Assembly (NCBI RefSeq): GCF_017347085.1
Contig: NZ_JADPSA010000002.1
Coordinates: 77,535 to 141,534, forward strand
DNA from: Nesterenkonia sp. E16_10
GTDB taxonomy: Bacteria > Actinomycetota > Actinomycetes > Actinomycetales > Micrococcaceae
DNA: 64,000 bases
Reading direction: 5' to 3'
Shown in pieces: positions 1-64,000 of this stretch. The position numbers and the translations under genes are program-made. Every line of letters begins with the position of its first letter. Positions within the stretch are counted from its first letter, which is position 1. The notes under the pieces were generated by a model that worked only from the letters and a program-made list of their open reading frames with translations, was not told where the DNA came from and made no database searches.

Positions 1-246
1 CTCGGCGGGGTCCACCGCGCCGAGCGCCACGGCGCCCTCGGGCAGCGGCCCGGCGGCCACCTCGTAGTCGAGTCGGTTCCCGCTGAGCCGGGCGCGACGG
101 CCGTAGAGGCGCAGCACCCGGGTGCCGGGGGTGGACCAGATCTCGCTGAGCCATTCGGGGCGTTTGCGCTCAGCGTCGAGCCGGTCGATCCGGGCCCCGT
201 CCTGGGGCAGTACGAGCAGGCCTTCGCCAGGGTCCCGGGAGTGCAT
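1..246 (-). CDS. nudC: NAD(+) diphosphatase NudC-like, N-terminal part (runs off left edge)
   Basis: Only about 82 N-terminal codons lie in the window. They contain ARIDRLDAERKRPEW followed by TRVLRLYGRRARL, which looks like the N-terminal domain of NudC proteins. NudC hydrolyses NAD(H) to NMN(H) and AMP and can remove NAD caps from RNA. The start is set at ATG 246 because GGAGG lies 8 nt upstream; in-frame ATGs at 252 and 303 are less well placed. In M. tuberculosis nudC (Rv3199c) lies close to adnAB (Rv3201c/Rv3202c), as here, which supports the call. The zinc ribbon and Nudix box are outside the window, so the identity is inferred. Confidence 0.6.
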   Translation of the reverse strand, partial: MHSRDPGEGLLVLPQDGARIDRLDAERKRPEWLSEIWSTPGTRVLRLYGRRARLSGNRLDYEVAAGPLPEGAVALGAVDPAE

Positions 247-421
247 ATGCATACCCTCCACCGTACCGGGCTCGTGGCTGCCACGAGCACCCACGAGATC
301 CATGTGGAGAGTGAGCGTCGCCGCATCGACAGGATCCTCTGTGGACCAATCCCGGGTGATTTTATTGAATTCCGCGTGGCCTGGCACCGGGTAGGCGCTC
401 GGACCCCATACGCTGGTCCTC

Positions 422-2098
422 GTGCGATGGACATCGATGGAACTTGCGGCCCTGGCGACCGCGGCAGTGCCGGGGCTCTCCCCCACCGGCGTGGCTGCGG
501 CGGCTGACGACGCCCGCGACTTCACCTCCGCCGTCGTGATCGACTCCGAAGGTCACCGTTGGAGGATCCGCTCCCCTCAGCATCAGGAAGCGGCGATGCG
601 CCTGGAGACCGAGCTGCAGGTGCTGCGCGGCTTCTCCACCGGCATCCGCGCCGAGCTGCCCTTCCGGGTCCCCTCCGTCGCCGGCGCCGTGCGCCGCGGC
701 GAGATGCGCACCTTCGTCTACAACCATCTGCCCGGCACCTCGCTGGAGCTCAGCGCGCTCGCCCAGCAGCCGCAGGCCGTGATCGAGGACATCGGGCGCA
801 CCATCGCGGCGATCCACGACCTCGACGAGGCCGTGGTCGACAACGCCGATCTGCCCCGCTATTCCGCCGAGCGCTACCGCCAGCGCCGACTCAACGAGCT
901 GGACCAGGCCGCGACCACCGGGGAGATCCCGGCCCTGCTGCTGCGCCGCTGGGAACACGCCATGGAGGACCGCGACCTGTGGCGCTTCACTCCCGCCGTC
1001 ACCCACGGTGACCTGCATGAAGACTCGCTGCTCATCGAAGGCGAGCGCGTCATGGCGGTCACCGGCTGGACCGACCTGCACAGCGGGGACCCGGCCGATG
1101 ACTTCGCCTGGCTCACCGCCGCAGGAGATGCCGAGTTCACCGAGAAGGTCCTTGCGGCCTACCGGCGGCACCGCACCGGCGAGGTCGACGAGCACCTGAT
1201 GCGCCGCGCCGCGCTGACCGCAGAGTTCGCACTGGCTCAGTGGCTGGTCCGCGGCCACGCCAGTGAGAACCCTGAGATGATCGCCGAGGCCAGGGGCCTG
1301 CTGGAGCAGCTGAAGACCGACATCGAGACCTATGGCGGGCAGCCGATCGCGCTGACCCCCGCCGAGGGCGAAGAGACCGCAGCACCGGCCGAGGTCCAAG
1401 ACTCGCGACCCGTGGCTCGCGCGGGTGCCGCGGCGACCGTGGCCGATACCGGCGAGTGGGCAGACTCCGGCGAGGACGACGACGAGCCCGCCGTGATCAC
1501 CGACGCCGCGGCCTCCGGCAGGACCAACCACGAGGACCTCCGCGACGAGGTCCCCGAGGATCCTGATCAGACCGGCAAGGTCCCGACCTTCGCGCCGCGG
1601 CCGCTTCCCGGGGATGAGCCCACCGGCTCGATCCCGGTGATCCTGGACCAGCCCCCTGCTGAGGAGCCGCTGCCGGAGCGAATCTTCGAGGAAGAGGACG
1701 AGGGCGACCTCCCGATCCACCCCGATGAGGCCTCCGAGCGTCGGGCGAAGGAGAAGCACTTCTTCCCTGCGGTCGCCTCGGCCAGCTCGGCGGCCTCCAC
1801 GGAGTCTGCCGCCTCCGCCCAGTCGGCGCGCTCGGCCCAGTCCGCGTCCTCGGCGCAGTCTGCCGCTCCGGTGCGGTCTGCTGAGCCGGTGCAATCTCCA
1901 GAGCCGGTGCAGCCCGCCGCGCCGGTCGCTCCTGCCGGTGAGCCCTCCAGCTCACCAGCGTCCCCTGACTCGCCGGAATCCCCCGATTCCCCGGACTCCC
2001 CGGCGTCTGCCGATTCGGCAGCTTCCCCGGAAGCGGATGAAGCCGGCGAAGGCACGATCTACCAGCGGCACCCGGGCCTGCGCCCACCGACCGCCTGA
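422..2098 (+). CDS. APH/macrolide-phosphotransferase-fold protein with degenerate active site and low-complexity tail
   Basis: Residues about 1-310 have the aminoglycoside/macrolide phosphotransferase fold. The catalytic-loop region reads HGDLHEDSLL (about residue 195): the catalytic Asp is kept, but the usual Asn/His five residues later is Ser. The metal-binding Asp expected in an IDWT-type motif is Gly (TGWTDLHSGDPADDFAWL, about residue 214). The C-terminal ~200 residues are acidic and then Ser/Ala/Pro-rich with repeated SAQSA and SPDSP units, probably disordered. GTG 422 (MRWTSMELAAL) is chosen as start; ATG 437 is possible. It is divergent from the nudC-like gene and part of the conserved nudC-adnAB region. 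Substrate unknown; it should not be read as a resistance gene. Confidence 0.7.
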   Translation: MRWTSMELAALATAAVPGLSPTGVAAAADDARDFTSAVVIDSEGHRWRIRSPQHQEAAMRLETELQVLRGFSTGIRAELPFRVPSVAGAVRRGEMRTFVYNHLPGTSLELSALAQQPQAVIEDIGRTIAAIHDLDEAVVDNADLPRYSAERYRQRRLNELDQAATTGEIPALLLRRWEHAMEDRDLWRFTPAVTHGDLHEDSLLIEGERVMAVTGWTDLHSGDPADDFAWLTAAGDAEFTEKVLAAYRRHRTGEVDEHLMRRAALTAEFALAQWLVRGHASENPEMIAEARGLLEQLKTDIETYGGQPIALTPAEGEETAAPAEVQDSRPVARAGAAATVADTGEWADSGEDDDEPAVITDAAASGRTNHEDLRDEVPEDPDQTGKVPTFAPRPLPGDEPTGSIPVILDQPPAEEPLPERIFEEEDEGDLPIHPDEASERRAKEKHFFPAVASASSAASTESAASAQSARSAQSASSAQSAAPVRSAEPVQSPEPVQPAAPVAPAGEPSSSPASPDSPESPDSPDSPASADSAASPEADEAGEGTIYQRHPGLRPPTA

Positions 2099-2113
2099 TT
2101 CCCCTGGCTCGGC

Positions 2114-2131
2114 CTCCTCACCGCCGAGGAG
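2114..2131. terminator. Short hairpin after the phosphotransferase gene
   Basis: CTCCTC and GAGGAG form a 6-bp stem with a 6-nt loop, 15 nt after the stop at 2098. There is no T tract, so this is only a possible terminator. The rest of 2099-2319 shows no gene; the MFS gene's ribosome site (AGGA near 2309) is at its right end. Confidence 0.3.
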
Positions 2132-2319
2132 CCGCGAAGTCCAGGACCCCTGCCAGCGGGCCCTCAGCGACGAGGGGCTGCGCCGCCCCGGGAATGATCC
2201 CCGCCGCGCCGCAGTTGTCGGGTGAGTGTCTCCACCCGGCTCCCCGGATTTGGCCAGGCTCCACGCGCGCTCGGACAGGCGCACCCTTCCTTTGACCGGC
2301 TGCAGCACAGGATGACGAT

Positions 2320-3567
2320 ATGACCACGGCGGAACAGACCTCAGCGAGCATCGGCTCACCACACCCGGCCCCCTCCGGGCCCAAATACACCCGCAGACAG
2401 GTGGCGCTGGCCATCGTCGCGCTCTCGATCGGCGGGTTCGCCGTCGGTGTCACCGAGTTCGCGATCATGGGGCTGCAGCTCGAGGCGGTCGCTGATCTCG
2501 GCATCACGATCCCGCAGGCGGGGATGCTGATCAGCGCCTACGCGATCGGAGTGGTGGTCGGTGCGCCGATCCTCTCGATTCTGGGTGCGAAGCGGGAGCG
2601 GAAGTCCTACGCGCTGCTGCTGCTGGGGGTCTTCGTGCTGGGTCATGTGCTGAGCTTCTTCGCCCCGAACTACGAGACGATGTTGGTCGCCCGGTTCCTC
2701 TCGGGACTCCCCCACGGCGCCTACTTCGCCGTGGCGGCGCTGATGGCGGCCGAGATGGCGGGCCCTGCCAAGCGCAGCCGCGCGATCGCCGTCGTCCTGG
2801 GTGGTCTGGCGATCTCCAATGTGCTGGGCGTGCCGGTGGTGACCGCGCTGGGTCAGGCGTTCGGCTGGCGCTGGATGTTCATCTCGGTGATCGTGCTGGC
2901 GCTGATCACCATGGCCGCGGTGGCCCGCTATGCGCCGCGGCAGATGCCCCCGGCCAAGGCTACGATGCGTTCTGAGATCAAGGGCCTGAAGAACAAGCGG
3001 CTCTGGGTGGGCATCATGCTCGCCGTGGTCGGCTTCTCCGGCATGTTCGCGCTGTACTCCTATATCGCCCCGGTCAGCACCGAGATCACCGGGTTCAGCG
3101 AGAGCTCGCTGCCCTGGATCGTGGGGCTCTTCGGCGCCGGCATGGTGGTCGGCAACTTCGTCGGCGGCTGGGCGGCGGACAAGTCCGTGCTGGGCACCGT
3201 GGTGATCGCCATGGCGCTGGTGGCGGTGTTCATGGTGCTCTTCGCCTCCACCGCACACATCCCCGCGCTGATGCTGATCTTCCTGTTCCTGGTCGGCGTC
3301 TCGGCCAGCGCGCTGGGCCCGTCGATGCAGACCCACCTGATCGACACCGCTCCGGATGCCCCGCAGCTCGCGGCCTCGTTGCACCACTCCGCATTCAACG
3401 CGGCCAACGCGCTGGGCGCCCTGGTGGGTGGTCAGGTGATCGCCGCCGAGATGGGTCTGCGCGCCCCGAGCTATGTGGGCGCCGGTGCCGCGGTGCTGGG
3501 CGTGGGCGTGGCGCTCTACGCGATTCACCTGACCCGGAAGATGAAGACTCCGCGCACCGCGATCTGA
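2320..3567 (+). CDS. MFS transporter, DHA1 family (AraJ/YdhP-like exporter)
   Basis: A 415-residue membrane protein with about 12 hydrophobic segments starting near residue 28 after a short hydrophilic N-terminus. The order GVTEFAIMGLQLEAVADLG in helix 1, FLSGLPHGAYFAVAALMA in helix 4 and two six-helix halves match the drug/arabinose efflux DHA1 group of the major facilitator superfamily. Such proteins export small molecules in exchange for protons; the substrate cannot be told from sequence. It stands alone between the phosphotransferase and the TenA-type gene, with 49 nt to the latter. The ATG has an AGGA ribosome site about 8 nt upstream. Confidence 0.85.
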   Translation: MTTAEQTSASIGSPHPAPSGPKYTRRQVALAIVALSIGGFAVGVTEFAIMGLQLEAVADLGITIPQAGMLISAYAIGVVVGAPILSILGAKRERKSYALLLLGVFVLGHVLSFFAPNYETMLVARFLSGLPHGAYFAVAALMAAEMAGPAKRSRAIAVVLGGLAISNVLGVPVVTALGQAFGWRWMFISVIVLALITMAAVARYAPRQMPPAKATMRSEIKGLKNKRLWVGIMLAVVGFSGMFALYSYIAPVSTEITGFSESSLPWIVGLFGAGMVVGNFVGGWAADKSVLGTVVIAMALVAVFMVLFASTAHIPALMLIFLFLVGVSASALGPSMQTHLIDTAPDAPQLAASLHHSAFNAANALGALVGGQVIAAEMGLRAPSYVGAGAAVLGVGVALYAIHLTRKMKTPRTAI

Positions 3568-3616
3568 CCGGTTCACCCTGCTGAAAGGGGCTGTGCGGGG
3601 TGAGTAGGCTGAGCCC

Positions 3617-4309
3617 ATGAGCTCCCCCACCTCGTTCTCCACGACCGCCGACGTCGCCGCGGACAGTTTCGCAGGCGCGCTGCGGCTGGCCACGGCTGAA
3701 GATTGGGATGCCTCGGTGCATCATCGCTTCATCGACGAGCTCTTCGCCGGAACGCTCAGCGATGAGGTGTTGGCTCGCTACCTGGTGCAGGACTACCAGT
3801 TCTTCGACGCCTTCGTGGCGATGCTGGGTGCCTGCGTGGCCACCACCGATTCCAAGCCGGCGCGGCTGCGGTTCGCCGCACAGCTCGGGATGCTCGCCGC
3901 CGATGAGGACGGGTACTTCCAGCAGAGCTTCGCCGAGCTTGGTGTGCCGAGTTCAGATGTGGTCAGCCCTCAACTCGCAGACCCCACCGCGGAGTTCATC
4001 GGGCAGATGTGGGAGGTCGCGCAGTCCCGCGACTACGCGGATCTGCTGGTGGTGCTGGTGATCGCTGAGTGGCTGTATCTGGACTGGGGCCAGCGCGATC
4101 TGCCGCTGCCCAAGGCGGCGAAGCACCGCGGCTGGATCGACCTGCACCGCGGTGATGACTTTCGGGCGTGGACCCAGTTCCTGATCGATGAGCTCAACCG
4201 GGTGGCACCGCCGCTGGACTCCGACGACGTCGCGCGATTGTCCGCACGGTGGAAGCGGGTTGTGGCGATCGAGCGGGCGTTCTTTAATGCGGCGTACGTG
4301 GGCCGGTAG
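3617..4309 (+). CDS. TenA family protein, TenA_E subtype
   Basis: The 230-residue helical protein carries the TenA signature RYLVQDYQFFDAFVAMLG (about residues 54-71). TenA enzymes hydrolyse aminopyrimidine products of thiamine breakdown so that HMP can be salvaged. In the classical subtype the nucleophilic Cys sits in a PCxW motif; here that site reads VIAEWLYLDWG, so Cys is absent and a Glu (about residue 150) is nearby. This is the pattern of the TenA_E subtype, whose plant members salvage thiamine pyrimidine without the Cys. No thi genes or TPP riboswitch are near, so the exact substrate is open. It converges on the HNH gene with an 8-nt gap. Confidence 0.75.
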   Translation: MSSPTSFSTTADVAADSFAGALRLATAEDWDASVHHRFIDELFAGTLSDEVLARYLVQDYQFFDAFVAMLGACVATTDSKPARLRFAAQLGMLAADEDGYFQQSFAELGVPSSDVVSPQLADPTAEFIGQMWEVAQSRDYADLLVVLVIAEWLYLDWGQRDLPLPKAAKHRGWIDLHRGDDFRAWTQFLIDELNRVAPPLDSDDVARLSARWKRVVAIERAFFNAAYVGR

Positions 4310-4317
4310 AAACAGCT

Positions 4318-5253
4318 CTAGCCAGCAATCGTGAATTCTTCGAATCGGGTAGCAAGACTTGTCTTGTTGGGCCTCAAATTTTCAGCTTTCGGAACAACCC
4401 TGAGAACTTCTCCATCACGTTCCTGAAGACCGTGACGCAACATTGGTCCGTCGACCTCCTGAAGGATGTCGCTACGAATGTGAATCCGGTAATCCGGGTC
4501 CACGCCCAGAATGTTCGCGTCGTAGGCGGAATGATGAATCTTGCACAGGGCGAGGCCGTTACGGACTTCCGGGGAGCCTCCGTGACTGTCTCTTAGGATG
4601 TGGGCCGCATCCAACAGGCGTCCGTGGCCCAAGGCGCAGATCGCGCACCGAGATTTGTACGCAAGCATCACCGTTGATCGGAATGCTCGCTGGTGAAGTC
4701 GGGTTCGAACGAGCTGTTCCCCGTATCGAGGCCCCACTGAGACCGTGGTCTCCTGGAACCCAACATCGACGCGCCCCATCCTTTGGGCTCCACCGCTGAG
4801 ATCGAGCAGTGCCTTTCGGTCCGTTTCGCGTATCTCGTCGACGTAGACGGGAAAGTAGGCGTCGTAGTGGCCGACCGCGATTCCCCTGAAGTAGATCAAT
4901 GGGATTGAGTACTTGTTTGCCCGACGAAGCCCATCGTTGTGCTTCTCGTTTGTAGCCTGGAACGAATACTGCACATAGCCGTCAGTGAGCACGTCCTCGT
5001 AGCTCAAGCGACCCTGCCGACCACTCGGCACTGTTGTCGTCACTGACACCGCGCCCGAGAAACCCTTGGGAACCCAGATTCCTTGTTGCTGGATGAGCGA
5101 CGTCGACGAATTGGTTTCGGCTTTGAAGTCGCCGATCTCGTCCCGAGAAAGCGACCTTGAGCCCTTGTCAGATTTTCGGTAGAGCCATTCAAACGCCACT
5201 TCACGGAACAACATTTCTTGCTCACTTGGAGGAAATGTCATGGAATATTCCAC
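4318..5253 (-). CDS. HNH endonuclease, predicted restriction type (COG3440-like)
   Basis: Residues about 196-245 form an HNH nuclease: RCAICALGHGRLLDAAHI, then NGLALCKIHHSAYDANILG, with paired Cys, the AAH of the first His and the final His residues. The N-terminal ~190 residues resemble the recognition part of predicted HNH restriction enzymes (YEDVLTDGYVQYSF and RRANKYSIPLIYFRGI). No cognate methylase adjoins it, so a modification-dependent or solitary role is possible. Base composition is unlike its neighbours: 4321-4440 has 58 G/C in 120. Start is GTG 5253; ATG 5241 (MTFPPSEQEML) is an alternative with GTGGAA upstream. It lies directly downstream of adnB and is probably a horizontal insertion. 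Confidence 0.8.
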   Translation of the reverse strand: MEYSMTFPPSEQEMLFREVAFEWLYRKSDKGSRSLSRDEIGDFKAETNSSTSLIQQQGIWVPKGFSGAVSVTTTVPSGRQGRLSYEDVLTDGYVQYSFQATNEKHNDGLRRANKYSIPLIYFRGIAVGHYDAYFPVYVDEIRETDRKALLDLSGGAQRMGRVDVGFQETTVSVGPRYGEQLVRTRLHQRAFRSTVMLAYKSRCAICALGHGRLLDAAHILRDSHGGSPEVRNGLALCKIHHSAYDANILGVDPDYRIHIRSDILQEVDGPMLRHGLQERDGEVLRVVPKAENLRPNKTSLATRFEEFTIAG

Positions 5254-5310
5254 TTTCTACGAGCCTGCATCGAGAGGACCAAGACTATGGCAGCGATTCC
5301 TGAATTAAAA

Positions 5311-8300
5311 CTATTCTGAAAAATGTAGCCGAGCGTCTCGAATGTGCTCCTGAAGCGCTTCTTCCTCCGGAAGATCCGTCCCGGGCACGGTGACGCCATG
5401 CTCGACGTAGAAGAACGACGCTCCGATCTGTTCCAGCGGCACGCCATAGAGCCGATGGAAAGCCAGCCGGTAGACCGCCAGCTGGATCTGCTTCTCGCGC
5501 AGGTCTTTACCGGTGGGCACCATGCCGGTCTTCCAATCGACCAGGTCCCAGGTGCACCGCTGCATCTGAGCATCTCGCTCCTCCGCTGACTTCAGCTCCC
5601 AGCGCTCGAAGTCGGCAGCGGTGAGGTCCTGGCCGGCGTCGTCCTTGCCGAAGATGGCGTCGATCCGGCCACGGACCACGACACCGTCCAGGGACGTCTC
5701 GACCGGGATCTCTGCCGCGTAGAGGCGTCGCTGCGCCCACTCGGTCGCCACGAAGCGTTCCTTGACCGTGGAGAGGTCGAAGGCGTCGTCGAGGTCCTCA
5801 TCACCGCGGTGCGGCTCTTCGATACCGGGCAGCCTGCTGCGGGTCTCGTAGAACTCCTCGATCCATTCGTGCATGACAGTCCCGCGGCGTGCCGCCTGGG
5901 AGGGTTTCACCGGTACCGGACGCCGGGCGAACTCGGCCATGGACTCGGCATTGCGGGCCATGCCCACCACGCTGGAAACGCTGATGTGCGCGGGGAAATG
6001 CGGCTTGCCGGTCCCGCGCTGCTGCTCCCGCGCCCGGTCCACGACCCATTCGGCCTCCTGCTCCCAGGGAGTCAGCGGTCGAGCCGCCGCTCCGTCGTCG
6101 CCGGACGTCGTCCCGGGCTGCGCACGGTCGGCGATGGCCTGCTCCACCAGCACGGCGGCCCGGGTCAGCGCGGCGCGGCGACCGGGCTGGACCTTTGGAG
6201 CCTCCACCGTGTTGATCTGCGGCAGCGTGGTCTGCTCTCCCTCTGCCCCCTGCCGGCGGTAGCGGCCTATCGGCAGCGGAGCCAGCGGGTCATAGGGCCA
6301 TTGGGCGCCGAAGAGGTCGTTGCCCACCGGGTTGTCCTTCATATCGGCGATCTCTGCCCACTCCAATGCCGCCGAAGCGTCGCCGAAGCTATCGGCCACC
6401 TCGCGGATCTCATCGAGGAACTCTGAGGGCTCCTTGCCGGCGGAGGTGCCGTAGAAGCAGGCGCCGGTGCACAGCAGCAGCTTCTTCGCTCGCGTCACCG
6501 CGACGTAGGCCAGGCGCCGTTCTTCCTCCCGGCTGAAGTCCTTGACGTCCTGGGTGAAGACCCGGTTGTCCTCGGTGAACTGCTTCCAGTCGCCCACTCC
6601 CGCCGATACGGCCCAGGAACGCAGATCGGGCTGCTCAGACTCCCACTGCGGAATGCTGCGTCGATCTCCGCGCAGCCGGGCCGGCAGCATGCCGTTGCTG
6701 CCGGTCCACCGGTCGGCCTTGGCACTGGGGAACTTGTCCTCGCGCAGCCCGGCGACGGCGACCACGTCCCATTCGAGTCCCTTGGACGCGTGGATGGTCA
6801 TCAGCTGGATCGCACCCGGGGTCGGTTCCACATCCGCCTGCTCCAGGCCGCGTTCCTTCTCCTGCGCCGCGTCCAGCCAGTCTAGGAAGCTGCGCAGGTC
6901 CGGGGTGGTCTCGGTGGCCGCGTAGCTCTCGGCCTGATCGATCAGCGCGTCGAGCTGACGGGCGGCATAGTGCTGCTCCTCCCACGGCCGCGCCGCGACC
7001 TCGATGTCGAGGCCGGTGTCACTGACGATGCGCTGGATCAGCACCCCCAGGTCCAGGGTGGCCCACTGGCGCAACCGGCGGATCTGTTCCTTGGCCAGCA
7101 GCAGCCGACGGTGCCCCTCTGCGGAGAGGCCGAGCCGCTCGGCATGGTCCGGGGAGTCCTTGAGACGCTCCAACGCCTCAACCAGGGAGGCGCGTTCGTC
7201 CATCTCCAGTTCGGTGGACTCATACCGGTCCTCCGCGTCGGTGACTCCCTCCCCCGACTGACCGCTGCCCTGGTGCTGCTCGGAAACCGGCGCGCGCAGC
7301 CGCAGACCCTCCAGATCTCGGGCGGAGCGCTGCAGCTGGAGCAGATCGCGGGGCCCGATCCGATACCGGGCCCCTGCGAGGATCCGGATCAGCGCGTCCG
7401 AGCGGCCGGGGTCGGCAATGACCCGGAGGTAGGCGAGCACCTCGGCCACCTCCGAGGTGCTCAGCAGCCCGGAGAGCCCGACCAGCTCGTAGTCCAGTCC
7501 GGCGAGGCGCAGCTGCTCGGCGATGGTCTCCAGCTGGGCGCGGGTTCGGGCCAGCACCGCGCAGCTCGGGGCCTCTTGCTGTGGTTTTGGTCGGGACCCA
7601 GACTCGGCCTCGGGCTGCAGCGCGGCACTGAGCTGTTCGGTGATCGCCTGGGATTCCTCGATGTCCGAGGTGTACCAGCCGTAGCGCACGGTGGCGGTGT
7701 GGGCGCCATCGGGTGGGCTCAGCGGTTTGAGCTGCCCGCGCAGGTGCGCGTTGTGCGCGCGCCACGGCTTGTCGAGTGAGTCTGCGGCATCTGGGGCGAA
7801 CGGCATCACCAGCCGGTTGGCGACATCGAGGATCCGCTCCCCGTTGCGCCAGGCGATGGTGAGCTGAAGCAGCGCGGCGGGACGGCGCTGCCCCGTGGCG
7901 GGGTCCACGGCGGGGAAGGACTGGGGGAAGTCAAAGAGCTGCCCGGCGGAGGCGCCGCGGAACCCGTAGATCGACTGGTTCGGGTCTCCCACGGCGGTGA
8001 CCGCGTGGCCCATTCCGCCGCCGGAGCCGCCGGCGCCGTAGAGGCTGCTGAACAGCGCGAGCTGCGCGTAGGAGGTGTCCTGGAACTCATCGAGCAGCAC
8101 CACCTTGTACTTCTCCCGCTCGGCCTCCCCAGCGCTGGGGACGTCCTGGGCGATCTGCGCGGCGAAGCGCAGCAGATCCCCGTAGTCCATGAGCCCCTCG
8201 GTCAGCTTCCTGTCCTGGTAGCGGCGGACCAGCTCGGCCATCTCACGGCGCACCCGCAGCGCCCGGACCAGATCGATCTGCTTGCCCTTGAGCTCGGCGC

Positions 8301-8994
8301 CGGCTTCCTGCCAGGCATCCACTCGGGCCAGTTCGACGTCGAGGTGGGCCTCTACCGCCTCCGGGGACTGCAGGTGCTCGGCGCAGTCTCCGGCCAGGCG
8401 CATCACGTATCCGGCGAGGTTGCCGGCCGACTGTTCTGCCTCCACCAGCACCTCGGCGCGGTCATAGGCACTGACCAATCGATGCACCAGCTGCCAGGCC
8501 TTGGCCTCCCCGATCAGCTGGGTCTCGGGCTCCAGGCCGATCTGCAGACCGTATTCAGCCACCAGGGTGTTCGCATAGGAGTGATAGGTGGAGACCGCCG
8601 GGGCGAGCAGTTCCGAGATGTCCGCGTGTTCCACGGTGTCGGAGACCTCGACCGGCACCACATCGGCCGGGGAGATCAGCTCCGCCTCCAGCAGCTGTTC
8701 GAGCTTCCGGGTGATCCGCTCGCGCAGCTCTCCGGCGGCCTTCTTGGTGAAGGTCACCCCAAGGATCTGGTCCGGACGCACGATCCCGTTGGCGACCAGC
8801 CAGACCACTCGGTCGGCCATGGTGGCCGTCTTGCCCGAGCCGGCACCGGCGACGACGAGCATCGGGTCCAATCCGGATTCGATCACGGCCTGCTGTTCGG
8901 CGGTGGGGTAATGCCGGTCCTCGGCGGGGGTGTCCCGCTGGAGCGCATCGGCGATGTCTCGGGCGCTGTAGCGCATGGTCTCCAGGGTCATCAT
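5311..8994 (-). CDS. adnB: AdnB-type UvrD-like helicase-nuclease subunit
   Basis: A 1227-residue SF1A helicase fused to a RecB-family nuclease. Walker A is VAGAGSGKTATMADR (about residue 47), motif Ia GVTFTKKAAGELRERI, motif II LLDEFQDT (about 303), motif III GDPNQSIYGFRGA and motif VI VAVTRAKKLLL. The C-terminal nuclease shows GRIDAIF, LVDWKTG (about 1150) and QLAVYR, so both activities look intact. AdnB with AdnA resects DNA double-strand breaks in mycobacteria and other actinobacteria that use AdnAB. Its ATG overlaps the adnA stop by 4 nt (ATGA), implying coupled translation. Longer than mycobacterial AdnB (about 1100 residues), mainly by hydrophilic inserts around the 2B and linker regions. 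Confidence 0.9.
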   Translation of the reverse strand: MMTLETMRYSARDIADALQRDTPAEDRHYPTAEQQAVIESGLDPMLVVAGAGSGKTATMADRVVWLVANGIVRPDQILGVTFTKKAAGELRERITRKLEQLLEAELISPADVVPVEVSDTVEHADISELLAPAVSTYHSYANTLVAEYGLQIGLEPETQLIGEAKAWQLVHRLVSAYDRAEVLVEAEQSAGNLAGYVMRLAGDCAEHLQSPEAVEAHLDVELARVDAWQEAGAELKGKQIDLVRALRVRREMAELVRRYQDRKLTEGLMDYGDLLRFAAQIAQDVPSAGEAEREKYKVVLLDEFQDTSYAQLALFSSLYGAGGSGGGMGHAVTAVGDPNQSIYGFRGASAGQLFDFPQSFPAVDPATGQRRPAALLQLTIAWRNGERILDVANRLVMPFAPDAADSLDKPWRAHNAHLRGQLKPLSPPDGAHTATVRYGWYTSDIEESQAITEQLSAALQPEAESGSRPKPQQEAPSCAVLARTRAQLETIAEQLRLAGLDYELVGLSGLLSTSEVAEVLAYLRVIADPGRSDALIRILAGARYRIGPRDLLQLQRSARDLEGLRLRAPVSEQHQGSGQSGEGVTDAEDRYESTELEMDERASLVEALERLKDSPDHAERLGLSAEGHRRLLLAKEQIRRLRQWATLDLGVLIQRIVSDTGLDIEVAARPWEEQHYAARQLDALIDQAESYAATETTPDLRSFLDWLDAAQEKERGLEQADVEPTPGAIQLMTIHASKGLEWDVVAVAGLREDKFPSAKADRWTGSNGMLPARLRGDRRSIPQWESEQPDLRSWAVSAGVGDWKQFTEDNRVFTQDVKDFSREEERRLAYVAVTRAKKLLLCTGACFYGTSAGKEPSEFLDEIREVADSFGDASAALEWAEIADMKDNPVGNDLFGAQWPYDPLAPLPIGRYRRQGAEGEQTTLPQINTVEAPKVQPGRRAALTRAAVLVEQAIADRAQPGTTSGDDGAAARPLTPWEQEAEWVVDRAREQQRGTGKPHFPAHISVSSVVGMARNAESMAEFARRPVPVKPSQAARRGTVMHEWIEEFYETRSRLPGIEEPHRGDEDLDDAFDLSTVKERFVATEWAQRRLYAAEIPVETSLDGVVVRGRIDAIFGKDDAGQDLTAADFERWELKSAEERDAQMQRCTWDLVDWKTGMVPTGKDLREKQIQLAVYRLAFHRLYGVPLEQIGASFFYVEHGVTVPGTDLPEEEALQEHIRDARLHFSE

Positions 8995-11900
8995 GGCTGG
9001 GTCACCTGTTTCGTGTTCTCGCAGAGCGGGCAGAGCGAGCCGACCAGGCAGCGCTGTTGATTCGGTGAGTGGTAGGCCGAGAACACCCGACCGCTCATCA
9101 CCTGGGCGGCCTGGGTCAACTGTTCCAGCGGCCAGCTGGCCTCGGCGTCGAGCGCCTCCTGCCGCTGCAGGTTTGAGGCCTTCGCGGATGTGCCCACCTG
9201 GAGCAACGCTGCGCCACCGCCCGACGCAACAGGGACGCGGTCCTGAACGTCATCTGTCTCGACGAGTGCGCGGTCCACCGCTCCCAGCGCCACCAGCAGC
9301 TGATAGGAGCCAAGCTGTCCGTGGGTGAGAATCTCGGCCTTGGTCGGCTGGTGGCGACCGGTCTTCAGATCGATGACGAAGAGCTCACCGGCTTCGGTGC
9401 GTTCCACGCGGTCGATCACGCCGCGGATCTCCACGGACCTGATCTGGGTGGCCCCGCCGGGTTCCTCCGGGGGCAGCGGGATCTCCAGGCTGGCTTCGAC
9501 CTGCAGCTCGCGGGCGATCACCTGGCGCCCCTGGCCCTGGACGTGGCCGAAGTATCCGGCGAGCTTCTTGAGCATCACCCGGGCGCGGGATCGGTCCTTC
9601 TCGGTCTCCCAGCCCTCCTCGCGGCCCAGGCTCTCCCAACGGGCGTCGAGCTCAGCACCCAGCACCTCGCGGTCGGTCTCCGCTGGGTGGTGCTCGGCGA
9701 TCTCGTGGATCAGCGAGCCGAGCATCCGGCTGAAGTCGGTGGCCTCAACACCGCCGGCGGCGCCGGTGAACCATTGCAGCGGCGCGTCGATGGCGCTCTG
9801 CACCGAGGACGGCGAGACCCGGACGGGGTCTTCTGGCTCCAGCAGCGGTGCGGTGGTGCTGAGCTCCGGCAGGCCCCACCAGGTATCGGGCTCCGCGCCG
9901 ATGAGTCCACCCTCGGCGAGCACGGCGAGCGCCCGGGCCGCCGCCTGGCGCTGGGTCTCGGTGGTCTCGACGACGCTGGACCCAGCGTCGCTGGATTCGG
10001 CGTCGCTGGATTCGGCGAGGCCGGCGGCGGCGTCGTCGAGTTCGGCCTGGATGCTGATCTCCAGGTGGCGGCGCAGTTCGGCGATCAGCCGGTGTGCGGT
10101 GATCGGGCGTGGGATCGCCCCGCTGCGGGCGGTGCGCTCCCCCGGCGGGACCACGAGGTCCAGCAGCATCGAGGGGCTCTCCTCCTGGGCGTGCACGGCC
10201 ACGGCGTAGAGCCGGTTCTTCGCTCGGGAGACTGCGGAGGCGAAGAGCCGGTATTCGTCCTGGAGCACGTTCATCCGTTTGACCAGCAGGGACTGGGCGG
10301 AGGCATCAGCGCGGCCCTCGACGACGTCGACCAGGTGGCCGCTGCCCAGCAGCGCTCCGCGTGGGTTCAGGTTCGGCCAGGCGCCTTCCTGGAGTCCGGT
10401 GAGGATCACGGTGTCGAACTCGCGTCCTGCCGCGCTGGCAGGAGTCAGGACTTCGATCGCCGCGTCCACGGCGGAGGTCTTGGCCAGGGTGTCCATGGGC
10501 AGTTCGAGGCGTTCGATGTGGTCCACGAACGCGAGCGCAGAGGCCCCCGGGTTCTGGTCGGAGAACCGCTCCGCCGCCTGGAACAGCGCCATCACCGCGT
10601 CGAGATCGTGATCGGCCCGGCGGCCCTCGGCGCTGGACCACCGGGTGAGACCCGCCCAGTGGCGGCTCACATCGGCGGCGCTCCAGATCTCCCAGAGCAG
10701 CTCCTCGGGCCCGCTGGAGGGCCCTGCGGCGGCGTGTCCGGCGGCGAGCATCGCGGCGACCCGTTCCAGCCCGCGGGTCAGATGCTGGAAGCGCGACTGC
10801 GTGCGGACCGCTTCGAAGACCGGATCCCCCGCGTTGTTCGCCGCGGCGACCAGCAGCTCATCGGAGCTGCGCGGTTCCGATACGTCGGCCGCTGCGCGCA
10901 GCCGACGGCGTTCCTGGCTGCGCAGCACCTGGCGCAGACTGCGCAGGGTCATCGAATCGGTCTCGCCGTACCGGCTGGTCAGCAGGGTGAGCACCTCGGG
11001 AAGCGGCACGGGGTACTCGGCCTCGGGCTCCGGTCGAGCGGTCACCAGATGCAGGACGCGCAGCAGCGGGGCCACAGCGGACTCCTGGTTGAGGATCACA
11101 TCGCTCATGGACTGACGCACCGGGACGCCCTGGGTCTGGAACATCCGCACCAGCCGTTTGAGCAGGGCCCCGTTGCGGGCGATGACCGCGATCTCATCGA
11201 AGGGCACACCGTGCCGGTGGTGACGGTCCAGGACCTCCTGCAGCACGAACTGCTCGGCCAGGTAGTCCCCGGGCACGATCTCCACGGCGCAGGACCCCAC
11301 CTCGGTGGGCTCGGGCGCGGCGTCGGCCTGTTCCGCGGTGGTCTCGCTGAGCAGCTGCAGCCAGCGCTGGCGCGGCTGCTGGGGTCCCGCCGGGGCGATC
11401 CTGCGCAGCGCCCGCGCGTAGGCCCGACCCACCGCATCGGTGATCCGGTGGTTGCCCTCGAGCACCATCACGCTGGGCTCGACGCCGGGCAGGCCACCGT
11501 GCGGGTCAGGGGTCATCGACCCAGAGATGCTGCGCCGGACGATGCCTTCGATCTCGGCGTCGGTCTCGGGATTCAGCCCGAGCACGCTCTCGGCGGTGAC
11601 CCGGCGCGGGGCCACGGTCCAGCTGCGCAGCTTGTCCGGGCGTGCCCCGCGGAAGCCCTGCACCGCGGTCTCGGGGCTGGCGAAGGCCAGCACGTCGGCG
11701 CCGGCGCCGATCAGGCGCAGCAGCCGGTACACCGAGGGGGTGGCCTCCTGCAGGTCATCGACGATGATCCGGCGCAGCCGTTCGCGCTCGGTCTCCAGGA
11801 ACTCAGGGTTCTCCTCGAGCAGATTGCAGGCCTCGTTGATCAGCCCCGCCGGGTCGAAGGCGTCGGCGTTGGCTCCGGCGTCGAGGTCCTCGCGGTAGCG

Positions 11901-12512
11901 CTGGTAGAGCTCTGCGGCGGCAGCCCATTCTGGGCGCCGGCATTGTTCGGCCAGACCGCGCAGCTGTTCGGGTGAGACCCCGTATTCCGCGGCACGGTCG
12001 AAGAGCTCGCGGATCTCCTTGCGGAACCCGTCGGTGTCCGCGGCCTCCGCCAAGGAGACCGGCCAGCTCAGCGGCGGCATCCCGCTCTCGGGATCCGAGC
12101 TGAGCAGCTCGCGGATGATGCTGTCCTGCTCGGCCCCGGAGAGCAACCGGGGTCGGCGCGCGGTGAAGGTGAGGATCTCCCGGCGCCGGGCCTCCCCCAG
12201 CAGCCAGAAGGCGTAGGAGGCGAAGGAACGGGAGGGCTGTTCCGAGAGCGACCCACCGCGGGGGCTGGTGTCCCGGGCGACCCAGGCCGCCTCCACCTGT
12301 TCGCGCAGCACCGCTGAGGTGGCGCGGGTCGGTGAGAGCAGCAACAGCCGGGAGGAGTCTTGCCCGGACTCCAGATGGCGAAGCGCAAGCTCCGCCGCCA
12401 GCGTCGACTTGCCGCTGCCGGGACCCCCGAAACTCAGGATCGGCCCATGTCCGGGGCGCTCGGCAGCGGCGAGCACCTGCTGCTGGGACTGATCGAACTC
12501 CATGAGGGTCAT
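8991..12512 (-). CDS. adnA: AdnA-type helicase-nuclease subunit
   Basis: 1173 residues, first gene of the adnA-adnB pair. Walker A is FGGPGSGKSTLAAEL (about residue 28), but motif II reads IIVDDLQEATP (about 252) instead of a DExQ box, so the motor may be weak. This fits mycobacterial AdnAB, where AdnB is the main motor. The C-terminal nuclease has GVIDRVE, VIDLKTG (about 1047) and QLGSYQ and looks active. The extreme C-terminus carries CLVGSLCPLC, three Cys that could bind metal or an Fe-S cluster together with a more distant Cys (inference). ATG 12503 is an alternative start. Divergent from the exonuclease gene with 147 nt between. Confidence 0.87.
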   Translation of the reverse strand: MTLMEFDQSQQQVLAAAERPGHGPILSFGGPGSGKSTLAAELALRHLESGQDSSRLLLLSPTRATSAVLREQVEAAWVARDTSPRGGSLSEQPSRSFASYAFWLLGEARRREILTFTARRPRLLSGAEQDSIIRELLSSDPESGMPPLSWPVSLAEAADTDGFRKEIRELFDRAAEYGVSPEQLRGLAEQCRRPEWAAAAELYQRYREDLDAGANADAFDPAGLINEACNLLEENPEFLETERERLRRIIVDDLQEATPSVYRLLRLIGAGADVLAFASPETAVQGFRGARPDKLRSWTVAPRRVTAESVLGLNPETDAEIEGIVRRSISGSMTPDPHGGLPGVEPSVMVLEGNHRITDAVGRAYARALRRIAPAGPQQPRQRWLQLLSETTAEQADAAPEPTEVGSCAVEIVPGDYLAEQFVLQEVLDRHHRHGVPFDEIAVIARNGALLKRLVRMFQTQGVPVRQSMSDVILNQESAVAPLLRVLHLVTARPEPEAEYPVPLPEVLTLLTSRYGETDSMTLRSLRQVLRSQERRRLRAAADVSEPRSSDELLVAAANNAGDPVFEAVRTQSRFQHLTRGLERVAAMLAAGHAAAGPSSGPEELLWEIWSAADVSRHWAGLTRWSSAEGRRADHDLDAVMALFQAAERFSDQNPGASALAFVDHIERLELPMDTLAKTSAVDAAIEVLTPASAAGREFDTVILTGLQEGAWPNLNPRGALLGSGHLVDVVEGRADASAQSLLVKRMNVLQDEYRLFASAVSRAKNRLYAVAVHAQEESPSMLLDLVVPPGERTARSGAIPRPITAHRLIAELRRHLEISIQAELDDAAAGLAESSDAESSDAGSSVVETTETQRQAAARALAVLAEGGLIGAEPDTWWGLPELSTTAPLLEPEDPVRVSPSSVQSAIDAPLQWFTGAAGGVEATDFSRMLGSLIHEIAEHHPAETDREVLGAELDARWESLGREEGWETEKDRSRARVMLKKLAGYFGHVQGQGRQVIARELQVEASLEIPLPPEEPGGATQIRSVEIRGVIDRVERTEAGELFVIDLKTGRHQPTKAEILTHGQLGSYQLLVALGAVDRALVETDDVQDRVPVASGGGAALLQVGTSAKASNLQRQEALDAEASWPLEQLTQAAQVMSGRVFSAYHSPNQQRCLVGSLCPLCENTKQVTQP

Positions 12513-12659
12513 TCAATCAGAGGCCCCGGACATGTCGCGGCGCAATGGCGCATCCCCACGTGACCACGCAACCTTGCCGCCGCTCAGCCGCGCAGCCGCG
12601 CTGCCGCGGCTCAGGGTGATGTCCGCGGCCATGTCCGACCCGCGCGCTACCGTAGAACC

Positions 12660-13439
12660 ATGGCCGAGACCCCCACCCTCTTCGAGATCACTCCCAGCAG
12701 CGAGTCCTGGCATACCCGCCGCCGGGTCGGCTTCGACCTGGAGACCACCTCCCGGGATCCCCGGGTGGCGCGGATCGTCTCCGCGGCGCTGGTGATCTTC
12801 GACGACGCCGAGGTCAGTGCCGGCGCCGAGATCAGCGCCAAAGCCGGTGTGGTGGAGCCTCCCGCTCCGAGTGGTCGGCGTGTGCGCACCCGGGAGTGGT
12901 TGGTCGATCCGGGGGTGGAGATCCCGGCCGAGACCACCGCGATCCACGGCATCTCCACCGAGTACGCGCAGACCAATGGGCAGCCGGCGGCCGAGGCGGT
13001 CGCTCAGATCACCACTGCCCTGGCGCAGGAGTTCGCCGCGGGCAGCTCCGTGGTGGTGATGAACGCCCCCTATGACTTCACCGTGCTCCAGCAGGAGGCG
13101 CTGCGCCACGGGGTCGAGTTCCCCGAGCCGGTCGGGGTCATCGACCCGCTGGTGATCGATAAGCAGGTGGACAAGTATCGCCGCGGCAAGCGCACGCTGA
13201 GCCAGATGTGCCTGCACTATGAGGTCGATCTCGACGCCGCGCATTCGGCCACCCCGGACGCCTGGGCCGCCGTGGAGGTGGCCTGCGCGCAGGCCGAGCG
13301 GTTCCCGCAGCTGCAGATCCCGGCGCCTGAGCTGCACCGGCTCCAGGCCGGGTGGAAGGTCGGGCAGGCCGCGGACCTGCAGGAGTACCTGCGCCGTACC
13401 CGCCCCGATGCGGAGGTCAGCCCGGCCTGGCCGGTGTGA
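12660..13439 (+). CDS. DnaQ-like 3'-5' exonuclease (DEDDh)
   Basis: 259 residues with the three exonuclease motifs: Exo I GFDLETTSRDPRVARIVSAA (about residue 23, Asp and Glu), Exo II VMNAPYDFTVL (Asp about 140) and Exo III DAAHSATPDAWAAV (His and Asp about 195-201). This is the DEDDh fold of the DNA polymerase III epsilon family, but it is a stand-alone protein of a type common in Micrococcaceae and probably acts in repair rather than as the replicative proofreader. The ATG start is close to a possible leaderless promoter. Its last 23 nt overlap the end of the convergent formylglycine-generating enzyme gene. Confidence 0.85.
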   Translation: MAETPTLFEITPSSESWHTRRRVGFDLETTSRDPRVARIVSAALVIFDDAEVSAGAEISAKAGVVEPPAPSGRRVRTREWLVDPGVEIPAETTAIHGISTEYAQTNGQPAAEAVAQITTALAQEFAAGSSVVVMNAPYDFTVLQQEALRHGVEFPEPVGVIDPLVIDKQVDKYRRGKRTLSQMCLHYEVDLDAAHSATPDAWAAVEVACAQAERFPQLQIPAPELHRLQAGWKVGQAADLQEYLRRTRPDAEVSPAWPV

Positions 13440-14433
13440 ACGCCAGCCGGAACCCGGTGTGACCCAGCGAGGTGTCCGCCGAGGCCGAGGTGCGCGCCGA
13501 GGTGCGGTAGCGCCGGCAGTAGGAGCTGTGGCACATATAGGAGCCCCCGCGCATCACCGGATCCGCTCCGGACCGCGAAGACCCTGACGCTCCGCCATCG
13601 GCTCTGGTGAATCCCGAGGCGGTCCACTCCCAGACATTGCCGGTGGTGTTGTAGAGCCCATACCCGTTGGGCGCGAAGGACTCCGCCGCTCGGGTGCCGA
13701 CCTCCCCGGCCACTCCCTCGGGGAACTCCCCTGGAAAGATGTTCATCCTGCGCTGCCCCTGCGGGTCCCGCTCAGACCCCCAGGGGTAGGGCTGCTGGTC
13801 CAATCCGCCGCGCGCGGCATACTCCCATTCGGTCTCGCTCGGCAGCCGCGCCCCGACCCAGCTGGCATATGCCTGCGCGTCGCGCTGGGACACCTGCGTC
13901 ACCGGGTGATCCTCCCGCCCCGCGGCGGTGGACCCAGGACCTTCGGGCGCGAACCAGGCGGCGCCGCGCAACTGCCGCCACCACGGGGCGGAGGCCTCCG
14001 GGGCCGGGGCTGCGTCGCGCAGCTCTGGAGCGAGCAGCCCCTGGAAGACCAGGGCGTCCCCGTGCTGCTCGGCGTCGGTGAGGTGTCCTGTGGCCTGCAC
14101 GAATTGCGCGAATTGTGCCACGGTCACCGTGGTGGGGCTGATCGCGAAGGCCTCGACGCGGACGGACCTGACCGGGCCCTCACCGTCCTGCGGGTAAGCC
14201 TGCGGGTCCACGGAGCCCATGCGGAATTCATCGGCGGAGAACCCGATCATCGACAGCTGGGAGGCGGCCGTGGCGGCCAGCTGGGCGACCAGCGCGGCCT
14301 TGTCGGCTGAGTCCGGTGCGGCCGACGTCGTCGGGGTGGTGCTCGCGGCGCCGTTCGAGCTGGTGCTGGTGGTCTTCGGGCGTGGCGGGCTGCAACAGGA
14401 CGCGGGTTCGGAACGGTGCTGTGCCTCGGTCAT
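13417..14433 (-). CDS. Formylglycine-generating enzyme (SUMF1 family)
   Basis: 338 residues. After a Ser/Thr-rich N-terminal ~55 residues comes the FGE-sulfatase domain: FRMGSVDPQAYPQDGEGPVR, ARLPSETEWEYAARGG, YGLYNTTGNVWEWTASGFT and RGGSYMCHSSYCRRYR. Cys301 and Cys306 in CHSSYC match the copper-binding cysteine pair of genuine formylglycine-generating enzymes such as that of Streptomyces coelicolor, and separate it from EgtB-like relatives. It oxidises the Cys of a CxPSR motif to formylglycine, activating sulfatases. It is divergent from the choline sulfatase gene, whose product has CAPSR at Cys86 and is the obvious client. The partner is broken (see that entry), while this gene looks intact. 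Confidence 0.9.
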   Translation of the reverse strand: MTEAQHRSEPASCCSPPRPKTTSTSSNGAASTTPTTSAAPDSADKAALVAQLAATAASQLSMIGFSADEFRMGSVDPQAYPQDGEGPVRSVRVEAFAISPTTVTVAQFAQFVQATGHLTDAEQHGDALVFQGLLAPELRDAAPAPEASAPWWRQLRGAAWFAPEGPGSTAAGREDHPVTQVSQRDAQAYASWVGARLPSETEWEYAARGGLDQQPYPWGSERDPQGQRRMNIFPGEFPEGVAGEVGTRAAESFAPNGYGLYNTTGNVWEWTASGFTRADGGASGSSRSGADPVMRGGSYMCHSSYCRRYRTSARTSASADTSLGHTGFRLAFTPARPG

Positions 14434-14532
14434 GCTGCTCCCCTGTCTGTCTCCTGATCATCGTCACAGGCCGTCGGATCCCCGGAATTACGCGGAAGAT
14501 GACCTGTAGCCTGGCAGAGCGCGCCGCTTGCA

Positions 14533-14550
14533 CTTCTGGGCGCACAGAAG
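14533..14550. promoter_or_regulatory. Inverted repeat upstream of the choline sulfatase gene
   Basis: CTTCTG and CAGAAG form a perfect 6-bp inverted repeat around a 6-nt centre, about 36 nt before the sulfatase ATG and inside the divergent region shared with the FGE gene. It could be an operator or a leader hairpin. An AGGAGG ribosome site follows at about 14573-14578. The call rests on symmetry alone. Confidence 0.3.
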
Positions 14551-14586
14551 CTCGTTTCAGTGCTCATCACGAAGGAGGGACACACT

Positions 14587-16334
14587 ATGTCTGACGACCA
14601 GAACATCTCACACCACACCGGAACCGTGTCTCCACCCGAGCACTCCTCCACCGTCTCACCTCCTGAGACCGTCTCACCTCCCCACAGCGTCTCACCTCCG
14701 AACATCGTCGTCATCCAGGCTGATCAGATGGCCGCCCAGGCGCTCGGCGCCTATGGCGACGCCGCCGCGAAGACCCCGCACATGGATGCTCTCGCCGAGG
14801 ATGGAGCCGTCTTCGATCGCGCCTACTGCAACTCGCCGCTCTGCGCGCCCTCCCGCGCCTCCATGATGACCGGGGTGATGCCCTCTGACCTGGGCTGCTT
14901 CGACAACGGGGATGACTTCGCGTCCTCCGTGCCGACTCGCCGCTCTGCGCGCCCTCCCGCGCCTCCATGATGACCGGGGTGATGCCCTCTGACCTGGGCT
15001 GCTTCGACAACGGGGATGACTTCGCGTCCTCCGTGCCGACCTTCGCGCATCGACTGCGTCACGCCGGCTATCACACGGCCCTGGTCGGCCGGATGCACTT
15101 CGTCGGGGCAGACCAGCACCATGGCTTCGAAGAGCGCCTGACCACCGACGTCTACCCGGCTGACCTGGACATGGTCCCGGACTGGACGCTGCCGCTGGAG
15201 CAGAAGCTGCAGTGGTATCACGACGCCGACGCGGTCTTCACCGCCGGGGTCTCCAAGGCCTCGGTCCAGCAGGACTTCGACGACGAGGTCGGTTTCCGCA
15301 CGCTGCGCCACCTCAATGACCGGGTCCGCGCGAACCAGGCGGCCGCCGCGGCCGGTGAGGACGCCCAGCCATTCCTGATGGTGAGCAGCTTCATCCACCC
15401 GCATGACCCCTATGAGCCGCCGCAGGAGCACTGGGACCGGTTCGCCGACGTCGAGATCCCTGACCCGGCACACCCCGAGGTGCCCGATATCGCGGAGGAT
15501 CCACACAGCCATCGACTCCGCGCGATGAGCGGCTTCGACGAGCGCTACCCGGACATCGAACAGGTCCGCAATGCTCGGCGGGCCTACTACGCGGCGGTGA
15601 GCTACATCGATGACCACGTGGGCCGGATCCGCGAGCGCCTGGATTCTCTGGGGCTCAGCGAGAACACCGTGGTCCTGGTGACCGCCGACCACGGAGACAT
15701 GCTCGGCGAGCGCGGCCTCTGGTACAAGATGTCGCCCTATGAGCGCTCCTCTCGGGTGCCGCTGATCGCCTACGGCCCGGAGCACCTGGTGCCGCGAGGC
15801 CGGTATCAGACCCCGGTCTCGCTGCTGGACCTGATGCCCACCCTGGTGGACCTGGCCGGAGCCCCCTCGCCGAAGACTGCCGGGGACTCCGTCTTCGGGA
15901 TCGCCAGGCGCGAGCAGACCGGCGACATCGGGCCCAAGGACCGCCCGGTGATCATCGAGTACCTCGCCGAGGGCACCTACCGGCCGCAGCTGAGCATCAT
16001 CAGCGGGCAGTACAAGTACGTGCTCTGCCCGGGCGACCCTGAGCAGCTCTTCGACCTCGCCGCGGACCCCCATGAGCTGCACAACGCGGCCCGCGAGGGC
16101 CACCATGCAGGGACCGTGGCGCGGCTGCGCGGCGAGCTGGACTCCCGCTATGACATGGAGGCGCTGGAGGCCGGGGTCCTGGAGAGTCAGGATCAGCGCC
16201 GGCTCGTCGCCGAAGCCCTGAGCATGGGGCGGAAACGGTCGTTCGACCACAACCCGGAGCCCGAGCAGCGCTATGTGCGCGGAGACTTCTGGGGCGCCCT
16301 GGAGTACGGCACGATCCGCGAGGACGCCCGCTGA
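14587..16334 (+). pseudogene. betC: Choline-O-sulfatase gene split by a 104-bp tandem duplication
   Basis: The two halves together match choline sulfatase. N-terminal half: VVIQADQMAAQALGAYGD, then NSPLCAPSRASMMTG with the formylglycine Cys86. C-terminal half: GRMHFVGADQHHGFEERL, VTADHGDMLGERGLWYKM and the choline-sulfatase C-terminal end (RLVAEALSMGRKRSFDH). Choline sulfatase releases choline from choline-O-sulfate for betaine synthesis. A perfect 104-bp repeat (14831-15038) shifts the frame, so the first frame ends at TGA 14970 after 127 residues. A second frame of 455 codons can start at ATG 14967, overlapping that stop as ATGA. Without the duplication the protein would be about 547 residues. 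Start ATG 14587 has AGGAGG about 8 nt upstream. The N-terminus holds a TVSPPE-like microrepeat. Confidence 0.9.
14831..15038 (+). repeat. Perfect 104-bp tandem duplication inside betC
   Basis: Copy 1 is 14831-14934 and copy 2 is 14935-15038; I find no mismatch between them. Both begin ACTCGCCGCTCTGCG and end CCTCCGTGCCG. The base pair AC occurs both at the start of the unit and just after the second copy, so the event had only 2 bp of microhomology. Because 104 is not a multiple of 3, the reading frame is broken. The unit encodes the CAPSR active-site region, so that motif is present twice in DNA, in different frames relative to the rest of the gene. Confidence 0.95.
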
Positions 16335-16383
16335 GCTGCCTGAGCTGAGCGGCCTGGGCTAAAACCCTCGTCCCGGGGCCGCC

Positions 16384-16496
16384 AACGGGTGGAATGACCG
16401 GCGAATCCCGGTGCATTCCACCCGTTAGCGCCCCACAGATGGGGCCGCAGCTGCAAAACTCGGTGCATTCCACCCGTGAGCGCCCCACAGATGGGG
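16384..16496. repeat. Intergenic repeat cluster (two 36-bp direct repeats plus an inverted arm)
   Basis: Two 36-bp copies at 16409-16444 and 16461-16496 differ at one base; each runs from CGGTGCATTCCACCCGT to a GCCCCACAGATGGGGC hairpin (6-bp stem, CAGA loop). Just upstream, AACGGGTGGAATG (16384-16396) is the exact reverse complement of CATTCCACCCGTT (16414-16426). The array fills most of the 200-bp gap between betC and the alcohol dehydrogenase gene, ending 38 bp before the dehydrogenase ATG. It could be a terminator for betC, an operator array for the downstream gene, or a dispersed repeat family; the sequence alone does not decide. Confidence 0.8.
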
Positions 16497-16534
16497 CAGG
16501 TGCGGCGAGTCGGTCTTCGGTAAAGTTCGGTCTC

Positions 16535-17575
16535 ATGCGCGCACTGGTGATGGATGAGATCGCAGGCCCCTTAGAGGTCCGAGAGGTGCCCGACCCCACC
16601 CCACCGCCGGGCGGGGTGGTCGTGGAGGTCCATGCCACCGGCCTGTGCGGCAGCGACTGGCACGCATGGGCCGGACACGAGGAGCTCACCCTGCCCCATG
16701 TGCCCGGCCATGAGCTCGCCGGGGTCATCTCCGCGGTGGACCCCGGGGTGCAGCACTTCTCGGTGGGTGATCGGGTGACGGTGCCCTTCGTCTGTGGCTG
16801 CGGCTCCTGTGACTGGTGCCGCAACGGCAACGCCCAGGTGTGCCCGAACCAGCAGCAGCCCGGCTTCACCCATGACGGATCCTTCGCGGAGCACGTGGCC
16901 CTGCATGCCGCGGACACCAACCTTGTCGCCATCCCGGAGGCCGTCTCCTTCGAGGCCGCGGCGGCGTTGGGCTGCCGCTTCGCCACCGCCTACCGTGCGC
17001 TGACCGCACGTGCCGCGGTGCATACAGGGGAATGGGTCACCGTGGTGGGTGCCGGCGGGGTCGGCTTGAGCGCGGTGATGATCGCGAAGGCGCTCGGCGC
17101 CCAGGTGGTCGCGGTGGACCGCAGCCCCGACGCGCTGCAGGCCGCGAAGGACCTCGGCGCCGATCACGTGATCCTCGCCGATGGGCGCGACGTCCCCGAT
17201 GCCGTTCGGGTGATCACCGGTGAGGGCAGCGACGTCTCGGTGGACGCCGTGGGCAGCGAACAGACCTGTACGGCCGCCGTCCTGAGCCTGCGCCGCCGAG
17301 GACGGCATGTGCAGATCGGGCTGCTGCCCACCGAGACCGGTCTCTCCCAGGTCCCGATGGCCCGCGCGATCGCCTGGGAGCTGGATCTGTTAGGCAGCCA
17401 CGGCATGGCCGCCGCCGACTATCCCGGGATGCTGGCCCTGATCGCGAGCGGCGCGCTGCGCCCGCAGGACCTCATCGAACGCGTGGTCGGACTGCAGGAA
17501 GCCGCCAGCCTCTTGCCAGCGATGCAGCGGTCCGCGACCCCGGGGATGACGATGATCAACCCCAGGGTCGCGTGA
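16535..17575 (+). CDS. Zinc-dependent alcohol dehydrogenase (medium-chain family)
   Basis: 346 residues. Catalytic zinc ligands are Cys38 (LCGSD), His59-Glu60 (GHE) and a later residue. The structural zinc site is Cys89, 92, 95 and 103 (CGSCDWCRNGNAQVC). The nucleotide fold has VVGAGGVGLSAV. The protein belongs to the medium-chain dehydrogenase/reductase family and would oxidise an alcohol or polyol with NAD(P); the substrate is not clear. Start is ATG 16535 (MRALVMDEIAGPLEV), where the conserved domain begins. The frame stays open to 16394, but that extension would translate the repeat cluster and is not like the family. It converges on hemL. Confidence 0.85.
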   Translation: MRALVMDEIAGPLEVREVPDPTPPPGGVVVEVHATGLCGSDWHAWAGHEELTLPHVPGHELAGVISAVDPGVQHFSVGDRVTVPFVCGCGSCDWCRNGNAQVCPNQQQPGFTHDGSFAEHVALHAADTNLVAIPEAVSFEAAAALGCRFATAYRALTARAAVHTGEWVTVVGAGGVGLSAVMIAKALGAQVVAVDRSPDALQAAKDLGADHVILADGRDVPDAVRVITGEGSDVSVDAVGSEQTCTAAVLSLRRRGRHVQIGLLPTETGLSQVPMARAIAWELDLLGSHGMAAADYPGMLALIASGALRPQDLIERVVGLQEAASLLPAMQRSATPGMTMINPRVA

Positions 17576-17619
17576 CCAGCCTCTGACCCCCTTGAACCTG
17601 ACCCCTCAGACCTGAACCC

Positions 17620-18927
17620 TCAGGGCTGCGCCTGCGCGGCGGCCTTCGCGGCGGAAGGCAGTGCATCCAGGATGCGGCCGATCGCGGCGTCGTCGTGGGC
17701 TGAGGACAGGAACCAGGCCTCGAAGACGCTCGGCGGCAGGTAGACCCCGGCGTCGAGCATCGCGTGGAAGAACGGCCCGTAGCGGAAGCTCTCCTGGGCC
17801 TGGGCGTGGGCGTAGTTGTGCACCCCGGTGGCTGAGGTGCCGAAGGCCACCGAGAACAGCGAGCCGACCTTCTGCAGCGTGTGATCCACCCCGGCCTCGC
17901 TCAGCGCGGCGGTGAGCGCATCGGCCACGATCTGGGCCTTTTCATCGACGTGCGCGTAGACCCCCGCGGTGGCGTGTTCCAGGGTGGCCACCCCGGCGGC
18001 CATCGCGACCGGGTTCCCCGAGAGCGTGCCTGCGTGATAGACCGGGCCGGTGGGCGCCAGGTGCTCCATGACCTCGCGGCGACCGGCCAGCGCGGCCGTG
18101 GGGAGTCCGCCGCCGATGACCTTGCCGAAGGTGAACAGGTCCGGCTCCCAGCCCTCGACCCGCCCGGAGGCGCCCCAGTAGCCGGCCTCGGTGATCCGGA
18201 ATCCGGTCATCACCTCGTCGAAGATCATCAGGGCCCCGTGGCGCTGGGTGATCTCGCGGATGAAGCCGTTGAAGCCGGCTTCCGGGACCACCACGCCCAT
18301 GTTGGCCGGGGTAGCTTCGGTGATCACCGCGGCGATGTGCTCGCCGTGCTCGGCGAAGACGGCTTCCAGGGCGGCGCGGTCGTTGTATTCCACCACGATG
18401 GTCTCGGAGGCCTGCGCCTCGGTGACCCCGGCGGAGCCCGGCAGCCCCAGCGTGGCCACCCCGGAGCCGGCGGCGGCGAGCAGCCCGTCGGAGTGCCCGT
18501 GATAGCAGCCGGCGAACTTCACCACGATGTTGCGCCCGGTGACCCCGCGGGCCAGCCGGATGGCGGTCATGGTGGCTTCGGTGCCGGTGGAGACCATTCG
18601 GATCATCTCCGCGCCGGGGACCCTGCCGCGGACCAGCTCGGCGAGCCGCGCCTCGGAGGGGTGGGAGGTGCCGAAGCCGAGTCCGGCGTCCACCGCATCG
18701 TGCACGGCTTTGATCACCGCAGGGTGCTTATGCCCGAGCAGCGCGGGCCCCCAAGAGCCGACCAGGTCCACGTACTGGGTGCCCTCGGCGTCGGTGAGGT
18801 AGGGCCCGTCGGCGGAGACCATGAACGCCGGGGTGCCGCCCACCGAGCCGAAGGCGCGGACCGGGGAGTTCACTCCCCCGGGCATGATCTCGCGGGCGGT
18901 GTCGAAGAGTTCCTGGTTCGTGGTCAT
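17620..18927 (-). CDS. hemL: Glutamate-1-semialdehyde 2,1-aminomutase
   Basis: 435 residues, PLP fold type I. It converts glutamate-1-semialdehyde to 5-aminolevulinate in the C5 pathway started by HemA. Diagnostic stretches are [17 protein letters not shown] near the N-terminus, [11 protein letters not shown] (about residue 145), [11 protein letters not shown] and the PLP lysine in [12 protein letters not shown] (about Lys269), then [18 protein letters not shown]. It is the last of hemD-hemB-hemL; the hemB stop is 17 nt upstream and AAAGGA lies about 10 nt before the ATG. Full family length. Confidence 0.96.
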
Positions 18928-18944
18928 CGCGGAGCAGGGTCCTT

Positions 18945-20165
18945 TCAGCTGACCGGCGGGAAGCCGGCGTCGGTGCGGGGTTCGTCGGTGGGTTCGCGCG
19001 GCGGGCGGTTCTCCGCCGGTGCGTTGGTCTCCGCCGGTGACTCAGCCGGTGTCGCAGCGTCAGCTCCTGCCGGGGCCGCGGTCGTGTGCGGCTGGATCGG
19101 CGGGTGCACCGGGGTGTTCGCGCTGGACGCGGCAGGAGCCCGGTGAGACGGGGGCATCGGCGCCACCGGCGCCCGCGTGCTGGCGAGCTCCTCGCGCAGC
19201 CATCCGGCCACCTCGGCGGCGTAGTAGGTCAGCACGTTGGTCGCGCCCGCACGGCGGATCGCGATCAGCGATTCGGTGATCACGGTGCGCCGGTCGATCC
19301 ACCCGTTGGCGGCGGCGGCCTCGATCATCGCGTACTCCCCGGAGACCTGGTAGGCCGAGACCGGGACGTCGCTGATCGCGGCGGTGTCCGAAAGGATGTC
19401 CAGGTAGGCGCTGGCCGGCTTGACCATCACCATGTCGGCGCCCTCGGCGAGGTCGAGCTCCACCTCGCGCAGCGCCTCGGTGCGGTTCGGGGCGTCCATC
19501 TGGTACTGCTTGCGGTCCCCGGTCAGCTGCGAGTCCACAGCCTCGCGGAACGGGCCGTAGAAGCCGGAGGCGTATTTCGCGGCGTAGGCGAGGATCGGCA
19601 CGTGCTGGTGTCCGGCCTCATCCAGGGCCTGCCGGATCACCGCGACCTGGCCGTCCATCATGCCCGAGGGGGCGACGACGTCGGCGCCCGCCGCGGCCTG
19701 GGCCACGCCCATCTCGGCGTAGACCTCCAGTGTGGCGTCGTTGTCCACCTCGCCGGTCTCGTCCACGAGCCCGCAGTGCCCGTGATCGGTGAACTCGTCC
19801 AGGCACAGGTCGCTCATCACGACCAGGTCATCGCCGACCCGGTCCTTCACGGCGCGGATGGAGCGGTTCAGGATCCCCTGCGGGTCCAGGCCGGCACTGC
19901 CCTGGGCGTCGCGGGTAGCGGGGATGCCGAAGAGCATGATCCCGGCCAGTCCGAGGTCGCGGGCCTGCTCGGCGGCGTTGAGCAGCGAGGCTTCGGTGTG
20001 CTGGAAGACGCCGGGCATGGAGCTGATCGGCACCGGTTCGGCGAGGCCCTCGCGGACGAAGACCGGCAGGATAAGGTCGGCCGGGTGCAGCCGGGTCTCG
20101 GCCACCATCCGGCGCATGGCGGGGCTGCGGCGCATCCGGCGGGGGCGCTGTTCGGGGAAACTCAC
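18945..20165 (-). CDS. hemB: Delta-aminolevulinic acid dehydratase with C-terminal extension
   Basis: 406 residues; joins two 5-aminolevulinates into porphobilinogen. The catalytic part (about residues 1-328) has the two active-site Lys regions [13 protein letters not shown] and [12 protein letters not shown]. The metal loop reads [17 protein letters not shown]: two Cys and one Asp, a mixed form between classic zinc and magnesium types that is usual in actinobacteria. Beyond LREELAS there are about 77 extra residues rich in Pro, Ala and Thr, not part of the family fold and probably disordered. Start GTG 20165 has CAGGAG about 6 nt upstream. It is between hemD (99-nt gap) and hemL. Confidence 0.95.
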
Positions 20166-20264
20166 GTGCGGCTCCTGGTGATCCGGGGGACGGCGGTCGG
20201 TGCGCTCGAGCTGGCCTTCTCGGAAGGGCAGCGGTGAACGTGTCGCCGCCGGACAGTCTAGTTC

Positions 20265-21077
20265 TCAGCGACCGAGGGCGGCCATCACAGCGTCGGCGCT
20301 CGGCTCAGAGAGAACACCGGAGGTGGGGATGCCGCGGCGGCCGAGGGTCTTCGCGGTGGGCCTTCCGATGGCCAGCACTCGGACCCGCTCCGGGAGCCCG
20401 AGGTCGGCGAGCCCGTCGGCCGCCGAAGAACTGGTGACCAGCAGCACCGTGGGGTCTACATGGCTGAGCCGGTCGCGACGCAGGTCGGCGGCGAGCTGGT
20501 CCAGGTCCAGGAGGTCCTCGGCCACCGGCTGCGGCAGCAGTCGCCGCTGCGGATCTCCGGCGACCAGAACCCCGTCCACCACCAGAGAGCTGGTCTCATA
20601 GGCGCTGACCTGGGTGACCTGCCAGCCGATGGCACTCAGGCCCTCGCGGAGCTCGGACCGGGCCTGCGCCGACTGCGGCAGCAACAGCGAGGTGCTCGCA
20701 TCGGGGGTCGGCTCGGGGATCTCCTGGATCATCCCGGCGGCGCTCGTCTCCCCTGAGGGCATCCACGGGTCGGTGATGCCGGTATGCGTGCGCAGCACCC
20801 GGGCGGTGCCGGGGCCGACGACGCCGACGCGGGTCTGCGTCGGAAGCGAGCCGTCCCAGCCCAGCTTCACCAGGGCTCGGACCGTGTTGGCGCTGGTGAA
20901 CAGCACCCAGGAGAAGTCACCCCGGGAAAGCCGGGCGAGCGCCGTGTTCAGCTCGGCGGTGTCCGCGGGGAGTCGCTGCTCGGTGACCGGGAGGAACCGG
21001 ACCTGGAGCCCAGACGCGCGCAGACCCGCTTCCAATGGGCCCGCCTGTGCGGGGTCTCGGGTCAGGGCGATGCGCAT
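20265..21077 (-). CDS. hemD: Uroporphyrinogen-III synthase
   Basis: 270 residues, typical length for HemD, which cyclises hydroxymethylbilane to uroporphyrinogen III. The family is poorly conserved. Supporting features: N-terminal MRIALTRDPAQAGPLEAGLR, SWVLFTSANTVRAL (about residue 60), GVVGPGTARVL and a C-terminal PTVLLVTSSSAADGLADLG followed by AIGRPTAKTLGRRG. Position between hemC and hemB in a heme gene series makes the call secure. No good ribosome site is seen upstream of ATG 21077, so it may be leaderless. It now starts its own minus-strand block, since the divergent NmrA-like gene separates it from hemC. Confidence 0.88.
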   Translation of the reverse strand: MRIALTRDPAQAGPLEAGLRASGLQVRFLPVTEQRLPADTAELNTALARLSRGDFSWVLFTSANTVRALVKLGWDGSLPTQTRVGVVGPGTARVLRTHTGITDPWMPSGETSAAGMIQEIPEPTPDASTSLLLPQSAQARSELREGLSAIGWQVTQVSAYETSSLVVDGVLVAGDPQRRLLPQPVAEDLLDLDQLAADLRRDRLSHVDPTVLLVTSSSAADGLADLGLPERVRVLAIGRPTAKTLGRRGIPTSGVLSEPSADAVMAALGR

Positions 21078-21177
21078 GTTGCCAGCTTACCGAGAAGAGT
21101 CCGTGGACAATGGTGACCGCAGGTGTGTACCCCGTGCCAGGCCTCAACGAGGCGCGCGGGGAGACTTCAGAGGACAC

Positions 21178-22083
21178 ATGACTCGAAAGGCACCTCCCAT
21201 GACAGCGGAACCGATACTCGTCTCCGGCGCGACAGGCAATGTCGGCCGTGCCGTGGTCGAGCGGCTTCTTCAGGCCGGTGTTCGGGTGCGCGCCGCGGGA
21301 AGATCCGTGGAGTCGGTCCAGGCGGCATTCGGCGACAGGGTCGAGGCGGTGGCCCTGGACTTCACGGACGAAGCCACGTGGCGGGGTGCCTTCACCGGGG
21401 TGCGAGGGATGTTCTTGCTGCGACCACCACAGCTGGGAAGACCCAAGACGCAGATGATTCCCGCGCTCGAACACGCTCGGGAACTTGGCCTCTCGCAGAT
21501 CGTGTTCCTGTCCCTGCAGGGGGCGGAACGGAACCCGGTGGTGCCTCATGCTGAGATCGAGAGGTGGTTGAGGGCCTCAGGAGTGTCCTGGACGTTCGTG
21601 CGGGCGTCCTTCTTCCATCAGAATCTCTCCACCACCCACGTCTCGGACATCCGCGACCGTGAAGAGATCATGGTTCCGGCCGGGCACGGGAGGACCTCCT
21701 TCGTCGACGCCGAGGACGTCGGTGCCGTCGCAGCCGCCGCATTGCTCAGTCCCGCGGAGCACAAGAACCTGGCATGGACGATCACCGGAGATGAGGCGCT
21801 GAGCTACACCCAGGTCGCCGAGATCCTCACGGCGGAGCTCGGCAGGCCGGTGCGATATTCCCGGCCCGGTGCTCTGCGTTACGGCCTCCATGCCAGAAAG
21901 CGACTGGGCATGCCCTGGGGCATGGTGTGTCTGACCATCGCGATCTACACCGCCGCCCGTCTCGGCCGAGCTGACGGCATCAGCACAGATCTTTCCCACG
22001 TGCTGGGCCGAGCCCCCAGGAGCTTCGCTGAGTTCGCTCACCGCCACCAAGAAGTGTGGGACCCCACGCGCCAGGTGCAATGA
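21178..22083 (+). CDS. NmrA-family NAD(P)-binding protein
   Basis: 301 residues. An N-terminal dinucleotide-binding motif VSGATGNVGRAVVERLLQAG is followed by the NmrA/QOR2-like pattern: DFTDEATWRGAFTGVRGMFL, LSQIVFLSLQGAE, and HAEIERWLRASGVSWTFVRA. These proteins are extended short-chain dehydrogenases acting as quinone or flavin reductases or redox sensors; the role here is not known. ATG 21178 has AGAGGA just upstream; ATG 21199 with AAAGG is equally possible. It lies on the plus strand inside an otherwise minus-strand heme series, divergent from hemD with 100 nt between, and is not a heme gene. Probably inserted. Confidence 0.85.
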   Translation: MTRKAPPMTAEPILVSGATGNVGRAVVERLLQAGVRVRAAGRSVESVQAAFGDRVEAVALDFTDEATWRGAFTGVRGMFLLRPPQLGRPKTQMIPALEHARELGLSQIVFLSLQGAERNPVVPHAEIERWLRASGVSWTFVRASFFHQNLSTTHVSDIRDREEIMVPAGHGRTSFVDAEDVGAVAAAALLSPAEHKNLAWTITGDEALSYTQVAEILTAELGRPVRYSRPGALRYGLHARKRLGMPWGMVCLTIAIYTAARLGRADGISTDLSHVLGRAPRSFAEFAHRHQEVWDPTRQVQ

Positions 22084-22277
22084 GTCACGACATGGGTGAC
22101 GCCCGGTGAGCGGGAGTGGTTCCGAGCGGCCGTAGGCCCCCATCCACCCCCAGCGAGGATGTGCCTCTGGGTCGGGCCGGACGCGCGAGCCTGAGGTGTG
22201 AGGGCGTGAGGACCGATCGCGCAGTTCGATGTGTCCTCAGGCGCGAAAAAGGGTGGTGATCGTTGACACCTGGGACC

Positions 22278-22766
22278 TCAGTACTCGGTGTACTCGGCGC
22301 CGAGCTCCTCGGCCAGGGCATTGAGATCGCGTGAGTTCGGCTGGAACGGTTCGGGGCCGTCCCCGGAGTCTGCGGGTACGGCATCCTCCGCGTCCACCAC
22401 GAACCAGCCGGGTCCCTGCACCGCCGGCCGTGATTCCGAGGATTCGGTCATCATCTCGCGAGCTTCCTCGATCGTGTCGGCATCCTCGGACCAGGCCATC
22501 ACCATTCCCTCGCCACAGGTGAGGCCGTCCAGAAAACCGTTGTCAGGGAGCGCGATCTGCACGCCGTTGTTCTCAAAGACCGGGCACTGCAGCACCTCGT
22601 CCACGGCGTCATAGAGCCCCTCCACGCTGTCAAAGCTCGGCCCCTGGGCCGCGCCCGCGCCGGAATCGGTGCTGCATCCGAGAAGCAGGGCCGATCCGAC
22701 AAGCAACGAAATGGTCGAGGCTCGTGCTCTTCCTCGTGCTCCAAATGGCGCTGCGGGGTTGCGCAT
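22278..22766 (-). CDS. Putative secreted lipoprotein of unknown function
   Basis: 162 residues. The N-terminus has several Arg, a hydrophobic run and a lipobox LLLGCS (Cys about residue 31), the signal for lipid attachment and export. The mature part is acidic with two Cys (CPVFENNG and LTCGEG) that could form a disulphide. I recognise no enzyme family. ATG 22766 has GAGGAG 8 nt upstream. A 19-bp palindrome lies about 53 bp upstream of the start and may control it. Together with the NmrA-like gene it separates hemC from hemD. The 22084-22277 gap on its 3' side shows no gene. Confidence 0.75.
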   Translation of the reverse strand: MRNPAAPFGARGRARASTISLLVGSALLLGCSTDSGAGAAQGPSFDSVEGLYDAVDEVLQCPVFENNGVQIALPDNGFLDGLTCGEGMVMAWSEDADTIEEAREMMTESSESRPAVQGPGWFVVDAEDAVPADSGDGPEPFQPNSRDLNALAEELGAEYTEY

Positions 22767-22818
22767 ATCCGGTCTCCTCTACGCCCTCGAGCTGTCCAGG
22801 GAATTTCTCAGCAAAGCG

Positions 22819-22837
22819 AATTCTGTGCCACAGAATT
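22819..22837. promoter_or_regulatory. 19-bp palindrome upstream of the lipoprotein gene
   Basis: AATTCTGTG-C-CACAGAATT is a perfect inverted repeat with a single central base. It sits in an AT-richer gap (22767-22922) between hemC and the lipoprotein gene, about 53 bp upstream of the lipoprotein start on the minus strand. The one-base centre suits a dimeric repressor or activator site better than a terminator hairpin, and no T tract follows. The regulator is unknown. Confidence 0.6.
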
Positions 22838-22922
22838 TGGTTCACCTATTAAGGGTTCCCTCGACCCTAGAACACATGAGGGTGAGGAATCCAACGCTCG
22901 ACAAGAACGAATGGTCAGAGAA

Positions 22923-23942
22923 TCAGGCGTCCACCACGTGTTTGAGCAGCCCGAAGTCCTCGGCGAGCAGCTGCTCGGCGACCTGAGTCCCGAGCTGGAT
23001 CGCGCGCTCCACCGAGACCCGACGATCCGCCCCGGCCTCGATCGAGATCTCGGCTCCGGCGCGCTGCGTCCTGGTCCCGTCGGGGGCGCAGATCACCGAG
23101 TCCAGGCGCAGGGTGGCGCCGCCGTCGGGGTTGTCGTCGTAGCGGGCGAGTCCGCCGATCGGCGCCGAGCATCCGGCGTTGAGCCGGGCCAGCATTCCCC
23201 GTTCCGCTGAGGTCTCCAGCCGGGTGGGAATGTCGTCGTAGAGCGCCAGCGCCATGCCTAGCGGCGCGGTGGGCTCGGCGTCCTCGGCGCGGACCTCCAC
23301 TGCCAAAGCCCCCTGGCCGGGGGCGGGCAGCATCACCTCGGTGGGGATCAGTTCGGCGATGTGATGCTCCAGGCCGAGCCGCTTCAGACCGGCCCCGGCG
23401 AGCACGACGGCGTCCAGGTCACCTCGGGCGGCATTCGGCGCCTGCGGCGAGGCCTCGGCAGCAGACCCGTGCCCGCGGACCCGGGCCAGCCGGGTGCCCA
23501 CGTTGCCGCGGATGTCCACGATCTCCAGATCAGGCCGTGCGGCGCGCAGCTGGGCGGCGCGGCGCGGGGACCCGGTGCCCACCTTCGCGCCCTGCGGCAG
23601 CTGGGCAAGGGGCACATCATCGGCGGAGCACAGCGCGTCGCGCACGTCCTCCCGGGAGGGCACCGAGGCGATCGCGAGCCCCTCGAGGTCCTTGGCGGGC
23701 AGATCCTTGAGCGAATGCACCGCCACGTCGCAGGTCTTGTCGAACAGCGCCTGGCGCAGCGCGGAGGCGAACACCCCGGTGCCGCCCATCTGCGCGAGCG
23801 GTCCGGTCAGGACATCGCCCTCGGTCTTGACCGTGACCAGCTCGTAGCCTGCCTCGGCGTGGGAGGCGAGCGCCTCGGCCGCCGTCGTCGTCTGGGTCAG
23901 TGCGAGCTTGCTGCCGCGGGTGCCTACGGTGAATGTCGCCAT
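22923..23942 (-). CDS. hemC: Porphobilinogen deaminase (hydroxymethylbilane synthase)
   Basis: 339 residues. It polymerises four porphobilinogens into hydroxymethylbilane. Family features: N-terminal VGTRGSKLALTQT, CDVAVHSLKDLPAKD (about residue 75), KVGTGSPRRAAQLRAARPDL, and the dipyrromethane-cofactor Cys in LNAGCSAPIGGLARY (about Cys257). The ATG directly abuts the cpfC stop, with AGAGGAG 5 nt upstream inside the cpfC end, so the two genes are one transcript. It is the last gene of the hemE-cgoX-chdC-cpfC-hemC block. Confidence 0.96.
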   Translation of the reverse strand: MATFTVGTRGSKLALTQTTTAAEALASHAEAGYELVTVKTEGDVLTGPLAQMGGTGVFASALRQALFDKTCDVAVHSLKDLPAKDLEGLAIASVPSREDVRDALCSADDVPLAQLPQGAKVGTGSPRRAAQLRAARPDLEIVDIRGNVGTRLARVRGHGSAAEASPQAPNAARGDLDAVVLAGAGLKRLGLEHHIAELIPTEVMLPAPGQGALAVEVRAEDAEPTAPLGMALALYDDIPTRLETSAERGMLARLNAGCSAPIGGLARYDDNPDGGATLRLDSVICAPDGTRTQRAGAEISIEAGADRRVSVERAIQLGTQVAEQLLAEDFGLLKHVVDA

Positions 23943-25268
23943 CTAGCTCCTCTGGACGTCCTTGCGGAAGCGGGTGCAGTTGCAGGGTCCGCAGATGCCG
24001 GACCACTTGCCGGGCACGACCTGCTCGCCGAAGCCCACGGGCTCGCCGTTGACGCCCTGGAGGTACTCACTGAGCACGTCGACGAGTCCGGAGACGAACT
24101 TCTCCTGGATGCCCGGGGTCGCGGCGCGGTGGTAGGCCAGGCCGAGCTCCGCGGCGGTGTCCTTGGCCTCGGTGTCGAGGTCCCAGAGCACCTCCATATG
24201 GTCGGAGACGAAGCCGATGGGCATCACCACCACACCGGCGACGCCGGCCTCGGCATCCTCGGTGAGGGCGTCGTTGATGTCGGGCTCCAGCCACGGGGTC
24301 TTCGGGCTGCCGGAGCGGGACTGGAAGGTCAGGGAGTGCTCCAGACCCTCGGCCTCGGGGACGCTGGCCATCAGGTGGCGCGCGACGGCGAGGTGCTCGG
24401 CCGAGTAGACGTCGGTGCCGTATTCCTCGATCACCCGGTCCGGGCCCATGGCCTCGGCGTTGCGGCTGGGGATGGAGTGCGTGACGAAGACGATCTTGGG
24501 CTGCGCCTCGGCCTTGCCTGCCTGCTCCAGCTGCGCCCGGACATCGGCGATGCCAGCGGCTAGGGCGTCCTTGAACGGGTCGATGAACGCCTTGTCCATG
24601 AAGTACTGGCGGACCTTCACCACGCTCATCTCCTCGCGCAGTCCGGTCTCGTCCAGGGTCAGCGAGAAGTCCTCGCGGTACTGCCCGCAGGAGGAGTAGC
24701 CGTTGTACGCGGAGGTGACCAGCGCCAGGATCCGGCGGTGTCCGGCTGCGTGCATCTCGCGGAAGGTCTCGGTGAAGAAGGGGTTCCAGTTGCGGTTGCC
24801 CCAGTAGATCGGGATGTCCAGCTGCCGGGAGGCGACCTCGGCCTCCAGCGCGGCCTTGAGGTCCCGGTTCTGCTCGTTGATCGGGCTGATCCCACCGTTG
24901 GCGCGGTAGTGGGTGGCGACCTCTTCGAGCCGCTCATCCGGGATCCCGCGACCGCGGGTCACATTGCGCAGGAACGGGAGCACGTCGTCCTGACCCTCGG
25001 GACCGCCGAAGGAGGCGAGCAGGATCGCGTCATAGTTGCCCGGCTCATCCTTGGTGGAGCCCTCGGCGTAGTCCACCGGCAGCGGGGCCGGCACCTCGGC
25101 GGCCTCGGGCGAGGTCTCGGTGCCCGGGGTGGGCGTGGCCTGCGAGGAGTCCGCCACCGCCGAGGCGGCCTGCTCCTCGGTGGGGTGATCGGAGGTCTCG
25201 GTCGGGTGGGCCGGCCCGGTGTTCTCGGTGCCCTCGGCCGATTCGGTGTTGTCTGGGGTGATCGTCAC
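23943..25268 (-). CDS. cpfC: Coproporphyrin III ferrochelatase with N-terminal extension
   Basis: 441 residues. It inserts Fe(II) into coproporphyrin III in the Gram-positive heme route. Domain features: YDAILLASFGGPEGQDDVLP (about residue 80), GNRNWNPFFTETF, VFVTHSIP, and VVMPIGFVSDHMEVLWDLD. The C-terminal ICGPCNC plus the Cys of YSSCGQYRED provide four Cys, as in actinobacterial ferrochelatases that hold a [2Fe-2S] cluster. The first ~75 residues are an acidic Thr/Glu/Pro-rich extension without a recognisable fold. Start GTG 25268 overlaps the chdC stop by 4 nt (GTGA), implying translational coupling. Confidence 0.94.
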   Translation of the reverse strand: MTITPDNTESAEGTENTGPAHPTETSDHPTEEQAASAVADSSQATPTPGTETSPEAAEVPAPLPVDYAEGSTKDEPGNYDAILLASFGGPEGQDDVLPFLRNVTRGRGIPDERLEEVATHYRANGGISPINEQNRDLKAALEAEVASRQLDIPIYWGNRNWNPFFTETFREMHAAGHRRILALVTSAYNGYSSCGQYREDFSLTLDETGLREEMSVVKVRQYFMDKAFIDPFKDALAAGIADVRAQLEQAGKAEAQPKIVFVTHSIPSRNAEAMGPDRVIEEYGTDVYSAEHLAVARHLMASVPEAEGLEHSLTFQSRSGSPKTPWLEPDINDALTEDAEAGVAGVVVMPIGFVSDHMEVLWDLDTEAKDTAAELGLAYHRAATPGIQEKFVSGLVDVLSEYLQGVNGEPVGFGEQVVPGKWSGICGPCNCTRFRKDVQRS

Positions 25269-25975
25269 AGCAGGACCTCAGCGATCTCCGACGCGGCCTT
25301 CAGGCGGCGGCCGGTATAGAAGGGAATCTCGTCACGCACGTGATACCGGGTCTCGGACTCGCGCAGCTTGCGCATCATGTCCACCAGGTCGGTGAGCTTC
25401 GGCGCCTCCAGGGCGAGCAGCCACTCCCAGTCGTTCAGCGCGAACGCGGAGGTGGTGTTGGCCAGCACCGAGGGGAACTCCTGACCGAGCAGGCCGTGTT
25501 CGCGCAGCATCTTCCCGCGCTTGGCCGGGTCCAGCAGGTACCAGTCATAGGAACGGTTGAACGGATAGATGACCAGCCAGTCCTCCGGGGGCACCCCGAG
25601 GGCGTAGGCCGGGACGTGGCTGCGGGCGAACTCGGCGGTGCGGTGCACGCCCATGGCGGAGAACGCGATCCGGGTCTGGGAGAACATCGCGGTGCGGCGG
25701 ATGCGGCGCACCGCGGCCTGCAGGTCCTCGGCGGAGGGACCGGTGACCCAGGTGAGGATGTCGGCCTCGTCGCGCATGGCGGAGACGTCATAGGTGCCGC
25801 GGAAGCTGACCTCTTGGTCGGCGAACGTTCCGGCGAGCTCATCGAACTCGACCTCCACGTCGGCGCCCTGTGGGGCAGGCCCGGTCCGTGCGAAGACGGT
25901 GTAGAGGGTGAACCAGTCCTTGCCCGAGGTGTTGACCTCTTCGGGCGTGCGCTGAGCGTTGCTGCCGTAGCTCAC
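25265..25975 (-). CDS. chdC: Coproheme decarboxylase (HemQ)
   Basis: About 236 residues of the chlorite dismutase-like fold. It converts coproheme to heme b with hydrogen peroxide, the last step of the coproporphyrin-dependent pathway. The sequence has RSHVPAYALG (His about 119) and VIYPFNRSYDWYLL (Tyr about 136); their 17-residue spacing matches the His118/Tyr135 pair of Corynebacterium diphtheriae ChdC. Start is put at GTG 25975 because GGAGG lies 5 nt upstream; ATG 25993 is in frame but lacks a ribosome site. Upstream, a minus-strand T6 tract (26080-26075) lies just past the cgoX end and may mark weak termination. It overlaps cpfC by 4 nt. Confidence 0.94.
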   Translation of the reverse strand: MSYGSNAQRTPEEVNTSGKDWFTLYTVFARTGPAPQGADVEVEFDELAGTFADQEVSFRGTYDVSAMRDEADILTWVTGPSAEDLQAAVRRIRRTAMFSQTRIAFSAMGVHRTAEFARSHVPAYALGVPPEDWLVIYPFNRSYDWYLLDPAKRGKMLREHGLLGQEFPSVLANTTSAFALNDWEWLLALEAPKLTDLVDMMRKLRESETRYHVRDEIPFYTGRRLKAASEIAEVLL

Positions 25976-26120
25976 AGATGCCTCCATCAGCATTGATCGT
26001 CCGTGCGGGGCCTAGTGGTGATCTCCCGCATCCAGCTTATCGCCCGGTCTTCCACGGTTTTCTACATGACGTCGAAAAAAGTGACGGACCGCTCACCCCG
26101 TGGTGACCGGTGCGGCGGGC

Positions 26121-27791
26121 TCAGCGGGAGGTGCGCAGGATCGTCACGGCGGCGGCCCGCGCGTCGGGCACCACCCGGGCCAGCCCGGTGCCAGCGAACC
26201 AGGCCCCGATCATGTGCAGCCCAGGCCGTCGCTCCCCCGCGGGCTGCACTGCGGTGGTCTCCTTGGCCGGCGACGCGGCCGAGGCCTCGGTGAGGCGTTC
26301 GCGCAGCGCGGTGATCCGTTCGGCGTGCCCGGCGGAGCTCTGCGGCAGCGCCTTGCGCCAGCGGATCACGCTGGCCTCGAGGATCTGGTCCGCCTCGATG
26401 GGGATCCCGAAGAGTGCGCCGACGTCGGCCGCTGCGGCGTCGAGCAGCTGCTCGTCGCTGGACTCCGCGCCCAGCGCCTCCTGGTGCCGCGGCCCGACCC
26501 GTCCGTAGGACAGGCGCACCACGTGGTGGCCGGGCCCGTGGGCGTGGGTCACGGCGGTGTCCGCCCATTCCCATTTGGAGCTGATGTGCGTCATCGCCTT
26601 GGCCGCGATGTCTTCCACCTGCGGCGCCACCAGCACCCCGGTGCCGCGCGGGTGGTCATCGAGCTCCGGGGCGTCGAGGATCATCGAGACCAGGGCGACG
26701 CCGCGGTCCTGCGCGGCGGCCTGCTGCTCCGGCCCGGCGGCCTCCGGCAGACCACCCGGGGCCTCCTGAGCACCATCGGGGGTCAGGCCGGTGAGGTCCA
26801 GTCCACTGAGGTCGACCACGGATCCGACCAGCTGCACCGCGGCGGGGGCGTCCAGGGCGAGGATCACATGATCCGGGTCCTCGCCGGTGATCAGCGCGGC
26901 CAGGTCGGTGACCTCGGTGTTGAGCCGGATCTCCACGCCGAGCTGGACCAGCTCCGCCTCCAGGGCGCCGACCAACCGGTTGAGCCCGCCGTGCAGCGAG
27001 TTCACCGCGGAGCCGGGCGGGGCCTTGGACTTCACCAGGGCCACGGCCCGGGCCAGCGAGCCCTCGCGCAGCATCGCCTCGAAGAGTCCGGGGGCGGCGT
27101 TGTTCATGTCCAGGTCATCCGGGTCGGCCGAATGCACCCCGGAGACGATCGGGGTGACCAGCCGGTCCAGCACGGCCTGGCCCATCCGGTCCCGGACCAC
27201 CTCGCCCAGCGTGATCTGCCCGGATCGGGCGGCCTCGGCCTGCACCCAGGGCTCCATGGAGGCGGTGAGGTCCTGCGCGGCGCGGCGCGCCTCGGCCTCG
27301 CCCAGGATCGCCACAACATCCGGGGCCATCGGATCGGCGGGGATGCCCAAGATCCCGGTGGCCGGCAGCGGGGCCGCCAGATCCGGCAGCTGCAGCCAGG
27401 CCGCGGAGTGCTGCGGAGCCACCACCTGTTCGTGGAGACCCAGTTCCTGCAGCAGCTTCGGCACCACCGGGGAGCGGGTCGCGAAGGCCTCGGCTCCGGC
27501 GTCGTAGGCGACCCCGCCCATCTCGTGGGCTCCGATCGCCCCGCCCAGCCGGTCTCCGGCCTCGTAGAGCGTCACCGTGGCTCCGGCGCGGGCCAGATCC
27601 CAGGCGGCGATCAGCCCGGCGATGCCTCCGCCGACCACGGCGACATGCGGCAGCCCGCCCGGCAAGCCTGCCGGGGCGCCTGCCGGGGCGTTGGTCGGCA
27701 AGCCTTCGGGGGCGTCGATCGGGGCGCCTGCCGGGACTCTGGTCGGCGAGCCTGCCGGGACGTCGATCGGGACATTGGTCGGGACGTTCAT
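26121..27791 (-). CDS. cgoX: Coproporphyrinogen III oxidase (HemY/CgoX type)
   Basis: 556 residues, an FAD protein that oxidises coproporphyrinogen III to coproporphyrin III before iron insertion. The FAD site is VAVVGGGIAGLIAAWDLARA (about residues 50-69), followed by TLYEAGDRLGGAIG and GVAYDAGAEAF. The C-terminus has GAWFAGTGLARVVPDARAAA, matching the second FAD-contacting motif of this amine-oxidase-like family. Residues 3-50 are an unusual run of four-residue units of the form xPxx, encoded by 12-bp tandem repeats; the normal fold would start near residue 49. The gene begins 11 nt after hemE with no clear ribosome site, suggesting coupling or a different real start. Confidence 0.92.
   Translation of the reverse strand: MNVPTNVPIDVPAGSPTRVPAGAPIDAPEGLPTNAPAGAPAGLPGGLPHVAVVGGGIAGLIAAWDLARAGATVTLYEAGDRLGGAIGAHEMGGVAYDAGAEAFATRSPVVPKLLQELGLHEQVVAPQHSAAWLQLPDLAAPLPATGILGIPADPMAPDVVAILGEAEARRAAQDLTASMEPWVQAEAARSGQITLGEVVRDRMGQAVLDRLVTPIVSGVHSADPDDLDMNNAAPGLFEAMLREGSLARAVALVKSKAPPGSAVNSLHGGLNRLVGALEAELVQLGVEIRLNTEVTDLAALITGEDPDHVILALDAPAAVQLVGSVVDLSGLDLTGLTPDGAQEAPGGLPEAAGPEQQAAAQDRGVALVSMILDAPELDDHPRGTGVLVAPQVEDIAAKAMTHISSKWEWADTAVTHAHGPGHHVVRLSYGRVGPRHQEALGAESSDEQLLDAAAADVGALFGIPIEADQILEASVIRWRKALPQSSAGHAERITALRERLTEASAASPAKETTAVQPAGERRPGLHMIGAWFAGTGLARVVPDARAAAVTILRTSR
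27642..27785 (-). repeat. 12-bp tandem repeat array encoding the CgoX N-terminus
   Basis: Twelve consecutive 12-bp units, each giving one four-residue block (VPTN, VPID, VPAG, SPTR, VPAG, APID, APEG, LPTN, APAG, APAG, LPGG, LPHV). On the plus strand several units are exact or near-exact copies of CCTGCCGGGGCG, TCGATCGGGGCG or TTGGTCGGGACG. Copy-number change would keep the reading frame because the unit is a multiple of 3. Confidence 0.85.
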
Positions 27792-27802
27792 CCAGGCAGC
27801 AC

Positions 27803-29023
27803 TCAGTCCCTGTAGCCGATCTCGTGGATCAGGCTGACCACACGGGTGAGCACCTCCGGGTCGGTCTCCGGAGGCACCCCGTGGCCGAGGTTGAGCACGT
27901 GCCCCGCCGCGCCGGAGCCGGCCGCGATGATCTCGCGGACATGCTTCTCCAGCGTGGGCCAGTCCGCTGACAGCAGCGCCGGGTCGATATTGCCCTGCAG
28001 CGGGGTCTCGGCCCCGACCCGGCGGGTGGCCTCTGCCAGGTTAAGCCGGTAGTCCACGCCGACGACGTCGGCGCCGGCCGCGCGCAGCAGGTCCAGGATC
28101 TCCCCGGTGCCGGTGCCGAAGTGGATCAGCGGGGCGGTGACCCGGTGGCCCTCGGGCGTGGTGCCTCCGAGGTCCTTGACGTGGGTGAAGGCTTCGGCGG
28201 AGTGGCGCAGCACGTGCCGGGCGTAGTCCTCGCGGCTCAGCGAGCCGGCCCAGGAGTCGAAGAGCTGCGCGGCGGAGGCGCCGGCCATCAGCTGGGCGCG
28301 CATGAACCGGCCGGAGACCTCGGCCGCCCAGGAGGCCAGGGCGTGCCAGGTCTCGGGATCCGCGTGCATCATGGTGCGCGGGCCGAGGTGGTCCCGGGAG
28401 GGCCTGCCCTCCACCATGTAGGCGGCCAGGGTGAACGGGGCGCCGGCGAAGCCGATCAGCGGGGTGGAGCCCAGCTCGGCCACGGTGCGCCTGACCGCCT
28501 CGGTGATCGGCGCGAAGGCGGCGTCGTCGAGCGTGGGCAGCGCCTCGACGTCGGCGCGGGTGCGCACCGGGGAGCCCAGCACCGGGCCGACCCCGGGCTG
28601 GATCTCGACGTCGATCCCGGCCAGGCGCAGCGGGATGACGATGTCGGAGAAGAAGATCGCCGCGTCCACGTCGTGTCGGCGCACCGGCTGCAGCGTGATC
28701 TCGGAGGCCAGCGCCGGATCCAGGCAGCTGTCCAGCATCGTGGTGCCCTCGCGCAGCGCCCGGTACTCGGGCAGGGAACGGCCCGCCTGGCGCATGAACC
28801 ACACCGGGCGGCGGTGCGGACGTGTGATCTCTCCCGCACTGTTACGTCCGCCGCGATACTGGTTCAGCAATGCAGAGTCGGCGGTGAGCCCGGTGAGCAG
28901 CGGGTGGTCCTGCGGCAGCTGCGCCGTGGAAGCCTGGGAACGTACGGCTGCCCGCGGGATGGCGGTCACGGAGCCGGTGGCCGGAGAGGACGCGGCCATG
29001 CCGGCGAAAGATCCAGAAGTCAT
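27803..29023 (-). CDS. hemE: Uroporphyrinogen decarboxylase
   Basis: 406 residues. It decarboxylates uroporphyrinogen III to coproporphyrinogen III. Signatures: RRPVWFMRQAGRSLPEYRAL (about residue 65), DAAIFFSDIVIPLRLAGIDV, LIGFAGAPFTLAAYMVEG and VLNLGHGVPPETDPE. The first ~55 residues are a poorly conserved Ala/Ser/Thr-rich extension. Start ATG 29023 (MTSGSFAG) is preferred, since GTGGAGA lies 9 nt upstream; ATG 29032 overlaps that site. It leads the minus-strand block hemE-cgoX-chdC-cpfC-hemC and is divergent from hemA with about 59 nt between, so both promoters must share a very short region. Confidence 0.95.
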   Translation of the reverse strand: MTSGSFAGMAASSPATGSVTAIPRAAVRSQASTAQLPQDHPLLTGLTADSALLNQYRGGRNSAGEITRPHRRPVWFMRQAGRSLPEYRALREGTTMLDSCLDPALASEITLQPVRRHDVDAAIFFSDIVIPLRLAGIDVEIQPGVGPVLGSPVRTRADVEALPTLDDAAFAPITEAVRRTVAELGSTPLIGFAGAPFTLAAYMVEGRPSRDHLGPRTMMHADPETWHALASWAAEVSGRFMRAQLMAGASAAQLFDSWAGSLSREDYARHVLRHSAEAFTHVKDLGGTTPEGHRVTAPLIHFGTGTGEILDLLRAAGADVVGVDYRLNLAEATRRVGAETPLQGNIDPALLSADWPTLEKHVREIIAAGSGAAGHVLNLGHGVPPETDPEVLTRVVSLIHEIGYRD

Positions 29024-29066
29024 ATGCCACATTCTCCACTTTTCCGCGGCACAGTTCGACCCGCTG

Positions 29067-29072
29067 TAGAAT
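29067..29072 (+). promoter_or_regulatory. Possible -10 element for hemA
   Basis: TAGAAT lies 10 nt before the GTG start of hemA. That spacing would put transcription start at or within a few bases of the start codon, so hemA may be leaderless or nearly so. No clear -35 element is present 16-18 bp upstream. Confidence 0.35.
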
Positions 29073-29082
29073 CAATGACGTC

Positions 29083-30546
29083 GTGGTACTTATTTCTCTC
29101 GTTGCCACCCACTCGGAGCTGGACCTCGAGACGGTGGGCACTCTCAGCGCAGGAGCGGCCGAGCTGGCCGGGTCCGTGCACATGCCTGCCGTGACGCTGG
29201 CCACCTGTAACCGGATGGAGATCTACGCCGAGTCCGTCGGTGGATCCCATGATGATGTCCAGAGCACCCGGGAGCGGCTGCTCGATGTCGTGGCCGAGAC
29301 CTCCGGGCTGGACCGTGAGCTGGTCGGGCGCTCCTTCCGCACCCTGGTGGAGGACGACGCCGTCTCGCACCTCTTCGAGGTCGGTGCCGGTCTGGACTCC
29401 GCGGTCATCGGTGAGCGCGAGATCGCGGGCCAGGTGCGCAAGTCCCTGGCCGACGCCCAGCACGCCGGCACCATCTCCGGAAGCCTGACCAAACTCTTCG
29501 AGACCGCCTCGCGGACCGCCAAGGACGTCGGCACCCGCACCGCGCTGGGCTCCCGCGGACGCTCCATCGTCTCGGTGGCCCTGGATATCGCCGGGGACAT
29601 GCGCGGCGACGGCCCCGCCTTCTTCCCCGGTGCCAAGGTCGTGCTGATCGGCACCGGGGCCTATTCCGGGACCTCGCTGGCCCAGCTGGTCGAGCGTGGG
29701 GTCACCGATATCGGGGTCTTCTCCGGCTCCGGGCGCGCCGAGGACTTCGTGGCCGAACGCGCCGGCGGTGCCCGGGCGCTGCAGATGCAGGAACTCCCCG
29801 CCGCCTTCCGCGAGGCCGATGTGATCATCGGCTGCTCCGGCGGCAATCGCCGGATCACCGCCAAAGAGGTCGAGAACCTGGCCGGACTCACCGGGGACGC
29901 CGCCCGGCTGAAGCCGCTGACCGTCATCGATCTCGCCCTCTCCCATGACTTCGATCCCGACGTCGCAGAACTCGCTGGGGTGGATCTGATCACCCTGGAA
30001 TCGGTGAAGATGGCCGCTCCCGGAGAGACCGAGGACTCGGTGCAGGAGGCGCGCGACGTCGTGCGCTCGGCGGTGGAGAGCTACCTCACCGAACGTCGCG
30101 AGCGCACCGCTGATGACGCCATCGTCGCGCTGCGCCGGCACACCCAGTCGCTGCTGGACGAGGAGATGGACCGGGTCCGCAGGCAGCACGGCTGCACCGG
30201 AGCCACCGAGGAGGTGGAGTTCGCGGTGCGCCGGATCGTGCGCAAGATGTTGCACACCCCCACGGTGCGGGCCCGTGAGATGGCCGCCGCAGGGCGCACC
30301 GAGGATTACGTGCGTGCGCTCCAGGACCTGCATGGCATCGAGGTCACGGCGCGCGAAGAGACCACCCGCACCTCCCCGGCGAAGCGTCGGCGCGCCGAGG
30401 AGTTCTCCGCCGCGGAGCTCGCCCAGATGGCCAGCTACCTCACCAAGGTCCCCGCCGGCGGGTTCTGTCAGCATCACCGCCCCGGCGAGTTCGCGATCGA
30501 ACGCATCGACGCCGTGCGCGACCTCGACATCCGCCGCGCCGGCTGA
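29083..30546 (+). CDS. hemA: Glutamyl-tRNA reductase
   Basis: 487 residues. It reduces glutamyl-tRNA(Glu) to glutamate-1-semialdehyde, the first committed step of heme synthesis. The catalytic Cys42 sits in TLATCNRMEIYAE. Other features are SAVIGEREIAGQVRKSLADA (about residue 106), the NADPH-binding VVLIGTGAYSGTSLAQL (about 187-203) and the C-terminal dimerisation helix region. Start is GTG 29083 (MVLISLVATHSELDL), in agreement with family N-termini; no ribosome site is seen. Divergent from hemE. The C-terminus is somewhat extended, with Lys/Arg-rich KRRRAEEF and a final GGFCQHHR. Confidence 0.95.
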   Translation: MVLISLVATHSELDLETVGTLSAGAAELAGSVHMPAVTLATCNRMEIYAESVGGSHDDVQSTRERLLDVVAETSGLDRELVGRSFRTLVEDDAVSHLFEVGAGLDSAVIGEREIAGQVRKSLADAQHAGTISGSLTKLFETASRTAKDVGTRTALGSRGRSIVSVALDIAGDMRGDGPAFFPGAKVVLIGTGAYSGTSLAQLVERGVTDIGVFSGSGRAEDFVAERAGGARALQMQELPAAFREADVIIGCSGGNRRITAKEVENLAGLTGDAARLKPLTVIDLALSHDFDPDVAELAGVDLITLESVKMAAPGETEDSVQEARDVVRSAVESYLTERRERTADDAIVALRRHTQSLLDEEMDRVRRQHGCTGATEEVEFAVRRIVRKMLHTPTVRAREMAAAGRTEDYVRALQDLHGIEVTAREETTRTSPAKRRRAEEFSAAELAQMASYLTKVPAGGFCQHHRPGEFAIERIDAVRDLDIRRAG

Positions 30547-30551
30547 GCCGG

Positions 30552-30652
30552 CCCCTCCCCCGAAGCAGAAAAATCGTAGACCTGTGGGTTTGTCGTAGAG
30601 CTCAAGCCCTACGATTCACCCCAGGTCTACGATTTTTCATGCCCGAGAGGGG
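30552..30652. terminator. Nested palindrome between convergent hemA and osmoprotectant genes
   Basis: AAAAATCGTAGACCTG (30569-30584) and CAGGTCTACGATTTTT (30622-30637) are exact 16-bp inverted repeats. Inside them TCGTAG (30593-30598) pairs with CTACGA (30609-30614). Outside them CCCCTC (30552-30557) pairs with GAGGGG (30647-30652). The A5/T5 ends give a T tract on both strands, as expected for a bidirectional intrinsic terminator serving hemA and the binding-protein gene. The TCGTAG heptamer-like element occurs twice per strand, so a dispersed repeat or protein site is also possible. Confidence 0.75.
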
Positions 30653-30669
30653 ATCTCCTCCGGGTCAGG

Positions 30670-31575
30670 TCAGTCCAGGCCCTGTTCGCTGAGCCAGTCG
30701 GCGGCGACGTCGGAGGCATCGGCCTGCTCGTCGACGCTCTGGGTGTTCAGCGAGATCAGCTCTTCGCTGGTCAGCGCGGCGTTGACCTCGTCGAGCACCG
30801 CGGCTGCGGCCTCGTCGACCCGTTCGGAGACCACCGGGAGCACGTTCTGCGGGAGCACCAGCTCCTCGGGATCCTCAAGCACCACGAGGTTCTCGGTCTC
30901 GATGTTCGGATCGGCGCTGTAGATGTCGGCGACCTCCACGTCCCCGCTCACCAGCGCGTCCACGGTCAGCGGCCCGCCGGAGTCCTGCACCGTGACCACG
31001 CTGATCTCCACGCCGTAGACGTCCTGGAGCCCTTCGGGGCCATAGGGGCGGGTCTCGAACTCGGAGTTCGCCGCGATGCGCAGATCTTCGATCCCGGCCA
31101 GGTCGGAGATCTCGGTGAGGTCGTTCTCCTCGGCGAACTCGGCGGTGACCACGAAGCTGTCCTGGTCGGTGGCCTCGGCGGGTTCCAGCACCCGCAGGCC
31201 CTCGGGCAGGGTCTCCTCCAGCGCGGCGGTGATCTCCTCCAGGGTCGCCGCCTCGGCCTCCTCGTCGTAGTACTGCAGGAAGTTGCCCGCGTACTCGGGG
31301 AAGATGTCGATGGCCCCGGATTCGATCTCCGAGACGTAGACCTCGCGCTGGCCGATGTCGAACTCTCGTTCCACCTCGATGCCCTCGGCCTCCAGCGCCT
31401 GGGCGTAGAGCTCCGCGATGATCGTGTTCGAGTAGTACTGCTGGGATCCGATCACCAGGGCCTCGCCCTGCTCAGCCTCTGCGTCATCGCCGTCGGCGAG
31501 CGGGTCTCCGCCGCCGCAGCTGCTCAGTGCCAGAGCGGCGATCGTTCCTGTGACCAAAAGTCCGGTGGTCTTCAT
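30670..31575 (-). CDS. Osmoprotectant (betaine/choline-type) ABC transporter binding lipoprotein
   Basis: 301 residues. Signal peptide with lipobox ALSSCGGG (Cys about 20) for membrane anchoring outside the cell. The mature part belongs to the OpuAC/OsmoF/ProX-like group: VIGSQQYYSNTIIAELYAQA, then GAIDIFPEYAGNFLQYY and LPQNVLPVVSERV. These proteins bind quaternary amines such as glycine betaine, carnitine or choline. The binding-site aromatics cannot be assigned with certainty. It is the last gene of the four-gene importer operon, 94 nt after the second permease, with an AGAGGA ribosome site. Probably osmotically controlled, though no promoter is evident here. Confidence 0.85.
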   Translation of the reverse strand: MKTTGLLVTGTIAALALSSCGGGDPLADGDDAEAEQGEALVIGSQQYYSNTIIAELYAQALEAEGIEVEREFDIGQREVYVSEIESGAIDIFPEYAGNFLQYYDEEAEAATLEEITAALEETLPEGLRVLEPAEATDQDSFVVTAEFAEENDLTEISDLAGIEDLRIAANSEFETRPYGPEGLQDVYGVEISVVTVQDSGGPLTVDALVSGDVEVADIYSADPNIETENLVVLEDPEELVLPQNVLPVVSERVDEAAAAVLDEVNAALTSEELISLNTQSVDEQADASDVAADWLSEQGLD

Positions 31576-31669
31576 AGTCGTCCTCTTTCTCTCGGCAGCT
31601 CCGACTTCGGCGGCAACTTGTCCTCGGGAGAAATCTTCGCAGAAACTTCAGCTCTCTGACGGAGTGTGA

Positions 31670-32398
31670 TCAGTTCGCAGTCATATTCGCCCGGACTCTG
31701 CGCGAACGAGTGCCGGTGCTGGGGGCCTTTCCCGGCCCGGCAAGTCCAGGGACCCGGCGCAGCAGCCGCTGGGTGAGTCCAAAGGCGGTGTCCACCAGGA
31801 TCGCGAGCAGGATCACCACCAGTGAGGCGCCGAGCATCACCGAATAGTCGTAGGTCTGCAGCCCCAGGAACAGCTGCCGTCCGAGCCCTCCGGCACCGAC
31901 ATAGGCGGCGAGCGTCGCGGTGGCGATGATCTGCAGCGCGGCGAGCCGCAGACCGCTCAAGATCAGCGGCAGGCCCAGCGGGATCTCCACCCGGGTGAGG
32001 ACCTGCCAGCCGTTCATCCCCTGGGCGCGGGCGGCGTCCACGGTGGCCTGGTTCACCGATTCCACCCCGGCGTAGGCGCCGGCCAGCACCGAGGGTGCCG
32101 CCAGGACCACCAGCGCCACCATGGGTGCCGTGAGCCCGATGCCGGTGACCAGCGCCACCAGGGTCAGCAGGCCCAGCGTGGGCAGCGCGCGGGCCGCGCC
32201 GGTGGCCACGATCGCGATGCCGCGGCCCTTGCGGGTGTGCCCGATCGCCAGGCCCAGCGGCAGCGCGATCACCGCAGAGATGCCCAGCGCGATCAGCGTG
32301 TAGGCGAGATGCTCCAGGGAGCGCACCCAGAGCCCGCCGGGTCCGGTCCAGGCGTCAGCGGTGAGCAGCCAGTTCAGCGCCTCGAGGATGTTGCTCAT
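31670..32398 (-). CDS. Osmoprotectant ABC transporter permease
   Basis: 242 residues, about five to six membrane helices. The ABC-2-importer EAA region reads VDAARAQGMNGWQVLTRVEI with the following LPLILSGLRLAALQIIATAT, typical of OpuBB/OpuBD permeases of quaternary-amine importers. It overlaps the preceding permease gene by 4 nt, so the two permeases are made in a coupled way and probably form a heterodimer. The C-terminus is Arg-rich and cytoplasmic. Confidence 0.88.
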   Translation of the reverse strand: MSNILEALNWLLTADAWTGPGGLWVRSLEHLAYTLIALGISAVIALPLGLAIGHTRKGRGIAIVATGAARALPTLGLLTLVALVTGIGLTAPMVALVVLAAPSVLAGAYAGVESVNQATVDAARAQGMNGWQVLTRVEIPLGLPLILSGLRLAALQIIATATLAAYVGAGGLGRQLFLGLQTYDYSVMLGASLVVILLAILVDTAFGLTQRLLRRVPGLAGPGKAPSTGTRSRRVRANMTAN

Positions 32399-33072
32399 GC
32401 CGCGACCTCCCGAGACCGGGCCAGCAGCGGACGACGACGACGGGTCTGCTGCCAGGGCATCAGCATCCGCCCGGCCAGGACCAGCAGCAGGTCACAGATC
32501 AGCGCGAGCACCACGGTCATCAGGATCCCGGCCACGATGGAGCCGATGATGTCCCGGGCGAACCCGTCGGTGAACAGCGAGCCCAGCGAGCTGACCCCGA
32601 GCACGGCGCTGACCGAGACCAGGCTGATCGAGCTCACGCAGACCACGCGCACCCCGGCGAGCAGGGCGGGACCGGCGAGCGGGAGCTCCACGGTGAAGAA
32701 GCGTCCGACCCCGGAGAACCCGATCGCGGTGGCGGAGGTGCGCACGTCGTCGGTGACCGCGTCCAGCGCTTCTGCGGCGGAGCGCACCATCAGGGCCAGG
32801 CCGAAGATCGAGAGCGCGATGACCACGTTGAGCGGGTCGCGCACCGAGGTGCCGATCAGCGCGGGCAGCAGGATGAACAGCGGCAGCGAGGGCACCGCGT
32901 AGAGCAGCCCGGTGCCGGTGAGCACCGGTTCGCGCAGCACCCGCACTCGGTTCGCGCCCCAGGCCAGCGGGATCGAGAGCACGAACGCGATGATCACCGC
33001 GGGCAGGCTCAGCGCCAGGTGCGCCAGGGTCAGCTCCCCGATCCGCGGGAGGTTGTCCAGGATCCAGGTCAT
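32395..33072 (-). CDS. Osmoprotectant ABC transporter permease
   Basis: 225 residues, about five to six hydrophobic segments, same family as its neighbour. N-terminal HLALSLPAVIIAFVLSIPLA and the EAA-type ALDAVTDDVRTSATAIGFSG region are typical of OpuB permeases. Overlaps the ATPase gene upstream and the second permease downstream, each by 4 nt, giving a tightly coupled importer operon. Confidence 0.88.
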   Translation of the reverse strand: MTWILDNLPRIGELTLAHLALSLPAVIIAFVLSIPLAWGANRVRVLREPVLTGTGLLYAVPSLPLFILLPALIGTSVRDPLNVVIALSIFGLALMVRSAAEALDAVTDDVRTSATAIGFSGVGRFFTVELPLAGPALLAGVRVVCVSSISLVSVSAVLGVSSLGSLFTDGFARDIIGSIVAGILMTVVLALICDLLLVLAGRMLMPWQQTRRRRPLLARSREVAA

Positions 33073-33968
33073 GGGTGCTGGGAAGGGTTGGTCTGGTCAG
33101 CGTTGGTCTGGTCAGCGCTGGTCCGGACGCCGTTGGATCGTGCAGGCTCGGGCTGGGAGTCCACCAGGCCCAGGGGCCGGCCCTGGGCGTCGGAGATCAG
33201 CCAGCCGCCGTCGTCGGCCGTGGCCGCGGTGAGTGACCGCCGGCCCGAGTCCAGGCCCAGGAAGCGGGAGACGAACTCGTCCTGCTGGTTCTGCACCAGC
33301 TCGGCCGGGGTGCCCGCCGCGGCGACCTCGCCGCCGGCCTTGAGCACCACGATCTGGTCCCCCAGGGTCAGCGCCTCGTCGATGTCGTGGGTGACGAAGA
33401 TGATGGTCTTCTTCAGCTCCGCCTGGACCCGGGAGAGCTCGCGCTGCAGCTCCACGCGCACCAGCGGGTCCACGGCGCCGAAGGGCTCGTCCATGAGCAG
33501 GATGTTGGGGTCGCTGGCGAGTCCGCGGGCGACGCCGACGCGCTGCTGCTGGCCGCCGGAGAGCTGGCCCGGGTAGCGCACGCCGAGCGAGGCGTCGAGG
33601 CCGACCACCTCCATCAGCTCGTAGCCGCGGGCCCGGGCGTCGGCGCGGGAGGCGCCGTTGAGCCGGGGCACGGTGGCGATGTTGTCGATGACCCGGCGGT
33701 GCGGCAGCAGCCCGGAATGCTGCATCACGTAGCCGATGCGGCGGCGCAGCGCGACCGGTTCGGCCTGGGCCACGTCTTCATCATCGATGAGCACAGCGCC
33801 GGTGCTGGGTTCCACCATCCGGTTGACCATGCGCAGCAGCGTGGTCTTCCCGCAGCCGGAGGAGCCCAGGAGCACCGTGGTGGTGTGCGAGGGCACGGTG
33901 AGGCTGAAGTCCTGGACCGCAGCGGTCCCGTCCGGGTAGGTCTTGGTGACCTGCCGAAATTCAATCAT
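33069..33968 (-). CDS. Osmoprotectant ABC transporter ATP-binding protein
   Basis: 299 residues. Walker A LLGSSGCGKTTLLRMVN, signature QLSGGQQQRVGVARGLASD, Walker B ILLMDEPFGAVD and switch His IIFVTHDIDEAL are all intact. The order and similarity match OpuA/OpuCA ATPases. The C-terminus after residue ~240 (LDSGRRSLTAATADDGGWLI) looks like a CBS-derived or remnant regulatory tail, followed by a degenerate repeat of ADQTNADQTN. Start is ATG 33968 (MIEFRQVTKTYPDG), overlapping the methyltransferase stop by 4 nt (ATGA). A longer reading of the frame would only translate the methyltransferase gene in another frame. Confidence 0.92.
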   Translation of the reverse strand: MIEFRQVTKTYPDGTAAVQDFSLTVPSHTTTVLLGSSGCGKTTLLRMVNRMVEPSTGAVLIDDEDVAQAEPVALRRRIGYVMQHSGLLPHRRVIDNIATVPRLNGASRADARARGYELMEVVGLDASLGVRYPGQLSGGQQQRVGVARGLASDPNILLMDEPFGAVDPLVRVELQRELSRVQAELKKTIIFVTHDIDEALTLGDQIVVLKAGGEVAAAGTPAELVQNQQDEFVSRFLGLDSGRRSLTAATADDGGWLISDAQGRPLGLVDSQPEPARSNGVRTSADQTNADQTNPSQHP

Positions 33969-34870
33969 GACGCCTCCATCAATGCCTGTCGGTGGACCTG
34001 CGCATGCTCGCCCAGACGATTCTCCATCACATCCATGGCCTGCGGGGAGGAATCGATGCAGATGAAGCGACGTCCGGTCTCCACGGCCACCGCGCCCAGG
34101 GTCCCGGAGCCGGCGAAGAAGTCGAGCACCCAGTCCCCCGGGTTCGAGGAGGCCTGGACCATACGGCGCACCAGCCCCACCGGCTTCTGGGTGGGGTAGC
34201 CGGTCTTCTCCCGGCCGGTGGGCGAGACGATGGTGTGCCACCAGACATCGGTGGGCAGCTTGCCCAGCGCGACCTTCTCGGCGGTGACCAGGCCCGGTGC
34301 CATATACGGCTCGCGATCCACGGCCTCGGCGTTGAAGATGTAGCCCGCGGGGTTCTTCACATAGACCAGGATGGTGTCGTGCTTGGTGGGCCAGCGCTTC
34401 TTGGTGCGCCCGCCGTAGTCATACGCCCAGATGATCTCGTTGAGGAAGCACTCCCGCCCGAAGATCGCGTCGCACAGGACCTTGGCGTAGTGCACCTCGC
34501 GGTAGTCCAGGTGCAGGTAGAGGGTGCCCTCATCGGCGAGCAGCCGCCAGGCCTGGAGCAGCCGGGGCTCGAGGAACTCCCAGTAGTCGGTGAAGGAGTC
34601 GTCGTATTCGGCCAGCGCACGGCGAACCGTGTCGTAGCTGCGTCCGGCGAAGCCCACCCGGTTGCCCTCACCGTCGGGGCGCCGGGTGTTGGTGGTCTTG
34701 GTGGCCCGCTGGGCCCGCCCGGTGTTGAAGGGCGGGTCCAGGTAGATCACGGTGAAGGCACCGTCGGGCAGGTCCGGCAGGAGCTCGAGGTTCTCCCCCT
34801 CGAGCACCTGCGAACCACCGGCGGGGTCGAAGCCGCGGCTGCGCGCCGCAGCACTCTCCCCGGCACTCAC
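33965..34870 (-). CDS. Site-specific DNA methyltransferase (beta-class)
   Basis: 301 residues. Catalytic motif IV is IYLDPPFNTG (about residue 45) and the SAM-binding motif I VLDFFAGSGTLGAVA is near residue 257, so the order is the beta class of amino-methyltransferases (N6-adenine or N4-cytosine). The TQKP motif (YPTQKPVGLVRRM) precedes motif I, as in Mod-type enzymes. No restriction gene adjoins it, so it looks like an orphan methylase. It lies 11 nt after the DEAD-box helicase gene and overlaps the importer ATPase gene by 4 nt, an odd pairing of DNA modification with osmoprotectant uptake. Start GTG 34870; a later start is possible. Confidence 0.88.
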   Translation of the reverse strand: MSAGESAAARSRGFDPAGGSQVLEGENLELLPDLPDGAFTVIYLDPPFNTGRAQRATKTTNTRRPDGEGNRVGFAGRSYDTVRRALAEYDDSFTDYWEFLEPRLLQAWRLLADEGTLYLHLDYREVHYAKVLCDAIFGRECFLNEIIWAYDYGGRTKKRWPTKHDTILVYVKNPAGYIFNAEAVDREPYMAPGLVTAEKVALGKLPTDVWWHTIVSPTGREKTGYPTQKPVGLVRRMVQASSNPGDWVLDFFAGSGTLGAVAVETGRRFICIDSSPQAMDVMENRLGEHAQVHRQALMEAS

Positions 34871-34881
34871 ATCGTTGCCGT

Positions 34882-36666
34882 TCAGCTCTCGCTGGAGGTG
34901 TTCTCGCCGCCGGACCCGGAGCCGCCGCGACGACGACGCCGCCGCCTGGGCTGGGTGGCGGAGTCTGAACCCTCAGAGGACGCAGCAGAGGCGGCAGGCT
35001 GACCCTGCTGCGTCTGCTGGGCTGCGGAGCCGGCGTCCTCGCCGCCGCGGGTGCGGCGACGGTTGCGGCTGCGCGGAGCGGCTGCGCCCTCGGCTGCGGA
35101 GTCCTGACCGGTGCTCTCGCTGCGGTCACGACCGCGGCCGGAGTCCCGGCCGCCGGAGCGTCCGCCGCGTGAGGAGTCGCGATCGCGTCCGCCACGGCCG
35201 CCGTCGCGGTCACCGCCGCGTCCGCCGTCGCGTCCTCCTCGCCCGCCGTCGCGGTCACCGCGTCCGCCGCTGGACTTCCGCTTCTCGGGACCGCCCAGGT
35301 CCTCGAGCTCCTCGGCGTCCAGGCCGGCCTTGGAGCGCTTATGCCGGGGCAGGCGCCCCTTGGTGCCCTTGGGGATGTCGAGGTCCTCGTAGAGGTGCGG
35401 CGAGGAGGAGTAGGTCTCGATGGGCTCCGGGATGCCCAGGCCGAGGGCCTTGTCGATGAGCTTCCACTTGGGCATGTCCTCCCAGTCCACGAAGGTCACC
35501 GCGATGCCGGTCTTGCCCGCGCGGCCGGTGCGGCCCACCCGGTGCAGATAGGCCTTCTCATCATCGGGAGCGGTGAGGTTGATGACGTGGGTGATGTCGG
35601 TGACGTCGATGCCGCGGGCGGCGACGTCGGTGGCGACCAGCACGTCGATCTTTTCGTTGCGGAAGGCGCGCAGCGCCTGCTCGCGGGCACCCTGGCCCAG
35701 GTCGCCGTGGATCGCGCCGGCGGCGAAGCCGCGGGACTGCAGCTCCGCGGAGAGCCGATCGGCCTGGCGCTTGGTCCGGGTGAACACGATGGTGCGACCG
35801 CGGCCCTCGGCCTGGAGCAGGCGGGCGATGACCTCGTCCTTGTCCAGGTGGTGCGCGCGGTAGACCAGCTGCCGGATGTCCTTCTTGGTGATGCCCTCGT
35901 CCAGCGGATCCGCCGCGGAGATGTGCGTGGGCTTGGACATGTAGCGGCGCGCCATGGCGACCACCGGGCCGGGCATGGTGGCGGAGAACAGCATGGTCTG
36001 GCGACCGACCTCCGGGACGGCGGAGAGCAGGGTCTCCACGTCGGGGAGGAAGCCGAGGTCGAGCATCTCGTCGGCCTCGTCGAGGACCACGATGTTGACG
36101 TTCTTCAGCTTCAGGTGGCGCTGCCGGTGCAGGTCGATCAGCCGGCCGGGGGTGCCCACGACGATCTCGACGCCGCGGTCCAGCTCTTCGATCTGCGGCT
36201 CGTAGGCGCGGCCGCCGTAGATGGTGGCCACGCGGATGCCGCGGCGTGCCGCGGCGACCTTGATGTCGGAGGCCACCTGCACGGCGAGCTCGCGCGTGGG
36301 GGCCACGATCAGCGCCTGGGGCGCTCCGGGGGCCGGGAGCTCGTCATAGCCGGCGTCGTCGGGGCTGGTCACCCGCTGGATGGCGGGGATGCCGAAGCCC
36401 AGGGTCTTGCCGGTGCCGGTCTTGGCCTGGCCGATGATGTCGTAGCCGCCCAGCGCGATCGGCAGGGTCTCCGCCTGGATCGGGAAGGGGGTGGTGATCC
36501 CCTTGGCGGCCAGGGCCTCGACGATCTCGGGGCGCACGTTGAAGTCTGCGAAGGTGAGGCTGGAGGCTTCGACGGCCTCGACGAGCTCGGGGTCAACGGC
36601 GGAGATGTTGTCGTCAATCTCGGCGGCTGAGGACTCGGTGGTCTGTTCAGTCATAGGTACTTTCAT
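34882..36666 (-). CDS. DEAD-box RNA helicase with RGG-rich tail
   Basis: 594 residues. Full set of DEAD-box motifs: Q motif region TPFPIQAETLPIAL, AKTGTGKTLGFGIP (about residue 82), PTRELAVQV, VLDEADEMLDLGF (about 197), FSATMP, and HRVGRTGRAGKTG. The last ~150 residues are basic and repetitive, with many RGG, GGRD and DRDG units and then RNRRRTRGG and RRRRRR, typical RNA-binding disordered tails of cold-shock/ribosome-assembly helicases (CsdA/RhlE type). Its ATG overlaps the DUF3107 stop by 1 nt; ATG 36654 (MTEQTTESS) is an alternative. The TetR-DUF3107-helicase order matches Rv3208-Rv3208A-Rv3211 of M. tuberculosis. Confidence 0.93.
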   Translation of the reverse strand: MKVPMTEQTTESSAAEIDDNISAVDPELVEAVEASSLTFADFNVRPEIVEALAAKGITTPFPIQAETLPIALGGYDIIGQAKTGTGKTLGFGIPAIQRVTSPDDAGYDELPAPGAPQALIVAPTRELAVQVASDIKVAAARRGIRVATIYGGRAYEPQIEELDRGVEIVVGTPGRLIDLHRQRHLKLKNVNIVVLDEADEMLDLGFLPDVETLLSAVPEVGRQTMLFSATMPGPVVAMARRYMSKPTHISAADPLDEGITKKDIRQLVYRAHHLDKDEVIARLLQAEGRGRTIVFTRTKRQADRLSAELQSRGFAAGAIHGDLGQGAREQALRAFRNEKIDVLVATDVAARGIDVTDITHVINLTAPDDEKAYLHRVGRTGRAGKTGIAVTFVDWEDMPKWKLIDKALGLGIPEPIETYSSSPHLYEDLDIPKGTKGRLPRHKRSKAGLDAEELEDLGGPEKRKSSGGRGDRDGGRGGRDGGRGGDRDGGRGGRDRDSSRGGRSGGRDSGRGRDRSESTGQDSAAEGAAAPRSRNRRRTRGGEDAGSAAQQTQQGQPAASAASSEGSDSATQPRRRRRRRGGSGSGGENTSSES

Positions 36667-36899
36667 TAGGCGACCGCGGCTGCGAAGCCCACGGTCTGTT
36701 TGGTGTCGGAGCCGATCTCCACATAGCCGATGGACGCGACGGGCACGACGATCTTCTTGCCGCGGCGGTCTTCCAGGCTGAGCAGCGACTGTGAGCCTTC
36801 GATGGCGGTGGCCACGGCCTGCTCGATCTCTTCGGGCTTGGCGTCGGTCTCGATGACGATCTCGCGAGAGACGTGCTGAATGCCGATACGTACTTCCAT
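36666..36899 (-). CDS. DUF3107 family small protein
   Basis: 77 residues, MEVRIGIQHVSREIVIETDA at the start and KKIVVPVASIGYVEIGS near the end, matching the actinobacterial DUF3107 family (TB9.4 of M. tuberculosis). Function unknown; the small alpha/beta protein binds no recognised cofactor. AAGGAG lies about 7 nt before the ATG. It ends 1 nt into the helicase gene, so the two are co-transcribed, and follows the TetR gene by 107 nt. Confidence 0.9.
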   Translation of the reverse strand: MEVRIGIQHVSREIVIETDAKPEEIEQAVATAIEGSQSLLSLEDRRGKKIVVPVASIGYVEIGSDTKQTVGFAAAVA

Positions 36900-37006
36900 G
36901 CCAACTCCTTGAATCTATGGGCTGCGCCCACTTCGAAGAGTTCCGCAGCTGCCCGGATGCGGGAGCGTGCAGAGAAGCGGGCGGATTTACCTGCCCCCGA
37001 GTCTAC

Positions 37007-37657
37007 CTACCTTGCGCTGTCTGCGCTTTCAGACTCTTTCGGGAAGCCCGAGATTCCGCGCCAAGCCAAACGTGCGGTCAGCTGGGCGGAGACCTCACGG
37101 TCCGGGCGCTCGGAGAGCCGGCTCCAGTGCCGGGCCGCGGAGAGCGCCATGCCGATGAGGCCGTGGCCCAGCATCGTGGCCTCGGCCATCGGCTGTCCGG
37201 TGTCATCGGCGATGACCTCGGCGATCGCGCCGGCCATGTCGTCGTGGAATCGCTCGAGCCGGTCCTCGACCTCTTCGTCGTTGTCCATGCCCGAGGTGAA
37301 GACCAGCCGGTAGGCCTCGTCCTTGCGGGAGATGAACTCGTAGAAGGCCCCCATGGTGGCCTGCACCCGGTCCTTGTTGTTCTCACAGGTCGACAGCGCC
37401 TGGGTGAGCTCATGCTCCAGGGCGCCCAGGTGGGTGTCCAGCAGTCCCAGGAACAGCTCGTGCTTGCCGGGGAAATGCTGGTAGAGCACCGGCTTGGAGA
37501 CCTGGGCGATCTCGGCAATGTCATCCATCGACGCGCCGTGATATCCCCGGGCCACGAAGACCTGCAGCGCGCACTCCAGCAGCTGGGTCCGGCGCTGTTC
37601 CCGGGGCAGCCGCTTGGCGCGCACGACGCCGGCGGGATCTCTGGTGCTCTGAGTCAT
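37007..37657 (-). CDS. TetR-family transcriptional regulator
   Basis: 216 residues. The N-terminal helix-turn-helix reads RRTQLLECALQVFVARGYHG then MDDIAEIAQVSKPVLYQHFP (about residues 24-62), typical TetR DNA binding. The C-terminal ligand domain is all helical and resembles the regulator at Rv3208 in M. tuberculosis, also upstream of DUF3107. The ligand and target are unknown; self-regulation and control of the DUF3107-helicase genes are plausible. Downstream genes on the same strand begin 107 nt away. Confidence 0.88.
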   Translation of the reverse strand: MTQSTRDPAGVVRAKRLPREQRRTQLLECALQVFVARGYHGASMDDIAEIAQVSKPVLYQHFPGKHELFLGLLDTHLGALEHELTQALSTCENNKDRVQATMGAFYEFISRKDEAYRLVFTSGMDNDEEVEDRLERFHDDMAGAIAEVIADDTGQPMAEATMLGHGLIGMALSAARHWSRLSERPDREVSAQLTARLAWRGISGFPKESESADSAR

Positions 37658-37718
37658 GGGGACAGTCTATTCAGGGCCGGGGCCGGGACCACCGGGACAG
37701 CGGCCACCGGGCCGGAGC

Positions 37719-38612
37719 TCAGCCCTTCTCCGCTCCGGCGTTCGCCCCCTGGGTGAAGTAGCGCTGGAACACGATGAACACCAGCGCCGTCGGGATGGTC
37801 ATCAGCAGCGCCGCCGCCATCGCCACCGGATATTGGTTCCCCGAGCCCAGCCCTCCGGTGGTGAAGCCGGCGACGCCGCGGGTCAGCGTGTAGAGGTCTG
37901 GATCGTTGGTGGCCACGATGAAGTGTCCCAGCTCGTTCCAGGACCCCTGGAAGGACAGGATGGTCAGGGTGATCAGCGCCGGCTTGGCCATCGGCAGCAC
38001 CACCGACCAGAAGGTCCTGAAGGTGCTGGCCCCGTCGATCCGCGCCGCCTCCTCCACCGATTCCGGGATGGTCTCGAAGAACTGCTTCATGATGAAGATG
38101 CCCGCGGCGTCGATCATCAGCGGCACGATCAGCGCCGGGTAGGTGTTGTAAATCCCGACGTAGTTCAGGATCAGGAACTTCGGGATCAGCAGCACGATCC
38201 CGGGGACTGCCATGACCGCGAGCAGACCAGTGAACAGCGCGATCCGTCCGGTGAACTTCAGCCGGGCCAGCGCGTAGCCGGCGAGGGAGCAGAAGAACAC
38301 CCGCCCGAGGGTGACGCAGAGCGTGACGATCACACTGTTGGTGAACCAGGTCGGATAGTTGGAGCTGAACAGCGTCTCCCACGCCCCGGTGGTGAAGGGG
38401 TCGGGGGTCAGCGAGAGCGCGTTGCCGGTCGCATCCGGGTCGGTCTTGAACGAGGTGACCAGCTGGATGATGAAGGGATAGATGTAGAGCAGCGCGAAGA
38501 AGATCAGCATCCCGTAGAACCAGAACTTCTTCCCCCGAGAGGGCCTGCCCTCCCCCACCGCGGCCACCACGGGCCGGATCGGGGTGCGGTCGTCCTTGCT
38601 GAGTGCACTCAT
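37719..38612 (-). CDS. Carbohydrate ABC transporter permease (MalG type)
   Basis: 297 residues, six predicted membrane helices. N-terminal FWFYGMLIFFALLYIYPFII and the EAA loop EEAARIDGASTFRTFWSVVL (about residue 190) are characteristic of MalG/LacG inner-membrane subunits of sugar importers (CUT1 family). It overlaps the MalF-type gene by 4 nt and is the last gene of the lacI-led operon. No ATPase gene is present here, so the importer probably shares an MsiK-like ATPase encoded elsewhere. Confidence 0.92.
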   Translation of the reverse strand: MSALSKDDRTPIRPVVAAVGEGRPSRGKKFWFYGMLIFFALLYIYPFIIQLVTSFKTDPDATGNALSLTPDPFTTGAWETLFSSNYPTWFTNSVIVTLCVTLGRVFFCSLAGYALARLKFTGRIALFTGLLAVMAVPGIVLLIPKFLILNYVGIYNTYPALIVPLMIDAAGIFIMKQFFETIPESVEEAARIDGASTFRTFWSVVLPMAKPALITLTILSFQGSWNELGHFIVATNDPDLYTLTRGVAGFTTGGLGSGNQYPVAMAAALLMTIPTALVFIVFQRYFTQGANAGAEKG

Positions 38613-39733
38613 GAGCTCTGCGCCTTTCGCTGGGTCTCTTCGACGATCGCTCGGGTCCGGCGGCTCCGCTGCCGCCGTCGCACGCCGCGATCGGCGCGCT
38701 TCTGGGCCGAGACGTCCTTATCGCGCATCAGCCAGCGCTGGGTCGTGGTCAGGATGAAGATGATCGCGAAGAGGATGAAGGCGATGGCCGCACCCTGGCC
38801 CCAGTCACCATTGGTGAAGGCCGCCTGGTAGGACAGATACGCCGGGGTCAGGGTGGTCTTGGCGGGCCCGCCCTGGGTCATGACATACATCTGATCGAAG
38901 ACCTGCCAGGTCCCGATGAAGCCCAGGGTCACCACCAGCAGGATGGTCGGGCGCAGATGCGGCACCGTGACGTTCATGAAGCGCTGCCACTTATTGGCGC
39001 CGTCGACCATCGCCGCCTCCTCGACCTCCACCGGCAGGTCCTGCAGACCCGCGAGGAAGAGCAGCATGAAGGTCCCGGCGGTGGTCCAGATGACCTGCAT
39101 CATGATCGCGCTCAGCGCCACCGAGGGCCCGGAGAACCACTCCCAAAAGGAGAGCCCCATGACCGAGGGCTCGGTCATCCAGGAGGGCGGGGCAGCCAGG
39201 CTCCACAGTCCGACGGCGTCGCCGAAGATGTGGATCAGGCCGCGAGAGTCCTGGAACCAGTTGGGGCCGTTGACCCCGAACCAGCCCAGCACGTTGTTGA
39301 TCGCCCCGCTGCCGGCGAAGAGGAACAGGAACAGCAGCGAGATGGCGACCGAGGAGACCACCGAGGGGAAGTAGAAGGCGGTGCGGAAGAACGTGCGGCC
39401 CTTCAGGAACCGGTTGTTCAGCAGCACCGCAAGGCTCAGCGCCAGGATGGTCTGCAGCGGCACGACGCCCAGGACGTAATAGAAGGTGTTGCGGAAGGAG
39501 ATCATCAGGTCCTGGCGGGCCAGACCGGGATCCGCGAGCAGCGCGTTGTAGTTCTCCGTGCCGATGAAGTTCACATCACGCGAGATGGGGCTGCCGCTGC
39601 CGCTCCAGTCGCTGAGCGAGACCCACAGCGCCATGCCGATCGGCGCGACGAGGAACACGCCCAGCACCAGGATGGCCGGGCTGACGAAGAGCCACCCCGC
39701 GCCCTGCTGGCGCTGTGGGTCTCGAGTTCTCAC
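38609..39733 (-). CDS. Carbohydrate ABC transporter permease (MalF type)
   Basis: 374 residues. First helix AGWLFVSPAILVLGVFLVAP near residue 13, EAA loop VEEAAMVDGANKWQRFMNVT (about 255). It is longer than most CUT1 MalF-type permeases because of an inserted periplasmic segment (about 160-215) and an Arg-rich C-terminal tail. Start is GTG 39733, overlapping the binding-protein stop by 4 nt (GTGA); the longer open frame would read through the binding-protein gene and is rejected. Confidence 0.9.
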   Translation of the reverse strand: MRTRDPQRQQGAGWLFVSPAILVLGVFLVAPIGMALWVSLSDWSGSGSPISRDVNFIGTENYNALLADPGLARQDLMISFRNTFYYVLGVVPLQTILALSLAVLLNNRFLKGRTFFRTAFYFPSVVSSVAISLLFLFLFAGSGAINNVLGWFGVNGPNWFQDSRGLIHIFGDAVGLWSLAAPPSWMTEPSVMGLSFWEWFSGPSVALSAIMMQVIWTTAGTFMLLFLAGLQDLPVEVEEAAMVDGANKWQRFMNVTVPHLRPTILLVVTLGFIGTWQVFDQMYVMTQGGPAKTTLTPAYLSYQAAFTNGDWGQGAAIAFILFAIIFILTTTQRWLMRDKDVSAQKRADRGVRRRQRSRRTRAIVEETQRKAQSS

Positions 39734-40995
39734 TGCTCCAGCACCGCCGAGGCGTTGGAGTCGAAGCTCTCCATCATCTGCTGCAGGTCTGCGCTGCCGA
39801 TGCCCTCGAGCTGCGAGTTCAGATCCGCCACCACCTGGGTCATGTCCGGGGCGTTGACCGGGCCGCGGCCGTAGTCGCCGCCGGCGATGAACGGTGCGTC
39901 CTCGGGGAAGGCCGAGGAATAGTCCTCGGTCGCGGCCTGGCGCGAGGGCATCACGCCGAAGGCCTCCGCGAACTCCAGCTGCTGCTCCGGTGTGGAGAGG
40001 TGGTTCACCAGGTCGACGGCCTGAGTCTGCGCCTCGGAGTCGGCTGCGACGCCCCAGCACTGGCTGAACAGCAGGGTGCCCGGTCCTGCCGAGCCCTCGG
40101 GGAGCTCGGCGACGGTGTAGTCGACGTCCGGGTAGTCGTTGCTCATGGCGCCGCGGATCCAGTTGCCCTCGATGGTCATCGCGGCGCGCTCGGTGCCGAA
40201 GGCCTCCCCACCCCAGCCGGCGTCGACGTCCCCGGCATAGGCGAAGCTGCCCTCGGCGATGTTCTCCTTGACGTACTCCAGACCTGCCAGGACCTCCTCG
40301 CTGGTGCCGGTGGGCTCGGTGGCGTCCTCGTTGAGCCACCATCCGCCGTTGCCGACCACGAAGGCGCCGACCCGGTCCACGCCGGGTGAGAAGACCAGGC
40401 CGGTGGTGTCGCCCTCGGTGAGGGTCTCGGCGACCTGGGCGAGCTCCTCGTAGGTGGTGGGGATGTCCTCGTCGGTCAGACCGGCGGCCTCCCACTTCTC
40501 GGTGTTGATCTGCAGCCCCAGGGTGGAGAAGTCCTTGGGCGCACACCACTGGGTGTCCTCATAGGTGAAGGCCTCCTGCAGGGCGGGGAAGTAGTCCTCG
40601 TTGTCCTGCGCCTCGTAGGCGTGGAGGTTCCCGTCCGAGGCCTGCTGCGCGACCTGGGCCGCGTCGAGGTAGAAGATGTCCGGCGGGTTGCCGCCGGCGA
40701 AGCCCTGGGCCAGCTCCTGGTTCATGTCGGCGGCCACCCGGACCTCCACCTCGTTGCCCGAGGCCTCGGCCCACTCTGCCGCGGCCTCTTCCACTGCGGC
40801 GGTCTCGGCCTCGCCGGAGGAGGCGATCAGCATCACCAGGCTGGCTTCGCCTTCGGCGGAGGTGGCCTCCTCGGCGTCGCCGGTGTCCTGGTCATCGAAG
40901 CCGTCGCCGCCGCAGGCGGTGAGCGCGAGGGCGCTGAGGAGTCCCACCGCGAAGGGTGCGGCGAGGCGGTTCTTCTGGTTCTTCTGGTTCTTCAT
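39730..40995 (-). CDS. Carbohydrate ABC transporter substrate-binding lipoprotein
   Basis: 421 residues with a Lys/Asn-rich start MKNQKNQKN, hydrophobic segment and lipobox ALTACGGD (Cys about 28). The mature protein is a CUT1 solute-binding protein: GNPPDIFYLDAAQVAQQASD (about residue 105), MTIEGNWIRGAM, and GRGPVNAPDMTQVVADLN near the end. It captures a sugar, probably an oligosaccharide, outside the cell. AAAGG precedes the ATG, which overlaps the lacI stop by 4 nt. Confidence 0.92.
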   Translation of the reverse strand: MKNQKNQKNRLAAPFAVGLLSALALTACGGDGFDDQDTGDAEEATSAEGEASLVMLIASSGEAETAAVEEAAAEWAEASGNEVEVRVAADMNQELAQGFAGGNPPDIFYLDAAQVAQQASDGNLHAYEAQDNEDYFPALQEAFTYEDTQWCAPKDFSTLGLQINTEKWEAAGLTDEDIPTTYEELAQVAETLTEGDTTGLVFSPGVDRVGAFVVGNGGWWLNEDATEPTGTSEEVLAGLEYVKENIAEGSFAYAGDVDAGWGGEAFGTERAAMTIEGNWIRGAMSNDYPDVDYTVAELPEGSAGPGTLLFSQCWGVAADSEAQTQAVDLVNHLSTPEQQLEFAEAFGVMPSRQAATEDYSSAFPEDAPFIAGGDYGRGPVNAPDMTQVVADLNSQLEGIGSADLQQMMESFDSNASAVLEQ

Positions 40996-42032
40996 GGTGT
41001 GCCTTTCGTTGATGTGGTGACGGTGCTGGCACCAACAGTGAGGGTCGGGAGGAACAGTGCGCCCCGGGTGGGAGCGGGGGCGCCGGCGAGCTGGTCATGC
41101 ACGAGGGTCAGCAGGTGTTCGGCGATCTCATCCAGCGGCTGGACCAGGGTCGAGATGCCGTGCAGCTGGGCCGTGGCCGAGCCGTCGAAGCCGGTGATGC
41201 CGATGTCGCGTCCGGGCCGCCAGCCTCGCGCCAGGGCTGCCTGCTGGACTCCGAGGGCGAGCACGTCGGAGGCGCAGACGATGGCGTCCCCGACCGCAAG
41301 GCCATCCAGCAGCCGCTCTGCGGCGCTGATCGCCTGCCTCAGCGACTGCGGGGCAGCCGCCTCCGGGCCCAGGGCGAGGCCATGCTGTTCGACACCTGCG
41401 AGCCAGCCGAGCCGGCGGTCGTCACCGACCGCGGAGCCGGCGGGCCAGCCCAGGAAGCCCACGGTGCGGAACCCGGTCTCGGCCAGGTGCGCGACGGCGG
41501 CGCTCGTGCCGGCGGAACCGTCGACGTCGGCCCACCACACTCGCGAGGAGTCGTCATAGATCCGCCCGAAGGAGGCATAGGGGATGCCGGCCTGCTCCAG
41601 CCAGTCGGGGCGCGGATCGGCGGGGTGGGTGTCGGTGAGCACGAAGGCGTCGACCAGGCGTCGCCGGACCATGTCCTGGTAGCCGCTGAGCATCGGGAAC
41701 GCCTCTCGGGAGGCGAAGGGCACCATATGGCAGGCGTGGCCCGGGGCGGCGAGGGTCAGCGCGGTGAGGAAGGGCAGGGCCACGTCGCTCGGGGTGCCGG
41801 TGACCGCGTTGAGCTCGGTGCCCACCGCGCCCGCCCGCTGGTGGCGCAGCGTGCGGGCGGCGCTGGAGGGGCGGTAGTTCAGCTCCTCGACGACCTGGAG
41901 CACTCTCGAGAGGGTGTCGGGGCTGACCCGTTCGGGGCTGTTGATCGCATTGCTCACGGTCTGGCGGGAGACTCCGGCGGCTCGCGCGACATCGACGATC
42001 GTGGCGCGTGCCGGGTGGGGCGTGTTCAACAT
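40992..42032 (-). CDS. LacI-family transcriptional regulator
   Basis: 346 residues. N-terminal helix-turn-helix and hinge: TIVDVARAAGVSRQTVSNAI and NYRPSSAARTLRHQRAGAVG (about residues 11-68). The C-terminal periplasmic-binding-like domain would sense a sugar. It is first in its own operon with the importer genes, each overlapping by 4 nt, and divergent from the debranching-type enzyme, so it probably controls both directions from the palindromic site at 42082-42099. AAGGTGAG lies just before the ATG. Confidence 0.93.
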   Translation of the reverse strand: MLNTPHPARATIVDVARAAGVSRQTVSNAINSPERVSPDTLSRVLQVVEELNYRPSSAARTLRHQRAGAVGTELNAVTGTPSDVALPFLTALTLAAPGHACHMVPFASREAFPMLSGYQDMVRRRLVDAFVLTDTHPADPRPDWLEQAGIPYASFGRIYDDSSRVWWADVDGSAGTSAAVAHLAETGFRTVGFLGWPAGSAVGDDRRLGWLAGVEQHGLALGPEAAAPQSLRQAISAAERLLDGLAVGDAIVCASDVLALGVQQAALARGWRPGRDIGITGFDGSATAQLHGISTLVQPLDEIAEHLLTLVHDQLAGAPAPTRGALFLPTLTVGASTVTTSTKGTP

Positions 42033-42081
42033 CAGCTCACCTTGATTCTTGATCTTCAGGTCGATGTGGGTAGCATTAGAT

Positions 42082-42099
42082 CGTTCATTTGAACGTTCA
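42082..42099. promoter_or_regulatory. LacI-type operator between divergent lacI and debranching enzyme genes
   Basis: TGAACGTTCA (42090-42099) is a perfect palindrome with the central CG typical of LacI-family sites. It overlaps CGTTCATTTGAACG (42082-42095), whose six-base arms are also perfect, so three TGAACG/CGTTCA half-sites are packed into 18 bp. A CATAAT hexamer at 42098-42103 could be a plus-strand -10 element overlapped by the site. The match to the adjacent LacI protein is inferred from position. Confidence 0.6.
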
Positions 42100-42169
42100 T
42101 AATGTGTCCCAAGTCATAATGGACCGGCGGCGATCGCCTGTCAAGACGAAGCAAAGATCTGGAGCTCTC

Positions 42170-44068
42170 ATGTCCGAACAGCAACCCTGGCTGCACGATC
42201 TGGAGATCGCCGTGAACGGCCCGGCGACGGCGCTGAGCACCAGATCGGGCCAGATGGGCGACGGCGCCACCGGATGGATCGTCGATGATCGCCGGATCCT
42301 GCGCAGCCTGCATGCCAGCCTCTCGACCCAGGACACGGTGCCGGTCGCGGCCTCCAGCTCCGGGCCCACCTCACATTTCTGGGGCGCGGCTCGGCACCTG
42401 GGAGATCCCGGAGCCGACCCGACCGTGGATGTGCACCAGAAGACCCACGTCGGACTGCATGAGTTGCTCGTGGAGATCACGGTCAGCTCCCGCGCCTCGG
42501 AACCGGTCATCACCGACCTGCTGGTGACCGTGGGTGCCGACGGCATCGACCTCTCCGAGGTCAAGGGCGGCCAGGTCACCGGCGCCGCCCCCTCGATCAC
42601 GCTCCAGGATCAGGTCTTCTGGCAGGATGCACGCCACCGCACCACCGTGCACCCGAGCCCTGCACCGCAGGCGGTGGAGCAGCTGGACCCGAGTCGCTTC
42701 CGGCAGACCTGGCCGCTGCGGCTGAACCCTGGGCAGAGCACCACCGTGAGCCTGCGCTTCGAGGCGATCCGGACCCGCGCCAGCGCCCACGACGCCGACT
42801 CCGGAGCCGCGGCATGTGACTGGGACGGTCTCGAGGTGACCGGTGACGACGCCTGGCGGGATCTGATCCAGACCAACTTCAGCGACCTGAAGCACCTGCT
42901 GCAGAGGGATCCAGAGGCCCCGGAGGACGTCTACGCCGCCGCCGGCACCCCCTGGTACCTGACCCTCTTCGGGCGCGACTCGATCTGGGTGGCCCGCATG
43001 ATGCTGCCCTACAGCCCGGGCCTCGCCCGCGGCACGCTGCGGACGCTGGCACGACGCCAAGCCCGCTCAGCCGACCCGGCCACGGCCGCCGAGCCCGGCA
43101 AGATGCTCCATGAGGTGCGCCGTGAGATCTACGCCCACGGCGAGATGGAGCTCCCCACGGTCTACTACGGCACGGTCGATGCGACCCCGCTGTGGATCGT
43201 GCTGCTGCATGAGGCCTGGCAGGCCGGGCTCGACCTCGGCGAGGTCCGCGAGCTGCTGCCGACCCTGCGCGCGGCCCTGGACTGGCAGGCCGAGGCGGTG
43301 AACGCCTCCAGCGACGGGTTCCTGCGCTATGTCGATCACAGCGGCAAGGGGCTGAGCAACCAGGGCTGGAAGGACTCCGGCGATTCGATGCGCCGGGCCG
43401 ACGGCTCCATCGCCCCGGCACCCATCGCCCTGCTGGAGGCCCAGGCCTATGCGGTCCAGGCCGCCCATGGCGCGGCCGAGCTGCTCGACGCCCTGGGTGA
43501 AGCTGGGGCACAGGACTGGAGGACCTGGGGCCGGTCCCTGGCCCAGCGGGTCCGCGAGCGCTTCTGGGTCGAGCGCGACGGTGAGCGCTACCTGGCGATG
43601 GGCCTCGACGCCGTCGGAGACCCCATCGATGGAGTGGGCAGCAACATGGGCCACGCACTGGGCACCGGATTGCTGAGCGATCAGGAGGAGAAGCTGGTCG
43701 TCGAGCGGCTCACCCGTCCGGACATGCTGCGTCGCTTCGGCATCGGGACGCTCTCGGCAGAGAACCCGGCCTATAACCCCACCGGATATCACACCGGCTC
43801 GGTGTGGGTCCACGACACCGCCATCATCCTGCGCGGCATGGCGCAGGGCGGCTACACCGAGGAGGCCGACCAGGTCTTCGACGCGCTGGTTCGGCTGAGC
43901 GCGCGCAGCCAGCACCGCTTCCCGGAGCTGATCGCCGGGGAGCCCGTGGGACAGGACCCGGTGCCCTATCCGGCGGCCTGCCGACCGCAGGCGTGGTCTG
44001 CCGCCAGCGCCGCGGTGCTGCTGGAACACACCCAACGGCGTCACACCCGCCAGGACCTAAGGGGCTAG
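42170..44068 (+). CDS. Glycogen-debranching-type enzyme (amylo-alpha-1,6-glucosidase-like)
   Basis: 632 residues. An N-terminal beta domain of the glycogen-debranching N-terminal type (WLHDLEIAVNGPATALSTRS) is followed by an (alpha/alpha)6 barrel with TLFGRDSIWVARMMLPY (about residue 265), KMLHEVRREIYAHGEME (about 310), WKDSGDSMRRADGS and YHTGSVWVHDTAIILRGMA. These are the signatures of GDE/MGH-type glucosidases. It would hydrolyse alpha-linked branched or short oligosaccharides taken up by the adjacent importer. ATG 42170 has GGAG 5 nt upstream. The stop codon is the first TAG of the CTAGGGGT array. Confidence 0.85.
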   Translation: MSEQQPWLHDLEIAVNGPATALSTRSGQMGDGATGWIVDDRRILRSLHASLSTQDTVPVAASSSGPTSHFWGAARHLGDPGADPTVDVHQKTHVGLHELLVEITVSSRASEPVITDLLVTVGADGIDLSEVKGGQVTGAAPSITLQDQVFWQDARHRTTVHPSPAPQAVEQLDPSRFRQTWPLRLNPGQSTTVSLRFEAIRTRASAHDADSGAAACDWDGLEVTGDDAWRDLIQTNFSDLKHLLQRDPEAPEDVYAAAGTPWYLTLFGRDSIWVARMMLPYSPGLARGTLRTLARRQARSADPATAAEPGKMLHEVRREIYAHGEMELPTVYYGTVDATPLWIVLLHEAWQAGLDLGEVRELLPTLRAALDWQAEAVNASSDGFLRYVDHSGKGLSNQGWKDSGDSMRRADGSIAPAPIALLEAQAYAVQAAHGAAELLDALGEAGAQDWRTWGRSLAQRVRERFWVERDGERYLAMGLDAVGDPIDGVGSNMGHALGTGLLSDQEEKLVVERLTRPDMLRRFGIGTLSAENPAYNPTGYHTGSVWVHDTAIILRGMAQGGYTEEADQVFDALVRLSARSQHRFPELIAGEPVGQDPVPYPAACRPQAWSAASAAVLLEHTQRRHTRQDLRG

Positions 44069-44092
44069 GGGTCTAGGGGTCTAGGGGTCTAG
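44065..44092. repeat. CTAGGGGT tandem array forming stop codons in all six frames
   Basis: Three perfect 8-bp units CTAGGGGT plus a final CTAG. CTAG is its own reverse complement, so each copy gives TAG on both strands, and the 8-bp period places TAG in all three frames of each strand. The plus-strand gene stops at the first copy (44066-44068) and the minus-strand gene at its first copy (44089-44091). Confidence 0.9.
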
Positions 44093-44946
44093 CGGCGCCT
44101 GGGGCGGATCGGCTCGCTCCCGGTGGCCAGCGCACACAGCGCCTCCACCGTCTCCCAGGGGGTGGTGTTCTCCCCGAGGAGGTTGTCCTTGCCGGTCCCG
44201 TGGTAGTCCGAGGAGCCGGTGATGAGCAGGTCGTGGCGGGCCGCGAGCTCGCGGAGCACCTCACGGCCGGGCTCGGGGTTGTCCCGGTGGTAGACCTCCA
44301 CGCCGGCGAGACCGGCGGCGACCATATCCTCGAGCTGCTCGGCGCTGACCGTGCGACCGCGCGCCGAGGCCATGCCGTGGGCCAGCACCGGCACTCCCCC
44401 GGCCGCGCGCACCAGCCGGATCGCCGTCGCCGGGTGCATGTTGTCCTGACCCACGTAGTAGGGCGAGGCCGCATGCAGCAGGTGATCGAAGGCCTCCTGC
44501 CGGTCCGCCACAGCGCCGATCCCGACCAGGGCGTCGGCCAGGTGCGGGCGCCCGACCGTGGCTCCCGCGCTGACATGCTGCTCCACGGTCTCCCAGGTCA
44601 GCGGGAAGTCCACCGAGAGCCGATCAGCGATCCGTCGCGCGCGGTGCAGCCGACCGTCCCGGGCCTGCGCGACCGCGGAGGCGAGCCCCGGGTGCCGCGG
44701 GTCATGGAGGTAGCTCAGCAGGTGGACGCTGACCCCGTTCTCGGTCAGCGTGGTGATCTCCATGCCCGGCAGCAGGGTGATCCGATGCTCCCGGGCGGCC
44801 GCGATCGCCGCGTCCCAGCCGGAGGTGGTGTCGTGATCGGTCAGCGCGAGCCCCTGCAGTCCGGCGGCCGCCGCAGCGGCGATCACCGCGGCGGGAGACT
44901 CGGTGCCGTCGGAGACGTGTGAATGGGTGTGCAGGTCCACGCTCAT
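44089..44946 (-). CDS. PHP-domain phosphoesterase
   Basis: 285 residues, metal-dependent phosphoesterase fold. Motifs: VDLHTHSHVSDGTESP at the start, LALTDHDTTSGWDAAI (about residue 36), LPGMEITT, VPVLAHGMASARG (about 190) and GSSDYHGTGK (about 250), which carry the His/Asp/Glu ligands of the three-metal site. Relatives (YciV/TrpH) are 3',5'-nucleoside bisphosphate phosphatases or RNA/DNA 5'-3' exonucleases; the exact substrate is inferred. Stand-alone gene, convergent with the debranching-type enzyme. Confidence 0.88.
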   Translation of the reverse strand: MSVDLHTHSHVSDGTESPAAVIAAAAAAGLQGLALTDHDTTSGWDAAIAAAREHRITLLPGMEITTLTENGVSVHLLSYLHDPRHPGLASAVAQARDGRLHRARRIADRLSVDFPLTWETVEQHVSAGATVGRPHLADALVGIGAVADRQEAFDHLLHAASPYYVGQDNMHPATAIRLVRAAGGVPVLAHGMASARGRTVSAEQLEDMVAAGLAGVEVYHRDNPEPGREVLRELAARHDLLITGSSDYHGTGKDNLLGENTTPWETVEALCALATGSEPIRPRRR

Positions 44947-45029
44947 GGCCTCAAGCCTACCGGCCAGCCCACGGCAGGACCGGCGCCGCGCACCTGCCTC
45001 AGCGGGCGGGCCCGCCTAGACTGGATTCC

Positions 45030-46622
45030 ATGACCAGTTCAGACAAGCATGAAGAGTTCGACGTCGTCGCCGGCGCCTCCGCAGTCGGCTTCACCCCCGC
45101 TGACGCGCAGGAGCTCGGGGACCGGGTGAACAACCGCTCGCAGCGACCCACCTCCGAGGCGTTCAAGGAGTTCATGGCCTCCAGCTGGGCCCCGGCGGAG
45201 CCGGTCCAGCATGAGCGCGATGAGGTCGCCGAGCATGCGGCCGCGCGCCGCAGCGCGGTCTCCGCGCAGTTCCCCAACGAGCGGCTGGTGATCCCGGCGG
45301 GGCCGCACAAGGTCCGCTCCAATGACACCGACTACCGGTTCCGGCCACATTCCGCCTTCGCGCACCTCTCCGGGCTCGGTGTGGACCACGAACCCGGCGC
45401 GGTGCTGGTCTTTGAACCGGTGGAGGACGGCACCGGAGATCACGGCTCCGGGCATGAGGCCACGCTCTACTTCAAGCCGATGGCGGGTCGGGACACTCAG
45501 GAGTTCTACGCCGACGCGCGGCACGGGGAGTTCTGGATCGGGCCCCGGCCCGGGCTGGAGGAGTTCTCCCAGCGGCTCGGGCTGCGCACCGAGGACGCCG
45601 GCGCCCTGGAGGTGGCCGTGACCAAGAACGCCGGGCCGGTGGAGTTCGGCGGCACCCGGATCAGGCTGCTGCGCGAGGTCGACCTGGACGTGGACGCCCT
45701 GGTGGACACCTCCCGGATCAACACCACCGTGGACCTGGAGACCTCCGACGCCTACGACGGCGAGCTCGCTGAGGCGCTCTCGGAGCTGCGCCTGGTCAAG
45801 GACGCCTGGGAGATCTCCCAGATGCGGGTCTCGGTGGAGGCCACCATCGCCGGCTTCCACGACGTCGTCGCGGTCCTGCCCCGAGCGGCAGAGCACGCGC
45901 GGGGCGAACGGATCGTAGAAGGAGCCTTCTTCGCCCGCGCGCGCCTGGAGGGCAACGACCTCGGCTACGACACGATCGCGGCCTCCGGGAACAACGCCAC
46001 CGTGCTGCACTGGATCCGCAACCACGGTGCCGTGCGACGCGGAGACCTGTTGCTGCTCGACGCGGGAGTCGAGGCCGACTCGCTCTACACCGCCGACATC
46101 ACCCGCACGCTTCCGGTCACCGGGGAGTTCTCCCCCAACCAGCGCAAGATCTATGACGCGGTCCTGGCCGCGGCGGATGCCGCCTTCGCGGTGGTCCGGC
46201 CCGGGATCAGGTTCCGGGACATCCACACCGCCGCGGTGCGGGTGCTCGCGGAGCATCTTGATGACTGGGGCCTGCTCCCGGTCAGCCTCGAGGAGGCGCT
46301 GGAGGAGACCGGCCAGCATCATCGCAGGTGGATGCCACACGGCACCAGCCACCACCTTGGCCTGGATGTCCACGACTGCGCGCAGGCGAAACGTGAGCTC
46401 TACCTCGACGGGGTGTTGGAACCCGGAATGGTCTTCACCATCGAACCCGGCCTCTATTTCAAGAATGAGGATCTCGCGGTGCCGGCGGAGTTCCGAGGCA
46501 TCGGTATCCGCATTGAAGATGACGTGTTGGTCACCGAGGACGGCGCGGAGAACCTCTCCGCCGCCCTGCCGCGCTCCGCGGAGGAGATCGAGCAGTGGAT
46601 GCAGGGAATCTGGAGTTCCTGA
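45030..46622 (+). CDS. Xaa-Pro aminopeptidase (M24B)
   Basis: 530 residues. N-terminal aminopeptidase P domain includes PAGPHKVRSNDTDYRFRPHS; the pita-bread catalytic domain has all five metal ligands: Asp in LLLDAG (about residue 345), Asp in TADITRT (about 357), His in GTSHHLG (about 440), Glu in FTIEPGLYF (about 472) and Glu in IRIEDDV (about 496). It removes an N-terminal residue before proline, using manganese in relatives. ATG 45030 is chosen as the start of the conserved N-terminus (MTSSDKHEEF); the frame is open further upstream without homology. Single gene between PHP and GlsB-like genes. Confidence 0.92.
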   Translation: MTSSDKHEEFDVVAGASAVGFTPADAQELGDRVNNRSQRPTSEAFKEFMASSWAPAEPVQHERDEVAEHAAARRSAVSAQFPNERLVIPAGPHKVRSNDTDYRFRPHSAFAHLSGLGVDHEPGAVLVFEPVEDGTGDHGSGHEATLYFKPMAGRDTQEFYADARHGEFWIGPRPGLEEFSQRLGLRTEDAGALEVAVTKNAGPVEFGGTRIRLLREVDLDVDALVDTSRINTTVDLETSDAYDGELAEALSELRLVKDAWEISQMRVSVEATIAGFHDVVAVLPRAAEHARGERIVEGAFFARARLEGNDLGYDTIAASGNNATVLHWIRNHGAVRRGDLLLLDAGVEADSLYTADITRTLPVTGEFSPNQRKIYDAVLAAADAAFAVVRPGIRFRDIHTAAVRVLAEHLDDWGLLPVSLEEALEETGQHHRRWMPHGTSHHLGLDVHDCAQAKRELYLDGVLEPGMVFTIEPGLYFKNEDLAVPAEFRGIGIRIEDDVLVTEDGAENLSAALPRSAEEIEQWMQGIWSS

Positions 46623-46690
46623 GGACGGTGTTCTTCAACGGTTGAGAAGTATGCTAAAGCGTCTGATCGACTGTGATGAAAGCGATGTTT

Positions 46691-46758
46691 GTCAGGCGTG
46701 TGGCGTTCCTGACTACTTCCTGACAGGCGTTACGCTGGATTAAGACGAACCTGTCAGG
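46691..46758. promoter_or_regulatory. Repeated GTCAGG/CCTGAC sites upstream of the GlsB-like gene
   Basis: GTCAGG or its complement occurs at 46691-46696, 46708-46713, 46719-46724 and 46753-46758. Two of them sit in 9-bp arms CCTGACAGG (46719-46727) and CCTGTCAGG (46750-46758), exact reverse complements 22 bp apart. The cluster ends 24 bp before the ATG of the stress membrane protein gene. It could be a multi-site operator; a hairpin terminating the aminopeptidase transcript is less likely given the long loop and no T tract. Confidence 0.5.
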
Positions 46759-46782
46759 TTCAGAATTCATAGGAGGAACACC

Positions 46783-47058
46783 ATGGGAATTATTGCTTGG
46801 CTCGTACTGGGCCTCATCGCCGGCGCCATCGCTCGGGCCATCCTGCCCGGCAAGCAGGCCGGCGGCTGGATCGCCGCGCTGATCACCGGTGTGCTCGGCG
46901 CACTGCTGGGCGGCTTCATCGCCTCCGCCGCCTTCGGCATCAACGTCAACGACTCGTTCTTCGATCTGCCCACATGGCTCTTCGCCATCGGTGGCGGCGT
47001 GCTGGTGGCCTTCATCTGGCAGGCCATCACCGGTCGCCGCGGTCGCAAGACCGTCTGA
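46783..47058 (+). CDS. GlsB/YeaQ/YmgE-family stress membrane protein
   Basis: 91 residues, almost wholly hydrophobic with three membrane helices: IIAWLVLGLIAGAIARAILP, then GGWIAALITGVLGALLGGFI and WLFAIGGGVLVAFIWQAI. This matches the transglycosylase-associated/GlsB family found in many bacteria and induced by general stress. The Gly-rich helices suggest tight packing or oligomers. AGGAGG about 8 nt before the ATG is one of the strongest ribosome sites in the window. A strong bidirectional hairpin follows at 47140. Confidence 0.9.
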   Translation: MGIIAWLVLGLIAGAIARAILPGKQAGGWIAALITGVLGALLGGFIASAAFGINVNDSFFDLPTWLFAIGGGVLVAFIWQAITGRRGRKTV

Positions 47059-47139
47059 ACCGCCTCAGCCTGAGCCGCTCCGGCGCGAAGAACGGTTCCT
47101 GACGGAGCCGCCACCGCACGGAGTTGGCAACAGCTGAAA

Positions 47140-47191
47140 AAGCGCCCCGCACGTCCGAGCTCCACAGGAGCATCGGATGTGCGGGGCGCTT
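47140..47191. terminator. Strong bidirectional terminator hairpin
   Basis: AAGCGCCCCGCAC (47140-47152) pairs exactly with GTGCGGGGCGCTT (47179-47191). Inside, GTCCGA pairs with TCGGAT (one wobble), and GCTCC with GGAGC around a short ACA loop. An A run precedes and TTCT follows, so it can end transcription from both the GlsB-like gene (plus) and the 17M-like stress gene (minus). Confidence 0.8.
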
Positions 47192-47296
47192 CTGCGTGTG
47201 CCGGAGGGTTCCTGCGGCTCGACGGGTCAGGGCCTCAGCTGCGCGGGCCGTTCTCCGGTCCGGCCTGGTCTGGCCGGTGGGCTGCTCTGGCCGGGA

Positions 47297-48184
47297 TTAC
47301 TCCGGCCGGGTGGACTGCTCCGGCCGGGTGGGCGGCTCGGACTCGCCTTGCTCCGCCGGCTCCTCGGGCTCAGGCGTGTGCGCCGTCGGTTCTTCGGCGG
47401 CGGGCATGCGCACGCCATAGCGCGGCCGGCCATCGGGAAGGTCGTTGAACGCGGCGACCGGCGCCTGGGGCGCTGGGGAAGACGCGCTCGCCTGATCGGA
47501 CTCCCGATCTCCGGCACCATGATCCCCGGCACCCTGCCGATCGGACTCCGGCCGACTCGAGGCCTGCTGGCCCTGGGCCTGCTGGCGCTGGGCCTGGTGG
47601 CCCGCTGCCTGCGGGGCGGGTGTGGAGGTCGGCGGTGAAGAGGTGAGCCGGGCGGAGGGCTGAGAGGTCGGATCGTTGGAGGCGTTGAGGCTCATCACCG
47701 CGGCTCCAGGGACCAGCTGGCGGGCACGCTGAGCGGCGGAGAATTCGCAGACCACGTCGAAGGTGGTCGCCACCAGCTGGGAGGAGGAGGCGTATTCGCG
47801 CTTGCCCTTGCGCATGCCGAAGCCGATCACTCCGATGATCATCCAGATCGCCATGCCCAGCACCACCGAGAAGGCGAAGTTGTAGAGGCTGGCCTCCGGG
47901 CTGAAGAGGTAGAGGATCAGGCCGATGAAGGCTCCGAACATCGCACCCTGGGCGGCCCCGCCCAGCGCGACCCGCGGGTAGGTCAGCCGGGTCCGGATGT
48001 GCTCCACCGAACGCAGGTCATTGCCCACGATCGTCAGCGCCTTCACGTCGAAGTCTTCGGCGGCGGTGAGATGGTCCACCACCTTCTGCGCATCCTCGTA
48101 GGAGCGGTAGCGGCCCAGCAGCTCGCCGCGAGGCAGTCCCCCGGTGAACATTCCGCCTGCAGTGGTTCCAGCATTCATCGACAT
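47297..48184 (-). CDS. General stress protein 17M-like protein with membrane segments
   Basis: 295 residues. Residues about 20-70 form the general stress protein 17M-like domain (GRYRSYEDAQKVVDHLTAAE, then KALTIVGNDL). Two hydrophobic segments follow (GAMFGAFIGLILYLFSP and FAFSVVLGMAIWMIIGVIGF). The C-terminal ~140 residues are low complexity with AQRQQAQGQQ and RPEQSTRPE. The function is not known; relatives are stress-induced in Bacillus. The C-terminal end lies in GC-rich DNA with imperfect repeats of a GGCCGGG type (about 47250-47330). Confidence 0.8.
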   Translation of the reverse strand: MSMNAGTTAGGMFTGGLPRGELLGRYRSYEDAQKVVDHLTAAEDFDVKALTIVGNDLRSVEHIRTRLTYPRVALGGAAQGAMFGAFIGLILYLFSPEASLYNFAFSVVLGMAIWMIIGVIGFGMRKGKREYASSSQLVATTFDVVCEFSAAQRARQLVPGAAVMSLNASNDPTSQPSARLTSSPPTSTPAPQAAGHQAQRQQAQGQQASSRPESDRQGAGDHGAGDRESDQASASSPAPQAPVAAFNDLPDGRPRYGVRMPAAEEPTAHTPEPEEPAEQGESEPPTRPEQSTRPE

Positions 48185-48271
48185 TTCTCCATCATCTCAG
48201 GTCGGACCCCTGTGGCGGAGCCCTCCAGCCACCGGTGCCCCCGATGCGCTCCCGGCTCGTAGACTGGGGCG

Positions 48272-49402
48272 GTGTCTGATCCCGCCATCACCGAACGCAT
48301 CCGCCAGCGCCTGAACGAGGTCATCGATCCGGAGCTGCGCCTGCCCATCACCCAGCTCGGCATGGTGGGCGAGATCAGCGTCGATGACGCCGGCGCCGCG
48401 CAGGTGGGGGTCAAGCTGACCATCGAGGCCTGCCCGATGCGCAGCCGGATCGTCGAGGACGTGACCGCCGCCGCCGTGCGCGCCGAGGGGGTCTCCACGG
48501 CCTCGGTCCAGCTGGGCGTGATGACCCCCGAAGAGCGCGCCGCGCTGAAGGAGCACCTGCGCGGCGGTGAGACCGGGAAGGTCAATCGCTTCGCCCAGCC
48601 GGAGAATCTGACCCGGATCTATGCCGTGGCCTCAGGCAAGGGCGGGGTGGGCAAGTCCTCGGTCACCGTGAACCTGGCCTGCGCGATGGCGGCGCAGGGC
48701 CTGAAGGTCGGCATCGTGGATGCAGACATCCATGGATTCAGCGTCCCGGACCTGATGGGCATCACCGATAGACCCACCCGACTCGATGAGATGATCCTGC
48801 CGCCGGTGGCCTACGGCGTGAAGACCATCTCGATCGGGATGTTCGTGGAGGGCAACCAGGCGGTGGCCTGGCGTGGTCCGATGCTGCACCGCGCGGTGGA
48901 GCAGTTCCTCACCGATGTCCACTTCGGCGATCTCGACGTGCTGCTGCTGGACCTGCCCCCGGGCACCGGCGATATCGCCATCTCGGTGGCGCAGCTGCTG
49001 CCCGGCTCGGAGCTGCTGGTGGTCACCACCCCGCAGGCCGCGGCCTCCAACGTGGCGGAGCGGGCGGGCGCGCTGAGCTCCCAGACCAAGCAACGGGTGG
49101 CCGGGGTGATCGAGAACATGGGCCCGATGACCCTGCCCGACGGCTCCAGCTTCGAGCTCTTCGGCTCCGGCGGAGGTCAGCTGGTGGCCGAGAGGCTCAG
49201 CGCGGCGCTTCAGAGCGAGGTCCCGCTGCTGGGCTCCGTGCCGCTGGACATGAGCCTGCGGGAGGCCGGCGACGACGGGGAGCCGGTGGTGCTCTCGGCT
49301 CCGGACTCCCCGGCCGGGGCCGCGCTGCGCGGGATCGCCGCGCGGCTGGCGGTGGCGCCGCGCGGAATGAGCGGGCGCAAGCTCCCGTTCAGCCCCGCCT
49401 GA
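48272..49402 (+). CDS. mrp: Mrp/NBP35-family P-loop ATPase (Fe-S carrier type)
   Basis: 376 residues. N-terminal MIP18/DUF59 domain (about 1-90) followed by a deviant Walker A AVASGKGGVGKSSVTVNLA (about residue 123) and LLLDLPPGTGDIAISVAQLL. Family members deliver Fe-S clusters. The C-terminal region where classical ApbC/Mrp proteins have a CxxC pair reads ENMGPMTLPDGSSFELFGSG, with no Cys, a form also seen in actinobacteria. GTG 48272 start (MSDPAITERIRQRL) begins right at the conserved N-terminus. It converges on tatB with 13 nt between; in M. tuberculosis mrp (Rv1229c) also lies near tatB. Confidence 0.9.
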   Translation: MSDPAITERIRQRLNEVIDPELRLPITQLGMVGEISVDDAGAAQVGVKLTIEACPMRSRIVEDVTAAAVRAEGVSTASVQLGVMTPEERAALKEHLRGGETGKVNRFAQPENLTRIYAVASGKGGVGKSSVTVNLACAMAAQGLKVGIVDADIHGFSVPDLMGITDRPTRLDEMILPPVAYGVKTISIGMFVEGNQAVAWRGPMLHRAVEQFLTDVHFGDLDVLLLDLPPGTGDIAISVAQLLPGSELLVVTTPQAAASNVAERAGALSSQTKQRVAGVIENMGPMTLPDGSSFELFGSGGGQLVAERLSAALQSEVPLLGSVPLDMSLREAGDDGEPVVLSAPDSPAGAALRGIAARLAVAPRGMSGRKLPFSPA

Positions 49403-49415
49403 TCCCGGAGCGACC

Positions 49416-49952
49416 TCAGGTGGCTTCGGTGTCGAAGGGTGCCACCTGGGCGACGTCGGCCTGATCGGCCGCCGAGGAGGCGGACTCAGCCTCGGTGGTG
49501 CTCCTCCCCGCTCCTGCCATGCCGGCGGCGACGGCACCCGAGGAGCGCGTCACCGACCGAGGGACTCCCCCACTCGACGGCGCCTGCCCCGGGCTGGCCG
49601 GGTCCTTGCTGCGGAAGAGCTCACGAGGGTCTGTAGCCGCCCGAGCCGAGTCCAGGGTGCCGGTCACGGCCGTCCGGGCCTCGCGGAGATCCTCGCCATA
49701 CTCGTTGCTCAACGCGTCACGGATGATTCGGCGCGGATCGTATTGCCGGGGATCGTAGCGCTTCCAGTCGACGTCGTCGAAGTCGGTGCCGGTCTCCTCC
49801 TTGAACCGACCCTTGGCATCCTCGGCCATGTCCCGGGCCTGACGCGCCCAGCGGGCCAGGTTCCGGGCATACTGCGGGAGCCGCTCGGGTCCGAGGATGA
49901 CGAGCGCGAGAACGATCAGGATCACGAACTCGTAGGCGTTGATTCCAGGCAC
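49416..49952 (-). CDS. tatB: Sec-independent protein translocase subunit TatB
   Basis: 178 residues. One N-terminal membrane helix YEFVILIVLALVILGPERLP with the conserved GPE, then an amphipathic helix YARNLARWARQARDMAEDA and an acidic low-complexity tail, the standard TatB layout. TatB works with TatC in recognising twin-arginine signal peptides of folded exported proteins. Next to the O-methyltransferase/mrp block, as in M. tuberculosis (Rv1224), but tatA/tatC are not in this window. Confidence 0.9.
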   Translation of the reverse strand: MPGINAYEFVILIVLALVILGPERLPQYARNLARWARQARDMAEDAKGRFKEETGTDFDDVDWKRYDPRQYDPRRIIRDALSNEYGEDLREARTAVTGTLDSARAATDPRELFRSKDPASPGQAPSSGGVPRSVTRSSGAVAAGMAGAGRSTTEAESASSAADQADVAQVAPFDTEAT

Positions 49953-49978
49953 AGCCCAACCCTACCGTCAGCGCCGGC

Positions 49979-50881
49979 TCAGTCGGTGAGCCAGGCGAGC
50001 AGCTCCTCGAAGCCGCGTTCAAGCCGCTCGGAGCCGGTGGGGACGATCGGCAGCACCTGCACCCGGGAGCGGTCGGTGGCCATCACCCAGTTGGAGATCT
50101 GCTCGGCGGTCTCGGCCGGCAGATCGGAGGTCACCACGTACTGGACCCGTCCGCTCTCCATGGCCGCGGTCCACTCCTGAGCCTCCTCGGAGATGAAGAG
50201 CTCACACTCGTCACCGGTGCGCAGGGTGAGGGTCTCTTGGACGGCCGCCGAGGTGTCCACCACGCCCTCGAGCTTCGATTCCAGGGCCGCGAGCTCGACA
50301 CCGGACTCCTCGGGCCGGGTCTCCGAGATGTCCAGCCGATGCTCACCGTCGGTGAGCCGCAGCTGCACCGTGCGGATGTCCTCGACCACTCCGGTCTCGG
50401 CGTATTCGGTGGTCAGGCCGAATCCCGAGAGGTGCGGCACCGACCAGCCCAGGCTCTTGAGCGCATTCAGGCTCTCCAGCGGGATCTGCTGGATCTCGGT
50501 GCTCTCCGGAGCCCCCGGAAGCGTGGCATCGGAGGCGTCCACCGGGATCAGGTTCAGGTCGGTACTGGTCAGCGGGGCGTCGGCGGCGCCGTCGGTGGAC
50601 ACCTCCGCCTCCTGCAGGCTGGACTGCGCCCCCTGCGGCAGCAGCGACTGCACCGAATTGATCTGCGGGAGCGCCCGACCGCCGACGACCCATGCGGCGA
50701 CGAACATCAGGACTCCCAGCATCGCGAGCACCAGCAGGGCCAACACCACAAGCCACCCGGCGCGTGGCCGAGTGGCTTCGTTGGCGACCGCTCCGCGATG
50801 CCAGCTGCGGTGTGACTCTGAGCTGCTGGCTCCGGGGACGGCCGGAGTGCTTCGATCGTGCCTGGTCATCCTGACTATCAT
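49979..50881 (-). CDS. Single-pass membrane protein of unknown function
   Basis: 300 residues. A cytoplasmic N-terminal stretch (about 1-42), one membrane helix AGWLVVLALLVLAMLGVLMF (about 42-66) and a large outer domain with LNALKSLGWSVPHLSGFGLT (about 140) and VQLRLTDGEHRLDISET. The outer domain recalls the sensory part of membrane anti-sigma-like proteins, but there is no zinc-finger motif at the N-terminus. In M. tuberculosis the space between the O-methyltransferase gene and tatB holds sigE, rseA and htrA; here only this gene is present. Start ATG 50881 has no ribosome site; ATG 50869 (MTRHDRSTP) is equally likely. Confidence 0.65.
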   Translation of the reverse strand: MIVRMTRHDRSTPAVPGASSSESHRSWHRGAVANEATRPRAGWLVVLALLVLAMLGVLMFVAAWVVGGRALPQINSVQSLLPQGAQSSLQEAEVSTDGAADAPLTSTDLNLIPVDASDATLPGAPESTEIQQIPLESLNALKSLGWSVPHLSGFGLTTEYAETGVVEDIRTVQLRLTDGEHRLDISETRPEESGVELAALESKLEGVVDTSAAVQETLTLRTGDECELFISEEAQEWTAAMESGRVQYVVTSDLPAETAEQISNWVMATDRSRVQVLPIVPTGSERLERGFEELLAWLTD

Positions 50882-51026
50882 GAAGGCTAGAACTGTGCAG
50901 AAGCTGAAATTCTTCTGAAGATCGGTCAGGCTCGGAAGCAGAAGGACGGCTCCGAGAAGCGACGATCCTCCGGATGGTCAAGCCTCGTGCCGCCCGGTTC
51001 ATCCATCCGCTCGCAGATAAGGTCCC

Positions 51027-51677
51027 ATGAAAGCTCAGCACCCCCAGCAGTCGGCCAAACATTCAAGCTGGGCCTACGCGGAACAGCACACCGAAGAGGA
51101 GCCCGCGCTCCTGCAGGCTCGACGTCGCGCGGAGAGCCTCGGTGTGCAGCCGGTGAGCCAAGGGGTGGCCTCGCTGCTGACCGTGCTCGCCGCGAGCACC
51201 AGGGCCCAGGCCCTGGTCGAAGTCGGCACCGGCGTCGGCGTCTCCTCGCTGGCGCTGCTCCGAGGCGCGACCCCGGATGCCGTACTGACCAGCATCGACT
51301 ACGAAGCCGACCATATTCAGGCGGCCAGGGAGACCTTCAGGGACGCTCGGCTGGCCTCAGCGCGGACCCGGCTGATCACCGGCCGGGCGGAACAGGTGCT
51401 GGCACGGCTGACCACCGGAGGCTATGACCTGGTGTTCGTCGATGCCGAGGCCACGCATGCCGTGGAATACGCCGTTCAGGCGATCCGGCTTCTGCGCCCC
51501 TCGGGACTGTTGATCGTCAACGACGCGCTGGACCATGACCGGCTGCCCCGCCCTGCGGTGCGCGAGGAGACCACCCAGCGGATGCGGGAGCTGGAGCGCC
51601 TGGTGCTCGAGGAGGATCGGCTCCGGACCGCGATGCTGGGAGCCGGAACAGGCCTCCTGGTGGCTGCACGGCGCTGA
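51027..51677 (+). CDS. O-methyltransferase (class I SAM-dependent)
   Basis: 216 residues. SAM site VEVGTGVGVSSLALLRGATP (about residues 64-83), then VLTSIDYEADHIQAAR and YDLVFVDAEATHAVEYAVQA, typical of the Rossmann O-methyltransferase family that includes Rv1220c and catechol-type enzymes. The substrate is unknown. It lies where Rv1220c sits relative to tatB and mrp in M. tuberculosis. A CAGAAG/CTTCTG inverted repeat (50898-50917) lies upstream in the 146-nt gap. A strong hairpin follows at 51711. Confidence 0.88.
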   Translation: MKAQHPQQSAKHSSWAYAEQHTEEEPALLQARRRAESLGVQPVSQGVASLLTVLAASTRAQALVEVGTGVGVSSLALLRGATPDAVLTSIDYEADHIQAARETFRDARLASARTRLITGRAEQVLARLTTGGYDLVFVDAEATHAVEYAVQAIRLLRPSGLLIVNDALDHDRLPRPAVREETTQRMRELERLVLEEDRLRTAMLGAGTGLLVAARR

Positions 51678-51710
51678 AAGGCCTCGGCAGCAGAAGGAGC
51701 CGGGATGCAG

Positions 51711-51745
51711 TTCAGGCCGGCCGCGCTGTGCGCGACCGGCCTGAA
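51711..51745. terminator. Terminator hairpin between the O-methyltransferase and DUF3117 genes
   Basis: TTCAGGCCGG (51711-51720) pairs exactly with CCGGCCTGAA (51736-51745), and CGCGC with GCGCG inside around a TGT loop. It lies between the convergent O-methyltransferase and DUF3117 genes and is long enough to end transcription from either side, though T tracts are short. Confidence 0.7.
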
Positions 51746-51752
51746 CCGAAGG

Positions 51753-51923
51753 TCATTCTCCGACGGCCTTGATCAGGCACTGCTTGAGTGCCTGGGCCTC
51801 TTCGTTGTTGATCTCCAGCACCAGACGGCCCCCTCCGTCGATCGGCACCCGCATGATGAGGCTGCGGCCCTCCTGAGTGACCTCCATCGGACCGTCGCCA
51901 GTGCGCGGTTTCATTGCAGCCAT
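51753..51923 (-). CDS. DUF3117 family small protein
   Basis: 56 residues: MAAMKPRTGDGPMEVT at the start and RSLIMRVPIDGGGRLVLEIN in the middle, matching DUF3117 proteins of actinobacteria (Rv1211 in M. tuberculosis). Function unknown. ATG 51923 is chosen because family members begin MAAMKPRTGDGP, and GGAAGGG lies about 9 nt upstream; a longer frame up to 52001 has no homology. Adjacent to the DivIVA-like gene as in the Rv1209-Rv1211 order. Confidence 0.88.
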   Translation of the reverse strand: MAAMKPRTGDGPMEVTQEGRSLIMRVPIDGGGRLVLEINNEEAQALKQCLIKAVGE

Positions 51924-52041
51924 CGAGTGCATCCCTTCCGAAGTTCTTGAGCGTGCATGTCCATGCCCGATGCAAAGATCCAGCGCTTGAACTGATTCCA
52001 TTATCTCGCATCTGCGAGGAATGTCACTTCACCTGAGCAAA

Positions 52042-52473
52042 TCAGACCCTCGGATCCGGCGGTGAGGGGGAGCTTAGATCCTTGTCAGGCGCGGCATGAG
52101 CGGGATCTGCGCGACCCCGCTCAGGTTCTGTGGTGCCCTCGGGCCTGTCGATTAAAGGCTCGGGCATGATCCCTGGGGCGCCCGAGGTCGGTTCCGACCG
52201 GAGTCCCTGCAGCTCCCGCAGCTGCTCCCCCAGCGCGTCGAGCAGACGATCCACCTGATCCATCCGGTAGCCCCGCAGGGCCGAGTCGAGACGGACCTCC
52301 TGGAGGTCATCGGCAGTGATCGGCCGCGCCGGCTCGCGCAGCAGCAGCGCATCCACATCGGAGTCCCCGAGATCGGTGGCCTCCTCGGGCACCGCCGCAC
52401 CCTCCCAACGGCCCAGAAGAGCGGCCACCACGAGTGCGAGCAGGACCACGGCGAGCAGATAGAGCCACAGCAT
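52042..52473 (-). CDS. DivIVA-domain membrane protein
   Basis: 143 residues. One N-terminal membrane helix WLYLLAVVLLALVVAALLG, then PITADDLQEVRLDSALRGYR and MDQVDRLLDALGEQLRELQG, the DivIVA-type coiled-coil entry (about residues 52-90). The tail is acidic and disordered. Such proteins sit at curved membrane or division sites; a partner role in cell-wall growth is inferred. Positional match to Rv1209 of M. tuberculosis. Confidence 0.8.
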   Translation of the reverse strand: MLWLYLLAVVLLALVVAALLGRWEGAAVPEEATDLGDSDVDALLLREPARPITADDLQEVRLDSALRGYRMDQVDRLLDALGEQLRELQGLRSEPTSGAPGIMPEPLIDRPEGTTEPERGRADPAHAAPDKDLSSPSPPDPRV

Positions 52474-52514
52474 GGGACCAGCCTATCCCGCGGCCTGCGT
52501 GCGGGTTCCGGTGC

Positions 52515-53441
52515 TCACTGCTGCTGCAGGTTCAGCTGCTGCTCATCCAGCGGGAGCTCGTCCACCGGCGGGGCGTCGTTGAGCTCTGGCTGGGTGATCA
52601 GCACGAACAGCGCCAGTCCCACCACGTAGACCGCGAAGACCTTGAAATGCCCGCGGTAGAGCAGGCGCAGCACCATCCACAGCGCCCCCGCCCCGACGAC
52701 GGCGGAGACCAGGAAGCCCAGCGCGTAGTCCTCCCAGCCCAGGGACAGTCCGCCCTCGAAGCTGGCAGGGTCAAGCAGGCTCAACGACTGCAGTCCGGTG
52801 GCGGCCACGATCGTGGGGATCGCCACGAAGAAGCTGAACTGCGCGGCCAGACGCCGGTGCATGCCCAGCGCGAGCGCTGCCGCGATGGTCAGCCCGGAGC
52901 GGCTGAGCCCGGGGAAGAGCGCCGCCGCCTGGGCCAGCCCGATCACGACGGCGACCATCACCGTCATCTGCGCGGCGCCGCGCCAGGTGGTCTTCACCGA
53001 GTCCGACCACCACAGCACGATCCCGGTGGCCAGGAGCATCAGTGACACCGCCCAGGGGGTGGTGAAGACATCGGTGCCGTAGGCCCGGATGAGCAGGCCC
53101 AGCACGCCGGTGATCGCGGTGGTGATCAGGCCCAGCAGCGCGAGCCGCAGGTGGATCAGGTGCCGGAGCGTCCGACGTCGGCGCCACAGCCCGAACTCGC
53201 GCCAGATGCCCTGGACCAGGCGCTTGAGCGGTCGCCACATCACCACCGTGACCGAGACCATCGTGCCCAGGTGCACCACCAGGTTGTAGAGGATCATCTC
53301 GGGGGTGTCCGGAGACGGCAGGGGTGAGCCTTCGGCCGCCATCCATTGCTGGACCAGCACCAGATGACTGGAGGAGCTCACCGGGATGAACATGAACAGC
53401 CCCTGGATCACTCCCAGGAGCACCGATTCCCACAGGCTCAT
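52515..53441 (-). CDS. UppP/BacA-like undecaprenyl-diphosphatase family protein
   Basis: 308 residues, about eight hydrophobic segments. The second family motif is present (FPGLSRSGLTIAAALALG, about residue 165), but the first, normally EGLTEFLPVSSxGHL, reads QGLFMFIPVSSSSHL (about residue 13): both Glu that act in E. coli UppP are replaced by Gln and Met. It may therefore be a divergent paralogue rather than a working undecaprenyl-PP phosphatase. Start ATG 53441 (MSLWESVLLGVIQG) overlaps the sirtuin stop by 4 nt (ATGA). The longer open frame is rejected because it reads through the sirtuin gene. The C-terminus ends in a Gln-rich tail. Confidence 0.82.
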   Translation of the reverse strand: MSLWESVLLGVIQGLFMFIPVSSSSHLVLVQQWMAAEGSPLPSPDTPEMILYNLVVHLGTMVSVTVVMWRPLKRLVQGIWREFGLWRRRRTLRHLIHLRLALLGLITTAITGVLGLLIRAYGTDVFTTPWAVSLMLLATGIVLWWSDSVKTTWRGAAQMTVMVAVVIGLAQAAALFPGLSRSGLTIAAALALGMHRRLAAQFSFFVAIPTIVAATGLQSLSLLDPASFEGGLSLGWEDYALGFLVSAVVGAGALWMVLRLLYRGHFKVFAVYVVGLALFVLITQPELNDAPPVDELPLDEQQLNLQQQ

Positions 53442-54301
53442 CGAGTGCGGTCCGGCGGCGTCACCTCGGTCGTCCCCAACTCTTCGCCGGTGATCGACTC
53501 GACCAGGAGCGGCAGCAGCTCCCCCGCCGGGCCGCGCAGCCGATGGTGCATGGCGTCGCTGAGCTCGGTGGGCTCGGGATTGATCTCGATCAGCGCCGTT
53601 CCGCGTTCCATCCCGAGCAGCGGCAGCGAGGCGGCCGGCTGGACGAGTCCAGAGGTGCCCACCACGAGGATCAGGTCCGCGGCGCGCATCGCCTCTGCCG
53701 CGGCGTCGAAGGCCGCCATCGGCAGGGGTTCGCCGAACCAGACCACACCGGGCCGGATCAGCCCCTGCTCGCAGACCTGGCACAGCGGGGCGTCCTCGGG
53801 CTCGCTGGGCGCGGCGGCGCCGTCGTAGCGTGACGCCGGCAGCTCCACCGGGGCCTCACAGTCGGCACAGCGGTGGGCCGTGATGCTTCCATGCAGATGC
53901 GCCAGGACCTCGGCGCCGGCACGTTCGTGCAGGTCATCGACGTTCTGGGTGGCGATGCTGAGACTGCCCCCGGCTTCGCGCAGCGCCTGCTGCCACTGGG
54001 CGAGGGCACGATGGCCGGGGTTGGGTGCGACCTGCTGGATCAGCCCGGCGCGCCAGCGGTACCAGGTGTGCACCAGGGCGGGATCGTTCTCGAACGCCTC
54101 CGGGGTGGCCAGATCCTGGGCGGAGAACCGCTCCCACAGGCCGGCCTGGACCTCGCGGAAGGTCGGCACGCCTGACTCCGCGGAGATCCCGGCGCCGCTG
54201 AAGACCGCGACTCGACGGGCGGCCCGGGCCAGGGTGAGGACTTCTTCGGGAATCGGGGGAGCCTCGGATGCAGCAGACATGTCCTCCACCGTATCGATCA
54301 T
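53438..54301 (-). CDS. Sir2-family NAD-dependent deacylase (class III)
   Basis: 287 residues. NAD site VFSGAGISAESGVPTFRE (about residue 33), catalytic region ATQNVDDLHERAG and HLHGSITAHRCADCEAPVE, zinc Cys pairs CADC and CQVC (about 140 and 170), and GVVWFGEPLP. Tyr81 and Arg84 in HTWYRWRAGL match the YxxR motif of class III sirtuins (SIRT5/CobB), which remove succinyl and malonyl groups. It is upstream of and overlaps the UppP-like gene by 4 nt. A start at Met8 (ATG 54280) is possible. Confidence 0.92.
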   Translation of the reverse strand: MIDTVEDMSAASEAPPIPEEVLTLARAARRVAVFSGAGISAESGVPTFREVQAGLWERFSAQDLATPEAFENDPALVHTWYRWRAGLIQQVAPNPGHRALAQWQQALREAGGSLSIATQNVDDLHERAGAEVLAHLHGSITAHRCADCEAPVELPASRYDGAAAPSEPEDAPLCQVCEQGLIRPGVVWFGEPLPMAAFDAAAEAMRAADLILVVGTSGLVQPAASLPLLGMERGTALIEINPEPTELSDAMHHRLRGPAGELLPLLVESITGEELGTTEVTPPDRTR

Positions 54302-54395
54302 GGCGCGCGGAGACTACGCTGATCTCCACGGGCCCGCCCACGGCGGCCCCAGGAGCCAGACCTGCACCAGACCTGCACCAGACCCTGGAGGAATC

Positions 54396-54896
54396 ATGAG
54401 TCAGCCCACCCACCCCTCAGGTGCCGATGGTGAATGGCAGCAGGGTCCCGATGGTCAGTGGCACAAGGTGCCCAGGGAGCCGGTCACGGCACCCGGCAGC
54501 CCGGGGACGCACCCCGCCGGGGCGGGGCCCGGCCAGCCGTCGGCTCGACCCAGCGGCGCGCCGGGCGTGCCGGTGAGCGCGGGCGAGGAGCAGGGTTGGG
54601 GCGTGGCGATGCACCTGGGCGGGGTCTTCCTGTCCTGGCTGGTGCCGCTGGTGCTCTGGCTGGTGTTCCGCCAGCGCAGCCGAATGCTCGACGATCATGG
54701 CAAGGAGGCGCTGAACTTCCAGATCACCTTGTTCATCGCCTACCTGGTGGGGGCGGCGACGACGATCATCCTGATCGGCTTCCTGATCCTGTTCCTCGCC
54801 TGGCTGCTCTCCGTGGTGTTCAGCATCCTGGCGGCCGTCGCGGCGTACAACCGTCGCCCGTATCGCTACCCGCTGACCATCCGCTTCATCAAGTGA
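54396..54896 (+). CDS. DUF4870-family membrane protein
   Basis: 166 residues. A Pro/Gly/Ala-rich hydrophilic N-terminal ~65 residues (GQWHKVPREPVTAPGSPG) precedes three hydrophobic segments, with DDHGKEALNFQITLFIAYL (about residue 95), the hallmark of DUF4870 proteins. Function unknown; some relatives are Tic20-like. GGAGG 6 nt before the ATG. Upstream, CCAGACCTGCA is tandemly repeated (about 54357-54380). Confidence 0.85.
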   Translation: MSQPTHPSGADGEWQQGPDGQWHKVPREPVTAPGSPGTHPAGAGPGQPSARPSGAPGVPVSAGEEQGWGVAMHLGGVFLSWLVPLVLWLVFRQRSRMLDDHGKEALNFQITLFIAYLVGAATTIILIGFLILFLAWLLSVVFSILAAVAAYNRRPYRYPLTIRFIK

Positions 54897-54930
54897 GTCG
54901 CCTCCGCCGAGTCCGACCGGGCGCGAGCGC

Positions 54931-55761
54931 TCAGCTCTTGCGGTTGTAGAAGTACATCGAGAGCGGGCCGAAGACCCCGATGAGCACCGCGCAGTAGACC
55001 AGCACCAGGGTGACGGAGGAGAACTGCCCGACGCCGGCCATGAGCTCGCGGATCGCGGTCACCACCACCGAGACCGGGTTGACCTCCACGGCGCCCTGCA
55101 GCCAGCTCGGCATGGTCTCGGGATCCACGAAGATGTTCGAGGCGAAGGTCAGCGGCATCATGATGAACATCGAGATGCCCATCGCGGCCTGTTCGGTGCG
55201 CACCAGCAGTGAGATCACCGTCCAGACCCAGGAGAGGCTGAAGCTGAACACCAGCAGCAGCAGGAACGCGGTGATCACCCCGGTCAGGCCGCCCTCGGGC
55301 CGGAAGCCCATCACAAAGCCCACGCCCAGGATGATCGTGCCGGCGAGGATGTAGCGGATCTGGTCCCCGAGCAGCGCGCCCACCAGCTGCGCCGGGCGCC
55401 AGGTCGGCAGCGAACGGAACCGGTCGAAGACGCCCTTGGAGATGTCCCGGTTCAGCGTCGGGCCGGTGTACATGGTGATCATGATCATGGTCTGCACGAA
55501 GATCCCGGGGATCAGGAACTGCACATAGCCGTCCACCGAGCCCGCGATGGCTCCACCGAAGATATAGGTGAACATCACGGTCATCATGATCGGGAAGACG
55601 GTGACGTCGAAGAGCTGCTCGGGGATGTGCTTGATCTTCAGCAGCGCCCGCCAGCCATAGGTCAGCGAGGCGCTGATCGCGCCCGCCGGGGCCGGTCGTT
55701 GATCTGCCGGGACCAGCACGCTCCTGATCCGCTGGTTCTGGTCCTGCGCCGTGGTGGTCAC
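54931..55761 (-). CDS. ABC-2 transporter permease (DrrB type)
   Basis: 276 residues, six membrane segments. Middle part [20 protein letters not shown] then [20 protein letters not shown] is the DrrB/NodJ-type signature of antibiotic- or lipid-exporting ABC-2 permeases. The C-terminal [13 protein letters not shown] is typical. Overlaps the ATPase gene by 4 nt; the two form one exporter. The exported substrate is not known. Confidence 0.9.
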
Positions 55762-56747
55762 GCCGCCTCCTCCTGTGCGTCTGCGGTCTCCCCGTCAGTC
55801 GCCTCGTGAGCTGTCTTGTGGCCGGTCAGGGCGAGGAACACCTCGTCCAGGCTGGGCTGGCCCAGCGCGAAGGTCTCCACCGCCAGGGCGGAGTCCTGCA
55901 GGGCGAGCAGCGCCGAGGCCGCGCGCGATTCGTCTTCAAGCCGGACGGTCAGCGCCGAGGGGTCTGATTCGCGCAGGACCTCGGTCATCAGGGTGCGTCC
56001 CAGGATCTCGGCGGCCTCCTCACGGCGGGCCGGGTCCGCCACCCGCACCTTCAGCGCGCCGGTGCCGACCTGAGCCTTGAGCTGCCCGGGGGTCCCCTCG
56101 GCGATCGCCTTGCCGGTGTCGATGACCGCGATCCGGTCAGCGAGCTGGTCGGCCTCCTCCAGGTGCTGGGTGGTCAGCAGGATCGTGGTGCCGCCCGCCA
56201 CCAGAGTGCGGATGATGTCCCACACCTGATTGCGGCTGCGCGGGTCGATCCCGGTGGTGGGCTCGTCCAGGAACATCAGCTGCGGGCTCACGATCAGCGA
56301 GCCGGCGATGTCGAGGCGGCGACGCATGCCCCCGGAGTACTTCTTGACCTGACGGTTGGCGGCCTCGGTGAGACCGAAGGCCTCCAGCAGGGTCATGCCG
56401 CGGGACTTGGCCTGTCGGGAGCTGTAGCCGAGCAGCCGGCCCAGCAGCATCAGGTTCTCGATCCCGGTGAGATCCTCGTCCAGCGAGGCGAACTGCCCGG
56501 TGAGCGCGATCTTCTCGCGGATGGTCTTGGGCTCGGTGAAGACATCATGGCCCAGCACCCGGGCCTCCCCCGCGTCGGGGCGCAGCAACGTGGCCAGCAT
56601 CCGGATCGCAGTCGTCTTTCCGGCCCCGTTTGGACCCAGCACGCCGTAGATGCCGCCCTGGGCGATGTCCAGGTCGATCCCGTCCACCGCGGCGGTGCTG
56701 CCGAACCGTTTGACCAGCCCGCGCGTTTCAATGGCTGGCACACTCAT
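55758..56747 (-). CDS. ABC exporter ATP-binding protein (DrrA type)
   Basis: 329 residues. Walker [21 protein letters not shown] (about residue 42), signature [17 protein letters not shown], Walker [21 protein letters not shown] and switch His [17 protein letters not shown]. The C-terminal ~90 residues with [20 protein letters not shown] are the DrrA regulatory domain. Start ATG 56747 ([10 protein letters not shown]), with AGGGGGA 9 nt upstream. It makes a two-gene exporter with the DrrB-type permease, of the daunorubicin-resistance type by family; the real substrate is unknown. Confidence 0.92.
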
Positions 56748-56850
56748 GCGCGGCGATCCCCCTGGAATTGGTGCTGACTCAGTCTGCGGCGGCACCCGCC
56801 GCACGAGTCGGCGAGGCCCCGGAAGCCCGTTTGGACGGCTCCAGTCTAGT

Positions 56851-56866
56851 CTTCCGGCGGCGGAAG
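56851..56866. terminator. Hairpin after the prolyl oligopeptidase gene
   Basis: CTTCCG and CGGAAG form a 6-bp perfect stem with a GCGG loop, 12 nt downstream of the oligopeptidase stop on the minus strand. No T tract follows. It would separate the peptidase transcript from the ABC exporter genes. Confidence 0.45.
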
Positions 56867-56877
56867 GGAACCCCCTC

Positions 56878-59052
56878 TCAGCCCAGCTGCTGCCAGAGCC
56901 AGCGGTAGATCAGCGCGTTCATCCTCGCCTGCTGCTCCGGGTTCGCCGCGCCGCCGTGGCCGCCCTCGGTGTTCTCCCAGTAGGTGACGTCCGCGCCGAG
57001 CTGCTCCAGCGCGGCGGTCATCTTCCGGGCGTGCCCGGGGTGCACCCGATCGTCCCGGGTGGAGGTGGTCAGCAGCACCGGCGGATAGTCCACACCCTCG
57101 GCCACCAGGTGATACGGCGAGAAGCTCTGCATGAACTCCCAGTCGACGGTCTCCGGGTCGCCGTACTCCGCGCGCCAGGAGGCCCCGGCGAGGAGCTGGG
57201 CGAAGCGGCGCATATCCAGCAGCGGCACCTGGATCACCACGGCCCCGAAGAGCTCGGGGTACTGGGCGAGCATGTTGCCGGTGAGCAGTCCGCCGTTGGA
57301 GCCGCCGCGGCAGGCGAGCTTCTCCACGGTGGTCACCCCGGTGCTCACCAGGTCCCGCGCGACGGCGGCGAAGTCCTCGTAGGCGCGGTGCCGATTCTCC
57401 TTCAGCGCCGCGTGGTGCCAGCCGGGCCCGTATTCTCCGCCGCCGCGGATGTTCGCCACGGCGAAGACTCCCCCGGCCTCCAGCCAGGCCTTGCCCGCGA
57501 GCCCGAGATAGCTCGGGGTCTGCGAGATCTGGAATCCGCCATAGCCGTAGAGGATGGTGGGGTGCGGCTCGGGCCCGGCGATCTGGGCGGCCCCGGAGAC
57601 CGTGGCAGGGTCCGGGGTCTCCGCGGCCTGGACCGCGTCGGCCCGCCCGATCAGGAAGTACGGAACGCGGGTGCCGTCCTCGCTGGTGGCGAAGCTCTGC
57701 ACCGAGGCGAGGCCATCGGCCTCAAAGCGTTCCGGCGCCTGCTTGATCAGCTCCAGGGACACCGGCTGCCCCAGGCGCAGACCCTCGAGGCTGCCGCGGT
57801 AGAGGCTGGTGGGGGTGATCCAGTCGTTGCTGGTGACCCAGACCTCCTCGGACTCCTCCTCATCCACCGCGGCCACGCTCAGCGAGCCGTGCAGCTCACC
57901 GAAGGCGGCGCCGACCCGCCACTGGCCGGCCTCGCGCCAATGGGCCTCGACCCGGTGGATCACGTCTTCCAGGATGGTCACCAGGACGCATTCGCGGGTG
58001 AGCGTCACGCCCAGCAGCGCGGCCGCCTCGGTGGGTTCGAAGAGCACCCGCAGCTCGGGCTCACCGGCGAGGAAGCGCGCGGCGTCGCCGACGATCAGGC
58101 TGCCTCCGCGGTAGGCCACCCCGTGGTGGGTGAAGTCGGTGCGCGGGCGCAGCAGGATCAGGTCCCGGTGGAAGCCCACGGAGACGTCGGTGGGCACCTC
58201 GATCCGGGTCATCGCGTCCTGCGCGTCCGCGTCGATCAGATAGGTCTCCCGGTCGTAGAAGCCCAGCAGCCGCACCCCGAAGTGCCGCTCGAACCCGGGG
58301 GTGCTGTCGTAGCCGACGACGGCGGTCATATGGTCCGCCTCGACGCTGAGCACCTCCTGGGCCTCGGTGAGCGGGGTGCCGCGGTGCCAGCGCCGGGCCA
58401 CCCTCGGGTAGCCGGAGCTGGTCACGGCGTCCTCGCCGTCGTCGTGGGTCAGATAGACGGTGTCCGCGTCGATCCAGCTCAGTCCGCCCTTGCCCTGCGG
58501 CCGGTGGAACCCGCCGTCGGACTCCGGAATGAAGCGCAGGGTGACCAGGTCGAACTCACGGGTGACGTCGGCGTCGGAGCCGCCCGGGGACAGCGAGATC
58601 AGCGTGTGGCGCCACACCGCGGCGCCGGAATCCTCGCCGCCATGCGGGCGCAGCACCTCGGCACCGTGCCAGACCCAGGTCACGTTCTCCTCGGCGCTGA
58701 GCGCGTCCAGATCCAGCAGGGTCTCCCACTCGGGGGCCTCGCTGCGGTAGGAGTCCTCGGTGGTGCGCCGCCAGAGTCCCTGCGGGTGCTCCGCGTCGGT
58801 CCAGAAGTTGTAGAGGTGCTCGCCGCGCTTGGTGACCCCGGGGATCCGGTCGGAGGCGTCGAGGATCTCGCGCAGCTGCGTGCGCAGCGGGTCGAACGCC
58901 TCGTCCTGGATCCGCTCCTCGGCGCGGGCGTTGCGCTCGCGCACCCAGTCCAGCGCGCGGTCGCCGGTGACCTCTTCGAGCCAGATGTGCGGATCGGCCT
59001 GCGCGGGGTCGAGGTCCGGATTGATCAGGGGGTTCGCCGAGGAGACTGTCAT
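56878..59052 (-). CDS. Prolyl oligopeptidase family serine peptidase (S9A)
   Basis: 724 residues. An N-terminal ~70 residues plus a seven-bladed beta-propeller (about 75-430) precede the alpha/beta hydrolase. The nucleophile is in [17 protein letters not shown] (Ser about 589), with Asp in [13 protein letters not shown] (about 667) and His in TEGGHGG (about 698), a complete triad. It cleaves short proline-containing peptides, probably in the cytoplasm as no signal peptide is seen. Start ATG 59052. It lies between ppc and the ABC exporter genes on the same strand. Confidence 0.92.
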
Positions 59053-59097
59053 CCCTCAATCCTAGCCACCCGGGTCCCGCCGCGACCGGCGGCCGGC

Positions 59098-61803
59098 TCA
59101 GCCGGTGTTCTGCAGCCCGGCCGCGACACCCTTGAGCGTGATCAGCAGCAGGTTGCGCGGATCATCGATCTCCTCGTCGGTGAGCTTGCCCGAGCGCAGG
59201 ACCCGCAGGGCGCGCAGCTGGATCAGCGAGAGCGCATCCACGTAGGGGTTGCGCAGCTGCACCGCCCGGCCGAGGACCTGGTGCTTCTGCAGCAGGCGCG
59301 GCTGGTCGGTGATGGCGAGCACCCACTTGGAGGTCAGGTCGAATTCCTCGAGCACCACGGCGGTGAGATCCTCGCGGTCTCCCAGCGCCAGGTACCGCTC
59401 GGCGATGCGCCGGTCGGTCTTGGCCAGCGACATCTCGATGTTGTCGATGAGCGCGCGGAACAGCGGCCATTCGGCGTAGGCCTGGCGCAGCTGCGCAAGA
59501 TCCTGCACGGCTTCCAGGGCGCTGCCCAGGCCGTACCAGCCGGTGAGGTTGATCCGCGCCTGGCCCCAGGCGAAGTTCCACGGGATCGCACGCAGGTCCT
59601 CCAGGGATTCCACCGAGAGTCCACGCTTGGCCGGACGGGAGCCGATGGCCAGCAGCCCGACCTCGTCCTGCGGGGTGACCTCGGCGAACCAGGGGGCGAA
59701 GCCCTCGGCGTTGACCAGGCCGTGGAAGCGTTCCCGGGAGACGGAGTCCATCTGCTCGGCGAGCCCGGAGTAGCGCTGAGCCGCCTCGGCGTTGCGCCGC
59801 TCGGTGGAGGGCGCGGAGGCCATCAGCGTGGCCGCGGCGACCTGTTCGATGTGGCGCAGCGCGATCTCCGGGTTGCCGTAGCGCGCCGAGATCACCTCGC
59901 CCTGTTCGGTGACCTTGAAGCGCAGATCCACCGAGTGCGGGGGCTGCGCGAGGATCGCCCGGTTCGCGGGACCACCACCACGGCCCAGCGCACCGCCGCG
60001 ACCGTGGAACTGGGTCAGTGTGATGTCGTGCTTGATCCCCCAGGCGGAGATCTTCTCCTGGGCCTCGTAGAGCGCGAGGGTGGCGGAGACCGGTCCGACG
60101 TCCTTGGCGGAGTCGGAGTAGCCCAGCATGACCTCCATGCGCCGGCCGGTCTGCTCCAGCCGGGCCTGGACGGCCGGGTGGGTCAGCATCTCCTCGAGGA
60201 TCTCGGGGGCGTTGCGCAGGTCCTCGTAGGTCTCGAAGAGCGGGATGACATCGAGCACCGGGGCGTTCTCGGCTCCGCCGAGAGCCTTCTCAGCCAGGGT
60301 GTAGACGTCGGCGAGGTTCTGCGCGGACTGGGTGAAGGAGACGATATAGCGCCGGGCGGCGTCGACCCCATAGCGCTGCTGCACCGAGGCGATGGCGCGG
60401 AAGGTCTCCAGCACCTCTTCCCCGGGCACGGCCATCTTCTCCACCGAGGCGGGGTCCTCGAGCCAGGCCAGGGTCTGGGCGTGGACCTTGGAGTGCTGGC
60501 GGACCTCGAGCTCGGCGAGGTGGAATCCGAAGGTCTGGACCTGCCAGATCAGCTCCTGCAGGTCACCGTAGGCGGCCCGGTTCGCGCCGGCTTCCACCAG
60601 CGAGTCCTGGACCACGCGCAGGTCCTGGATCAGCTCCTCGGGGACCGCGTAGGCCAGATCGGCGTTGCGCTCCCGGGTGGCCTGGATCCGTCCGGTGATC
60701 GCGAGGAGCACCCGACGGTGCGGCTCGCCGGGCGAGTGCTGAGCGGCCTGTTCGGCGAGGTCCTCGGAGAGCTGTCGCTGCCGGTTCCACAGCGCCTCGA
60801 GCTTGGCGCTGGGCGGGGTGTAGCGGTCATCGAGGGTCAGCGACATTCCGGTCCGGCGGGAACGCTCTTCCAGGTCAGCCAGGACCCGGTCCGCGGCCTG
60901 CGCCACGGCCTTACGGGTGATGGTGGCGGTGACGTTGGGGTTGCCGTCGCGGTCTCCTGCGATCCAGGAGCCCAGTCGGATGAACGCCGGCGCCTTGGGC
61001 GCCTGCGCGCCGGAGGCCTCGCCCTGGAGCCAGTCGTCCATCCGGCGGTAGGCCTGGACGAAGACCGAGGAGAAGGAGGAGTCGAAGATCCCCAGCGCGG
61101 TGCGGACCTCGTCCAGCGGTGAGGGGCTGGAGACCCGCAGCTGGGCGGTGCGCCACATGTTGTCGATCTCTTCGAGGAGCTCGCGCCGGTTCTTGGCCAG
61201 CTCGGTGGGTCCGACCCGCGGGTCGTCGCGCACGTCGAGCAGCGCGCCGATGCGGCGGACCGAGGCGGTGATCGCGTTGCGCCGGGCCTCGGTGGGGTGC
61301 GCGGTGAGCACCGGGTGGAAGCGCAGCTCCTTGAGCCGGCGCTCGGCCTCGCGCTCCCCGACCTCGTCGGCGAGGTGGGTGAAGGCGGCGGCCACCGAAT
61401 CGGTGGGCTGCTGCTGGGCGAGCGGGAGTTCCCCGTCGCGGGTGCGCAGGGTCCGCACCCGGTGCTGCTCCTCGGCAAGGTTGGCCAGCAGGAAGTAGGA
61501 GGTGAAGGCGCGGGCGACCTCTTTGGCCCGCTCGGCGGAGAAGGAGGAGACCAGCTCCTCGGCGCGCGCCAGCGTCTCGCCGCTGGTGTCCTCCAGCGCG
61601 GCGATGGTCAGTTCACGCAGCGCCTCGACGTCGGCGAGCAGACCCTCGGAGCCGTACTCCTGAAGCACCTGGCCGAGCAGACCGCCGAGCAGGCTGACGT
61701 CGCGGCGCATCGCGTCGGGCACCTCGTGGGTGGCCTGGACGCGGGTGATGCTGCCGGTGGCCGGTGAGCTCGCCTGCGCGGCGGAGGGGGTTTCCTGGGG
61801 CAT
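59098..61803 (-). CDS. ppc: Phosphoenolpyruvate carboxylase
   Basis: 901 residues, full length. It carboxylates PEP to oxaloacetate, refilling the TCA cycle. Signatures: VLTAHPTEARRNAI (catalytic His about 165), GDRDGNPNVT (about 288), LGYSDSAKDVGPVSA (about 565), FHGRGGALGRGGGP (about 604), AIPWNFAWGQARINL and the conserved C-terminal NTG. Start is ATG 61803, with AAGGAGA 6 nt upstream; the frame stays open to 61971 but that extension translates the leader repeats. Upstream leader carries three 17-bp repeats. The gene stands between dnaG and the peptidase on the same strand. Confidence 0.96.
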   Translation of the reverse strand: MPQETPSAAQASSPATGSITRVQATHEVPDAMRRDVSLLGGLLGQVLQEYGSEGLLADVEALRELTIAALEDTSGETLARAEELVSSFSAERAKEVARAFTSYFLLANLAEEQHRVRTLRTRDGELPLAQQQPTDSVAAAFTHLADEVGEREAERRLKELRFHPVLTAHPTEARRNAITASVRRIGALLDVRDDPRVGPTELAKNRRELLEEIDNMWRTAQLRVSSPSPLDEVRTALGIFDSSFSSVFVQAYRRMDDWLQGEASGAQAPKAPAFIRLGSWIAGDRDGNPNVTATITRKAVAQAADRVLADLEERSRRTGMSLTLDDRYTPPSAKLEALWNRQRQLSEDLAEQAAQHSPGEPHRRVLLAITGRIQATRERNADLAYAVPEELIQDLRVVQDSLVEAGANRAAYGDLQELIWQVQTFGFHLAELEVRQHSKVHAQTLAWLEDPASVEKMAVPGEEVLETFRAIASVQQRYGVDAARRYIVSFTQSAQNLADVYTLAEKALGGAENAPVLDVIPLFETYEDLRNAPEILEEMLTHPAVQARLEQTGRRMEVMLGYSDSAKDVGPVSATLALYEAQEKISAWGIKHDITLTQFHGRGGALGRGGGPANRAILAQPPHSVDLRFKVTEQGEVISARYGNPEIALRHIEQVAAATLMASAPSTERRNAEAAQRYSGLAEQMDSVSRERFHGLVNAEGFAPWFAEVTPQDEVGLLAIGSRPAKRGLSVESLEDLRAIPWNFAWGQARINLTGWYGLGSALEAVQDLAQLRQAYAEWPLFRALIDNIEMSLAKTDRRIAERYLALGDREDLTAVVLEEFDLTSKWVLAITDQPRLLQKHQVLGRAVQLRNPYVDALSLIQLRALRVLRSGKLTDEEIDDPRNLLLITLKGVAAGLQNTG

Positions 61804-61856
61804 GTGAATCTCCTTCTCGGATGCTTCACGTGACCCCATCGTCACGCTGATGAATT

Positions 61857-61907
61857 TGTCCTGCTGTTGAACCTGTCCTGCTGTTGAACGTGTCCTGCTG
61901 CTGAACT
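61857..61907 (-). repeat. Three 17-bp direct repeats in the ppc leader
   Basis: 61857-61873, 61874-61890 and 61891-61907 are near-identical 17-bp units (on the plus strand TGTCCTGCTGTTGAACC, the second ending G, the third with two changes). On the ppc sense strand each contains CAACAGCAGGACA or a close variant. They start 54 bp upstream of the ppc ATG. They may be protein-binding sites or part of the 5' leader RNA. Confidence 0.85.
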
Positions 61908-61981
61908 TCGCGGTCTGCCGCAGCACCACGAGGTGGCTGCGCTCACTGTGTCCGAGGCAACACGTTATCAAGCCTGGTGGC

Positions 61982-62001
61982 GGCCCCGAAGTCGGGGGGC
62001 C
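61982..62001. terminator. Possible terminator downstream of dnaG
   Basis: GGCCCC (61982-61987) and GGGGCC (61996-62001) form a 6-bp stem with an 8-nt loop, 29 nt past the dnaG stop on the minus strand. There is no T tract, so the call is weak. Confidence 0.35.
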
Positions 62002-62029
62002 TCGGACGGGTCAGGAGCACCGCAGAGGC

Positions 62030-63979
62030 TCAGCCCCATTCGGCTTCCCGCAGCGCCCGACGCCGATGCTCCAGCTCCATCAGCTCCCGGTTCAGCGCCT
62101 GATGCTCCTCGGGGTTGTGCGCGGCGTCCATGCGCTGGAGCCGGCCCAGCAGGTTGGCCTTCTGATGGGTGATCTTGAGCTCGACCAGCCGGTTGAGGAT
62201 GGACTGGCAGTACTTCTCGAGGTGTTCATCGCTGTTGGTGGGCAGCGAGGTCACGGCCAGCTCGGAGACGAAGGACTTGATCGGTTCCGGCACCTCGTCG
62301 CGCACCGCCTGGACCCAGTTGCGCGGATCCGAGGCCGAGGCCGCCGCGATCCGCACGCCGTCGTGGATCGCCTGGTGCGCCGGGGCGGTGAAGCGCACGG
62401 TGAAGATCTCCTCCCACTGTTCGGCGGTCAGATGGGTGGGGTGCTGCAGGATCACCTCCAGCGCCTGGCGTTCCATCAGCACCGCCGGATCACGGGTGTC
62501 GGGGCGCGGATAGCCGGGGGCGCTTCGGCGCGGCTGCTGCCCGTCCGGTTCGCCGTGGCTCGGGCCGCCGCTGCGCTGGCTCCCCTGAGCCTGATTGGAC
62601 TGGCCCTGGTTGTTGGCGGCGGCCTTCTCCGCCTCCAGGTGCGGCGAGGGCTGGTGCTTCTGCGCGTAGGCGACCGCCCGGGAGACGTCGTCCATCTCGG
62701 CTCCCAGCCAGCCGGCCAGCTCGCGGGTGTAGGCCGGGCGCATGGCCGGGTCCTTGATCGCGCCGACGATCGGCGCGGTGGCGCGCAGCGCGCCGACCCG
62801 GCCCTCGATGGTGTTGAGGTCGAACTCACGCAGCTTGGCCCGGATCGCGAACTCGAAGAGCGGGGTCTTGGAGCTGATCAGCTCACGGACCGCCTCGTCG
62901 CCGCGGTGCTGGCGGATGTCGCAGGGGTCCATGCCCTCGGCGCCCACGGCGATGAAGGTCTTGGCGAGGAACATATGGTCCTCCTTGAACGCCTTCAGCG
63001 CCGCCTGCTGACCGGCCGCGTCGCCGTCGAAGGTGAAGATCACCTCACCGGCGCCGCCCTCGTCGGAGATCAGCCGGCGCGCGATCCGGATATGGCCCTC
63101 GCCGAAGGCGGTGCCGCAGGTGGCCACCGCGGTCTCCACTCCGGCCACGTGACAGGCCATGACGTCGGTGTAGCCCTCCACGACCACCAGCTGGCGCTGC
63201 TTGGCGACGTGGCGCTTGGCGTGTTCGATCCCGTAGAGCACCTGCGACTTCTTATAGATCGCGGTCTCGGGCGAGTTCAGGTATTTCGGGCCCTTGTCGT
63301 CCTCGTAGAGGTGGCGGCCGCCGAAGCCCACGGTGTTGCCGGTCATGTTCCGGATCGGCCACATCAGACGGCCCCGGAAGCGGTCGTAGATGCCGCGCCC
63401 GCCGGAGGAGAACATCCCGGTCTCGGTGAGCTCCTCGTCGGTGAAGCCCTTGGAGCGCAGGTGTTTGAGCAGGTTGTCCCAGCCCTTGGGGGCGTAGCCC
63501 ACGGAGAACTGCGCGGCATGTTCGCGGGTGAAGCCACGGCCGGTGAGCATCTCGCGGGCGGTCTGCGCCTCCGGGCTCTGCAGTGCGGCCTGGAAGAACT
63601 CATCGGCGATCTTGTGCGCGTCCAGCAGCCGCTGGCGGCGCCCGATCTCGGCCTTGTCGGGGCCCTTGCCGCCGTCCTCGTAGCGCAGCTCGATGCCCAG
63701 CCGGCCGGCGAGCTTCTCCACGGTCTCCTGGAAGCTGGTGTGGTCCATGCCCATCAGGAACGCGATCACATCACCGGATTCCCCACAGCCGAAACAGTGG
63801 AAGGTCCCGACCCCTGGGCGGATGTGGAAGCTCGGGGAGCGTTCGTCATGGAACGGGCACAGGCCCTTCCAGGAACCGATGCCGGCACCCTTGAGCGTCA
63901 CGTACTGCTCGACCACCTCGCGAAGGTCTGCGCGCTCACGGACGGCGTCGATGTCTTCGCGTTTGATCAGTCCGGCCAT
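62030..63979 (-). CDS. dnaG: DNA primase
   Basis: 649 residues, complete; the start codon is 21 nt from the window edge. Zinc-binding domain LCPFHDERSPSFHI and FHCFGCGESGDVIAFLM (Cys/His about 41-65), catalytic core with RFRGRLMWPIRNMTGNTVGF, Toprim VVVEGYTDVMACH (about 267) and FTFDGDAAGQQAALKAF (about 318), and a C-terminal DnaB-binding helical region with a low-complexity linker (about 440-490, SNQAQGSQRSGG). It makes RNA primers for replication. No strong ribosome site precedes ATG 63979. Confidence 0.96.
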   Translation of the reverse strand: MAGLIKREDIDAVRERADLREVVEQYVTLKGAGIGSWKGLCPFHDERSPSFHIRPGVGTFHCFGCGESGDVIAFLMGMDHTSFQETVEKLAGRLGIELRYEDGGKGPDKAEIGRRQRLLDAHKIADEFFQAALQSPEAQTAREMLTGRGFTREHAAQFSVGYAPKGWDNLLKHLRSKGFTDEELTETGMFSSGGRGIYDRFRGRLMWPIRNMTGNTVGFGGRHLYEDDKGPKYLNSPETAIYKKSQVLYGIEHAKRHVAKQRQLVVVEGYTDVMACHVAGVETAVATCGTAFGEGHIRIARRLISDEGGAGEVIFTFDGDAAGQQAALKAFKEDHMFLAKTFIAVGAEGMDPCDIRQHRGDEAVRELISSKTPLFEFAIRAKLREFDLNTIEGRVGALRATAPIVGAIKDPAMRPAYTRELAGWLGAEMDDVSRAVAYAQKHQPSPHLEAEKAAANNQGQSNQAQGSQRSGGPSHGEPDGQQPRRSAPGYPRPDTRDPAVLMERQALEVILQHPTHLTAEQWEEIFTVRFTAPAHQAIHDGVRIAAASASDPRNWVQAVRDEVPEPIKSFVSELAVTSLPTNSDEHLEKYCQSILNRLVELKITHQKANLLGRLQRMDAAHNPEEHQALNRELMELEHRRRALREAEWG

Positions 63980-64000
63980 GGCTCTAATCTACTCGGCAGG

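Follow-up and report, generated by a model that had tools for sequence, protein, structure and literature searches.

A choline sulfatase gene broken by a 104-bp tandem duplication, and a third copy of the duplicated segment in a histidine kinase gene, in a draft actinobacterial genome

In short-patch double illegitimate recombination (SPDIR), a small part of a gene gives way to a short segment of other origin; the joins are at microhomology, and no mobile element takes part. The process was reportedly described by Harms et al. in 2016 and is known from Acinetobacter baylyi. Microhomology-mediated template switching (MMBIR/FoSTeS) leads to the templated insertion of distant segments at few common bases. 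Frameshifting intragenic tandem duplications are head-to-tail copies with a length that is not a multiple of three, by which the gene is knocked out. In one account, SPDIR is named beside homology-facilitated illegitimate recombination, and its rate in natural populations is called insignificant (PMC7192050).

This work describes a choline sulfatase gene, betC, that is broken in the assembled genome of a Nesterenkonia-type actinobacterium, together with a fragment of the same gene that lies in a distant histidine kinase gene. The window, that is, the whole stretch of DNA that was analyzed, comprises 64,000 nucleotides and includes the betC locus. As in SPDIR, bases of the kinase gene are replaced by a segment from elsewhere in the genome (judged against 8 aligned relatives; 111 of 111 bases identical to the donor), but here the outcome alone is seen, in a draft genome, and a tandem copy is present at the donor in addition. 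The case is like MMBIR/FoSTeS in that a distant, inverted segment is inserted at few common bases, alongside a tandem duplication with 2 bp in common, and differs in that no series of switches is traceable. Among frameshifting intragenic tandem duplications, the one in betC is typical in being perfect, head-to-tail, not a multiple of three in length, and a knock-out; it departs from them in that its segment also occurs at a distant place. Conditional on the assembly, we file the kinase change as SPDIR-like or as microhomology-mediated template switching, i.e., as a change of known kind. Two points are unusual here: the transplanted piece amounts to an entire formylglycine recognition motif, and betC, its donor, is damaged too. 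No report of this case was found among the matches listed in searches of the literature on SPDIR, tandem duplication and phase variation, ectopic segments, templated insertion, misassembly, and choline sulfatase, as far as the available text of those sources goes. Judged by title and abstract, the listed studies on templated insertion deal for the most part with eukaryotes or with genome editing.

The features of the betC locus, in window positions, are the following.

13417..14433, minus strand: formylglycine-generating enzyme (FGE) family gene, divergent neighbor of betC (221 bits to PF03781)
14587..14970, plus strand: upstream betC part, 127 codons plus stop, with the N-terminal leader, the start of the sulfatase domain, and the CxPxR formylglycine motif
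14831..14934, plus strand: first 104-bp copy in betC (Tandem Repeats Finder and exact-repeat searches)
14935..15038, plus strand: second 104-bp copy in betC, 100% identical to the first, with AC common at the junction
14967..14970, plus strand: ATGA stop/start overlap of the two betC open reading frames (ORFs)
14967..16334, plus strand: downstream betC part, 455 codons, without the CxPxR motif

The original prediction, made from the window alone, identified the gene as a choline sulfatase, and profile searches bear this out. The downstream half scored 489.7 bits against the NCBIfam choline-sulfatase model TIGR03417, above the cutoff of 433.45, and contains the choline-sulfatase C-terminal domain PF12411 (Choline_sulf_C); the upstream half scored 96.2 bits to TIGR03417 (model positions 3 to 83) and 58.5 bits to PF00884. 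The best four PDB matches of the downstream half are named choline sulfatases, the first of them being 6fny (E 8.5e-105), which we take to be the BetC choline sulfatase of Sinorhizobium meliloti. According to the publication on that enzyme, the metal is expected to be held by Asp14, Asp296, and His297, and the formylglycine nucleophile is formed from Cys54 (PMC5870055). While the downstream half here resembles 6fny and bears PF12411, betC, unlike the S. meliloti gene, is divided over two frames, with the nucleophile motif in the upstream ORF only. The upstream ORF retains a counterpart of Asp14 (by eye) beside the CxPxR motif, and this motif and the later catalytic residues do not lie in one chain (127-codon versus 455-codon ORF). 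Judging from the residues that each ORF encodes, neither half is expected to work as an ordinary enzyme, and the assembled betC is best taken for a knock-out. Such a knock-out is in itself nothing uncommon; the interest lies in the pasted fragment.

The duplication and the frameshift were likewise described correctly at the outset. Both Tandem Repeats Finder and exact-repeat searches gave two units of 104 bp that are 100% identical, and since two more bases (AC) follow both copies, the matching run extends to 106 bp. The frame is shifted inside the active-site region: the upstream ORF runs from ATG 14587 to TGA 14968-14970, with its last 11 or so residues out of frame, and the 455-aa downstream ORF begins within the ATGA overlap, at ATG 14967, and extends to 16334. 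A further claim, that the formylglycine cysteine is found only upstream, holds for the listed ORFs but not for the DNA, in which the CxPxR codons occur in both copies (TGC at 14842-14844 and at 14946-14948). The second codon set lies 5' of ATG 14967, and no ATG, GTG, or TTG occurs ahead of it after the last in-frame stop (14913-14915), so that among the listed ORFs the motif is in frame only in the upstream one. ATG 14587 is preceded by GAAGGAGGG, a candidate ribosome-binding site. No ribosome-binding site is visible before ATG 14967, where the preceding stretch is the pyrimidine-rich CGCCCTCCCGCGCCTCC, and reinitiation on the downstream ORF would therefore probably be poor.

The original prediction missed a third copy of the segment, which lies outside the window. 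A search of the strain's own genome (a draft assembly of 3,296,753 bases in 51 contigs) with the downstream half unexpectedly returned a short match on the contig of betC. At the DNA level, the 111 bp at window positions 14940..15050 (plus strand) were found again at C2:13177-13287, 100% identical and inverted (minus strand). This copy is located on the same contig, 79 kb from betC and ∼64 kb beyond the left end of the window; any further own-genome match to the segment had an E value of 0.07 or worse. Within the set formed by the betC copies and this copy, the exact matches measure 111, 106, and 101 bp. The place lies within a 587-aa ORF with GAF_PdtaS, HisKA_2, and HATPase domains, that is, a PdtaS-type histidine kinase. 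Read in the betC frame, the piece inside the kinase is PLCAPSRASMMTGVMPSDLGCFDNGDDFASSVPTFAH, and it places the whole sulfatase consensus LCAPSRASMMTG in frame in the kinase loop. The betC gene of this genome differs from that of a relative, G004, at 2 of 111 bases in the segment, and both differences are present in the kinase copy; the donor thus looks like betC of the strain's own lineage. Because the segment differs from the closest relative at only 2 of 111 bases, exact identity is a weak clock for dating the copies. With the third copy, the question is no longer one of slippage in betC but of why the segment occurs three times.

Comparison with relatives shows what the kinase gene has lost. 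All 30 genomes searched in the genus, the strain's own among them, gave a match to the kinase, and in none of the 29 others was the kinase locus hit by the betC segment. The closest relative, G004, could be aligned at 96% over the whole gene, and an alignment with 8 relatives reveals, conditional on the assembly, a replacement rather than a pure insertion: after the bases CCGCTCT, G004 has ∼41 bases of loop (hand count), versus 104 bases of betC here. Relative to G004, the loop is 63 bp longer (60 versus 39 aa) with the frame kept, and the whole gene measures 1761 nt versus 1665 nt; the C-terminal part of the kinase also varies. Loop lengths were obtained for 24 of the 29 relatives, five having been missed by the search expression, and amount to 9 aa in 15, 14 in 1, 19 in 4, and 33 to 39 in 4, compared to 60 aa here. 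The four relatives with 33 to 39 residues are the closest ones (L129 to L132), 9 residues being the length in most of those measured. On its coding strand, the betC segment is open in the betC frame alone, and on the other strand it is open in all three frames; given the latter, the kept kinase frame is weak to modest evidence.

The two kinds of junction differ in how much sequence they share. At the left kinase join, the 7 bp CCGCTCT are common to kinase and betC (chance about 0.0009) and lie within 22 to 35 columns of imperfect similarity. With the G004 sequence as a stand-in for the lost kinase bases, similarity of this degree was reached by 21 of 20,000 random 40-mer pairs, or by 25 of 20,000 under gentler scoring. 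Microhomology in the kinase can be read at the left join alone, the native bases at the right join having been lost. At the tandem junction in betC, 2 bp are in common (chance about 0.2).

The original prediction had offered a reversible on/off state of betC as one reading of the duplication; gain and loss of the 104-bp unit would bring it about. In favor of this reading, perfect tandem repeats of ∼104 bp are in general unstable, and the stop codon of the first ORF overlaps a start codon. A reversible event at betC is physically possible; it is without any sign of being maintained. The comparison with other strains that had been proposed was carried out on 76 related betC loci from named genomes, by searching the stretch from 200 bp before the match through its end for exact direct repeats of at least 24 bp, and none of the 76 contains one. 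In addition, a switch of this type would leave the kinase copy unexplained, and the downstream ORF has no visible ribosome-binding site. We regard phase variation of betC as very unlikely. In the available part of a review on phase variation, the words "duplication" and "tandem repeat" are absent (PMC11868660). Among the same 76 loci, the formylglycine motif is in frame in 75 and the gene is open through in 75, the exceptions being L072, with a match that starts at the edge of the locus, and L107 (Nesterenkonia pannonica), where the frame is interrupted. L107 is from N. pannonica DSM 29786 and shares its coordinates with genome G015, in which the kinase match, too, is in pieces with stops. This genome is rated 62% complete, and its interruptions are perhaps a matter of sequencing quality.

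The repeat in betC goes far beyond what chance would give. In a sample of 553,136 of the 3,296,753 bases (all of C2 plus 200 kb from each of C29 and C22), a 76-bp minisatellite run is the longest exact repeat once the betC set is put aside, and other perfect tandem duplications have periods of at most 54 bp by the criterion used, which the 57-bp repeat at an assembly gap (see below) escapes. A tendency of the genome to copy pieces of ∼100 bp was accordingly not seen in these bases. Across 295 family genomes (the strain's own and 294 others, drawn evenly from a larger group), the segment was detected in 31 at an E value of 1e-8 or better, once in 30 of them and three times in this genome; a second copy was found in none of the 294 others. 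As the segment is conserved betC coding sequence that is single-copy in the 30 other family genomes holding it, insertion of a mobile element was rejected. A hairpin hotspot was considered as well, and single-strand folds of the 104-bp unit were unremarkable (z 0.77 and 0.08). That two independent events should strike the same 100 bp by accident has a probability of ∼1 in 10,000 (an estimate from 215 bp of 3.3 Mb). With coincidence so unlikely, one cause is needed, be it a single biological episode, a single fault of technique, or a kinase copy that is real and led the assembly of betC astray.

The explanation that we favor, tentatively and at somewhat under even probability, is that ∼104 to 111 bp of the strain's own betC were copied ectopically and that the tandem copy in betC stems from the same episode. 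A stalled or broken strand in the kinase gene would have paired with betC through CCGCTCT, ∼104 bp of betC would have been copied, and the kinase would then have been rejoined, such that ∼40 bp of the length-variable loop were replaced in frame. The route could have been template switching (homeology-guided); alternatively, a single-stranded betC fragment could have been taken up by short-patch double illegitimate recombination. At the donor site, the same faulty replication or repair episode would have left the tandem copy and thereby knocked betC out. What the assembly shows is that the segment occurs three times with full identity, that part of the kinase loop is replaced with the frame kept, and that relatives lack these changes; the mechanism, the correctness of the assembly, and the origin of both changes in one episode are inferred. 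Ectopic copying is weakened as an explanation by the tandem junction, which has just 2 bp in common and other end points than the kinase copy, no single event having been spelled out for both, and by the nature of the data: they come from a draft of 51 contigs in which a 100-N gap lies 15 kb from betC, and repeats of 101 to 111 bp are close to short-read lengths and k-mers.

The assembly artefact envisaged in the original prediction thus stays a live option, and it can take two forms. In the first, which we consider doubtful, the kinase copy is real and the betC tandem is its echo. Faced with a perfect repeat longer than 100 bp, the assembler would have broken betC at that place and abutted two overlapping contig ends. 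Such an echo would account for both oddities on one segment and agrees with the lack of the tandem repeat in the 76 related loci. By unitig-overlap arithmetic, the left edge of the unit fits the ends of contigs anchored in unique betC for k of 100 to 102, but the right edge needs k of 115 to 117. With no single k serving both edges, a simple contig-overlap artefact with one k was rejected. The treatment of another repeat on the same contig also bears on this form. Directly before window position 1, a 100-N gap (C2:77435-77534) lies inside an unresolved 57-bp tandem repeat, whose unit begins GGACTCACC and is present as one copy in G004. A gap, not a bare abutment, was left there, which argues mildly against silent abutment at betC.

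In the second form, which we think unlikely, the tandem copy and the kinase copy both arose in library preparation, gap filling, or assembly. The draft state of the assembly, the perfect identity of the copies, and the lack of a parallel in the 553 kb sampled or in the 294 other family genomes would fit a technical origin. It sits poorly with the position of the kinase copy, in frame and in a loop that tolerates changes of length, and with the left join, where 7 identical bases are little for an ordinary k-mer overlap. Returning to ectopic copying, the length-variable loop, the kept frame, the left join, and the own-lineage alleles point to real events, while the draft assembly, the perfect identity, and lengths near read length point to an artefact. 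On this balance, the kinase copy is probably real, and for the betC duplication the chances are even.

If the assembly is right, ∼100 bp were copied ectopically within a single bacterial chromosome, and nature has left a clean record of it: the donor, the recipient, the orientation, and one join are legible, with the recipient protein in frame and the donor gene damaged. It would also illustrate how variable loops of signaling proteins can acquire sequence that is unrelated to them. Should the assembly be at fault, the case is a warning that a draft genome may contain a false pseudogene created by a perfect duplication close to read length.

The nature of the pasted piece raises a further possibility. 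The LCAPSRASMMTG stretch is presumably sufficient for FGE, and the only FGE-family gene stands beside the broken betC; a natural transfer of an aldehyde tag into a sensor kinase can be imagined on these grounds, and from sequence we rate it as very improbable. Were FGE truly to act on the pasted motif, a kinase with a formylglycine residue would be a new modification of a signaling protein. The FGE-family gene at 13417-14433 is the sole PF03781 match in the strain's own genome, and all 4 close relatives inspected have a divergent ORF at the same place next to betC, with the motif GNVWEW. Another formylglycine sulfatase was not found in the genome, and FGE may have no ordinary client besides betC. 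The only other PF00884 place, C48:14119-14742, was rejected as a formylglycine sulfatase because its frame lacks a [CS]x[PA]xR motif; it looks like a membrane-anchored LTA-synthase-type protein. For a betA-type choline dehydrogenase, the best match in the genome scored 209 bits, far below the 732-bit cutoff.

Two smaller repeat features accompany betC. In its leader, 18-bp repeats at 14649..14709 (plus strand) code for VSPP units, of which there are 4 here; four relatives were inspected, with 3 units in L032, L033, and L034 and 2 in L093. Downstream of betC, a palindromic element spans 16376-16504, with 21-base arms at 16376-16396 and 16414-16434 and a second half-copy 52 bp further. A similar place exists at C19:58841-58909 (77%, E 1e-7), and weak matches (E 7e-4) occur at C4:16599-16672 and C2:96822-96847; the element is perhaps a dispersed palindromic repeat.
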